Assembly: GCA_029242765.1 (NCBI GenBank)
Contig: JAQWTJ010000071.1
Coordinates: 1-44,123, forward strand
From: Flavobacteriales bacterium
GTDB taxonomy: Bacteria; Bacteroidota; Bacteroidia; Flavobacteriales_D; Sanyastnellaceae
DNA length: 44,123 nucleotides
Direction: 5' to 3'
Part shown: in pieces, positions 1-44,123 of the stretch
How positions within the stretch are numbered: the first letter of the stretch is position 1
Layout: every line of letters starts with the position of its first letter
Notes under the pieces: model-generated
Told to the model about the DNA's origin: nothing
The model's input: only the letters and a program-made list of their open reading frames with translations
Databases searched by the model: none
Position numbers and translations under genes: made by a program

Positions 1-1
1 C

Positions 2-1351
2 AACTTAAATAAAGACTTAGTCGGTGTAGGACTAAGCACTATGATCTCTGGAGCCCTGGGAGGGCTTCCTATCATCACCGTGATTGTTCGAAGCACCGTA
101 AACGTAAATAGCAAGGCAAAGACCAAGTGGTCCAACCTCTATCATGGGCTCTTCCTCATCCTTTTTGTCCTTGTCCTAGCACCCGCATTAAGGAGCATAC
201 CCCTAGCGGCCTTGGCAGCAATCTTAGTGCACACAGGATTTAAACTGGCCTCGCCTCAGGTGTTCAAGCATGCTTACGATCAGGGCGTCGAACAATTGCT
301 CTTCCTTTCCTCCACACTCATTATTACTTTATTCACGGATTTGCTCTATGGAATCATAGGCGGGATTCTAGTCACACTGGTTTCTCATCTGCTATTGGCT
401 AGGGTTGGACTCCGGCCTTTCTTTGAATTGATTTATAGATCCGGTTCAAAAGTGTACCGATCAGAAAATGGCACGTACAATGTTAAGTTGAACGGAATCG
501 CCAATTTCCTATTCGTATTGCGGCTGGACAAATTGCTCGGGGAGATTCCCTTGGGCTCTATCGTACTTATTGACCTGTCAAAAACGCGTTTGGTGGACCT
601 GTCAATCATGGAGAACATGATTGATTTTAAGCGCATGCAAGAGGACAAGGGCGGAAATGTAAAAATAATTGGTCTTGACAATCATGTCGCCTCTACAAAT
701 CATAACCGAGCCTTAAAAATTGTAACTGGCCGTGTGAAAAGCCGAATGACGCAACGTCAAAAACGGCTACATAAGATGGCCATTTCCAATGGCTGGACTT
801 TCGAACGTGATGTAGATTGGAACACTTCGTATTTGAGGAATTTCCGGTTCTTTGATTCGCGCCCAATAGAAATGAAAAGCAATTCGCTGCAAGGGCTTGA
901 CGAAGAGAATCAAGCTCAATGGGAAATTGCTGACATTGTATTTGATGAGGGAGCCTTGCTCGCCCTCGAAGTATATCAAACCACGGTGCAGGTCATCCGG
1001 TTGCCTTGCTCTATTCCCCAATTTATAATTGACAAGGAAGGCCTCTTCGATCAAATCTTTGATCGGCTAAAATTTCTTTCGGGGTCAAACCTGGACATTA
1101 ATCTCATGAAGCACACTGGTTTCTCGGGGCATTTTCAATTGAGTGGGGAAGACGAAGGGGCCATTCGAGCTTTTTTCACTGAAGACCTCATTCGTTTTCT
1201 GGAGAAAAATGACATTCACCATATAGAAAGCAATGGAGAGGCTCTAATGATTTTCAAATACCTCCATATTGCCCGTACGGATGAGGTGCAAAGCATGCTC
1301 AACTTTTCAAGCAATTTGTTGAAAAATATGGGCTTGAAGAGTTCATCTTGA
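2..1351 (+). CDS. SulP family anion permease with STAS domain, 5'-truncated
   Basis: The frame is open from base 2, so the N-terminal transmembrane half lies outside the window. The first visible residues (…VGLSTMISGALGGLP, then a VIVRSTVNVN stretch) match the conserved SulP segment before the last membrane helices; several hydrophobic helices follow. A STAS-like domain comes next, with the LIDLSKTRLVD strand-loop about 175-190 residues after the internal Met at 41. About 200 further residues form a soluble C-terminal extension I cannot assign. SulP proteins move sulfate, bicarbonate or other anions, and the substrate cannot be read from sequence. Sulfate would fit the cysCDN operon 7 kb away, but the two are not adjacent. 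Base composition is visibly more AT-rich than most of the window. It converges on the beta-galactosidase gene. Confidence 0.85.
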   Translation, partial: NLNKDLVGVGLSTMISGALGGLPIITVIVRSTVNVNSKAKTKWSNLYHGLFLILFVLVLAPALRSIPLAALAAILVHTGFKLASPQVFKHAYDQGVEQLLFLSSTLIITLFTDLLYGIIGGILVTLVSHLLLARVGLRPFFELIYRSGSKVYRSENGTYNVKLNGIANFLFVLRLDKLLGEIPLGSIVLIDLSKTRLVDLSIMENMIDFKRMQEDKGGNVKIIGLDNHVASTNHNRALKIVTGRVKSRMTQRQKRLHKMAISNGWTFERDVDWNTSYLRNFRFFDSRPIEMKSNSLQGLDEENQAQWEIADIVFDEGALLALEVYQTTVQVIRLPCSIPQFIIDKEGLFDQIFDRLKFLSGSNLDINLMKHTGFSGHFQLSGEDEGAIRAFFTEDLIRFLEKNDIHHIESNGEALMIFKYLHIARTDEVQSMLNFSSNLLKNMGLKSSS

Positions 1352-1353
1352 GC

Positions 1354-1374
1354 ACGCGTTAGGGCTCTACGCGT
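1354..1374. terminator. Possible weak hairpin between convergent genes
   Basis: ACGCGT at 1354-1359 and again at 1369-1374 can pair, extended by two more pairs around a bulged T, leaving a four-base loop. It lies just after the SulP stop and before the convergent beta-galactosidase stop. There is no U-run after it, so a transcription terminator is only a guess. Nothing else is seen in the 69 bases between the two genes. Confidence 0.25.
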
Positions 1375-1420
1375 CTTGCGTAAACACAAAATATCAGTTG
1401 GTACAGAATCGCCCAAGACG

Positions 1421-4558
<3,138 letters not shown>

Positions 4559-4587
4559 TCAAGGGCATGAAAAGCCGGACGAAATCT

Positions 4588-4603
4588 ACGATTTGTCAAT
4601 CGT
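4588..4603. promoter_or_regulatory. Palindrome between divergent lacZ and symporter genes
   Basis: ACGATT-TGTC-AATCGT is a perfect 6-bp inverted repeat with a 4-bp spacer, 33 bp upstream of the lacZ start and 92 bp upstream of the symporter start. TGTCAA occurs twice here, at 4594-4599 and 4603-4608, overlapping the palindrome. An A/T run (ATATATATTTTT) follows at about 4613-4624. The position suits an operator for a shared regulator, but no regulator gene is present in the window and no clean TAnnTTTG box was found for either gene. Function is inferred from position only. Confidence 0.4.
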
Positions 4604-4694
4604 GTCAACAGAATATATATTTTTCAGCTCAATTCCGTGAAATGACCGCGGGTGGCATCCGAATTTAGGGCGCCGAAACTTCCATTGTATTCCC

Positions 4695-6347
4695 ATGAAC
4701 ACTGCCTTTGCCGTCACGGACTATATCATCTTTTTTGTATATGCTGCCTTAATCCTCGGCGTTGGCCTGTATGTCTCGCGCAACAAAGATGGAAAGCAAA
4801 AAAGCGCAGAAGACTATTTTCTTGCAAGCAAGTCGTTGCCGTGGTGGGCCATTGGGGCATCCCTCATTGCTGCCAACATTTCGGCCGAGCAGTTCATTGG
4901 CATGTCGGGCTCAGGGTTCTCTTTGGGATTGGCCATCGCTTCTTACGAATGGATGGCGGCCTTGACATTGCTCATTGTAGGAAAGTACTTCCTGCCCATC
5001 TTCATTGAAAAGGGCCTGTACACCATCCCTGAATTTGTTGAGAAACGCTACTCAACGAATCTGAAGACCATACTGGCGGTTTTCTGGATCGCGCTCTATG
5101 TGTTCGTCAATCTAGCTTCTGTACTGTACCTCGGCTCGCTGGCATTGGAGACGATTATGGGCGTCGACAAAGTATACGGCGTGATCGGATTGGCTTTGTT
5201 CGCGGTCGCCTATTCCCTCTATGGAGGGCTTTCTGCCGTTTCTTGGACGGATGTCATTCAAGTCGTCTTCCTGGTCTTCGGCGGTTTGGTAACCACCTAT
5301 CTGGCCTTGAATACGGTGTCGGGTGGCGCCGGTGCGATAGCCGGCTTTCAGGCCATTTTGGAAGCGGCTCCGGAGAAGTTTGCAATGATCCTTGACAAGT
5401 CCAACCCGGAGTACAAAAACCTTCCCGGCATCGGCGTTTTGGTGGGAGGAATGTGGGTTGCCAACCTGTACTATTGGGGCTTCAATCAGTACATCATCCA
5501 ACGCGCACTCGCAGCGAAGTCATTGGGCGAAGCGCAGAAAGGGATACTCTTCGCAGCATTGCTAAAACTCATTTTGCCCTTGATTATCGTCGTGCCTGGC
5601 ATTGCCGCATTTGTGATGATTCAAGACCCCACTATCATGGCGGGATTGGGGGAATCCGGTCAACTCAACATGCCTTCTTTGGAACAGGCAGACAAGGCCT
5701 ACCCCTGGCTGCTTCAATTTCTCCCAGCTGGGCTGAAAGGGCTGGCTTTCGCAGCCTTGACAGCCGCGATTGTTTCCTCCCTAGCATCGATGTTGAATTC
5801 CACCTCGACAATCTTCACGATGGATATTTACAAGCAATACATCAACCCCAACGCCGATGACCGTGCCATGGTGCGGACGGGACGGGTTTCGGCCCTCGTT
5901 GCATTGGTTATCGCGGCCATCATGGCCCCTCTTCTCGGCGGGATTGATCAAGCATTCCAATTCATTCAAGAATACACAGGGGTTGTCAGCCCGGGGATTT
6001 TGGCGGTGTTCATCCTTGGATTGTTTTGGAAGAAAACGACAAACCAAGGAGCAATCGTTGGAGCCCTCGCGTCCATTCCTATCGCCATGTACTTCAAGGT
6101 TGCCCCAAAGGGGTGGTCGACAAGCGGCCTCTTTGTCGATGTCCCCTTTCTAGATCAGATGGGCTACACGACATTGTTGACCATGCTGGTCATTGCTATA
6201 ATCAGCTGTGCAGGGGGCAATGGACAAGACGATGCCAAAGGCATTGCGCTGAACAATAAAACGTTCAAGACGGGCCCCATTTTCAATGTGGGTTCCTTTG
6301 CCGTGATGATCATATTGGTTGCTCTCTATGCGTTCTTCTGGAGTTAA
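4695..6347 (+). CDS. Sodium/galactose symporter, vSGLT-like (SSS family)
   Basis: A 550-residue polytopic membrane protein very close to Vibrio parahaemolyticus vSGLT from end to end (e.g. ANISAEQFIGMSGSG, SYEWM, NLYYWGFNQYIIQR). With a constant offset of three residues, the known vSGLT galactose contacts are all present: Q66, E85, N257, K291 and Q425, plus the inner-gate tyrosine Y260. The sodium-site hydroxyls S361 and S362 and backbone position A358 also match. The vSGLT serine 91 is alanine here (A88). This makes sodium-coupled galactose (or glucose) uptake likely. It is divergent from a secreted beta-galactosidase, and a T9SS protein follows 65 bp downstream on the same strand. Residue numbers for vSGLT are recalled from the published structure. 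Confidence 0.92.
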   Translation: MNTAFAVTDYIIFFVYAALILGVGLYVSRNKDGKQKSAEDYFLASKSLPWWAIGASLIAANISAEQFIGMSGSGFSLGLAIASYEWMAALTLLIVGKYFLPIFIEKGLYTIPEFVEKRYSTNLKTILAVFWIALYVFVNLASVLYLGSLALETIMGVDKVYGVIGLALFAVAYSLYGGLSAVSWTDVIQVVFLVFGGLVTTYLALNTVSGGAGAIAGFQAILEAAPEKFAMILDKSNPEYKNLPGIGVLVGGMWVANLYYWGFNQYIIQRALAAKSLGEAQKGILFAALLKLILPLIIVVPGIAAFVMIQDPTIMAGLGESGQLNMPSLEQADKAYPWLLQFLPAGLKGLAFAALTAAIVSSLASMLNSTSTIFTMDIYKQYINPNADDRAMVRTGRVSALVALVIAAIMAPLLGGIDQAFQFIQEYTGVVSPGILAVFILGLFWKKTTNQGAIVGALASIPIAMYFKVAPKGWSTSGLFVDVPFLDQMGYTTLLTMLVIAIISCAGGNGQDDAKGIALNNKTFKTGPIFNVGSFAVMIILVALYAFFWS

Positions 6348-6412
6348 TTACTAGCGTTAGAGCCATATTTTCTTCCCCCATTCAACGAACACTTGTTTTA
6401 GAAAAATAAATT

Positions 6413-7720
6413 ATGTCACCAAAAATCCACCAACTGAAAGTCGCCCTTTCACTTGTTTTACTGTTCACCGTATTCATAGGGTATTCCCAATCCTTGCCCA
6501 TTGATTTTGAAACAGCTATAACCACCACTGACTTCGTCGACTTCGATGGCGGAACTGCTACAGTCTTTGCCAATCCACAATCCGCAGGAATAAACACCAG
6601 TTCTATGGTGGCACAAATAGTGCGAAACGGCGGAGCAATTTGGGCTGGAAGCAAGATCGAATTGGCTTCTAACTTGGACTTCACAGCGTTGAGCTCCATT
6701 TCAATGAAAGTGTTTACAGCAGCTCCTATTGGGACTGTTGTGAAATTCAAACTCGAGGGCGCTGGAGCAACAGAACGAGATGCCCTGACTACAGTTTCCA
6801 ATGAGTGGGAGGAGTTGACCTGGGATTTTACTGGTGAGTCCGCCAATTATAATACCGTTGTTTTCATGTTTGATTTCGAAAACATTGGCGACGGTTCCGC
6901 TACCTCAACTTTCCTTTTTGATGATATAGAGATGTTCTCTGGAGGCACACAAATTGATTTGCCAGTAGATTTTGAAGGATCCACGGTGAATTATACCATG
7001 TCTGACTTTGGAGGAAACGTTTCCATGTTGGTAACCGATCCGTCCGACCCAACCAACATGGTCATGCAAGCTGTGAAAACAGACCAGGCAGCCACTTGGG
7101 CGGGGACCACTATTGGCACTCCTGCTGGTTTTGCAACAAATATCCCGCTGACTCTAACGGACTCAAAAATGACAGTTAAAGTATGGTCCCCTGCATCGGG
7201 CACGCCCATTCGTTTAAAAGTTGAAGATTCAAATGACCCAACGCACACCTGCGAAACAGAAACGAACACTACCGTTTCAGGTGATTGGGAAGTGTTGGAA
7301 TTCGACTTCCTAAACCAGGCGCCGGGAACCGAACTATTGAGCATTGGTTTAGGTTGGGGTTGGACTTATAACATGGCGTCTATCTTCTTCAATTTTGGAA
7401 CAGAAGGCGCTGTAGCAGGAGAGACAACCTATTACTTTGACGATGTGAACTTTGGAGCATTTGTGCAAGGGGTTTCCGATATTGGAGTTAGAGGTTTAAG
7501 TGTATTTCCCAATCCAACCCATGATCAATGGACTATTTCTTCTAAAGGCGCAAATATTACGTTGGTGGAGGTGTTTGACTTGCAGGGGAAGCTCATCCTT
7601 GATTTTGTTCCAAATGGCCCCGTTACCGCAATAGATGCATCAACCTTTGATGAGGGAATTTATTTTTCTAGAATTTCGACCAATTCAGGAACAAGGGGTT
7701 TCAAGCTATTGAAAGAATAA
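6413..7720 (+). CDS. T9SS-secreted protein with two beta-sandwich repeats
   Basis: A 435-residue protein with a signal peptide (about 1-26). Two similar modules follow, at roughly 28-178 and 183-345. Each begins L-P-[IV]-D-F-E, has a W-A-G motif in the middle, a 'W-E-x-L-x-[WF]-D-F' strand and ends F-D-D-[IV]. This layout resembles the carbohydrate-binding-like beta-sandwiches attached to Bacteroidota glycanases, although I cannot name a CBM family. The last ~80 residues are a type A T9SS sorting domain (V-F-P-N-P-T, V-F-D-L-Q-G-K, ending GFKLLKE). No catalytic domain is visible. The gene is clearly AT-richer than its surroundings. Its place behind a galactose symporter suggests a surface glycan-binding role, but this is inference. 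Confidence 0.75.
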   Translation: MSPKIHQLKVALSLVLLFTVFIGYSQSLPIDFETAITTTDFVDFDGGTATVFANPQSAGINTSSMVAQIVRNGGAIWAGSKIELASNLDFTALSSISMKVFTAAPIGTVVKFKLEGAGATERDALTTVSNEWEELTWDFTGESANYNTVVFMFDFENIGDGSATSTFLFDDIEMFSGGTQIDLPVDFEGSTVNYTMSDFGGNVSMLVTDPSDPTNMVMQAVKTDQAATWAGTTIGTPAGFATNIPLTLTDSKMTVKVWSPASGTPIRLKVEDSNDPTHTCETETNTTVSGDWEVLEFDFLNQAPGTELLSIGLGWGWTYNMASIFFNFGTEGAVAGETTYYFDDVNFGAFVQGVSDIGVRGLSVFPNPTHDQWTISSKGANITLVEVFDLQGKLILDFVPNGPVTAIDASTFDEGIYFSRISTNSGTRGFKLLKE

Positions 7721-7793
7721 GCTGAAGGTCACAAGGCCGTGAAAATATTTGCCCCTACGTAACCTTTTGCAAACCGGCTACGTAATGGGGGTC

Positions 7794-8249
7794 ATGCGAT
7801 ACATCATCCTCTCCTTCATTGGGGTCGCTCTTCTTACAGCTTGTACCCCCGAAACATATGTTGATCCTCTGTTGCCAGACGCTCCATTCGAAGCATCTGC
7901 AGCAAATTTCAACACCTCTATTGACGCTTTGCTTCCCGGTGAAAATGCCGGACCGAGCGCCGATCTATATATGAACGAATTGTACCAATGGCGCGGTTGC
8001 CACGGTGCAGCTCACATCATCTTTGGGTCCGACAACACGATCCGCTGGATCAATGACGGAAACGTCACGCAGATGCCTTACTACTTGACGACGGACAACC
8101 GTTTGTTGTTCGGTTGTGACTACGACTGCGGTGATGCCGTGCTCAACTACCGCTTCGATTCGGACACGAAAGACTGGAATGCCGCCGGTGAGGATTGTGA
8201 TTACACGATCCAACACAAGCAAGGCGACAGAGCAGGGCTCACGCTCTGA
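7794..8249 (+). CDS. Small cysteine-containing lipoprotein, unknown function
   Basis: I do not recognise this family. From the ATG at 7794 it is 151 residues, starting with a short lipoprotein signal (hydrophobic run, then LLTAC, lipid-anchored Cys at residue 17). An ATG at 7785 or a TTG at 7749 is possible upstream, but 7794 gives the most typical signal. The mature part is acidic and rich in Tyr, Trp and Asp, with four further cysteines (WRGCHG, FGCDYDCG, GEDCDY) that could form disulfides in the periplasm or on the surface. It starts 73 bp after the T9SS protein and converges on cysN with a 21-bp gap, so it may be the last gene of the galactoside cluster. Confidence 0.65.
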   Translation: MRYIILSFIGVALLTACTPETYVDPLLPDAPFEASAANFNTSIDALLPGENAGPSADLYMNELYQWRGCHGAAHIIFGSDNTIRWINDGNVTQMPYYLTTDNRLLFGCDYDCGDAVLNYRFDSDTKDWNAAGEDCDYTIQHKQGDRAGLTL

Positions 8250-8270
8250 GCTCTCCGCTCTTCCTCTTTA

Positions 8271-9524
8271 TCAACTGTACTGGACCCCAGCCGCGACTGT
8301 TCGTCGCGTGCTGGGGTCTATGAGTATAAAAGAACCTGTTGTGCGGTTGCGCCGGTAGTCGTCCATAAAAAGCGGCGAAGCGCAACGGACCTTGACCCGA
8401 GCCACATCGTTCATTTCCAGCACAGGAGCCTCTTCCTCTATGCGATGCAGCGTATTGATATCAATGCGGTAGACTACTTCTGAGACTTTAGCGGTCACTT
8501 CATGGGCCATGTGGCGAAGCGTGAAACGCATGCCAGGGCGCATCGCCTGCTCATCAAGCCAGCAAATTCGCGCATCAATCTCCTGCACCTCCTCGGGCTG
8601 ATTGTTGGGGCGAACCAGCATATCACCGCGACTCACATCCACATCATCCTCGAGCGTCATCACCACGCTTTGCGGTGGAAAGGCCATATCTATCGTCCGC
8701 TCCCCGATGGCCAATGACGCCACGCGCGAACGCGTTCCGCTCGGCAAGGCCACCACCTCATCTCCCACCTTAAAAACCCCACCAGCCACGCGCCCGGCGT
8801 AGCCGCGGAAGTCGCGATCTGTGTCGGTCTGCGGCCGAATGACGTATTGGACGGGAAAACGGCAATCCTGCATGTTCCGATCGGCTGCAACATGCACCTG
8901 CTCCAGATGATTCAGGAGTGTCGGTCCATCATACCAATCCATGCGGGTCGAACGGAGCACGACATTGTCACCGTCCAAGGCACTGATAGGGATGAACCGG
9001 ACATCAGCGATGTCTAAGCGACTCGAAAAGTTGCGGAAGTCTTCCGTGATTTGCTCGTAACAGGCTTCGTCCCAGTCGACCAAGTCCATTTTGTTCACGC
9101 ACACTACAATGTGCTTGATGCCAAGCAAAGACGCAATGAAGCTGTGGCAGTGCGTTTGCTCAACGAGCCCCTCGCGGGCGTCCACCAAAATAACGGCCAG
9201 GTTCACCGTGCTGGCGCCTGTGACCATATTGCGTGTATACTGAATGTGCCCGGGAGCATCGGCGATGATGAATTTGCGCTTGGGTGTGGTGAAGTAGCGG
9301 TAGGCCACGTCGATGGTGATGCCCTGCTCGCGCTCGGCCCGAAGCCCATCGGTCAGCAGTGACAGGTCCACGCCGTCTCCTCCCTTTTGCTTGCTGGCCC
9401 GCTCGACCGACTCGAGTTGATCTTCAAAAATTGTTTTGCTATCGTAGAGCAGCCGGCCGATCAACGTGCTCTTGCCGTCGTCCACGCTGCCCGCCGTAAT
9501 GAAACGAAGTAATCCCTGTGCCAT
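8271..9524 (-). CDS. cysN: Sulfate adenylyltransferase GTPase subunit CysN
   Basis: A 417-residue protein of the EF-Tu-like GTPase family. CysN uses GTP hydrolysis to drive ATP sulfurylase, which makes adenosine 5'-phosphosulfate (APS) from sulfate and ATP. Visible motifs: G1 GSVDDGKS (12-19), G3 DAPGH (89-93), G4 NKMD (144-147), then beta-barrel domains. The open frame extends 51 codons further upstream into cysD. I chose the ATG at 9524 because it gives the family's normal start (RFITAGSVDDGKS) and leaves a 10-bp gap after the cysD stop. There is no fused APS-kinase domain; cysC is a separate gene at the head of the operon. Confidence 0.95.
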   Translation of the reverse strand: MAQGLLRFITAGSVDDGKSTLIGRLLYDSKTIFEDQLESVERASKQKGGDGVDLSLLTDGLRAEREQGITIDVAYRYFTTPKRKFIIADAPGHIQYTRNMVTGASTVNLAVILVDAREGLVEQTHCHSFIASLLGIKHIVVCVNKMDLVDWDEACYEQITEDFRNFSSRLDIADVRFIPISALDGDNVVLRSTRMDWYDGPTLLNHLEQVHVAADRNMQDCRFPVQYVIRPQTDTDRDFRGYAGRVAGGVFKVGDEVVALPSGTRSRVASLAIGERTIDMAFPPQSVVMTLEDDVDVSRGDMLVRPNNQPEEVQEIDARICWLDEQAMRPGMRFTLRHMAHEVTAKVSEVVYRIDINTLHRIEEEAPVLEMNDVARVKVRCASPLFMDDYRRNRTTGSFILIDPSTRRTVAAGVQYS

Positions 9525-9534
9525 GCCTGTGCCT

Positions 9535-10443
9535 TTAGAAGTATCCCTCTTTTTTGCGGTCCTCCATAGCGGTCTCGCCTCGCCGGTCGTCCATACGTCC
9601 GCCCCGCTCCGTATTGCGTGCCACGGCCACCTCGTCCACCACTTGCTCAATCGTTTCAGCGTTACTTTCAACCGCACCGGTGATGGTCAAATCACCCAAG
9701 GTTCGGAAGCGCACACAGAGCATCTCTGACTTTTCCTCTGGGCGTAAATTCAAATGTTCACTGAAGGCCAAAATCTGACCTGCCCGGCGCACGCATTTGC
9801 GCTTGTGAGAAAAATACAGACTGGGAATCTCAATCTGTTCGCGCAGAATGTAGTTCCACACATCGAGCTCTGTCCAATTGTTCAACGGGAACACCCGGAA
9901 ATGCTCGCCCGGCTGGTGCTTGCCGTTGAACAGCTGCCAAAGTTCGGGGCGCTGGTTCTTCGGGTCCCAGCTTGAAAACTCGTCACGATGAGAGAAAAAC
10001 CGCTCCTTTGCGCGGGCCTTCTCCTCGTCCCTTCGCGCCCCGCCAATACAAGCGTCAAAACCGTGTTCTTCAATGGCACCAACCAAGGCCGGCGTCTGGA
10101 TGCTGTTGCGCGATGCGTTGAACCCCTTCTCTTCACTAACTTCTCCACGGTCAATCAGCGTCTGGACTGAGCCCACAATAAGCTGCACGCCAAGCTTTTC
10201 TACGAGGTCATCACGAAAGGCAATCGTTTCAGGGAAGTTGTGGCCCGTATCGATGTGTACAAACGGCAAGGGGATGCGGGCCGGAAAGAAGGCCTTGCGT
10301 GCCAAATGCGCCACCACAATGCTGTCCTTTCCGCCGCTGAACAACAGGGATGGCCGATCAAATTGGGCTGCGACCTCGCGCAGCACATACATCGATTCGG
10401 CCTCAAGCTCGTCGAGGTGACTCAAATTGTACTCCCCGCTCAT
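9535..10443 (-). CDS. cysD: Sulfate adenylyltransferase subunit CysD
   Basis: A 302-residue member of the PP-loop (adenine nucleotide alpha hydrolase) superfamily and catalytic partner of CysN. The PP-loop SGGKDS lies at residues 36-41, and VHIDTGHNFPET follows, as in the CysD/PAPS-reductase superfamily. The charged C-terminus (RRGETAMEDRKKEGYF) is the usual CysD tail. Length is normal for CysD and too long for a typical PAPS reductase, and the adjacent cysN removes ambiguity. Its ATG overlaps the stop of the DUF2061 gene by 4 bp (ATGA), indicating translational coupling. Confidence 0.96.
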   Translation of the reverse strand: MSGEYNLSHLDELEAESMYVLREVAAQFDRPSLLFSGGKDSIVVAHLARKAFFPARIPLPFVHIDTGHNFPETIAFRDDLVEKLGVQLIVGSVQTLIDRGEVSEEKGFNASRNSIQTPALVGAIEEHGFDACIGGARRDEEKARAKERFFSHRDEFSSWDPKNQRPELWQLFNGKHQPGEHFRVFPLNNWTELDVWNYILREQIEIPSLYFSHKRKCVRRAGQILAFSEHLNLRPEEKSEMLCVRFRTLGDLTITGAVESNAETIEQVVDEVAVARNTERGGRMDDRRGETAMEDRKKEGYF

Positions 10444-10682
10444 GCGTCCTTTGTTGAATTCAAGCGGCCCATACTACTGAAGCGAAACCACGCCCGCTCG
10501 TGAAAGTAATAAAGGAAGGTCTTGAGAACCATTTCAACGGCCGCTACACCGCCCGCCTTTTCCAAGGCATGGGGGTCCTCAGCAAAAAACACAAACGCAA
10601 TGCCGAAAGTTGTCGCCGAGGCAATCACACGCCAGGTGAGCGTTTTAGCCAAGTGGCGCTTTCGGGAAGTTCCGGATGTCAT
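10440..10682 (-). CDS. DUF2061 small membrane protein in the cys operon
   Basis: About 80 residues with two predicted membrane segments (around TLTWRVIASATTFGIAFVFF and VEMVLKTFLYYF) and the H-E-R-A-W end typical of DUF2061. The ATG at 10682 overlaps the cysC stop by 4 bp; a second ATG at 10688 is possible. Its own stop overlaps the cysD start by 4 bp. It is thus translationally locked between APS kinase and ATP sulfurylase. The biochemical role of DUF2061 is not known to me; this position suggests a job in sulfate uptake or activation at the inner membrane, which is inference. Confidence 0.85.
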   Translation of the reverse strand: MTSGTSRKRHLAKTLTWRVIASATTFGIAFVFFAEDPHALEKAGGVAAVEMVLKTFLYYFHERAWFRFSSMGRLNSTKDA

Positions 10683-11143
10683 GCCCATGAGTGTTCCAAT
10701 GCTACAAGAATATCAGCCAAACTCTCTTCAGGCGCCTTTCCCGTGGTGTCCATATCAATAAATTCTTCTAAAGGCGGTTCATAGTCCTTGCTATGAAACT
10801 GCTCGCGGCCGCGAAGCTCGCTGGTGTGCACGTAAATCTCACAAATTTGAACACGAGACTTGAACTCTTCTCGCAAGAACCGATAAGGCGCTACAATACA
10901 AACAACCACAAAGCAGCCTTGGCCCGCCAAGTACAATGCGATGTCTTGCGCCCGCCGGATATTCGCCTCGCGTCCCGCGCGGGTGTAGTCGGCATTTGCT
11001 GTCAAACCCCGCAAGTCGTCTCCGTCCACCATGAAGCAGCGCTCGCCTTGCGCCTCCCAATGCCCCATCAAGGCTTTGCCCAAGGTCGACTTTCCAGCCC
11101 CTGGCTGCCCGGTGATCCATACGATGTGGTGTGATGCTGCCAT
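10679..11143 (-). CDS. cysC: Adenylylsulfate kinase CysC
   Basis: A 154-residue P-loop kinase that phosphorylates APS to PAPS. Walker A is GQPGAGKST (12-20), replacing the common GLSGSGKST. VDGD (39-42) and the motif R-A-G-R-E-A-N-I-R-R lie in the APS-binding region. The open frame could start at 11161, but that start lies upstream of a TATTTTTG promoter-like box at 11158-11151. The ATG at 11143 gives MAASHHIVWITGQPG, so the protein lacks the longer N-terminal tail seen in many CysC proteins. It is the first gene of cysC-DUF2061-cysD-cysN. PAPS could serve sulfate reduction or sulfation; no PAPS reductase is in the window. Confidence 0.92.
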   Translation of the reverse strand: MAASHHIVWITGQPGAGKSTLGKALMGHWEAQGERCFMVDGDDLRGLTANADYTRAGREANIRRAQDIALYLAGQGCFVVVCIVAPYRFLREEFKSRVQICEIYVHTSELRGREQFHSKDYEPPLEEFIDMDTTGKAPEESLADILVALEHSWA

Positions 11144-11150
11144 TGCGGTG

Positions 11151-11158
11151 CAAAAATA
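11151..11158 (-). promoter_or_regulatory. -7 promoter box of the cysC operon
   Basis: On the minus strand this reads TATTTTTG, a full match to the Bacteroidota -7 consensus TAnnTTTG, followed by 7 bases and the cysC ATG at 11143. Transcription would start about 4 nt upstream of the ATG, giving an almost leaderless mRNA. No convincing TTG -33 element is seen at the right spacing. Confidence 0.5.
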
Positions 11159-11161
11159 CAT

Positions 11162-11492
11162 CGCACACCCCCTTAAACTGAATTTTTTTTGTAATCCCTA
11201 ACTGCTTATTATCAGACACTTACAACTTGTTGCGGATATTTTTCGAACCTTTTCGTAACCATATTCAATCCGTCGGAGTAAAGGAGGTAGGTTTTGGTTA
11301 ACTAGCCCGCCCCGCAAGGGACAGGCGATTTGGTGAAGTGAAAGGGTCCTCAAATGTGGGGGCCCTTTCCATATTTGGCCCAATTGGCTTCCCCTCTCCT
11401 TATCGACCCGGGTCAACCCCGGTTGAATTTCACGAACATGTGAATCCAAATGATGGGTTCATTGCAGTTGTTCGAAAGCTCCCGCAAAGATG
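11162..11492. other. Gene-free stretch rich in inverted repeats, possible structured RNA
   Basis: No convincing gene lies between cysC and the ABC exporter gene, both minus strand. Plus-strand reading gives a series of possible stems. GCC/GGC with CCC-GCAA-GGG lies inside 11305-11326, with a GNRA-type loop. AAAGGGTCC/GGGCCCTTT pairs at 11341-11349 and 11360-11368. GACCCGGGTC at 11405-11414 is followed by TCAACC-CC-GGTTGA at 11413-11426. TTCAC/GTGAA lies at 11429-11444, and TGAATCC/GGGTTCA with one G-U pair around 11441-11462. TTTTCGAACC and TTTTCGTAACC occur in tandem at 11240-11260. I recognise no known RNA family. It could be an sRNA, a 3' UTR or an untranslated leader. Confidence 0.4.
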
Positions 11493-13343
11493 TCAGCTGT
11501 CAAAGGCCTGCATGGCCACCATGGTTGCATAGGCGCCCTTCTTCGACACGAGCTGTTGGTGATCGCCCACTTCAATGATTCGGCCTTGTTCAAGAACGAC
11601 AATCCGATCCGCGCGACGAATCGTTGAAAGGCGGTGGTCGATGACCAGCACAGTGCGGTGCTCCATCACGCGCTCGATGGCAGCTTGCACGAGCTTTTCC
11701 CCCTCGGCATCCAAGGCGCTGGTGGCCTCGTCGAGAACGAGCACCGGCGGGTCGTGGTAAAGGGCGCGAGCGATGGAGAGCCGTTGGCGCTGGCCGCCAC
11801 TCAAACGACCGCCTCCGTCGCCAACCAGAGTGTGGTAGCCCTGAGGCAGCTGCTCAACGAAGTCGTGGGCGTTTGCGATGCGTGCGACCTCCTCAATGCG
11901 TGCAGGATCAGGCGACGGGTCGAACAGGGCGATGTTCTCGGCCACCGTGGCGTTGAACAGCAGTGAGTCCTGGGTGACTGTGCCCATCATCGAGCGCAAA
12001 TCTGAGGTGGCAAAGCACCGAGCATCGACGCCGTCCCATGTGATCACCCCTTCACTGGGGTCGTACAAGCGAGCCAACAAGCGGGCAGCTGTCGTCTTCC
12101 CGCTGCCCGATGCGCCCACCAAAGCCACCGTTTCGCCCTTGTTAATCTTCAGGTCGATCCCGTTCAAAGCGGCCTGCTCACCGCCCGGGTACGTCATCGC
12201 CACATCGCGAAAATGGATCTGCTCGTCAAATCGGGCCGTCGTCGGTTCAGACGGTTCCACAACGGTTGATTTCGCCTGCATCACCTCTTCCAAGCGCTCG
12301 AGCGACGCGGCGCCTTTTTGAATCTTGAATATTGCGTCGCTCAGAGATTTTGCTGGAGGGATAATCTGAGAAAAGACCACGAGATAGCCGATGAACAATT
12401 CACCTTCTAGGCCCTCCCCTGCCAATACCAGCTTTCCACCCACAAAAAGCAGCACAGCAATGATGCCCAAGGACACAAACTCACTGACAGGCGAGGATAA
12501 GTACTCGCGCTTGTACAGCTTGCGCATGAGCTGGAAATACCCTTCATTTTCAGAGGCGAATCGACCTCGAAAGCGTTCCTCTGCGCTGAATGATTTAACG
12601 ATGGGCATGCCCGTAAGCGTTTCCTCAATCCTGGAAATGAGTTCGCCAAGGCGCACCTTACCGCGGCCCGCAGCATTCTTCAAGGAAGCCGCGATGCGGC
12701 TGATAAGCAAGCCTGAGAGGGGCATAAACACCAATGCAAAGAGCGTGAGCTCCCAAGAGATTAACAGCAGCGTGGCGAGGGAAAGCACGATCATGATAGG
12801 CGCCTTAAAAAGCACTTCAAGGGTGCCGATTACGCTGAATTCAACCTCCATCAAGTCGTTGGTCATGCGCGAAATGAGATCGCCTTTTCGGGCTTCCGTA
12901 AAATAACCCAGCGGCAGGATGAGCATGCAATTGAACACCTGTGCCCGCAGGTCACGCGCGACCCCCGTGCGAATGGTGGCCAGTGAATAATAGGCGAGGT
13001 AGGTGACCAGGTTTTTGAGAAAGGCCAGCACAACGATGCCTATGCAAAGGCTGAGCAAGGCGCTCAAAGCGCCTTCCTCAGCGATAAATCCGTCGAGGGC
13101 CGTGCTGACTTGGGCAAAGACTGCAGACGCCGCTCCATTGGAGGCGCCGCCTGTCGAAGCAGCGGCATTGGAGGCCGTCGCAGTAGCGGCTTCACCGTGA
13201 CGGAACAAAATGCGCAAAAAAGGCACAATTGCTAAGAAGGTGAACAAGGACAAGAAGGCATTCAGAACATTGAACAGCACGTTGGCCGCTAAATTCCAGC
13301 GGTAATTGAGCACCAGGCCGAAAAGATCACTAAAGCGCTTCAC
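11493..13343 (-). CDS. MsbA-like ABC exporter (fused membrane and ATPase domains)
   Basis: A 616-residue half-transporter: six-helix type 1 exporter membrane domain (about 1-340) followed by a nucleotide-binding domain. Walker A GASGSGKT (410-417), signature LSGGQ (514-518), Walker B VLVLDE (534-539) and switch His570 are intact, so it should hydrolyse ATP as a homodimer. Its overall form matches lipid A/lipid flippases (MsbA) and multidrug exporters, which sequence alone does not separate. An odd Ala/Thr/Gly/Ser-rich insert occupies about residues 51-73, in the first periplasmic loop. Its ATG overlaps the purB stop by 4 bp, so the two are co-transcribed and probably translationally coupled. 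Confidence 0.88.
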   Translation of the reverse strand: MKRFSDLFGLVLNYRWNLAANVLFNVLNAFLSLFTFLAIVPFLRILFRHGEAATATASNAAASTGGASNGAASAVFAQVSTALDGFIAEEGALSALLSLCIGIVVLAFLKNLVTYLAYYSLATIRTGVARDLRAQVFNCMLILPLGYFTEARKGDLISRMTNDLMEVEFSVIGTLEVLFKAPIMIVLSLATLLLISWELTLFALVFMPLSGLLISRIAASLKNAAGRGKVRLGELISRIEETLTGMPIVKSFSAEERFRGRFASENEGYFQLMRKLYKREYLSSPVSEFVSLGIIAVLLFVGGKLVLAGEGLEGELFIGYLVVFSQIIPPAKSLSDAIFKIQKGAASLERLEEVMQAKSTVVEPSEPTTARFDEQIHFRDVAMTYPGGEQAALNGIDLKINKGETVALVGASGSGKTTAARLLARLYDPSEGVITWDGVDARCFATSDLRSMMGTVTQDSLLFNATVAENIALFDPSPDPARIEEVARIANAHDFVEQLPQGYHTLVGDGGGRLSGGQRQRLSIARALYHDPPVLVLDEATSALDAEGEKLVQAAIERVMEHRTVLVIDHRLSTIRRADRIVVLEQGRIIEVGDHQQLVSKKGAYATMVAMQAFDS

Positions 13344-14692
13344 TCGGCGGAGTATCCGATGTAGTTGTGTGGCGTTATCGCCTGCAATTCAGCCCGCACA
13401 GGCTCGCTGACGTCCAACCCTGCAATGAAGGCCGCGATGGATTCCTCGTTGATTCCTCCCTGCCCACGCGTCAAGGCCTTAAGCGCCTCGTAAGGCTTTG
13501 GGAAGGCTTCGCGCCGCAGTATCGTTTGGATTGCTTCAGCCACCACCGCCCAATGACGGTCGAGATCAGCTGCAATCCTGTCGCTGTTAAGCGTCAATTT
13601 CGAGAGGCCTTTACGCGTCGAACTGATGGCAATAAGTCCATGAGCCATAGGCATTCCAATATTCCGAAGCACGGTCGAATCGGTCAGGTCGCGTTGGAGG
13701 CGGCTGATCGGCAATTTGTCCGCCAGATGGGCCAATAACGCCCCGGCCACACCCAAATTGCCCTCCGAATTCTCAAAATCAATGGGGTTCACTTTGTGCG
13801 GCATAGCAGACGAGCCCACTTCACCCTCGACAACTTTCTGGCCGAAGTATTCCATAGAGATGTACGTCCAGATGTCGCGGTTGAGGTCAATCAAGATATT
13901 AAACGTCCGGCGCAAGGCGTCGCACCAAGCGGCCAAGTGGTCGTAGTGCTCAATTTGCGTGGTGGGATACGAACGGTGCAGGCCGAGCTCCTCACACACC
14001 AAGCGGTCGGCAAAGGCCGGCCAATCCACGTCGGGATAAGCCACGCGATGTGCATTGAACGCGCCGGTTGCGCCGCCAAACTTGGCAGCGTACGGCACCT
14101 CATCAAAGACGGCGAAGGCCTGGTCGAGGCGCTCGACAAACACGGCCAGCTCCTTGCCTAGGGTGACTGGACTGGCGGGTTGACCATGGGTGCGAGCCAA
14201 CATGGGGATATCACGCCAATTCTGAGCGAGGTCGTCGAGGTCGTCGCGCAAAGCGCTCAAGGCAGGCCGCAACACGTCAACTGTGGCCTCCATAAGCGAA
14301 AGAGGCACCGCCGTATTGTTTATGTCCTGCGAGGTGAGGCCGAAATGGACAAATTCCAAATAGTCCCCCATACCCAGCGCTGTAAGGCGATCTTTCACAA
14401 AGTACTCCACCGCTTTCACGTCGTGGTTCATCGTGCGTTCTGTGGCCTTGACCTCCAGGGCGTCTTCCATCGAAAACGTCTCATAAATCTTGCGCAAATC
14501 TGAGATTTGCTCGGTGCTGAGCGAGGGCAATTGGGATAAACCTTCTTTGCACAATGCGATGAAGTATTCGACTTCAATGCGCACTCGGTAACAGATGAGT
14601 CCTGACTCGGAGAAGTAATCCGCAAGAGGAGCAGTGTGGAGATGGTAACGGCCGTCCACAGGAGAGACGGCAAGCAATTGGGCGTGTGGCAT
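13340..14692 (-). CDS. purB: Adenylosuccinate lyase PurB
   Basis: A 450-residue fumarase/aspartase-superfamily enzyme that releases fumarate in two steps of purine synthesis (from SAICAR and from adenylosuccinate). The family signature GSSAMPHKVNP lies at about 293-303, with the catalytic serine loop, and H169 sits in ARTHGQPAS. The N-terminus LLAVSPVDGRY is the usual PurB start. The open frame runs 81 codons further upstream, across the promoter and into the divergent MBL gene. The ATG at 14692 is therefore chosen, 21 nt downstream of a TACCTTTG box. The protein resembles the longer E. coli-type PurB rather than the short Gram-positive type. Confidence 0.95.
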   Translation of the reverse strand: MPHAQLLAVSPVDGRYHLHTAPLADYFSESGLICYRVRIEVEYFIALCKEGLSQLPSLSTEQISDLRKIYETFSMEDALEVKATERTMNHDVKAVEYFVKDRLTALGMGDYLEFVHFGLTSQDINNTAVPLSLMEATVDVLRPALSALRDDLDDLAQNWRDIPMLARTHGQPASPVTLGKELAVFVERLDQAFAVFDEVPYAAKFGGATGAFNAHRVAYPDVDWPAFADRLVCEELGLHRSYPTTQIEHYDHLAAWCDALRRTFNILIDLNRDIWTYISMEYFGQKVVEGEVGSSAMPHKVNPIDFENSEGNLGVAGALLAHLADKLPISRLQRDLTDSTVLRNIGMPMAHGLIAISSTRKGLSKLTLNSDRIAADLDRHWAVVAEAIQTILRREAFPKPYEALKALTRGQGGINEESIAAFIAGLDVSEPVRAELQAITPHNYIGYSAE

Positions 14693-14710
14693 TTTGCGCG
14701 TGAATAGCGA

Positions 14711-14740
14711 TTGCAAAGGTACGGCTTCGGGGTATCTTTG
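14711..14740 (+). promoter_or_regulatory. Promoter of the MBL hydrolase gene, likely leaderless
   Basis: TTG at 14711-14713, 19 bases, then TATCTTTG at 14733-14740: a complete Bacteroidota-type promoter with ideal spacing. Only four bases separate the -7 box from the ATG at 14745, so the expected transcription start falls at or next to the A of the start codon. The -7 box of the divergent purB promoter is inside this spacer. Confidence 0.65.
14714..14721 (-). promoter_or_regulatory. -7 promoter box of purB
   Basis: On the minus strand this reads TACCTTTG, a full TAnnTTTG match, 21 nt before the purB ATG at 14692. It lies 11 bp from the opposing TATCTTTG box of the MBL gene, so the two polymerase footprints must overlap. 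No TTG was found at the usual upstream distance. Confidence 0.55.
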
Positions 14741-14744
14741 GGCC

Positions 14745-15632
14745 ATGCGAATTGAGACCATTGTACACGGCACCTTGCGCCTTGATGGCGGGGCCATGTT
14801 CGGCGTAGTGCCCCGCCCCTTATGGTCACGCGAGCGGCCCACAGACGAGCGAAACCGCTGCACTTGGTCCTTGCGGTCGCTGCTTATTGAGAACGGCAAC
14901 CGGTTGATGCTCGTCGACGCGGGGATGGGCGACAAGCAGAGCGAGAAGTTCTTTTCGCATTACGCGCCAGAATTCAATGATTTGGACGCGTCGCTGGCGG
15001 CGCTGGGCTACGGCCGAGACGACATCACCGACGTGTTCCTGACGCATCTGCACTTCGACCATTGCGGGGGCGCAATCAAACGCGGCGGCGCAAACGGCGA
15101 TTTGCTCGTTCCCGCCTTTGAACGCGCCACATTCTGGAGTACGCAGCGGCATTGGGATTGGGCGGTAGACCCCAACCCGCGGGAGAAAGCGTCGTTTTTG
15201 CAGGAGAATATTCGCCCCTTGGAGGAATCAGGCCAATTGAAATTTGTGGAGCGTAGTGTGGACTCAGGTGGACGGCCAAGCGATCGATCTTGCGGGGCCA
15301 TCGAGGGTTTCCCTGAGATGGACATCCTATTTGTCGACGGCCACACCGAAAGTCAGATGCTCCCTCTTCTAGATTTTGGCGGCCGTAAACTGCTGTACAT
15401 GGCGGACTTGCTGCCGTCCACCACACATATCCCCCTGCCTTGGGTGATGGGCTACGACACGCGTCCGCTGCTAACCATCGATGAGAAAGCGCGCGTGTTG
15501 CGCGAGGCGGCTGAAGGCGGCTACACGATGATTTTCGAGCACGACCACTTGCACGAGGCGGCGCAGGTGAAAATGACCGAGCGCGGAGTGCGGCTTGATT
15601 CGGCGGGGGAACGCCGCGATTTCGGCTGGTAA
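14745..15632 (+). CDS. Metallo-beta-lactamase-fold hydrolase
   Basis: A 295-residue MBL-fold protein with the metal-binding motif HLHFDHCGG (H101, H103, D105, H106), a later DGHTESQM histidine, YMADLLPS (an Asp ligand) and FEHDH. These are the ligands of a two-metal hydrolase. There is no signal peptide, so it should be cytoplasmic. Its layout, with the conserved DGHTxGQ-like segment, resembles lactonase/'MBL fold metallo-hydrolase' families, and the substrate is unknown. The frame is open 17 codons upstream but that would put the start inside the promoter, so the ATG at 14745 is preferred. It is divergent from purB and converges on pyrD with a 21-bp gap. Confidence 0.85.
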   Translation: MRIETIVHGTLRLDGGAMFGVVPRPLWSRERPTDERNRCTWSLRSLLIENGNRLMLVDAGMGDKQSEKFFSHYAPEFNDLDASLAALGYGRDDITDVFLTHLHFDHCGGAIKRGGANGDLLVPAFERATFWSTQRHWDWAVDPNPREKASFLQENIRPLEESGQLKFVERSVDSGGRPSDRSCGAIEGFPEMDILFVDGHTESQMLPLLDFGGRKLLYMADLLPSTTHIPLPWVMGYDTRPLLTIDEKARVLREAAEGGYTMIFEHDHLHEAAQVKMTERGVRLDSAGERRDFGW

Positions 15633-15653
15633 GGAAAGGACGGCGACGGCGAA

Positions 15654-16712
15654 TCAATCGCGCAGCGCACTGGCGCAACACCGAGCAATGGATGGGCCGG
15701 TGTATATCATGCCCGAATACACTTGAATGAGCTGGGCGCCGGCCTCACGCTTTTCAAGCGCACCGGGGCCGTCCTCGACGCCGCCCACCCCGATGATAGG
15801 GAAATCCGCCCTGGCGCGCAGGTAACGCACAACTTCAGTAGATCGGGCGCGAACGGGCGCACCGGACAAGCCACCGGCGCCCATTGCCTCTATCTCTGGC
15901 CCCGGGGTTGCAAGCCCCGTACGCGCGATGGTAGTGTTGGTGGCAACCACCCCAGCAATACCCGTTTCTTCAACAATGGCCACAATGTCATCGAGCTGGG
16001 GGTCGGTGAGGTCCGGGGCAATTTTCAAAAAGATTGGCCGCGCTACGGCCTCCGACGAACCGACCAAGGCCTTGTTCAGTTGAGCATTGCGACCGGCAAG
16101 AGCTGATAGCAAGGCGGTGAGCGGAGCGCGCTCTTGCAACTCGCGCAAGCCCGGGGTGTTCGGTGAGCTGACGTTGACCGCGAAGTAATCAACGTGGGGA
16201 TGGAGTGCCTCGAGGCAACGCATATAGTCCCCCGTCGCATCAGCGTTTGGCGTGTCCTTGTTGCGGCCGATGTTGCCCCCCACAAGCAGGCCTTTCGGGC
16301 GGCTTTTTAAGCGTTCCACCAAGGCATCCAAGCCGCCGTTGTTAAAGCCCATGCGGTTGATTACGGCGCGGTCTCGCTTGACGCGAAACAAACGAGGGGC
16401 CGGGTTGCCCGGCTGAGGGCGCGGTGTAATTGTACCGACTTCTACATAAGCGAAGCCAAGAGCTTTCAAGGCGTGCAGCCAGCGTCCGTCCTTATCAAAT
16501 CCAGCCGCTAAACCGATGGCGTGGCGAAAACGGAGCCCCGCCACCTCAATAGGGCGGTCCTCCACCGCGAATGACCGGCGGAGAAAACCGCTCAACAAAG
16601 GGATGGTCAATCCAATCCTCAAGCATCGCATTGTAGCATAATGCGCCCGCTCAGGCGCAAGCGTAAAGGCCAACGGCCGCAACACCGCGGTGTAGAAATT
16701 GAGTCGTGCCAT
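15654..16712 (-). CDS. pyrD: Dihydroorotate dehydrogenase (quinone), class 2
   Basis: A 352-residue flavoenzyme oxidising dihydroorotate to orotate in pyrimidine synthesis, passing electrons to quinone. The N-terminal ~45 residues (helical, with Pro-Leu and Ala-Pro-Glu-Arg-Ala-His) are the membrane-associating extension of class 2 enzymes. FMN-site motifs: GLAAGFDKDGR (67-77), INRMGFNN (118-125), and the NVSSPNTPGLR motif (about 180-190) with the serine base typical of class 2. VGGVEDG near the C-terminus binds FMN phosphate. Start ATG 16712 sits 31 nt downstream of a TAATTTTG box. Confidence 0.95.
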   Translation of the reverse strand: MARLNFYTAVLRPLAFTLAPERAHYATMRCLRIGLTIPLLSGFLRRSFAVEDRPIEVAGLRFRHAIGLAAGFDKDGRWLHALKALGFAYVEVGTITPRPQPGNPAPRLFRVKRDRAVINRMGFNNGGLDALVERLKSRPKGLLVGGNIGRNKDTPNADATGDYMRCLEALHPHVDYFAVNVSSPNTPGLRELQERAPLTALLSALAGRNAQLNKALVGSSEAVARPIFLKIAPDLTDPQLDDIVAIVEETGIAGVVATNTTIARTGLATPGPEIEAMGAGGLSGAPVRARSTEVVRYLRARADFPIIGVGGVEDGPGALEKREAGAQLIQVYSGMIYTGPSIARCCASALRD

Positions 16713-16743
16713 GTCCCTTCTAATTCACTCTCGAATTGGTGCA

Positions 16744-16751
16744 CAAAATTA
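16744..16751 (-). promoter_or_regulatory. -7 promoter box of pyrD
   Basis: Reads TAATTTTG on the minus strand, a full TAnnTTTG match. The leader to the pyrD ATG would be about 27 nt. No clear -33 element. Confidence 0.5.
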
Positions 16752-16860
16752 GACCGACAAGGCGTGGGGGTGGAAGCAGCCGCTGCTCTTGTTAATAAAA
16801 ATGTGAATAGCGTTGAAATGTCCCACAGACAATCACGTGTCGCGCCCGGTTAGATTTGAC

Positions 16861-16894
16861 TTCCAAGATGACAGCTTAAAGTGCTGACTTGGAA
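16861..16894 (+). promoter_or_regulatory. Hairpin covering the start codon of the next gene
   Basis: TTCCAAG (16861-16867) pairs perfectly with CTTGGAA (16888-16894), and inside it CAGC pairs with GCTG around the loop TTAAAGT. The last base of the right arm is the A of the ATG at 16894. In the mRNA this would hide the start site. It could equally be a DNA-binding palindrome; the sequence does not decide. Confidence 0.35.
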
Positions 16895-17499
16895 TGCAAT
16901 TGAACTGGAGTAGAAAGCGGATCACAACCGACGAGGTAGGACGAATGTTTGTTCGTGCTACGCTGGACAGCGTGGAGTTGGGCTGGCCAGAAATTGCGGC
17001 GACCGTTTGCGAAAGCACAGAGTTTGCAAGCCCTCCCACAGTTGACCCCGAGGCCTTCGGCCCATTCTTGGTCGTGGTTGTTGTGGGCAATCTCGATTTC
17101 ATTCCCCTTCATTTCAATAGTGCAGTCCAATCCGCCATTGTGGAGGCGATTGCTAGAGAATTGGCCGTGGCGATTGAGACTGATGCCGCAGAGGTGGCCG
17201 GACGCATCGCGCAAATTCGCAAAATGATGACGCGCTTGAACAAGCCTTCGAAAAAAACAACATCTGCGATGGCCCGTGGGCTGTTCACCCTGTATGGACT
17301 CAACGCATTTCAAGACGAGTACTTCCAGAAGATCAACACCCCCAACCCCCTATTTCTCAAGCGCATCGACGATTTGATGGGGCATTTCTTGTGGGACTGG
17401 ACGGCCTTTAACAAACGCTACAAGGTGCGCAAGGGGAATACCATCTCTAAAAAAGTCACCGCCCCAGCAGAAGTGGCCGGCGAATACTCCCTCAACTAG
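16894..17499 (+). CDS. Unknown protein, 201 residues
   Basis: I do not recognise the family. It has no signal peptide and no clear membrane helix; one strongly hydrophobic strand (PFLVVVVVGN, about 57-66) looks like a buried beta strand. A basic helix-like middle (IRKMMTRLNKPSKKTT) and a lysine-rich tail (YKVRKGNTISKKV) suggest possible nucleic-acid contact, but this is weak. Codon use and GC look like the neighbours. It lies between pyrD (divergent, 181 bp) and smpB (convergent, stops overlapping by 4 bp). The start codon lies in a hairpin; an in-frame ATG at 16945 is an alternative start. Confidence 0.6.
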   Translation: MQLNWSRKRITTDEVGRMFVRATLDSVELGWPEIAATVCESTEFASPPTVDPEAFGPFLVVVVVGNLDFIPLHFNSAVQSAIVEAIARELAVAIETDAAEVAGRIAQIRKMMTRLNKPSKKTTSAMARGLFTLYGLNAFQDEYFQKINTPNPLFLKRIDDLMGHFLWDWTAFNKRYKVRKGNTISKKVTAPAEVAGEYSLN

Positions 17500-17930
17500 C
17501 GCCTGTCCAAGTCGCGTTGCTGATCGCGCTCCTTAATGGCATGGCGCTTGTCGTGCAACTTCTTGCCCTTGGCCACTGCAATTTTCAACTTTGCATACCC
17601 GCTGTCTGAGATGAACAAGTGCAGCGGCACCAGCGTGACCCCAACGTCGCGAAGTTTTCGACGAAGCTTGTTCAATTCACTGTGCTTGAGCAAGAGTTTG
17701 CGTTCTCTGCGCGGAAGGGGGACGACGTGCCCCGCATTGGCATACGGCTCCACGTGCATATTGAAGATGTAAAGTTCCTTTTTGTGAAAGCGGCAATAGC
17801 CCTCAGCAATGCTCGCCTTGCCGTGACGAATACTCTTGATCTCGCATCCAAGCAGCTGAATTCCTGCCACATACTCGTCGCCGAGGAAATAGGTGAAACT
17901 GGCTTTTCGATTTCGGATATCAACCTTCAT
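17496..17930 (-). CDS. smpB: SsrA-binding protein SmpB
   Basis: A 144-residue OB-fold protein that binds tmRNA and rescues stalled ribosomes. Recognisable segments: N-terminal IRNRKASF, GCEIKSIRHGKASIAEGYC, HVEPYA, and the basic C-terminal tail (GKKLHDKRHAIKERDQQRDLDRR) that enters the ribosomal mRNA channel. The open frame has 52 extra codons upstream without homology, so the ATG at 17930 is chosen. A near-consensus TAGTTTTA lies at 17968-17961, about 30 nt upstream. tmRNA itself was not found in the window. Confidence 0.95.
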   Translation of the reverse strand: MKVDIRNRKASFTYFLGDEYVAGIQLLGCEIKSIRHGKASIAEGYCRFHKKELYIFNMHVEPYANAGHVVPLPRRERKLLLKHSELNKLRRKLRDVGVTLVPLHLFISDSGYAKLKIAVAKGKKLHDKRHAIKERDQQRDLDRR

Positions 17931-17981
17931 GCTGAACTCGTACTGGCTTGTTGCAAGGCGTAAAACTAAGAGGTGGCGCGC

Positions 17982-17989
17982 TAACTTCG
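17982..17989 (+). promoter_or_regulatory. -7-like box before the arylsulfotransferase-like gene
   Basis: TAACTTCG differs from TAnnTTTG at one position and ends five bases before the ATG at 17995, the same geometry as the leaderless MBL promoter. The identical 8-mer sits five bases before the GTG start of rsmE. Confidence 0.35.
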
Positions 17990-17994
17990 CAGGT

Positions 17995-19650
17995 ATGATC
18001 AAAGCTCGACTCCTCGCATTTTCAGTCGGAATATTTCTGGCCAGCCCGCAGATGCACGGCCAACAAACCATGGGGCTGTTCAGCAACTCGTCAAATGCAT
18101 ATGACGGCTACACCTTGCACGGAGCAATCGGCTCGACCGAGACGTACTTAATTGACAATTGCGGGCGTGTGGTGAACAGCTGGTCGAGTGATTACACTGC
18201 AGGGACCTCGAGCTACTTGATGGAAAACGGGGACCTGGTGCGCGCCGGACGTGTGGCCAGTGAGGTCTTTGGCAGCGGCGGCCTCGGCGGCCGAATCGAG
18301 CGGTTTTCGTGGGAGGGCGAGCTGCTCTGGGGGATGAACTTCGCCAACGACACCATCCACCAACACCACGATTTCGCCGTTATGCCGGGCGGAAATATTC
18401 TGGTTCTGGCCTGGGCGATGCGCTCTGCAGAGCAAGCGGCGGCCGTTGGCGACGTGGACGGCGAAATGCTCTGGCCCGAGACGGTTCTCGAAATTGAGCC
18501 GAGTGGAACGGACAGTGGATCGGTGGTTTGGAGTTGGACGGCGTGGGAACACCTCGTGCAAAATGTGGACAACACCCTGCCGAACTTTGGAGAACCAGCC
18601 AATTTCCCGGAGCGATTTGACGTGAATTACATCAATCCAGCAGGTCAAAACGCGGGTGGCGACTTTCAACACTTCAACTCCATCGACTACAACGCTGAAC
18701 TGGACCAAATCATGCTCAGCTCAAAGCGATGGAGTGAAATCTACATCATCGATCACAGCACGACAATGGAAGAGTCTGCTGGAAGTACTGGTGGGGCCGC
18801 CGGGCGAGGCGGCGACTTGCTGTACCGCTGGGGCAACCCCGCGACCTACGACCGCGGAACGGCGGCAGACAAGGTGCTCTTCGGCCAACACCATCCGCAT
18901 TGGATTGCATCGAGCTTGCCCATATCCGGCTCCAACCCCACCGCCTCCGTGCTCCTTTTTAACAACGGCAACAACCGCCCCGAGGGCGATTTAAGCTCGG
19001 TGGACGAATTGACTTTACCGCTTCTTGAAGACGGGACCTACGCCATTGAAGAAGGCGGAACATATGGGCCTGAAGCCTTGGACTGGCGTTATCCAGAGAA
19101 CTTGAGTGACGCTTTTTTCGGCCAACGCATTTCGGGGGCTCAACGCTTGCCCGGCGGGACGACTTTGATTTGTTTGGGGCCCGATGGACGGCTGTTTGAA
19201 GTCACCGACGAGGGCGAATTGGTTTGGGAGTACATCACCGCCCATGGGAACGAAGGGCCTTTGGTTCAGGGTGGATATCCCATAGGAAATTCAACTTTCC
19301 GCGCCACGCGATACGCAGCTGATTACGCGGGACTTTCGGGTCTGGACTTGACGCCGGGCGAGCCGGTGGAGCTGGACCCATTGCCTTCGGATTGCGAGAT
19401 TTTTGCCGGGCTTACTGCACGTATAGAGCCGGCTGCATTTGCAGTGCACCCTAACCCTTTCAACGACCGCCTCACTTTGATGAGCAACAAGCCTTCACGA
19501 CCTGAAGTGTATGAGCTGAGTGGACGTTTGGTCTGGCGCGCTGAACGGGCTGCGAAACAGCATGAAATTGATCTTGGAAACTTGCCTCCCGGGGCCTACC
19601 TCGTCCGCGCATCTGATGCTAACTTGGCCCAACTCCTAATCAAACATTGA
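17995..19650 (+). CDS. Arylsulfotransferase-like T9SS-secreted protein
   Basis: A 551-residue protein with a signal peptide (about 1-22) and a repeated beta-strand body consistent with a propeller. Recurrent segments resemble the PAPS-independent arylsulfate sulfotransferase (ASST) family: YLIDNCGRVVNSW, YLMENGDLVRAGR, a His-rich HQHHDFAVMPGGN (122-134), FQHFNSIDYN (225-234), and GQHHPHWI (297-304). In ASST, histidines in comparable segments take part in catalysis; which of H124/H125/H226/H299/H300/H302 would do so cannot be set here. The C-terminal ~80 residues are a T9SS sorting domain (VHPNPFNDRLTL, VYELSGRLVW, LAQLLIKH). The frame is open upstream of the ATG, but the chosen start gives a clean signal peptide. 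Activity is uncertain. Confidence 0.75.
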   Translation: MIKARLLAFSVGIFLASPQMHGQQTMGLFSNSSNAYDGYTLHGAIGSTETYLIDNCGRVVNSWSSDYTAGTSSYLMENGDLVRAGRVASEVFGSGGLGGRIERFSWEGELLWGMNFANDTIHQHHDFAVMPGGNILVLAWAMRSAEQAAAVGDVDGEMLWPETVLEIEPSGTDSGSVVWSWTAWEHLVQNVDNTLPNFGEPANFPERFDVNYINPAGQNAGGDFQHFNSIDYNAELDQIMLSSKRWSEIYIIDHSTTMEESAGSTGGAAGRGGDLLYRWGNPATYDRGTAADKVLFGQHHPHWIASSLPISGSNPTASVLLFNNGNNRPEGDLSSVDELTLPLLEDGTYAIEEGGTYGPEALDWRYPENLSDAFFGQRISGAQRLPGGTTLICLGPDGRLFEVTDEGELVWEYITAHGNEGPLVQGGYPIGNSTFRATRYAADYAGLSGLDLTPGEPVELDPLPSDCEIFAGLTARIEPAAFAVHPNPFNDRLTLMSNKPSRPEVYELSGRLVWRAERAAKQHEIDLGNLPPGAYLVRASDANLAQLLIKH

Positions 19651-19673
19651 ACCCCTCAACCCCTCCTCTTCCC

Positions 19674-20432
19674 ATGCGCAAGATTTACGCCCTGCTGCTC
19701 TGCTTGAGCGCCCTCTCTTTCTCGGCTTCAGCCACCCTAACACTGGATGCCGCACCTGCAGGCGGAGGTGATTCCACAGCTGTCATGACCGTGATGGAAG
19801 TCATTTCCAACCACGCAAATCTCGGCGTGTTTGCAGCCCTTCTCGACACGGCTGACTTAGACGTATTGCTTATGGGCGACGGCCCCTTCACCGTGTTCGC
19901 CCCAGTAGACGTCGCAGTGGACCAGCTCGACCCTTTGCTGATTATCACCTTGGTGATGGACCCCGCCGCCATGGCCGGAGTGATCAGCTACCATATCGCT
20001 GAAACGACCTTGCTTACATCCGATATGACGGACGGACAATCCGTGGATACGATGACCGACGACGACCTCATCCTATCGTTAGGCGACGCGACCATTTTGG
20101 TGAACAATTACGCCGCCATTATCGAGGGGGACTTAGAGGCCTCCAACGGGGTGGTGCACGTGATTGACCAAGTGCTTTTCCCTGAGCAAAGCGTGGACGA
20201 CATGACGACGACGACGTTTGCTGCGTATCCCAACCCTGTGCAAGACGAACTTTGGATCGCTTCGACGATTCAGCAGACGTTAGAAGTGCACGATGCGACG
20301 GGGCGGTTGCTCCACACCATCAATATGCAGGAAGCCGTTAGCCGCCAACGCTTGTCAACGACCGCATGGCCTGCAGGCGTGCTGTTTATTTCGGACGCTG
20401 ACGGACGCGTGATTCGAATCGTCAACAACTGA
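19674..20432 (+). CDS. Fasciclin (FAS1) domain T9SS-secreted protein
   Basis: A 252-residue protein: signal peptide (about 1-22), one FAS1 domain (about 38-160) with the typical TVFAPVD (H1) and the VVHVIDQVLFP (H2) motif, then a type A T9SS sorting domain (AYPNPVQDELW, VHDATGRLL, RIVNN end). FAS1 domains mediate adhesion or matrix interactions. The ATG at 19674 follows the previous stop by 23 bp, so it is probably in an operon with the arylsulfotransferase-like gene; a TTG at 19647 would only add a non-signal extension. The binding partner is unknown. Confidence 0.88.
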   Translation: MRKIYALLLCLSALSFSASATLTLDAAPAGGGDSTAVMTVMEVISNHANLGVFAALLDTADLDVLLMGDGPFTVFAPVDVAVDQLDPLLIITLVMDPAAMAGVISYHIAETTLLTSDMTDGQSVDTMTDDDLILSLGDATILVNNYAAIIEGDLEASNGVVHVIDQVLFPEQSVDDMTTTTFAAYPNPVQDELWIASTIQQTLEVHDATGRLLHTINMQEAVSRQRLSTTAWPAGVLFISDADGRVIRIVNN

Positions 20433-20452
20433 GACAACAAGACTTATCAAAC

Positions 20453-21247
20453 ATGAGCAAAGACGCAGCGCAATCGACCTTGCTGGAATCACATCAAGGC
20501 GGCGTATTGACGCTGACCTTGAACCGCCCGAAGGTCTTCAACAGTTTCAACCGCGAGATGGCCAGCGCCTTGCAAGCGGCGCTCGACAGGGCTGAAGCTG
20601 ATAAATCCGTGCGTTGCATTGTGCTTACGGGTGAGGGCCGCGCGTTTTGTGCGGGTCAAGACTTGGGTGAGATCACAGCGCCAGACGGGCCGGATATGAC
20701 AACCATTGTGCGCGAGTCATACAATGCCACTGTGCGCCGATTGCGAGCCATTGAAAAGCCCATCATTGGCGCAGTCAACGGCGTGGCCGCTGGTGCTGGC
20801 GCCAATCTGGCGCTGAACTGCGACTTGTGCGTGGCCAACGAGAAAGCCTCGTTTATTCAAGCCTTTTCGAAAATTGGCCTGATCCCCGATAGTGGAGGCA
20901 CCTATTTAATGCCGCGCCTTGTGGGGATGCAACGCGCCACGGGTTTAGCCTTTTTAGGTGAGAAACTCTCAGCAGAGGATGCCGAACGCATGGGCATGAT
21001 TTGGCGGGCCTACCCGGAGGATGTGTTCGAAACGAAAGTGCGCGAGTTGGCAGAGAAATTGGCCTCCATGCCGACCAAAGGGCTCGGGCTGACCAAGCGC
21101 GCCTTCAACCAAGGGCTGACCCAGGGGCTCGATGCGCAGCTTGACGTTGAAGAGACGCTGCAGTTTGAAGCCAGCCAGACCCACGATTACAAGGAAGGCG
21201 TCACGGCCTTTTTAGAGAAGCGCCCCGCGGTGTTCAAGGGCCATTGA
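20453..21247 (+). CDS. Enoyl-CoA hydratase/isomerase family protein, PaaG-like
   Basis: A 264-residue crotonase-fold protein. The oxyanion-hole segments are FCAGQDLGEI (about 64-73) and GVAAGAGANLAL (about 109-120). The segment GLIPDSGGTYLMPRLVG (about 141-157) carries Asp where classical enoyl-CoA hydratases have Glu, as in PaaG, the ring-1,2-epoxyphenylacetyl-CoA isomerase. The other catalytic Glu of hydratases is not evident. This favours an isomerase of the PaaG group over a fatty-acid hydratase. No other paa gene is nearby, so the physiological substrate is open. It starts 20 bp after the FAS1 gene. Confidence 0.85.
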   Translation: MSKDAAQSTLLESHQGGVLTLTLNRPKVFNSFNREMASALQAALDRAEADKSVRCIVLTGEGRAFCAGQDLGEITAPDGPDMTTIVRESYNATVRRLRAIEKPIIGAVNGVAAGAGANLALNCDLCVANEKASFIQAFSKIGLIPDSGGTYLMPRLVGMQRATGLAFLGEKLSAEDAERMGMIWRAYPEDVFETKVRELAEKLASMPTKGLGLTKRAFNQGLTQGLDAQLDVEETLQFEASQTHDYKEGVTAFLEKRPAVFKGH

Positions 21248-21259
21248 GAAGGACTTCAG

Positions 21260-21547
21260 ATGAACACAACGAGCTCAACTTGGATTGCCATCGATGACCG
21301 CTTGCCCAGCAACGGACAGCGCGTGCTGGCCTTTGTTCCAGACCACCACATCGCACTTGCAGGGACGATGGACGTGGAATTGCGCCCAGTAATTGTCCTT
21401 CGATTCTTGCACAACTTTTTTGCAGATAGCCCTGAAAAACAAGCCGCCCACGGGGCGCACTTTTGGGCGGGTGAAGGCGTGAGCAACCAGTACTTCTCAG
21501 CCGTTACGCACTGGCAAGCTGTGCCAGAGGGTCCGCAGCTTACTTGA
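21260..21547 (+). CDS. DUF551 domain protein
   Basis: A 95-residue protein with the DUF551 pattern: W-I-x-I-D-D-R-L-P near the N-terminus, G-Q-R-V-L-A-F and a C-terminal A-V-T-H-W-Q-A-V-P-E-G-P. DUF551 is common in phages and on mobile DNA; its function is unknown. Here no phage gene surrounds it. It starts 12 bp after the crotonase stop and its 3' end overlaps the convergent DUF4359 gene by 8 bp. Confidence 0.7.
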   Translation: MNTTSSTWIAIDDRLPSNGQRVLAFVPDHHIALAGTMDVELRPVIVLRFLHNFFADSPEKQAAHGAHFWAGEGVSNQYFSAVTHWQAVPEGPQLT

Positions 21548-21857
21548 TTGCCTCTGGCTTGCCCAAAGGGATGAATTGACCCACCACTGCTAAAAAGGTG
21601 TGGCGCTTGCCCAGCACATCAATCTGATAGATTGACGCCACAAACAGGTCGTGACGCGTGGCGAGTTCGCCGCCCACAGCGCCGGCAATCTTGCCCAAGC
21701 CTTTGGCTATCACATCGTCCGAGCCTGGATTCAATTCCTGCGCAACATAATTTGAGAGGTAATGCGAAAACTGCTGCGGTCCGGGATTGCTGAAATGCAG
21801 CCCGGCCAGCATGAGCAGAAAAAGCGATAAAACACGGATGATTCGCATGGTTTTCAA
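21540..21857 (-). CDS. DUF4359-like exported small protein
   Basis: A 105-residue protein with an N-terminal signal or anchor helix (MRIIRVLSLFLLMLAGLHFSN), then NPGPQQFSHYL and a C-terminal RHDLFVASIYQID…FLAVVGQFIPL, which matches the DUF4359 layout. Function is unknown. Its ATG overlaps the rsmE stop by 4 bp (ATGA), so it is coupled to rsmE; a second ATG nine bases downstream is possible. Confidence 0.7.
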   Translation of the reverse strand: MKTMRIIRVLSLFLLMLAGLHFSNPGPQQFSHYLSNYVAQELNPGSDDVIAKGLGKIAGAVGGELATRHDLFVASIYQIDVLGKRHTFLAVVGQFIPLGKPEAIK

Positions 21858-22597
21858 AGCCTTCTTGTATTGCGTGATTGCTGTTTTAGCTGAAAGGCTT
21901 GGACGGCGTACAAGGCGGCCGTTTCCGTACGCAAGCGCCGGTCACCAAAGGTGACGGGAAGCCAGCCTTTGGCAGTGGCAGATTCAATTTCCGATGCCGC
22001 AAAATCGCCCTCTGGTCCGATACACACTACCGCGTCCTCACCCGGGTTCAAAGCGTCCCAAAACGGGGTGCGGATCGACGAAGAGAGTCCTTCTTCCACC
22101 GGGCAATGCGCAATGGCGTGCAGCCCCTTAAAGGCGCTATAACGCTCTAAAAACTCTTTGAAATCCAGTGCAGGTTCAAGCTCAGGAAGCCAGCTGTCCT
22201 GGCATTGCTTCATGGCTTCAATCAGCACGCGATTCCAGCGTTCTGGCTTTTCAACGCGCCGCTCGCTTCTGCGCGTCCAAATGGGCTGAACCCGCGTCAC
22301 CCCAATCTCGCAGGCCTTTTCCAAAAACCACTCGAGGCGGTCCGTCTTTTTCGTCGGTGCGATGGCGAGCGTCAATTGTGGTGTTATCGCCGGATCGGAC
22401 CCCGAGCGGACCACCTCAGCAGAGCACTGCGATGGGCTCACAACAATCAGGGTCGCCTGAAACCGCCCCCCACGACCGTCAACAAGTTCCACCACATCAC
22501 CCACCCGAGCGCGCAAAACCTTCGCCAAATGACGCGACTCATCACGAGGCAAGTCAAACTCACCTTCCAAGACATCAGAAACGAAAAATCTACGCAC
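21854..22597 (-). CDS. rsmE: 16S rRNA m3U1498 methyltransferase RsmE
   Basis: A 247-residue SPOUT-family methyltransferase that methylates U1498 of 16S rRNA. N-terminal PUA-like domain (MRRFFVSDVLEGEFDLPRDESRHL…VLRAR-VGD) and C-terminal trefoil knot with VCIGPEGDFAASE and FGDRRLRTETAA, which bind S-adenosylmethionine. The usual GPEGG is GPEGD here. The start is GTG; no in-frame ATG lies near the homologous N-terminus. A TAACTTCG box ends five bases before it, as for the arylsulfotransferase-like gene. It lies 65 bp downstream of pckA on the same strand. Confidence 0.94.
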   Translation of the reverse strand: MRRFFVSDVLEGEFDLPRDESRHLAKVLRARVGDVVELVDGRGGRFQATLIVVSPSQCSAEVVRSGSDPAITPQLTLAIAPTKKTDRLEWFLEKACEIGVTRVQPIWTRRSERRVEKPERWNRVLIEAMKQCQDSWLPELEPALDFKEFLERYSAFKGLHAIAHCPVEEGLSSSIRTPFWDALNPGEDAVVCIGPEGDFAASEIESATAKGWLPVTFGDRRLRTETAALYAVQAFQLKQQSRNTRRL

Positions 22598-22600
22598 GGC

Positions 22601-22617
22601 GGCGAAGTTAAGTCGCC
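22601..22617 (-). promoter_or_regulatory. -7-like box inside an inverted repeat before rsmE
   Basis: The minus strand reads TAACTTCG at 22610-22603, ending 5 nt before the rsmE GTG. It is overlapped by the perfect inverted repeat GGCGA-N7-TCGCC at 22601-22617. This could be an operator, a small hairpin or chance. Confidence 0.3.
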
Positions 22618-22662
22618 GAACGGTCGAGTCCAGTGGTCAAGGTTCAGTCCCGGGGATAGGCC

Positions 22663-24291
22663 TCAGCAACCCACCGTTTGGGCCACACGCTTGGACTTTG
22701 GAGCCGCAGCGCGCACCTCGTCGAGCACCCCTTCTTTGAAGCGCTCAAAATTTGAATTGAACAGGTCCACTAAATGGTCAGCTTTTTCGTCAAATGCTTG
22801 AGCATCCGTCCACGTTCCGCGCGGATCGAGTACGTCAGAGCGCACACCAGGCACCTCTGTAGGCACCTCCCAACCAAAACGCTCACAGCGGCGCATTGGC
22901 ACTTGGTCCATCTTGCCTTCAAGCACCGCATCGAGCAATGCCCGCGTGGTCGACAGCTTCATTCGGTGGCCCGTACCGTAAGAACCCGCAGTCCAACCCG
23001 TGTTGACCAACCACACTTTCGTGTTGTGCTTTTTCATACGATCTGCAAGCATTTCGGCGTAGCGCGCCGGGTGCAGCGGCAAGAATGGCTCGCCAAATCC
23101 AGCAGAAAAAGCAGCCGTAGGCTCGGTGATACCGTCCTCCGTGCCCGCCACTTTTGCAGTGTAGCCCGAAATAAAGTGGTACATCGCCGTGGCCGGGTCG
23201 AGTCGGGCCACGGGAGGCAACACGCCAAAGGCATCGCACGTCAGGAAAAACACATGGTCCGGATGACCCGCTATGCTCGGGTTCAAGGCGCCGTCAATGT
23301 GATGAATCGGGTAAGAGACGCGCGTGTTCTCGGTGATTTCACTGTCTTCAAAATTCGGCGTCACACCGTCCGCTTCAAAGCCAATGTTCTCAAGCATCGC
23401 CCCAAATCGAATCGCTCGGTAAATGTCCGGCTCTTTAAAATCACTCAGATCAATCGTCTTCGCGTAACAACCGCCCTCGAAGTTGAACACCCCGTCGTCG
23501 CTCCAACCGTGCTCATCGTCTCCAATCAGCATACGCTTGGGGTCGCTGGACAACGTCGTTTTTCCCGTTCCAGAGAGGCCGAAGAAAATAGCCACATCGC
23601 CTTCGGCGCCCCTGTTTGCCGAGCAGTGCATCGGCAAGACATTGCGGTCCACAGGCAAAATGAAGTTCATAGCCGAGAACATGCTCTTCTTGATCTCACC
23701 GGTGTAACCTGTCCCACCGATCAACACCAACTTCTTGTCGAAGTCAAGCACAGCAAAATTGGGGCCGCGCGTTCCGTGACGGTCTGGGTCCGCCTTGAAA
23801 CTCGGCACGCACACCACATGCCACTGGGGAACAAAATTGGTCAATTCCTCCGCCGTAGGGCGGATAAACATGTTGTGAGCGAACAAGTTCGACCATGACG
23901 TCTCGGTCATCACTCGTAACGGGATGCGGTAATTGGGGTCAGCACCGACAAAGGCATCGCGCACATACACGCCAGCCCCTTTGATGTGCTTCATCAAGTC
24001 AGCGTGGATCACCGCGGCAAAATCCGCAGAAATACGTTGGTTGATATCACCCCACCACACGTCCTGCTCGGTCTGAGCTGAGCTAACGATGAAGCGGTCT
24101 TTAGGGGACCGGCCCGTAAAACGGCCGGTGTCAATTGCGAGCGCGCCGCTATCAGTCATGCGGCCTTGGCCGTTGAGAACGGCGCGTTCAATGAGAGTTG
24201 CAGGATGGAGATTCCACCATACCTGTCGAGCGTCTTTCAGGCCAGATGCAGTCAGATCCGGACGAAAAGGAGTGTTGCCTTGATGTACCAT
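22663..24291 (-). CDS. pckA: Phosphoenolpyruvate carboxykinase (ATP)
   Basis: A 542-residue enzyme that converts oxaloacetate and ATP to phosphoenolpyruvate, the first step of gluconeogenesis, or runs in reverse to fix CO2. Motifs: RFTGRSPKDRF (57-67), which binds oxaloacetate; the kinase-1a P-loop GLSGTGKT (238-245); the metal-binding DDEHGWSDDGVFNFEGGCYAK just after it; and an FLTCDAFGVLPPV segment. The open frame begins 30 codons further upstream, but that start lies before the TACTTTTG promoter box. ATG 24291 (MVHQGNTPFRPDL) is therefore used. mdh, which supplies oxaloacetate, lies 3 kb away. Confidence 0.96.
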   Translation of the reverse strand: MVHQGNTPFRPDLTASGLKDARQVWWNLHPATLIERAVLNGQGRMTDSGALAIDTGRFTGRSPKDRFIVSSAQTEQDVWWGDINQRISADFAAVIHADLMKHIKGAGVYVRDAFVGADPNYRIPLRVMTETSWSNLFAHNMFIRPTAEELTNFVPQWHVVCVPSFKADPDRHGTRGPNFAVLDFDKKLVLIGGTGYTGEIKKSMFSAMNFILPVDRNVLPMHCSANRGAEGDVAIFFGLSGTGKTTLSSDPKRMLIGDDEHGWSDDGVFNFEGGCYAKTIDLSDFKEPDIYRAIRFGAMLENIGFEADGVTPNFEDSEITENTRVSYPIHHIDGALNPSIAGHPDHVFFLTCDAFGVLPPVARLDPATAMYHFISGYTAKVAGTEDGITEPTAAFSAGFGEPFLPLHPARYAEMLADRMKKHNTKVWLVNTGWTAGSYGTGHRMKLSTTRALLDAVLEGKMDQVPMRRCERFGWEVPTEVPGVRSDVLDPRGTWTDAQAFDEKADHLVDLFNSNFERFKEGVLDEVRAAAPKSKRVAQTVGC

Positions 24292-24323
24292 ATCGCGCTT
24301 TTGTTCATTGCAAATGCACAACG

Positions 24324-24350
24324 CAAAAGTACAGACGAGAAACGTCTCAA
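24324..24350 (-). promoter_or_regulatory. pckA promoter with internal palindrome
   Basis: Minus strand: TTG (24350-24348), 16 bases, TACTTTTG (24331-24324), then 32 bases to the pckA ATG. Between the two elements lies the perfect inverted repeat AGACG-N5-CGTCT (24333-24347), a good position for a repressor or activator of a gluconeogenic gene. Confidence 0.5.
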
Positions 24351-24462
24351 CCCCCCTCCGATTTATCCCAACTTTTTGCACATCTATCCTTTTCAGTGGG
24401 TTCCTACGGCGTCGGCTTTCCGTAATTTCACCGTGAAATCTTCAAACTAATACCACAAGGCC

Positions 24463-25062
24463 ATGACCATCACCGCTCCTCAGTTCCTTGGAACCCTTGT
24501 TATTGCTGCACTTTTAAGTGCTTGCAGCAGCTCTGAAACGCCGTCTGAAACGCCGCCGCAACTTGAAGTTTCCACACCTTCTGAGCCGGTTCGCAAAGAA
24601 AAGACCCGCGAGTCAACGTCCACAAATTACTCGGCCAAGGCTATTAAGGGTCCCTACAGCACGGTTAGCCCATGGCGATATATCGTCACAAGTCCAGAAA
24701 TGAGCATTTATGCAAAGCTCGTCGGAACATCGAACTACGGAAAAAAGATCCACAACGACGGGATGATTGTATTGGCCCCAGAAAACGGAGCCTTTGACAC
24801 ACAAAAAAATTGGAAATCCTTACTAAAAGAGGAAAACAAAGCAGCGCTGAACAGCTTTGTAGAGCTGTACATATTTGAAGGGCCCGCCTCGGGCAAGTCA
24901 CTCGAAGGAGCGCACACCAATATGGCAGGAGCGGAAGTTCACATCGTGGACCGCGGCGGCGAGCTCTTTTTAGGAGATGGCCATTTATCCGGGCGTCAGG
25001 TTGCCACCGACCGCGGCATCGTCGTGCCCTTGACCACTTTAATCGGAGAAGTTGAACTATGA
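24463..25062 (+). CDS. Lipoprotein with a FAS1-like domain
   Basis: A 199-residue protein with a lipobox LLSAC (Cys21), then a Ser/Thr/Pro/Glu-rich linker (about 22-58). The body resembles a divergent fasciclin domain: SPEMSIYAKLVGTSNYGKKI, then GMIVLAPENGAF in the place of the usual TvFaPtnxAF, a helical part, and AEVHIVDRGGELFLGDGHL before the end. The match is partial. Its stop overlaps the start of the FG-GAP gene by 4 bp, so the two are translated together. It is likely outer-membrane attached; its role is unknown. Confidence 0.65.
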   Translation: MTITAPQFLGTLVIAALLSACSSSETPSETPPQLEVSTPSEPVRKEKTRESTSTNYSAKAIKGPYSTVSPWRYIVTSPEMSIYAKLVGTSNYGKKIHNDGMIVLAPENGAFDTQKNWKSLLKEENKAALNSFVELYIFEGPASGKSLEGAHTNMAGAEVHIVDRGGELFLGDGHLSGRQVATDRGIVVPLTTLIGEVEL

Positions 25063-27434
25063 GGCTTCGAATTGCACTGCACTTTGTAGCGATTGGACTG
25101 GTCGGACAGGCCAGCGCCCAAGACGACTTCGACTTCAGTCGATGGGACACGGTGGTCGTGAGTTTAGCGGCCGCGGACACCGTGGGCCTCCCTCTCCAAC
25201 TGGCCAACCCCTGGGTCGGCGGCATGACGGCGCCACAGTTCTCAAGCGCCGACCTCAATTTTGATGGCACGCCCGACCTTTTTGTCTTCGACCGCAGCGG
25301 TGACCGCGTATTGCCGTTTCTGGCAGACCCATCAATCATCGACGAAGACGGCGCACCTCGATATACGTATGCGCCGAATCTCCGATCGGCCTTCCCCCAG
25401 AATCTAAAAAATTGGGCGCTGCTCGCGGATGCCAATTGCGACGGCCGAGCCGATCTCTTCACCAACTACCAAAGCGGCGTACGCCTATGGTACGATGTGG
25501 GCGAAGGCGCCGGAAGCGGTGGGGAAGACTTGGCGGCGCCCTCATTTATGGAGCCGACTTTGAGCGAAAAGGCCAATTGGAATATGTCATCAACGGTTGG
25601 ACCACAAGTCCTGCCAATGGTCTGCCTTTCAACCGACATTCCCGCCTTACTCGACCTGGACGACGACGGCGATCTCGACCTTGTGACCTGGACGGAAACT
25701 TCTTCGACACTGTACGCCTACACTGGACGCGGCGCTGAGCCGGGCACAGTCGGTTGTGGCGACACCTTGGTTTGGGATGTAACCAACCGCTGCTACGGAA
25801 TGCTTAACGAAGCGAGCGAAACGAACCAACTGTACATCGGCAACGAGCACGAGTGCGCATTCAATGTGGTGGATCCTCGCAGTGAAACTGAATTCGGGCG
25901 AGCGCGTCATGCAGGAGGAACGACCGCAATCGCCGACCTCGATGGTGACGGGCACAAGGACTTGTTGCTAGGTGATGTATCATACCATAGCATGATTGCG
26001 GCCTATTTGGTGGAAGCGGTCGACGGCCAAGACAGCACCGCGAATCAGAGTTCAGCCTTTCCAGCCGACCAAGGGGCGGCGGACACCCTCAATGTGCGCC
26101 GCTTCCCCGCGGCTTTTCCACTGGATGTGGACCACGACGGGGACCGAGACCTACTGATCTGCCCGAATGCCAAATATGAAGTGGACGGCACCCGCGGTGC
26201 AACTTGGTTTAAAAACGTCGGCACCAACACCTCACCAACGTGGGCGTTGGTGCGCGACAATTTCCTGCATCGCACCATGATTGACGTGGGGCGGGGCGCC
26301 TACCCGGCGTTCACTGATTTCAACGCCGATGGGCTGATCGATATAGTGGTGGCCAACAAGGAACGTTATTTCGGACCGGGACAGACGCCTTGTTCGCTCA
26401 CACGTTTTGAGAATGTGGGCAGCGCCGAGACCCCCGCCTTTTTGAGAGTGGACACAAATTGGCTGGATTTAAGTATCGAAAGCGCGGTGCCGTATTTCGG
26501 TGATTTGGATGGCGACGGTGATGACGACTTGCTTCTGGGCGACGAGTTGGGCAAAATCTATCACTATATAAACGAGGCTGCTGCAGGCCAATTGGCAGAC
26601 TACCAACTCATGGGTGCACCCCTTGAAGATGCCGATGGAAACGACATAGACGTGGGGCAGTCTGCAGCGCCTGCGCTAATCGACCTTGACGCAGACGGCG
26701 ACCTCGACTTGGTGGTGGGTGAGAAAAACGGCAACCTGAACTGTTACATGAACACGGGCGATGCGGTGAATTTTAATTTCGCCCTTTTAACCGAAACGCT
26801 CGGCGCCGTTCACGCAGACAACGTGCTGGGAATCAATGGTTTTGCCACAATTTGTTGGCACCAAACGGACACCGCACGTTGGCTGCTACTGGGCAACGAA
26901 TTGGGGCGGATTCAACGCTTCGAAATGCCGGCGGCCAGCGATTGGCTGAGCCTAGACCCCGAAGCAGCTTGGGCCGAGACGCACGAGGATTGGGGCGCGT
27001 TGCGCGAAGGCGAGTTCGCTGCGCCAGCGATGGCCGACCTCGACGCTGACGGAATCCAAGATTTGGTGGCCGGTTTCCGCGGCGGGGGCTTGGTGCTTTG
27101 GCGCGGCGGCGACTTCTTAACCGGCTTGAACGAGCCGGCTTGGCCCACTATATCGGAGGGGCTTAGCGGCTGGGTGCCTGCGCCCAACCCGGTCCGAGCG
27201 GGAACCCACATGGAGCTCCATTGGCACGTTTCCGGCGGCGGTATCGCTGTGTCAGAGCTCTCAAAAGCTGTGTGGATCAGTTCAGACGGCCGCACGGTTT
27301 GGCAAGAGGCCTTGGGCGCAGGGCAAGGCGCCAGCGAACCGGGCACCGTCCGTTTGATGGTCCCGCTCAAAATGAAGCAAGGCCTGTACACCCTGCGATT
27401 GGGCGCACAGACCTTGCGAATTGTCGTTGAGTAA
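25059..27434 (+). CDS. FG-GAP/VCBS repeat protein, T9SS-secreted
   Basis: A 791-residue secreted protein: signal peptide (about 1-20, ending ASAQ), a beta-propeller-like body and a T9SS sorting domain (about the last 80 residues, WVPAPNPVRAG … LYTLRLGAQTLRIVVE). I count nine calcium-loop motifs of the form D-x-[DN]-x-D-G-x-x-D, for example DLNFDGTPD, DLDDDGDLD, DVDHDGDRD, DFNADGLID, DLDGDGDDD and DLDADGIQD. These are typical of FG-GAP/VCBS propellers in adhesins. It is coupled to the upstream lipoprotein by an ATGA overlap and ends 8 bp from the convergent mdh stop. The ligand is unknown. Confidence 0.85.
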   Translation: MRLRIALHFVAIGLVGQASAQDDFDFSRWDTVVVSLAAADTVGLPLQLANPWVGGMTAPQFSSADLNFDGTPDLFVFDRSGDRVLPFLADPSIIDEDGAPRYTYAPNLRSAFPQNLKNWALLADANCDGRADLFTNYQSGVRLWYDVGEGAGSGGEDLAAPSFMEPTLSEKANWNMSSTVGPQVLPMVCLSTDIPALLDLDDDGDLDLVTWTETSSTLYAYTGRGAEPGTVGCGDTLVWDVTNRCYGMLNEASETNQLYIGNEHECAFNVVDPRSETEFGRARHAGGTTAIADLDGDGHKDLLLGDVSYHSMIAAYLVEAVDGQDSTANQSSAFPADQGAADTLNVRRFPAAFPLDVDHDGDRDLLICPNAKYEVDGTRGATWFKNVGTNTSPTWALVRDNFLHRTMIDVGRGAYPAFTDFNADGLIDIVVANKERYFGPGQTPCSLTRFENVGSAETPAFLRVDTNWLDLSIESAVPYFGDLDGDGDDDLLLGDELGKIYHYINEAAAGQLADYQLMGAPLEDADGNDIDVGQSAAPALIDLDADGDLDLVVGEKNGNLNCYMNTGDAVNFNFALLTETLGAVHADNVLGINGFATICWHQTDTARWLLLGNELGRIQRFEMPAASDWLSLDPEAAWAETHEDWGALREGEFAAPAMADLDADGIQDLVAGFRGGGLVLWRGGDFLTGLNEPAWPTISEGLSGWVPAPNPVRAGTHMELHWHVSGGGIAVSELSKAVWISSDGRTVWQEALGAGQGASEPGTVRLMVPLKMKQGLYTLRLGAQTLRIVVE

Positions 27435-27442
27435 GTGGCGGA

Positions 27443-28387
27443 TTAAGCCTCCAACGTTTCCAAGCTCTTGGCCACCTTACGCACAGCGTCAGCCGATTCG
27501 TTGAGCAAGGCCATTTCTTCTTCGTTCAAGTCGAGTTCAATGATCTGCTCAATGCCTTTGGCACCCAGCTTGGCCGGGACCCCGAGGTAGAGGTCGTTTT
27601 GACCGTACTCGCCCGTGAGCAAGGCGCACACAGGAAAGATGCGCTTCTGGTCCTTGACAATGGCCTCAACCATCTGAGCTGCAGCAGCTCCAGGGGCATA
27701 CCAAGCCGACGTGCCTAAAAGCTTGACAATCTCGCCGCCGCCCTTCTTCGTGCGGTTGACGATGCCCTCCAAGGTTTCAGCGTCGATAAGTTCGGTAACG
27801 GGGATACCCGCCACGGTCGTGTAGCGAGGCAGCGGCACCATTGTATCGCCGTGTCCGCCCATCAACACCGCCTGGATATCCTTCGGGCTAACATTCAAAG
27901 CTTCAGCGAGAAATGCGCGGTAGCGAGCCGTGTCCAACACGCCCGCCATACCCATCACGCGGTGGCTCTCAATGCCGGCCGTCTTGTATGCTTGGTAGGT
28001 CATAACGTCCAACGGATTCGACACGATTACCAGAATGGCATCGGGGCTCTCTGGCATGATCTGCTCGGTCACCGTTTTAACAATACCGGCGTTGATTGCA
28101 ATCAAATCGTCGCGGGACATGCCGGGCTTGCGGGGAATACCGCTGGTGATGACCACCACATCCGAACCTGCAGTCTTGCTGTAATCGTTCGTCGAACCGA
28201 CCGTGCGCGTGTCGTATTGGTTTACAGGAGAGGTCTCCCAAATATCCAAGGCTTTGCCCTCAGCAAAACCTTCTTTGATGTCGAGCAGGACGACTTCATT
28301 GCAAACTTCACGGGTGGCGAGGACGTCGGCACAGGTAGCGCCCACATTTCCAGCGCCTACGACAGTGACTTTCGTGCGATTGATCAT
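27443..28387 (-). CDS. mdh: Malate dehydrogenase
   Basis: A 314-residue NAD-dependent enzyme of the LDH-like malate dehydrogenase group, interconverting malate and oxaloacetate in the TCA cycle. Nucleotide-binding VGAGNVGATCA (10-20), substrate loop GIPRKPGMSRDD with R86 (specific for malate over lactate) and R92, and catalytic H179 in GGHGD. Length is normal. The frame is open 38 codons further upstream with no homology; the ATG at 28387 gives the family start and lies 21 nt after a TAGTTTTG box. Confidence 0.96.
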   Translation of the reverse strand: MINRTKVTVVGAGNVGATCADVLATREVCNEVVLLDIKEGFAEGKALDIWETSPVNQYDTRTVGSTNDYSKTAGSDVVVITSGIPRKPGMSRDDLIAINAGIVKTVTEQIMPESPDAILVIVSNPLDVMTYQAYKTAGIESHRVMGMAGVLDTARYRAFLAEALNVSPKDIQAVLMGGHGDTMVPLPRYTTVAGIPVTELIDAETLEGIVNRTKKGGGEIVKLLGTSAWYAPGAAAAQMVEAIVKDQKRIFPVCALLTGEYGQNDLYLGVPAKLGAKGIEQIIELDLNEEEMALLNESADAVRKVAKSLETLEA

Positions 28388-28408
28388 GGCGGATTGTTTT
28401 TCGTGGTG

Positions 28409-28416
28409 CAAAACTA
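28409..28416 (-). promoter_or_regulatory. -7 promoter box of mdh
   Basis: Reads TAGTTTTG on the minus strand, a full TAnnTTTG match, 21 nt before the ATG at 28387. No clear -33 element was seen. Confidence 0.5.
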
Positions 28417-28489
28417 CGGCGCATTTAGTGGGCATATGTGATGAGAGTTCCCCAATTTCGAAGCGTCCACGAATCGCCCAGCTATCGCC

Positions 28490-29635
28490 ATGAATGCGCA
28501 CACCTCCCGCCTGATATTGGCACTTTCACTGCTCTTTTTCGCAGTGCCGTCAGGCCAATTTCTCTCCGCTCAACCCACCATTCCCGATGGCGCACCCGGG
28601 AAGGATTTCAATGCCTTGGATGCTGAGGGTCGCAAGGACGGGCGTTGGGTGCGCGTCTACCCCAACGGCAAGCTCTACTACTCCGGCACGTTTGATGCGG
28701 GTCAGCCCGTCGGACATTTCACGTTTTTCCATGAAAACGGTGGGGTGCACAGCGAGATCACGCACGAGATAACGGGTGACCTTGAAGGCGGCCATAGCGG
28801 CGCAGCGTGGAACGCAAGCATCGTGAGTTACCGCGAAGACGGAACGGTCTTGAGCCGCGGTGAATACACTGTGAGGATGGGCAAAAATGGAGAACCCACT
28901 CAAGAAAAAGTTGGCCTCTGGAGGGCCTATGACAAGAGCGGGCGGGTGCGCCGCATGGAAAATCACCAAAGCGGAGTGCTTCACGGCGAGTTCAAGAGTT
29001 TCTACGCCGACGGAACGCCTTTGGAAGAGGGGATGTATGACAAGGGCAAGCGGCAAGACCTTTGGACGCGCTACCACCCCAGCGGCATGAGAGAGTCCGA
29101 GCAAACATGGGCGGCCGACCGCCCTGAAGGGGTCTTCGTGTTGTACCACGCAAGCGGGGCAGCCATGACGCGCGGCTACTTCAGAAATGGACTTGAATCC
29201 GGTGCTTGGAAGCTCTTTTTGGCCGATGGCCGTGTGCACTCCACCGTGTTCTACAATCGTGGGGTGGTGACGCGTGAAGTTCCCGAAAATGGAACGTTCG
29301 AGCGCTTTTACCCCAGCGAGCGCCCCAAGGCAACGGTCGCCTACAAAAACGGCAAGCTTCACGGGTCTTGCGTGCGCTATCACGACAACGGTGAGTGGAC
29401 CACCGGCGCAGCGCAGATCGGCACTGCGGGCGGCGCTGCTGGCGTGATGGGGGGATTGATTGGCAGCGGCGATTCAGGCGGCGATTTGCAGCGCTTCCTC
29501 AAAGGGCAGACCACAAAGGAGAAGGGCACCTATGTCGAGGGCGTGAAAGATGGAAACTGGCGCTATTTTGATGGCAGCGGCTTGTTGTTGCGCACGGAGC
29601 ATTGGTCTGGCGGGCAACTGGAGTCAAAGCAATGA
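28490..29635 (+). CDS. Exported MORN-repeat protein
   Basis: A 381-residue protein with a signal peptide (about 1-28, LSAQ end) and at least eight short MORN_2-type repeats of the form Y-x-x-G-x-x-x-x-x-G-x-[YF], for example RVYPNGKLYYSGTFDAGQPVG, FYADGTPLEEG, YHPSGMRESE, YHASGAAMTRG, FYPSERPKAT, YHDNGEWTTG. A Gly-rich stretch (about 305-330) interrupts the array. Such proteins are sometimes named YwqK-family antitoxins automatically, but there is no toxin partner here and the signal peptide argues for an envelope role. Its stop overlaps the subtilase start by 4 bp, so the pair is probably one operon. Confidence 0.8.
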   Translation: MNAHTSRLILALSLLFFAVPSGQFLSAQPTIPDGAPGKDFNALDAEGRKDGRWVRVYPNGKLYYSGTFDAGQPVGHFTFFHENGGVHSEITHEITGDLEGGHSGAAWNASIVSYREDGTVLSRGEYTVRMGKNGEPTQEKVGLWRAYDKSGRVRRMENHQSGVLHGEFKSFYADGTPLEEGMYDKGKRQDLWTRYHPSGMRESEQTWAADRPEGVFVLYHASGAAMTRGYFRNGLESGAWKLFLADGRVHSTVFYNRGVVTREVPENGTFERFYPSERPKATVAYKNGKLHGSCVRYHDNGEWTTGAAQIGTAGGAAGVMGGLIGSGDSGGDLQRFLKGQTTKEKGTYVEGVKDGNWRYFDGSGLLLRTEHWSGGQLESKQ

Positions 29636-31389
29636 GAGGTTGGGCTTTGAGCAAAGGTTGGATTGTATACGGAGCGCTCCTGCTGTTGGGGCTGGAGAAC
29701 GATGCGAGCGGGCAAGTGTCACCGGGGCGTCATTGGGTGGGTTTTGCCGACAAGGTGGGGTGCGGCTACGACGTGGAGGAACCCGCGACTTTTTTGAGCT
29801 CGCGAGCGCTCGACCGTAGAGTTGCAGCTGGGATCGAGGTGGACAGCCTGGATTTACCGGTGAGCGCCGAACGCGTAGCCGAGGTGCTCGCCGTGGGAGG
29901 GGGGTCTATCGACTTGGTCCACCTGAGCCGTTGGTTCAACGGGGGGGTGTTTCACTTGACTGACAGCGCATCGACCGACTCGCTCCTAGGCGTCATTGGC
30001 AGCCTCGAAAGTGTGGTGGAAGTGCGAAGCGAGTTGCAATTTCAAGGGGAGCGATTACCGGCTGGCGAAGCGGCTGCGAGTAGCGGGGTTCTGGCAAAGA
30101 ACACCAACGCACTCAGCGCAGCCCCAGTGGGCTGCGGTGCGCCGGATTACGGTGCGGCGAGCGGACAGGCCCAAATGTTGAACCTCCATTTGTTGCATGG
30201 GCTGGGGCATCAGGGCGAAGGGCAAAGGGTGGCGGTATTGGATGCCGGCTTTGACCGGGCCGACGAACTGGCACCGCTGGACCAAGGATTTGATGAGGGT
30301 CGGATTTCCCCTGCGCTCGATGTGGTGTCGGGCGGGGCGTGGCAATACGGGCATCACGCCCACGGAACAATGGTCCTTTCGACGATGGTGGCAAGCGACC
30401 CGGGCGAAATTGTCGGGAGCGGCCCGGGCGCGAGCTACCATCTCTATCGCACTGAAGACGTGGGGAGCGAGCGCTTGATTGAGGAGTACAATTGGACTGT
30501 TGCAGCTGAACATGCCGACTCCATGGGGTGTGACATCATCAATTCGTCGCTGGGGTACTCGCTTTTTGACGATTCACTCGACCATCACGTGTACAGCTCA
30601 CTTGACGGGGAAACGTACCGCATATCACTTGCCGCGCAAATAGCTGCCAGCCGTGGAATGCTTGTGGTGACTTCAGCGGGCAACAGCGGCGACAACCCTT
30701 GGCATCACATCACTTGTCCGGCCGATGCACGCGACATTTTATCGGCCGGTGCTGTGGATGGGCTGCGGATGCATGCCAATTTTAGCGGTTACGGCCCCTC
30801 AGCCGATGGACGCGTCAAGCCGGAAGTCTGCACGCAGGGGCGCGACGCAACGTATCTACACCCCGACGGCAGCGTACGCCAAGGCAATGGAACAAGCTTC
30901 TCCTCCCCCATTCTTGCCGGCGCCGCCGCCTCATTGTGGTCGGCCCACCCCGAAAAATCAGCAGCAGAGGTTCGAAGGGCCATCATCGAAAGTGCCGACC
31001 GATTCACAGCGCCCGACACGGCGTACGGCCACGGCATCCCCGACTTTTGGAAAGCCCACCTCGCTCTTGGCGGCCACAGCCCCTCCACCGTGCCAGTTGG
31101 CGGCCCAGACATTTTGCTCTACCCCAACCCCGTTTCCTCAACTTCGGCCAGCGCGGGGATTTTGCGCATTGCCGTGAGCGACCCGCAAGGCAATGCACCC
31201 TTTGCGAACTTGGAATGGGCGGTATTTGACGCCAAGGGGCGCCTTGTCGTTGCAGGAGAAGTCGAGCGCACAAAATCCTCGCTCACCACCTTTCACATCA
31301 ACACCCAAAGGTGGGCTGTCGGCGCCTACATCTTGAATATTTCGGCGCCCGACCTGCAGCTGTCCCGGCGAATATTGAATCACCCGTAG
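29632..31389 (+). CDS. T9SS-secreted S8 family (subtilisin-like) serine protease
   Basis: A 585-residue protein: signal peptide (about 1-27), an N-terminal region of about 165 residues that may be an inhibitory propeptide, the S8 catalytic domain (about 195-490) and a T9SS sorting domain (about 500-585, LLYPNPVSSTSA … SRRILNHP). The catalytic triad is in place: D204 (VAVLDAGFD), H244 (HAHGTM), S422 (GTSFSSP), with oxyanion N351 (TSAGNSGDN). It should be an active cell-surface or extracellular protease. The ATG at 29632 overlaps the MORN gene stop (ATGA). A start 30 bp upstream is open but lies inside the previous gene. Confidence 0.92.
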   Translation: MRGWALSKGWIVYGALLLLGLENDASGQVSPGRHWVGFADKVGCGYDVEEPATFLSSRALDRRVAAGIEVDSLDLPVSAERVAEVLAVGGGSIDLVHLSRWFNGGVFHLTDSASTDSLLGVIGSLESVVEVRSELQFQGERLPAGEAAASSGVLAKNTNALSAAPVGCGAPDYGAASGQAQMLNLHLLHGLGHQGEGQRVAVLDAGFDRADELAPLDQGFDEGRISPALDVVSGGAWQYGHHAHGTMVLSTMVASDPGEIVGSGPGASYHLYRTEDVGSERLIEEYNWTVAAEHADSMGCDIINSSLGYSLFDDSLDHHVYSSLDGETYRISLAAQIAASRGMLVVTSAGNSGDNPWHHITCPADARDILSAGAVDGLRMHANFSGYGPSADGRVKPEVCTQGRDATYLHPDGSVRQGNGTSFSSPILAGAAASLWSAHPEKSAAEVRRAIIESADRFTAPDTAYGHGIPDFWKAHLALGGHSPSTVPVGGPDILLYPNPVSSTSASAGILRIAVSDPQGNAPFANLEWAVFDAKGRLVVAGEVERTKSSLTTFHINTQRWAVGAYILNISAPDLQLSRRILNHP

Positions 31390-31430
31390 GCCCAACGAAC
31401 AAGCAGGCCCGGTTCAAATTTTCCGCAAAG

Positions 31431-31455
31431 AAAAAGCCCGCTGGTGGGCGGGCTT
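31431..31455 (-). terminator. Rho-independent terminator after tRNA-Thr
   Basis: AAGCCCGC (31434-31441) pairs perfectly with GCGGGCTT (31448-31455) around TGGTGG. On the minus strand the stem is followed by TTTTTCTTT, a good U-run, so it ends the tRNA transcript. The plus strand lacks a U-run, so it serves the subtilase gene less well. The rest of the 72 bp between the subtilase stop and the tRNA shows nothing more. Confidence 0.8.
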
Positions 31456-31461
31456 CAATTG

Positions 31462-31534
31462 AGCCGATATGCGGATTCGAACCGCAGACCTACACATTAC
31501 GAATGTGTCGCTCTACCAACTGAGCTATATCGGC
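31462..31534 (-). tRNA. tRNA-Thr, anticodon CGT
   Basis: A 73-nt cloverleaf on the minus strand. Acceptor stem GCCGATA/TATCGGC, D-arm GCTC-AGTTGGTA-GAGC, anticodon stem ACACA/TGTGT with loop TTCGTAA (anticodon CGT, reads ACG), T-arm TGCGG-TTCGAAT-CCGCA. The discriminator base is U and the 3' CCA is not encoded (CAA follows), so it must be added by the CCA enzyme. It lies 91 bp downstream of rarA on the same strand. Confidence 0.97.
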
Positions 31535-31538
31535 GAGT

Positions 31539-31598
31539 CTTCGGGCGGTTCCGAAGCGTATTGGAACGTCTTCCAAACGGGTGCGCAAACTTACGCAC
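31539..31598 (-). promoter_or_regulatory. Three perfect inverted repeats and a -7 box upstream of tRNA-Thr
   Basis: Between rarA and the tRNA, three stems follow each other: GTGCG/CGCAC (31581-31598, 8-base loop), TTGGAA/TTCCAA (31561-31576, 4-base loop) and CTTCGG/CCGAAG (31539-31556, 6-base loop). The loop of the first is exactly TAAGTTTG on the minus strand, a TAnnTTTG match, so a tRNA promoter may sit inside a palindrome. Alternatively these are 3'-UTR or pre-tRNA hairpins of a rarA-tRNA transcript. Confidence 0.45.
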
Positions 31599-31625
31599 GG
31601 GGTATCGATAGGTTGCGCTGGAGCC

Positions 31626-32906
31626 TCACTTTTTTGACTTGCTAGACGCAAGAAATGCGGCCATATCACGCTCGCGATCTGTGTTGCCCGGCTGGAAATA
31701 TTTCGCTCCAGCAATTTCATCTGGCAAAGCCGTTGATCCCGGGGCGGCCTTGGCGCCGTAGCCCAAGTCCTTCATCAGGCGGGTTGGGGCGTTGCGCAAA
31801 TGCATGGGGACCGGCAAATCGCCGTGCTCTTGCACAGCGAGCGCAGCCGATTTGATGGCGTTGTAGGCGCTGCGACTCTTGGGACTCGAAGCGAGGTAGG
31901 TGGCGCATTGGGCGAGCGGGATGCGTGCTTCGGGCAGGCCGAGGCGCTGAACGGCATCGAAAGTGGCGCCCGCAAGCACAAGGGCTGTAGGGTTGCCGTG
32001 GCCGATGTCCTCCGAGGCACTGATGAGCAAGCGGCGGGCAATGAACTTCGGGTCCTCGCCGCCCTCAATCATTCGGGCAAGCCAGTAGACGGCGGCGTCT
32101 GGATCGGAGGCGCGAATGCTCTTTATCAATGCCGAGGCGATGTCGTAATGCTGGTCGCCCGTCTTATCGTATCGGGCGGGGCTGGCCGTGATGAATCGGT
32201 CGACCAAAGCGTTGGTCAAGGCGATAGAGCTGGAGGGGCCGGTCGCACCGGGTTGCGGGACTTCGGCCAAGGCGCTGGTGACGACAAGTTCCAGGACGCC
32301 GAGGAGACGGCGCGCGTCGCCGCCACTGGCCCGAAGCAAGGCTTCAGTTTCAACGAGTTCAACCTCTGCTTGGCGAAGCCAGGGGTCGAGCGAGAGGGCC
32401 CGATCCAAAATGGCGCGAAGCTCATCCGCTCCGAAGGGCTCCAAAACATACACTTGCGAGCGCGAGAGCAGGGCGGGGATGACCTCGAAACTGGGGTTTT
32501 CCGTTGTGGCGCCGATCAAAGTAACCACACCCTTTTCGACAGCCCCCAGCAAGCTGTCTTGCTGTGACTTGGAAAACCGGTGGATCTCGTCAATGAAAAG
32601 CACAGCGCGGCCACTGAACAGGCCCGACTTGCTGGCCAAGTCTAGCACCTCTCGGACGTCCTTGACCCCTGAACGAATCGCACTGAGTTGATGAAATGGA
32701 CGGCCCGAAGCTTCAGCCATCAATCGGGCCAGCGTTGTCTTTCCAACACCGGGCGGGCCCCAGAGGATCATGGAGGGCAATTGGCCTCCATCCAAAGCGC
32801 GCCGCAACGCGGCATCCGGTCCCACCAAGTGGGGCTGGCCGACGAAATCAGTCAGCACCTTCGGGCGCATGCGCTCGGCCAGTGGAGCTTCAACAGTCGT
32901 GTTCAT
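31626..32906 (-). CDS. rarA: Replication-associated recombination protein RarA (MgsA)
   Basis: A 426-residue clamp-loader-like AAA+ ATPase acting at stalled replication forks. Walker A GPPGVGKT (50-57), Walker B FIDE (104-107) with IHRF following, and sensor 1 GATTENPSF (132-140). The C-terminal half has the MgsA tetramerisation segments (SARYDKTGDQHYD, SIRASDPDAAVYWLARM, EDIGHGNPTA). The start is ATG 32906, overlapping the acyltransferase stop by 4 bp, although the frame is open another 12 codons. It is the third gene of a minus-strand chain that ends in tRNA-Thr. Confidence 0.95.
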   Translation of the reverse strand: MNTTVEAPLAERMRPKVLTDFVGQPHLVGPDAALRRALDGGQLPSMILWGPPGVGKTTLARLMAEASGRPFHQLSAIRSGVKDVREVLDLASKSGLFSGRAVLFIDEIHRFSKSQQDSLLGAVEKGVVTLIGATTENPSFEVIPALLSRSQVYVLEPFGADELRAILDRALSLDPWLRQAEVELVETEALLRASGGDARRLLGVLELVVTSALAEVPQPGATGPSSSIALTNALVDRFITASPARYDKTGDQHYDIASALIKSIRASDPDAAVYWLARMIEGGEDPKFIARRLLISASEDIGHGNPTALVLAGATFDAVQRLGLPEARIPLAQCATYLASSPKSRSAYNAIKSAALAVQEHGDLPVPMHLRNAPTRLMKDLGYGAKAAPGSTALPDEIAGAKYFQPGNTDRERDMAAFLASSKSKK

Positions 32907-33805
32907 TTCAATGGCATTTCGGCCGGACGTTTGTGCTTCCATCGTTTATGTGACCAAAGCCAGTATTGAGGGTCGGCCTTGATTTGTTTGGCCACACGCT
33001 CGTTTGCCGCCTCCAGCAAGGCGCCCGATGCCCAGTCCCGCGGCGCGTCCGTAATCATCTCGTAGTGCACCTCCCAAAACCCTCGGGGCTTGCCTGGTGC
33101 GGGTCGAATCCCGAAGAAGCACACCGGCATATTGTACTTGTGGGCGTAGCCCTCCAACCCATAATGCAAGGGCGTTTCCTGTCCGAGCCACAGCGTCCAC
33201 CACGCCTTGCGCGGATCGGTTGGGCGTTGGTCAACAGCAAGGATAATCGCACCTCGCGGGCGCCCCTCACTTTCAGACAACTGCACTGTGCGTTCCATCC
33301 AAGCTTTTGTGTCACGGGTCCGCACCATCTCAAGGCCCAACCGGCGGCGCGTTCTCAAGAGCAACGATTCGTAAAACGGATCGGACACCTTCTTGTACAC
33401 GGCCATCACCGGGAAAGGCAGCGCACCTCCGAAGGTCACCACGCGTTCCCAATTGCCATAATGCCCGCAGGCAAGGATCACCCCTTGCGGAAGGTCGGCA
33501 TAAGGCGCCAAGACCTCAGGATTCACATGCCGCGTCCGTTCCATCAGTTCGCTTTTGGAAGCCCGGAAATTTCGAATCGACTCGACCATAACGCTCGTCA
33601 AATGGCGAAAGAACTTTCGGGCCTCCCCTCGCCTCCATTGCGGCGACTCGCCAGGAAACACAAGCTCCAAGTTATCAAGCACCACCTTCTTCCGATAGCC
33701 CACGACCCAAACCACGGCCGCCAACGCATCGCCCAACACATACAATACGCGGTAAGGCAAGCATCCCAGCGGCACAACAATCAAATAGTACAGCAAACGG
33801 CTCAT
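32903..33805 (-). CDS. LpxL/HtrB-family lipid acyltransferase
   Basis: A 300-residue membrane-anchored acyltransferase of the lysophospholipid/lipid A late acyltransferase family, which adds a secondary acyl chain to lipid A or a similar lipid. N-terminal hydrophobic anchor (about 5-35), the catalytic HX4E motif GHYGNWE (H115, E120), ILAVDQRPT (about 190-198) and WLWSHKRWKHKRP at the C-terminus as in LpxL-type enzymes. The acceptor cannot be deduced. ATG 33805 overlaps the preceding MBL gene stop by 4 bp, and the stop overlaps rarA by 4 bp. Confidence 0.88.
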   Translation of the reverse strand: MSRLLYYLIVVPLGCLPYRVLYVLGDALAAVVWVVGYRKKVVLDNLELVFPGESPQWRRGEARKFFRHLTSVMVESIRNFRASKSELMERTRHVNPEVLAPYADLPQGVILACGHYGNWERVVTFGGALPFPVMAVYKKVSDPFYESLLLRTRRRLGLEMVRTRDTKAWMERTVQLSESEGRPRGAIILAVDQRPTDPRKAWWTLWLGQETPLHYGLEGYAHKYNMPVCFFGIRPAPGKPRGFWEVHYEMITDAPRDWASGALLEAANERVAKQIKADPQYWLWSHKRWKHKRPAEMPLK

Positions 33806-34623
33806 AAGGCGCTTGGTTGGGATGACTGCAGGCCATCGCTGTGAATGACCAGTCCATCGTATCCGAATTGCACCCCATCGGGCAACTCCTGCGACACCTC
33901 TGCGTGCAACCCCATCAAATGGCTGATATGTGTGAGATAGGCGCGGGACGGTTTCAGCTCCTCAATGACACTAAGCGCCTGTTCAAGATTGAAATGGCTG
34001 ATATGCGCCTTCTTTCGCAGGGCATTGATGACAAGCACATCCATTCCTTGCAACCGCTCCCAGGCCTCAGGTGTCAAATGGCTCGCATCAGTGATATACG
34101 CCACGTCCTCAATGCGAAAGCCAACCACCGGCAAGTTCAAGTGGCGCACAGGGATAGGCGTGACCTCCACGCCGGCCACCGAAAATGGCGCGTCCGTGAT
34201 GGTGTGCATCTCGAGCTGCGGGATGCCCGGGTACCCCTCGCCGCTGAAAGCGTAGTGAAATTCACGATTTAGCGCTTCTTGGACACGCTCCGAAGCATAC
34301 AAGTCAATGGCACTCTTCTGCTTAAAGTTGAAGGCGCGCACATCGTCCAGGCCGGCCACGTGGTCTTTATGCTCATGAGTGAACAGGACGGCGTCAACAT
34401 TTGAGACCTTTTCGCGCAACATCTGCTGGCGAAAATCTGGGCCAGTGTCCACGATGAATCGACGGACATCACTTGAATTGGATTCACAAGAAACCTCATA
34501 CATCGCACTGGTTCTCAGCCGCTTGTCCATGGCGTCGGCCGAGGCGCAAACCGTGCAATCACAAGTGATTACAGGCACACCCTGAGAGGTTCCCGTTCCT
34601 AGAAGTGTCAGTGTCACCGCCAT
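33802..34623 (-). CDS. PhnP-like MBL-fold phosphodiesterase
   Basis: A 273-residue MBL-fold protein. Start LTLLGTGTSQGVPVI followed by CDCTVC (C21, C23, C26), a structural-zinc motif as in PhnP, then the catalytic metal motif THEHKDHVAG (H83, H85, D87, H88), YITDASHL and HISHLMG. PhnP hydrolyses cyclic ribose phosphates, and relatives act on other cyclic phosphates or RNA ends; the real substrate is unknown. The open frame extends 44 codons upstream across a TACCTTTG box, so ATG 34623 is chosen. It heads a tightly overlapped chain with the acyltransferase and rarA, despite no obvious common function. Confidence 0.87.
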   Translation of the reverse strand: MAVTLTLLGTGTSQGVPVITCDCTVCASADAMDKRLRTSAMYEVSCESNSSDVRRFIVDTGPDFRQQMLREKVSNVDAVLFTHEHKDHVAGLDDVRAFNFKQKSAIDLYASERVQEALNREFHYAFSGEGYPGIPQLEMHTITDAPFSVAGVEVTPIPVRHLNLPVVGFRIEDVAYITDASHLTPEAWERLQGMDVLVINALRKKAHISHFNLEQALSVIEELKPSRAYLTHISHLMGLHAEVSQELPDGVQFGYDGLVIHSDGLQSSQPSAL

Positions 34624-34629
34624 CGATAT

Positions 34630-34657
34630 CAAAGGTATGCGCAACATACACCGCCAA
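34630..34657 (-). promoter_or_regulatory. Promoter of the PhnP-like gene, near-leaderless
   Basis: Minus strand: TTG (34657-34655), 17 bases, TACCTTTG (34637-34630), six bases, ATG 34623. The predicted start of transcription is within about 2-3 nt of the start codon. Confidence 0.6.
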
Positions 34658-34672
34658 CTCATCCATATGCGG

Positions 34673-34680
34673 TACTTTTG
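34673..34680 (+). promoter_or_regulatory. -7 promoter box of the 492-residue protein gene
   Basis: TACTTTTG, a full TAnnTTTG match, divergent from the PhnP-like promoter 35 bp away. It implies the start codon lies downstream of about 34685, ruling out the ATG codons at 34637 and 34667. No TTG was found at 17-19 bp. Confidence 0.5.
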
Positions 34681-34699
34681 TAAAGCAAATTCAGCTAAC

Positions 34700-36175
34700 G
34701 TGGACTCAAATCGCGTCGTGCTCTCGGCCAAGCAAAAGGCCTTGCGCATTAACATGAATCACGATCTGTACGGCACCTTCGCCGAGATTGGAGCCGGTCA
34801 AGAGGTGGTACGCCACTTTTTTCGGGCCGGTGGAGCATCGGGCACCATTGCCAAGACCATTTCCGCCTACGACAAGGATTTCTCAGACGCTATTTACGGA
34901 AGCGATGACAACATCCGATACGTCTGTGAGCCGCGTCTTCAGCGGATGCTTGATCACGAGTACCAACTGATTGAAGAGCGCCTGCATCGCGATAAGCACC
35001 CGAGTAAAAAGTTCTTCGCCTTCTCCAACACCGTGGCGACGATCAACTACCATAAAACGATCGAAGGGCACGGCTGGTTTGGCTTGCGCTTTCAAACTGA
35101 GCCGGGACGTCCGCCCAACACCGTCATTGTCCACGCCCGCTGCCACGAAACTGACGCTCTGCAGCAGCAAGCGAGCATCGGCATCTTGGGCGTCAACCTC
35201 ATCTACGGCTGCCTCTTTTTTCACAAGCAGCCCAACGACTTGTTGCTCTCGCTGTACGACGAGTTGACCACCGACCAAATTGAGATCGACACCATTCATA
35301 TGGACGGGCCTGATTTCGAACAGGTCGACAACCGCCTGATGTCATTGCAGCTCGTCAAGTACGGCATGACCGACGCCGTGATCTTTTCGCCCGACGGGAG
35401 AAACCGCCAAGCTGCAGACGTGTTGTACAAGAAGAACATCCTGGCCATCCGCGGGAGCTTTCGTCCTGTAACCAAGGTCAACCTTGACATGGTGAGTCGT
35501 GGATTATCTGCCTTCACAGCTGAAAAAAAGGTGGACCCCGAAAATGTGCAGGTCCTGTTTGAAATCACGTTGAACAACCTCAAAACGGACGGTGACATCG
35601 ACGAGAAGGACTTCTTGGACCGTGCAGACATCTTGTGCTCACTGGGCCAAACCGTGCTCATTTCAAACTTCCAACTCTACTACAACCTCATCGAGTATTT
35701 CTCGCGTTACACCCGAAAACGAATGGCTGTGGTTTTGGGAGGCAACGCCTTGGTCGACCTATTCAACGAGCGCTATTACCGCGACATGAACGGCGGCATT
35801 CTCGAGGCCTTCGGCATCATGTTCTCCCGTGACTTGAAAGTGTACATGTACCCTTGGCACGACAACAAATCCCAGACCTTGGTCACCACGGCCAATGCCC
35901 CCATTCACCCCCGCATCAAGCCGCTTTACGACTACTTGATTTTCAACAAACGGGTATCCGATTTGGATTCCGAGAGCTTAGAAATCCTCGATATCTATTC
36001 AAAGAAGGTCTTGAACATGATTCGCAATGGGGTTGAAGGTTGGGAAGACATGGTGCCTCACGAAGTGGATGAAATCATCAAGTCAAAGCACTTATTCGGC
36101 TACACCAACGGGCAGACCAATGGAGCGGCACAAGGTGCTGTCGAGGGAGATGGCGACTTCACGCAGTTCAACTGA
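34700..36175 (+). CDS. Large conserved protein of unknown function
   Basis: I do not recognise a domain with a known activity. From a GTG at 34700 it is about 492 residues; a GTG at 34718 (VLSAKQKALRIN) or the ATG at 34754 (MNHDLYGTFAEIG) are alternatives. The in-frame ATGs at 34637 and 34667 lie before the promoter box. Notable segments: FAEIGAGQEVVRHFFRAGGASGT near the N-terminus, SAYDKDFSDAIYG, FQLYYNLIEYFSRYTRKRM, NALVDLFNERYYRD and a low-complexity acidic tail (NGQTNGAAQGAVEGDGDFTQFN). It has no signal peptide or membrane helices, so it is cytosolic. The motif-rich N-terminus looks strongly conserved. Similar proteins seem to carry unreliable automatic names, so I give none. Confidence 0.75.
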   Translation: MDSNRVVLSAKQKALRINMNHDLYGTFAEIGAGQEVVRHFFRAGGASGTIAKTISAYDKDFSDAIYGSDDNIRYVCEPRLQRMLDHEYQLIEERLHRDKHPSKKFFAFSNTVATINYHKTIEGHGWFGLRFQTEPGRPPNTVIVHARCHETDALQQQASIGILGVNLIYGCLFFHKQPNDLLLSLYDELTTDQIEIDTIHMDGPDFEQVDNRLMSLQLVKYGMTDAVIFSPDGRNRQAADVLYKKNILAIRGSFRPVTKVNLDMVSRGLSAFTAEKKVDPENVQVLFEITLNNLKTDGDIDEKDFLDRADILCSLGQTVLISNFQLYYNLIEYFSRYTRKRMAVVLGGNALVDLFNERYYRDMNGGILEAFGIMFSRDLKVYMYPWHDNKSQTLVTTANAPIHPRIKPLYDYLIFNKRVSDLDSESLEILDIYSKKVLNMIRNGVEGWEDMVPHEVDEIIKSKHLFGYTNGQTNGAAQGAVEGDGDFTQFN

Positions 36176-36226
36176 GTACTGCTCGCCACCAAGTCACAAA
36201 CGCGGCAACAAACCCGCAAACAACGA

Positions 36227-36255
36227 AAAAGCCGCCCCAAAAAGGAGCGGCTTTT
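36227..36255. terminator. Bidirectional Rho-independent terminator
   Basis: AAAAGCCGC (36227-36235) pairs perfectly with GCGGCTTTT (36247-36255). T-rich tracts follow on both strands (TTTTCTATTTCT on plus, TTTTTCG on minus). It separates the convergent 492-residue protein gene and rpoC, and should end both transcripts. The remaining ~120 bases of this gap hold no gene except the out-of-frame rpoC tail described in the findings. Confidence 0.8.
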
Positions 36256-36326
36256 CTATTTCTAAGCTCTTGCGAGTCGGTGGATTCCCAGCTTACTCAG
36301 CAACAGGCTCTGTCGCCTCAGATTCC

Positions 36327-39300
36327 TCAGACGCACTCAATATCCGGTGCATCTTTCAAAGCGAGCAGCTTGTCATACTCTTCCTGAGAGCCCACAATCA
36401 TATCGTGCCAACGGCGCATTCCTGTTCCAGCCGGAATCAGGTGACCCACAATCACATTTTCCTTCAAACCGAGGAGTGTGTCTTCTTTTGCTCCCACAGC
36501 CGCTTCGTTCAACACCTTGGTCGTCTCCTGGAAGGATGCGGCCGAAATGAAGGACTTGGTCTGCAACGAGGCCCGCGTGATGCCTTGCAAAAGTGGACGA
36601 GCTGTCGATGAAACCGCCGGGCGGCCTTCAATCAATTTCACATCCTTGCGGCGCAAAATGCTGTTCTCATCACGGAGCTTCCGAGCCGAGATCATCTCAC
36701 CGGCCTGGTACTCCGTACTGTCACCAGCATCTTCGATATACACCATGCCGAACATCCGATCGTTCTCGTCCATAAAGTCGTGCTTCTCGATGAATTGCTT
36801 TTCTAGGAACTTCGTATCACCGGCGTCTTCAATCACCACCTTCTTCATCATCTGACGAACGATGACCTCGAAGTGCTTGTCGTTGATCTTCACACCTTGC
36901 AAGCGGTACACTTCCTGTATCTCATTGACCAAGTACTCTTGCACTGCAGTCGGCCCTTGAATTGCCAAAATGTCCGCAGGGGTAATCGCTCCGTCTGACA
37001 TAGGCATGCCCGCCTTGACAAAGTCGTTCTCCTGCACCAAAATGTGCTTGGCCAATGGCACCAGATACTTGCGCTTCTCTCCGATACGCGACTCGACAAT
37101 GATCTCACGGTTACCGCGCTTAATCTTGCCATAGCTCACAATGCCGTCCACCTCCGAAACCACAGCAGGGTTCGATGGGTTCCGTGCCTCAAAGAGCTCG
37201 GTCACACGAGGAAGACCTCCCGTAATATCACCAGACTTACCGGCAACACGTGGAATCTTTGCAAGAATCAAACCGGTGGTCACTTTTTGGCCTTCTTCAA
37301 CGCTCACGTGAGCGCCCACAGGCAGAGAGTACGTTTTCAGCACTTCTTTCTTAGGTCCCACAATGCGAATCTCCGGGTTCTTCTTCTTGTCCTTCGTCTC
37401 GGTAATCACGATCTCGCGGAAACCGGTCTGCTCATCCAACTCCTCGCGGAAGGTCAAGCCCTCCTCAACGTGCTCAAAAGAAACCTTTCCAGCTTCCTCC
37501 GAAATGATGGCATTGTTGTAGGGGTCCCACGTGCAAACCAAATCGTTCTTCTTGATCTTCTTGCCGGACTTGATGTTCAGTACCGATCCGTATGGAAGGT
37601 TGGTTGATGATAGCGTGATGCCAATCTCAGGATCGATGACCTTGAACTCCGTTGAACGCGAAACCACAACCGTCTCCATCTCACCATCAGGCGTGGTGCG
37701 CTGCACTGAGCGCAAGTCTTCCAACTCGATGATGCCGTCGTGCTTAGCACGGATTTCATTCTCGTCCGAAATCTTCGAAGCCGTACCCCCTACGTGGAAG
37801 GTACGCAGGGTCAACTGCGTTCCAGGCTCACCGATCGACTGTGCAGCAATCACGCCCACAGCTTCACCAGCTTGCACCTGCTTGTTCGTAGACAAAGCAC
37901 GACCGTAACACTTGGCACAAACGCCCTTGCGCGACTCACAGGTCAGCACCGAACGGATTTCCACTTCGTCGATACCGGCCGCCTCAATCGCACGCGCTGC
38001 AGCATTGGTGATTTCGTCGCCACCGGCCACAATCAACTCTCCTTTCTCGTCTGCAACATCGGTCAAAGCCGTCCGGCCTTCGATGCGCTCGGCGAGCGAC
38101 TCCACGATCTCGTCGTTTTTCGTCAGGGCCTTGCAGTGCAAACCTCGAATGGTTTCACAGTCAGGTATTCGAACGATCACATCCTGGGCCACATCAACCA
38201 AACGACGCGTCAAGTAACCGGCGTCAGCTGTTTTCAAGGCCGTGTCGGCTAGACCCTTACGGGCACCGTGCGTCGAAATGAAGTACTCCAAAATTGAGAG
38301 GCCCTCCTTGAAGTTCGAAAGAATCGGATTCTCAATGATGTCCTGTCCACCCATCGCACTGGATTTCTGTGGCTTGGCCATCAGACCCCGCATACCAGAA
38401 AGCTGACGAATCTGCTCCTTCGATCCACGCGCACCTGAGTGCATCATCATGTAAATCGAGTTGAAACCTTGATTGTCTGATTCCAGACGGTCCATCAAGA
38501 TGTTCGTCAACCGCGAGTTGGTATGCGTCCAGATGTCAATAATCTGGTTGTACCGCTCGTTGTTGGTGATCAAACCCATGTTGTAGTTGTCCATCACCTC
38601 GCCCACGCGATCGTTGGCCCCCTCCACGAGCTTGACTTTCTCCTCAGGAATGATAATGTCATTCAAGTTGAAGGACAGTCCACCTTTGTAGGCCATCGTA
38701 AATCCGAGGTGCTTAACATCGTCCAAGAAGGCTGCTGTGCGGGGCACACCCACTTCACGCAACACATTGGAAATGATCTCACGAAGCGACTTTTTCGTCA
38801 ACAACTCGTTCACAAAACCGACCTCGCTTGGCACCACAGCATTGAACAACACCCGGCCCACCGTCGTCTCGATGATTGAGCGGTCACCGGTGTGATCCGT
38901 CCAACGCACCTTGATATGTGCGTGGAGCTCCACGAGCCCCTCGTTGTGAGCAATGGTCACCTCTTCAGGGCTCCCGAAGGTCATGCCTTCACCCTTCATC
39001 TTGCGTGTCTCATCCGAAACACGGCCTTTGGTCATATAGTACAGTCCCAACACCATGTCCTGCGAAGGCACCGTAATCGGTGCTCCATTGGCCGGATTGA
39101 GAATATTATGCGACGCGAGCATCAACAACTGCGCTTCAAGCACAGCTGCCGGACCAAGCGGCAAGTGAACAGCCATCTGGTCGCCGTCAAAGTCAGCGTT
39201 AAAGGCCGTACAAGCAAGAGGGTGCAGCTGCAAAGCCTTGCCCTCGATCATCTTCGGCTGGAAGGCCTGAATGCCGAGACTGTGGAGCGTAGGGGCCCGA

Positions 39301-40622
39301 TTCAGCAAGACCGGGTGGCCGCGCATCACGTTTTCCAGAATATCCCACACCACGGGCTCTTTAGCGTCCACAATCTTCTTGGCGGACTTGACCGTCTTGA
39401 CAATTCCACGCTCAATCATCTTGCGGATGATAAAGGGCTTGTAGAGCTCAGCCGCCATGTTTTTCGGCATACCGCACTCGTGCATCTTCAAGGTCGGTCC
39501 GACCACAATAACAGAACGAGCCGAGTAGTCCACACGCTTACCCAAAAGGTTCTGGCGGAAACGACCCTGCTTGCCTTTCAAGCTGTCTGAGAGCGACTTG
39601 AGCGGGCGATTGCTCTCCGTTTTCACGGCGCTTGACTTGCGGCTGTTGTCAAACAAGCTGTCCACAGCCTCTTGCAACATCCGCTTCTCATTGCGCAAAA
39701 TCACATCTGGCGCTTTGATGCTGATCAAGCGCTTCAAACGGTTGTTGCGAATAATCACACGACGGTACAAATCATTCAAGTCCGACGTTGCAAAGCGACC
39801 ACCATCGAGCGGCACCAAGGGGCGCAACTCGGGCGGAATCACAGGCACCACCTTGACAATCATCCACTCAGGACGGTTCTCAACACGCGTCTGCGAATCA
39901 CGGACGGCCTCCACCACCTGCAAACGCTTCAAGGCCTCGTTCTTCCGCTGCTGCGAAGTCTCGGTGTTGGCCTTGTGGCGCAACTCGTTGCTCAAACTCT
40001 TCAGCTCCAAGTTTCCGAGCATGTCATACAGCGCATCCGCACCCATCTTGGCGATGAACTTGTTCGGGTCCTTGTCGTCGAGGTACTGGTTCTCCTTCGG
40101 AAGCGTCTCAAGAATATCGAGGTACTCCTCTTCCGTCAAGAACTCGTTCTTCTCCAACTCCTCACCCTCTGCTTTCACAGCGACACCGGCCTGGATGACT
40201 ACGTAACGCTCATAATAGATGATCTGATCGAGCTTCTTCGTGGGCAAGCCCAAGAGGTAACCTATCTTGTTCGGAAGACTCCGGAAATACCAAATGTGAG
40301 CAACGGGGATCACAAGCTGAATGTGTCCCATGCGCTCGCGCCGGACCTTCTTCTCTGTCACCTCTACTCCACAGCGGTCGCAAACGATCCCCTTGTAGCG
40401 GATGCGCTTGTACTTCCCGCAGTGGCACTCATAATCTTTGGTCGGACCGAAAATCCGCTCACAAAACAAGCCATCGCGTTCCGGCTTGTACGTCCGGTAG
40501 TTGATGGTTTCTGGCTTGAGGACCTCCCCTTTGGAGTTGCCCAAAATCTCCTCAGGTGAAGAGAGTGAAATGCGAATCTTTGAAAAGTCGCTCGAGAGCC
40601 GTGGGGTCTTATTGTGGGTCAT
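36327..40622 (-). CDS. rpoC: RNA polymerase beta' subunit RpoC
   Basis: The 1431-residue beta' subunit. Zinc ribbon with C66, C68, C81 and C84; the catalytic loop NADFDGDQ (D477, D479, D481) binding the active-site magnesium; bridge and trigger-loop regions around [19 protein letters not shown]; and a C-terminal region ending in …DAPDIECV. It follows rpoB by 32 bp. The stop is TGA at 36327-36329. Directly after it, the +1 frame encodes [11 protein letters not shown] and then TAA at 36293-36295, an acidic tail that looks like a lost or shifted C-terminus. Confidence 0.98.
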
Positions 40623-40654
40623 TCTTACAGGTATTAATGGGTGAAAATGTGGGA

Positions 40655-43600
40655 TCAGTCGTTCGATTTCTCGAGTGATACAGTCAATCCCAATCCACGT
40701 AGCTCGTGCATCAGTACGTTGAACGATTCCGGAATGCCCGGTGTAGGCATCGGATCTCCTTTGACGATGGCTTCGTAGGCCTTAGCTCGGCCAACCACGT
40801 CATCAGATTTAACGGTCAAAATCTCCTGGAGGATGTGCGAAGCACCGAATGCCTCAAGCGCCCAAACCTCCATCTCTCCAAAGCGCTGTCCACCGAACTG
40901 AGCCTTACCACCAAGCGGCTGCTGGGTGATGAGCGAGTACGGTCCAATTGAACGCGCGTGCATCTTGTCATCCACCATGTGGCTCAGCTTGATCATGTAG
41001 ATCACGCCCACCGTGGCTGGCTGGTCAAAACGTTGCCCTGTCTCACCATCGAACAGGTGGGTCACGCCGAAGCGCGGCACACCGGCCTCGTCTGTGATTT
41101 CCGTGATCTGGTCGATCGAAGCTCCGTCAAAAATTGGCGTGGCGTACTTGATGCCGTTCTTCTGACCGGCCCATCCGAGCACCGTCTCGTAGATCTGGCC
41201 GAGATTCATCCGTGAAGGCACACCAAGCGGATTTAGCACGATGTCCACAGGCGTCCCGTCCTCGAGGAACGGCATATCTTCTTGGCGGACAATCCGAGCA
41301 ACAATACCCTTGTTACCGTGGCGACCAGCCATCTTATCACCAACCTTAAGCTTGCGCTTATTGGCGATAAAGACTTTTGCCAATTTCACAATTCCCGTAG
41401 GCAACTCGTCACCCACAGTCACCTGGAACTTCATACGCTTGTACTTGCCCAGCAGGTCGTTGAACTTCAAATTGTAGTTGTGCACCACGCGCTTGGCCAA
41501 GTCGTTTTGTGCCTGATCACGCGTCCAGCCGTCTGTATTGACAATCGAAAAGTCCAGGGTTTGCAGCGCACGCATGGTGAACTTCACCCCTTTCTTAATT
41601 TGTTCTTCCTTGAAGTAGTTGAACACGCCTTGCGAGGTCTTCGAACCGACAACCTTCATCAATTTTTCAATCAGAACCTTACGCAACACGGACGCTTCTT
41701 TGTCAAATTCACCGTCGATACGCTCGATGATGGCCTTGTCGGCAACTTTTGACTGGCGATCCTTGACCGCACGGGAGAATAACTTCTTGTCGATCACCAC
41801 ACCGCGAGCACTTGGAGACATCTTCAACGATGCGTCCTTCACATCCCCAGCCTTGTCGCCAAAAATGGCGCGCAACAGTTTTTCCTCCGGGCTCGGGTTG
41901 CTCTCACCTTTCGGCGTGATCTTGCCAATTAGGATGTCGCCGTCCGCCACATGGGCACCGATGCGAATCAAACCGTTTTCATCGAGATCCTTGGTCGCTT
42001 CCTCGCTCACATTTGGAATGTCAGAGGTCAATTCCTCGGTTCCACGCTTGGTGTCACGCACTTCAAGCGACTGCTCGGTGACGTGCATTGACGTGAACAC
42101 ATCCTCGCGCACCACGCGCTCAGAAATCACAATCGCATCCTCAAAGTTGTACCCTTTCCAAGGCATGAAGGCCACCTTCATGTTCTGTCCAAGGGCCAAT
42201 TCCCCGTCATGCGTAGAGTAGCCCTCCACCATGACATCGCCCTTTTGGACGCGCTGGCCCACCGTCACGACAGGACGGAGGTTCATGCAAGTGCCTTGGT
42301 TGGTTTTAGAAAACTTGGACACCTCGTACACCACCAAATCATCATCGAAAGAGACCAATTGGTCGTCCTCGCTCATGATGTAGCGCACCTTGATCTCGTC
42401 AGCATCCACATACTCCACCGTTCCATCGCCTTCGGCGGTCATCAGCACACGCGAGTCGCGCGCGACCAAGGCCTCAAGGCCTGTTCCCACGATAGGAGAA
42501 TCCGGCTTCATCAACGGCACCGCCTGACGCATCATGTTTGATCCCATCAAGGCGCGGTTGGCATCGTCGTTCTCCAAGAAAGGAATCAGCGAGGCCGCAA
42601 TCGAAGCAATCTGGTTCGGTGCGACGTCCACGTACTTAATCTTGTCAGGCTCGACCAGCGGGAAGTCCCCCGTCAAACGCGCCTTGATGATGTCCTTTGT
42701 GAAGCCACCCTTGTCGTTAAGTCCCACCGTAGCCTGAGCAATGATGGCATTTTCCTCTTCTTCTGCGCTGAGGTAGGTTACACCTTCCTCACCGGATTGG
42801 ACCACACCCTCTTCAACTCTGCGGTATGGCGTTTCAATGAATCCGAGGCGGTTCACTTTTGCATAGACGCAAAGCGAACTGATCAGTCCGATGTTCGGCC
42901 CCTCAGGCGTCTCAATCGTACACAAACGCCCGTAGTGGGTGTAGTGCACGTCTCGCACCTCAAAGCCTGCGCGTTCACGCGAAAGACCACCAGGTCCCAG
43001 TGCCGAGATCCGACGCTTGTGCGTCACCTCGCTCAACGGGTTCGTCTGGTACATGAACTGCGACAACTGGTTCGTCCCAAAGAAGCTGTTGATCACTGAG
43101 CTCAATGTCTTGGCGTTGATCAAGTCCGTCGGCGTGAAGACTTCGTTGTCACGCACATTCATACGCTCACGAATTGTCCGAGCCATCCGAGCCAGTCCCA
43201 CACCGAATTGGTTGTGGAGTTGCTCACCCACCGTACGGATACGACGGTTTGACAAGTGGTCAATGTCGTCCACATCTGACTTCGAGTTCACCAAATCAAT
43301 CAAGAACTTGATGATGCGAATGATGTCCGGCTTGGTGAGCGTACGGGCTGTCTCGCTCATGTCGAAGCCGAGCTTCCGGTTGATCCGGAATCGTCCAACT
43401 TCACCCAAGTCGTACCTCTGCTCCGAGAAGAACAACTTATCAATCACACCGCGAGCGGTATCGAGATCGGGCGGCTCAGCGTTCCGCAGTTGACGGTAGA
43501 TGTACTCCACAGCCTCCTTCTCCGAGTTCGAAGCGTCCTTCTGTAGAGTATTGTAAATAATAGCGTACTCCGCCTGGTTGACGTCCTCTTTGTGCAAGAT

Positions 43601-44123
43601 GATCGTCTTGGACTTGGAGTCCATAACGAGTTCGATGTGCTCCTTCTCAAGCACAGTCTCACGGTCAAGGACCATCTCGTTCCGTTCGATAGACACCACC
43701 TCACCTGTGTCCTCGTCCACGAAGTCTTCAATCCAAGTGTGCAAAACACGAGCGGCCAATCGACGCCCCAACACGCGCTTCAATCCAGCCTTACTCACCT
43801 TGACCTCTTCGGCCAAGTCGAAAATGCCCAGAATGTCCTTGTCGGACTCGTACCCGATTGCACGCAACAGCGTGGTCACAGGCAACTTCTTCTTCCTGTC
43901 AATGTAGGCGTACATCACCGAGTTGATATCGGTGGCGAACTCGATCCACGAACCGCGGAACGGGATGATTCTAGCCGAGTAGAGCTTTGTACCGTTCGCG
44001 TGTCGGCTCTGTCCGAAGAACACACCCGGGGAGCGGTGGAGCTGGTTTACAATAATCCGCTCAGCGCCGTTCACAACGAACGAACCGCGAGGAGTCATGT
44101 AAGGGATTGTGCCCAAGTACACG
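40655..44123 (-). CDS. rpoB: RNA polymerase beta subunit RpoB, 5'-truncated
   Basis: The frame runs to the right edge of the window, where it begins [21 protein letters not shown]. By comparison with E. coli RpoB roughly the first 115-120 residues are missing. Recognisable parts: [10 protein letters not shown], the rifampicin-pocket region [33 protein letters not shown] (S and H in their usual places; Q-L-S-Q-F-M-Y with tyrosine before Q), PEGPNIGLI, and the C-terminal [24 protein letters not shown] clamp segment. It is followed by rpoC 32 bp downstream, as usual. Confidence 0.98.

Follow-up and report, generated by a model that had tools for sequence, protein, structure and literature searches.

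Predicted leaderless and near-leaderless mRNAs at genes with a -7 box next to the start codon in an uncultured Flavobacteriales bacterium

Introduction

The closest described systems are the Bacteroidota with mapped transcripts, Flavobacterium johnsoniae, Flavobacterium psychrophilum and Bacteroides thetaiotaomicron, which share a -7 promoter box (TAnnTTTG/TAHHTTTG), no Shine-Dalgarno (SD) signal and some leaders shorter than 10 nt. In F. johnsoniae transcription starts 4-5 nt downstream of the -7 box, the -33 element is reported to be weak, and among genes with a probable promoter 87% of leaders are longer than 10 nt (PMC6847099). Leaderless transcripts make up 5.5% in F. psychrophilum (PMC9723704), while in B. 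thetaiotaomicron ~3.7% of 5' UTRs are shorter than 10 nt, the examples being transposases, sensor kinases and transporters (PMC7366714).

Sequence surveys have touched on the same question. Zheng et al. 2011 (PMC3160421) predicted leaderless genes in one of 37 Bacteroidetes/Chlorobi genomes (2.4%), using the E. coli Pribnow matrix as the reference; the authors note that signals of other types could escape their search. In the Actinobacteria and Deinococcus-Thermus, leaderless genes form a large share and carry a Pribnow-like TANNNT box at a fixed short distance (PMC3160421). For FCB genomes, GeneMarkS-2 distinguishes a class whose starts are closely preceded by a motif other than SD, called a non-canonical AT-rich ribosome binding site (RBS; PMC9581028). 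A related statement in PMC5397173 draws on Zheng et al. 2011, whose table does not support it, on a Bacteroides RBS paper and on PMC4535381, which concerns Bacteroidetes genes without an RBS rather than mapped leaderless mRNAs. The parts of the open-licence papers considered here describe no leaderless-rich Bacteroidota clade, measured or predicted.

Here we analyse a 44,123-nt contig of an uncultured Flavobacteriales bacterium (the window) together with the genome that holds it. The host shares the -7 box, the lack of an SD signal and, by prediction, the occurrence of short leaders with the mapped Bacteroidota, but differs from them in that such leaders are predicted for ~20-25% of non-overlapping genes, the commonest spacing between box and start codon being exactly 4 nt, in a TTCG variant of the box and in the many housekeeping genes among those identified. 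It resembles the Actinobacteria and Deinococcus-Thermus in box placement and predicted gene share, whereas its box is that of the Bacteroidota; and, as in the AT-rich FCB class, a motif other than SD directly precedes starts, except that here the motif behaves as a promoter.

Materials and Methods

The window is positions 1 to 44,123 of contig JAQWTJ010000071.1 (assembly GCA_029242765.1); its family is labelled f1 and its genus g1. The host genome comprises 2.22 Mb in 110 contigs and is 97% complete. It is the one genome analysed in depth, and gene calls come from our own motif-blind caller, which was applied to the window and 60 further stretches, 892 kb in all or 40% of the genome, and returned 683 genes. 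Sufficient upstream sequence was available for 627 of them, 512 non-overlapping and 115 "overlapping", the latter class being defined by overlap with, or a distance of at most 5 nt from, a same-strand gene. Throughout, d is the number of nucleotides between the end of the box and the start codon, and a strict box is TAHHTTYG unless TAHHTTTG is stated.

Results

Near boxes in the window

A preliminary description of the window had listed five -7 boxes that end a few nucleotides before start codons. All five were confirmed letter by letter, at d = 4, 6, 7, 5 and 5. The boxes and their genes are as follows.

14733-14740, + strand: -7 box TATCTTTG, d = 4 to the MBL ATG at 14745; predicted transcript start 14745 (A of ATG)
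14745-15632, + strand: metallo-beta-lactamase-fold hydrolase (MBL; PF00753), predicted leaderless
34637-34630, - strand: -7 box TACCTTTG, d = 6 to the PhnP-like ATG at 34623
33802-34623, - strand: PhnP-like MBL-fold hydrolase (PF12706), predicted leader 1-2 nt
11158-11151, - strand: -7 box TATTTTTG, d = 7 to the cysC ATG at 11143
10679-11143, - strand: APS kinase (cysC; PF01583 from residue 6), predicted leader 2-3 nt
17982-17989, + strand: -7 box variant TAACTTCG, d = 5 to the ATG at 17995
17995-19650, + strand: arylsulfotransferase-like (ASST) protein with a Por sorting tail (PF05935, PF18962), start less certain
22610-22603, - strand: -7 box variant TAACTTCG, d = 5 to the rsmE GTG at 22597
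21854-22597, - strand: 16S rRNA methyltransferase RsmE (PF04452, PF20260), GTG start, predicted leader 0-1 nt

The motif-blind caller chose the same start for three of the five genes (MBL, PhnP and rsmE) and differed on two, placing cysC at 11068 rather than 11143 and the ASST gene at 18052 rather than 17995. The start at 11143 rests on the APS-kinase domain, whose match in the longer form begins with residue 6, and that at 17995 on a signal-peptide-like N-terminus recognised by eye. Of the 80 MBL relatives kept, 78 align from residue 1 onward, the closest named relative being an uncultured Flavobacteriales MAG (L042; 86% identity over residues 43-291), and MBL has a TTG at gap 19 from the box.

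The near boxes had been credited to five of about ten first-in-operon genes. The numerator stands; the denominator does not, as the caller gives 19 such genes among the 30 window genes with enough upstream sequence, so that the near-box share is about one quarter and close to the genome-wide estimate below. Across the whole window the motif is not over-represented (10 occurrences of TANNTTTG versus 13.1 expected). What is unusual is its placement relative to starts: 0.06 strict boxes are expected in 20 starts x 4 positions, and the resulting probability of at least five, ~8e-9, is only indicative because the starts were curated by eye with the boxes already known.

Boxes at greater distances provide leadered contrasts in the same window.

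14714-14721, - strand: -7 box TACCTTTG of the divergent purB, d = 21 to its likely start at 14692
13340-14692, - strand: adenylosuccinate lyase (purB; PF00206, PF08328), predicted leadered
16744-16751, - strand: -7 box TAATTTTG, 31 nt before the pyrD start at 16712 (PF01180)

The purB start was picked by eye from the N-terminus; the caller had 14761. Between purB and MBL (14692-14745) the divergent promoters are interlocked, each -7 box lying ~25 bp from the predicted transcript start of the other, and four other genomes (G060, G081, G111 and G121) likewise have CAAAGGTA words facing the MBL box.

Spacing between box and start codon across the genome

A genome-wide histogram of the distance from box to start had been named beforehand as a test of the leaderless proposal. 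Counting TAHHTTTG-N(d)-ATG without gene calling gave 5, 0, 3, 7, 23, 14, 11, 11, 6, 6, 4, 5 and 5 occurrences for d = 0 to 12 (100 of 104 places listed; some boxes are counted twice where two ATGs follow). A chance-like distribution was not seen: counts are low at d 0-2, peak at d = 4 and return to background by ~9. The peak is at the spacing where a transcript start five positions beyond the last G of the box would coincide with the A of ATG. A C directly precedes the ATG in 19 of the 23 cases at d = 4. The edge is not fully sharp, since a shoulder at d = 3 holds 7 places in this histogram and 8 matches to the box matrix described below, and at these boxes a transcript start at the A would require a 3-nt spacing. 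Together with a statement in the part of PMC5397173 considered here, this shoulder slightly lowers our confidence in both the leaderless and the family-wide readings.

Within the gene-called sample, strict boxes before the 512 non-overlapping genes number 1 at d 0-3, 31 at d 4-7 and 4 at d 8-12; over 300 dinucleotide shuffles the mean at d 4-7 was 0.67 and the maximum 4. A free-position motif search on 362 first-in-operon genes recovered TA..TT.GC, most often at d 4-8 and with G avoided at positions 3-4 (0.11, 0.01), as in the TAHHTTTG consensus. Both T and C are used at position 7 of the box, and it is thus better written with TTYG than with TTTG. Among within-operon genes the free search yielded a diffuse TTTGAA motif only. 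Strict boxes at d = 6 are scarce in the gene-called sample (1, versus 10 at d = 5 and 9 at d = 7), perhaps because of small numbers; this dip is predicted by no model considered and is absent from the genome-wide TTTG histogram (11 at d = 6, 11 at d = 7).

Share of genes with a near box

To avoid circularity, a box matrix was trained only on boxes ending 13-55 nt upstream of starts and then applied near starts. It found 1, 1, 1, 8, 24, 18, 12, 13 and 5 matches at d 0-8, with 1.9 expected per position. By mixture fit, 24.5% (bootstrap 19-30) of the 512 non-overlapping genes have a box at d 4-7, as do 22% (15-25) of first-in-operon genes alone. The matrix behind the fitted share is degenerate and has a floor of ~5%, taken from the 115 overlapping genes (4.9%, 0-11), which brings the net near-box share to ~1/5. 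It may be slightly underestimated, because 8 of the 53 distant boxes (13-60 nt) are followed within 12 nt by an in-frame alternative ATG or GTG, six of these at 4-7 nt. Roughly one fifth of separately transcribed genes therefore seem to have a box close enough for transcription to start at the start codon.

Of the 30 near-box proteins whose stop lay within the available sequence, 23 were scanned against Pfam: all three from the window and 20 of 27 from elsewhere in the genome. Matches include SSB, cyclophilin, SucC-like, CinA, RF3, LpxD-like, GMP synthase, class I (E/Q) tRNA synthetase, PurE, MazG and a lipoamide-dehydrogenase-like protein, where names beyond the Pfam labels are those we take to apply; 4 of the 20 scanned proteins outside the window matched no Pfam family at 1e-5. 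Many of the identified near-box genes are, by prediction, housekeeping genes. The Pfam domains begin at residues 2-5 in the SSB, SucC-like, CinA, GuaA, PurE and Lpd-like proteins, indicating that the start codons assigned to them do not lie upstream of the true ones.

Conservation of the spacing in relatives

Loci of f1 with a usable start numbered 26 for MBL (own included), 21 for PhnP and 23 for RsmE (own loci not in these two sets). In each relative the in-frame start codon closest to residue 1 of the query was used, with preference given to ATG, which leaves a few shifted (for example PhnP of G081 by 7 codons). Left out of the count were L167 (a second G149 fragment), the weak matches L233-L239, L245 (no N-terminus) and L263 (a C-terminal fragment).

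Allowing at most one mismatch to TAHHTTYG, a box lies at d 4-7 in 15/26 MBL, 14/21 PhnP and 15/23 RsmE loci, 44 of the 70 in total, and at d 0-3 in two. All 15 near boxes of MBL are at exactly d = 4, and all seven members of the genus have one. The five PhnP loci of the genus all carry a box at d 4-6; near boxes of RsmE are at d 4-5 in 15/23, including all six genus members, where each reads TTTCTTTG. The remaining 26 loci have no box at d 4-7, some of them having a box farther upstream, and in other f1 members that of MBL is found, for example, 14, 17, 19 or 20 nt before the start. Promoters of one gene thus appear to shift between leaderless and leadered positions across relatives.

The MBL box of six g1 members (L143-L147, L168) has TACCTTTC instead of TTTG at unchanged spacing, which may represent a tolerated or lineage-specific last base. 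At rsmE, the GTG of the window is matched by one relative, 22 of the 23 having ATG under the nearest-start rule.

Spread across genomes

The spread of near boxes was followed in 57 genomes by counting TAHHTTYG-N-ATG at d 4-5 versus d 1-2. The host gave 83/7 and five other members of its genus 87/3, 77/10, 81/5, 75/6 and 75/11; values ranged from 105/56 to 202/8 (the latter G047) in 18 further f1 genomes and from 106/94 to 187/69 in 16 genomes from other families of the order. Six genomes from genera that we take to belong to the Flavobacteriaceae gave 189/196 (Flavobacterium sp. ACAM 123), 226/203 (Aquimarina muelleri), 94/89 (Christiangramia sabulilitoris), 128/102 (Leeuwenhoekiella blandensis), 140/108 (Winogradskyella jejuensis) and 90/33 (Robiginitalea sediminis), and Niabella aurantiaca gave 220/117. 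Counts for MAGs were 60/9 (L042), 197/88 (L043), 176/64 (L044), 96/11 (L049), 58/6 (L051), 80/10 (L054), 142/75 (L056), 147/58 (L061), 136/68 (L064) and 80/12 (L080); those of L061 are identical to those of G029, and the two are probably one genome. The d 1-2 control replaced a reversed-pattern control (80 versus 15 for the host, in an order sample of 199 genomes) because the latter is weak in AT-rich genomes.

The ratio of the two counts exaggerates contrasts with GC, as the background is higher in AT-rich genomes, and the difference is the fairer measure. By difference the host scores 76; values are 49-194 in f1, 12-137 in the other families of the order and -7 to 57 in the six Flavobacteriaceae, which shows that the near-box excess extends beyond f1. 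In a set of 118 genomes across the phylum the host has the highest ratio, many of other classes are near 1, and seven (own included) combine a ratio of at least 3 with a difference of at least 30 (sums by eye). Six genomes from other families of the phylum (G285, G314, G318, G326, G328 and G248) have ratios of ~3 to 9 and could possibly represent further leaderless-rich lineages.

Gene-based fits, each on 46-127 genes, gave 28% (16-39) for G047, 26% (7-35) for G078, 20% (6-29) for G081 and 12% (6-20) for G019; Leeuwenhoekiella came to 11% (4-18) by the same fit, which shows that the method does not separate lineages sharply. Pooled Flavobacteriaceae loci (350 first-in-operon genes) had 6 strict boxes at d 4-7 and 72 at 13-60, only a rough contrast because neighbourhoods of one gene are not independent.

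A promoter or a ribosome signal

An element at this position could instead be a translation-initiation signal of leadered mRNAs, AT-rich or Kozak-like, that merely resembles a -7 box. Such a reading has precedents in the AT-rich RBSs described for FCB genomes (PMC9581028) and in the Kozak-like sequences used in F. johnsoniae (PMC6847099), and positional effects upstream of starts exist here too, with C preferred at -2/-1 in both gene classes. However, a ribosome signal should also mark operon-internal genes, whereas matrix matches at d 4-7 precede 2/115 overlapping versus 63/512 other genes (p=2.6e-4), a count that coding constraint could lower; strict boxes alone give a weak contrast (2/115 versus 31/512, p=0.065). 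For a promoter this scarcity is expected, since transcription of overlapping genes comes from the preceding gene. Moreover, the matrix that fits the near element was learned far from starts, where no ribosome site is possible, and genes with a near element have no other strict box upstream. We consider a ribosome signal improbable.

SD-like words are not enriched before starts (35/627, versus 51/627 in a control window). Start codons of the 31 near-box genes (28 ATG, 2 GTG, 1 TTG) show no clear difference from those of all 512 (429, 51 and 32). A -33 TTG at gap 17-21 accompanies 3/31 near and 9/53 distant boxes, with no clear peak and no enrichment in either class, which agrees with the weak element of F. 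johnsoniae; its scarcity at near boxes speaks against the promoter reading, though distant boxes have few as well. No 16S rRNA was found in the host genome or in six genus members; it is present in 3 of 20 family genomes searched, and as all three keep the CCTCC tail, loss of the anti-SD as a cause is ruled out in the family genomes with 16S.

The near box might also be a secondary promoter, the main transcript coming from a promoter of another sigma factor farther upstream; alternative sigma motifs account for 7% of high-confidence transcription start sites (TSSs) in F. psychrophilum (PMC9723704). A second strict box of the sigma-A type at 13-140 nt upstream is nevertheless found at 0/31 near-box genes, versus 70/481 others (p=0.014), as though a near box took the place of a distant one. 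In addition, at 9 of the 31 near-box genes a same-strand gene ends no more than 30 nt upstream, so that space for another promoter is small, and the spacing at MBL is exactly 4 in all 15 relatives with a near box. This arrangement is in our judgement quite unlikely. That the boxes lie near ATGs by accident, with the true starts downstream, could draw on the absence of a motif excess across the window and on the caller's disagreement over two of five starts, but is scarcely credible in view of the shuffles, the d 1-2 control, the alignments from residue 1 and the Pfam domains from residues 2-5.

Discussion

Taken together, the spacing peak, the spacing kept in other genera, the scarcity of near boxes at overlapping genes and the lack of a second strict box support, as a prediction, the original proposal of leaderless or near-leaderless mRNAs. 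We put the probability at about 0.87 that true -7 boxes give rise to such mRNAs at ~1/5 of separately transcribed genes. In this model the TAHHTTYG boxes would be genuine -7 elements of the housekeeping sigma factor, and RNA polymerase would start 4-5 nt past the box, as in F. johnsoniae, so that the first nucleotide of the transcript is the start-codon A or lies at most ~3 nt before it and the mRNA is leaderless or nearly so; we infer the start nucleotide from the TSS data of relatives. The 5'-terminal AUG would then presumably be recognised by the ribosome with initiator tRNA, without SD contact. This mode would serve about one fifth of separately transcribed genes, with many housekeeping genes among those identified, in the genus and, to varying degree, in the family. 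Short or absent leaders are reported at 3.7-13% in three other Bacteroidota, so that the host would seem to show a known mode in enriched form.

A broader proposal is that in a whole Flavobacteriales family and in scattered lineages of the phylum the -7 box is the usual upstream element of ~1/4 of transcription units, that selection acts with single-nucleotide precision on starts at the A of AUG in housekeeping genes, and that part of the "non-canonical AT-rich RBS" of Bacteroidota is a promoter box. We offer this tentatively, and in its full extent it is doubtful.

Bacteroidota rely little on SD pairing, and leaderless mRNAs are a small minority in the three mapped species. In a clade with leaderless mRNAs at ~1/5 of separate genes, placed with single-nucleotide precision, the choice of start by Bacteroidota ribosomes would become directly testable, and start codons would be called more accurately in many uncultured genomes. 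The same clade would offer a view of how the promoter of a gene shifts, from one relative to the next, between a leaderless and a leadered placement. At rsmE, in four relatives (L248, L250, L253 and L254), a terminator-like stem with a T-rich run, recognised by eye, abuts or overlaps the start region or the near box, giving the impression of a terminator merged with a leaderless promoter.
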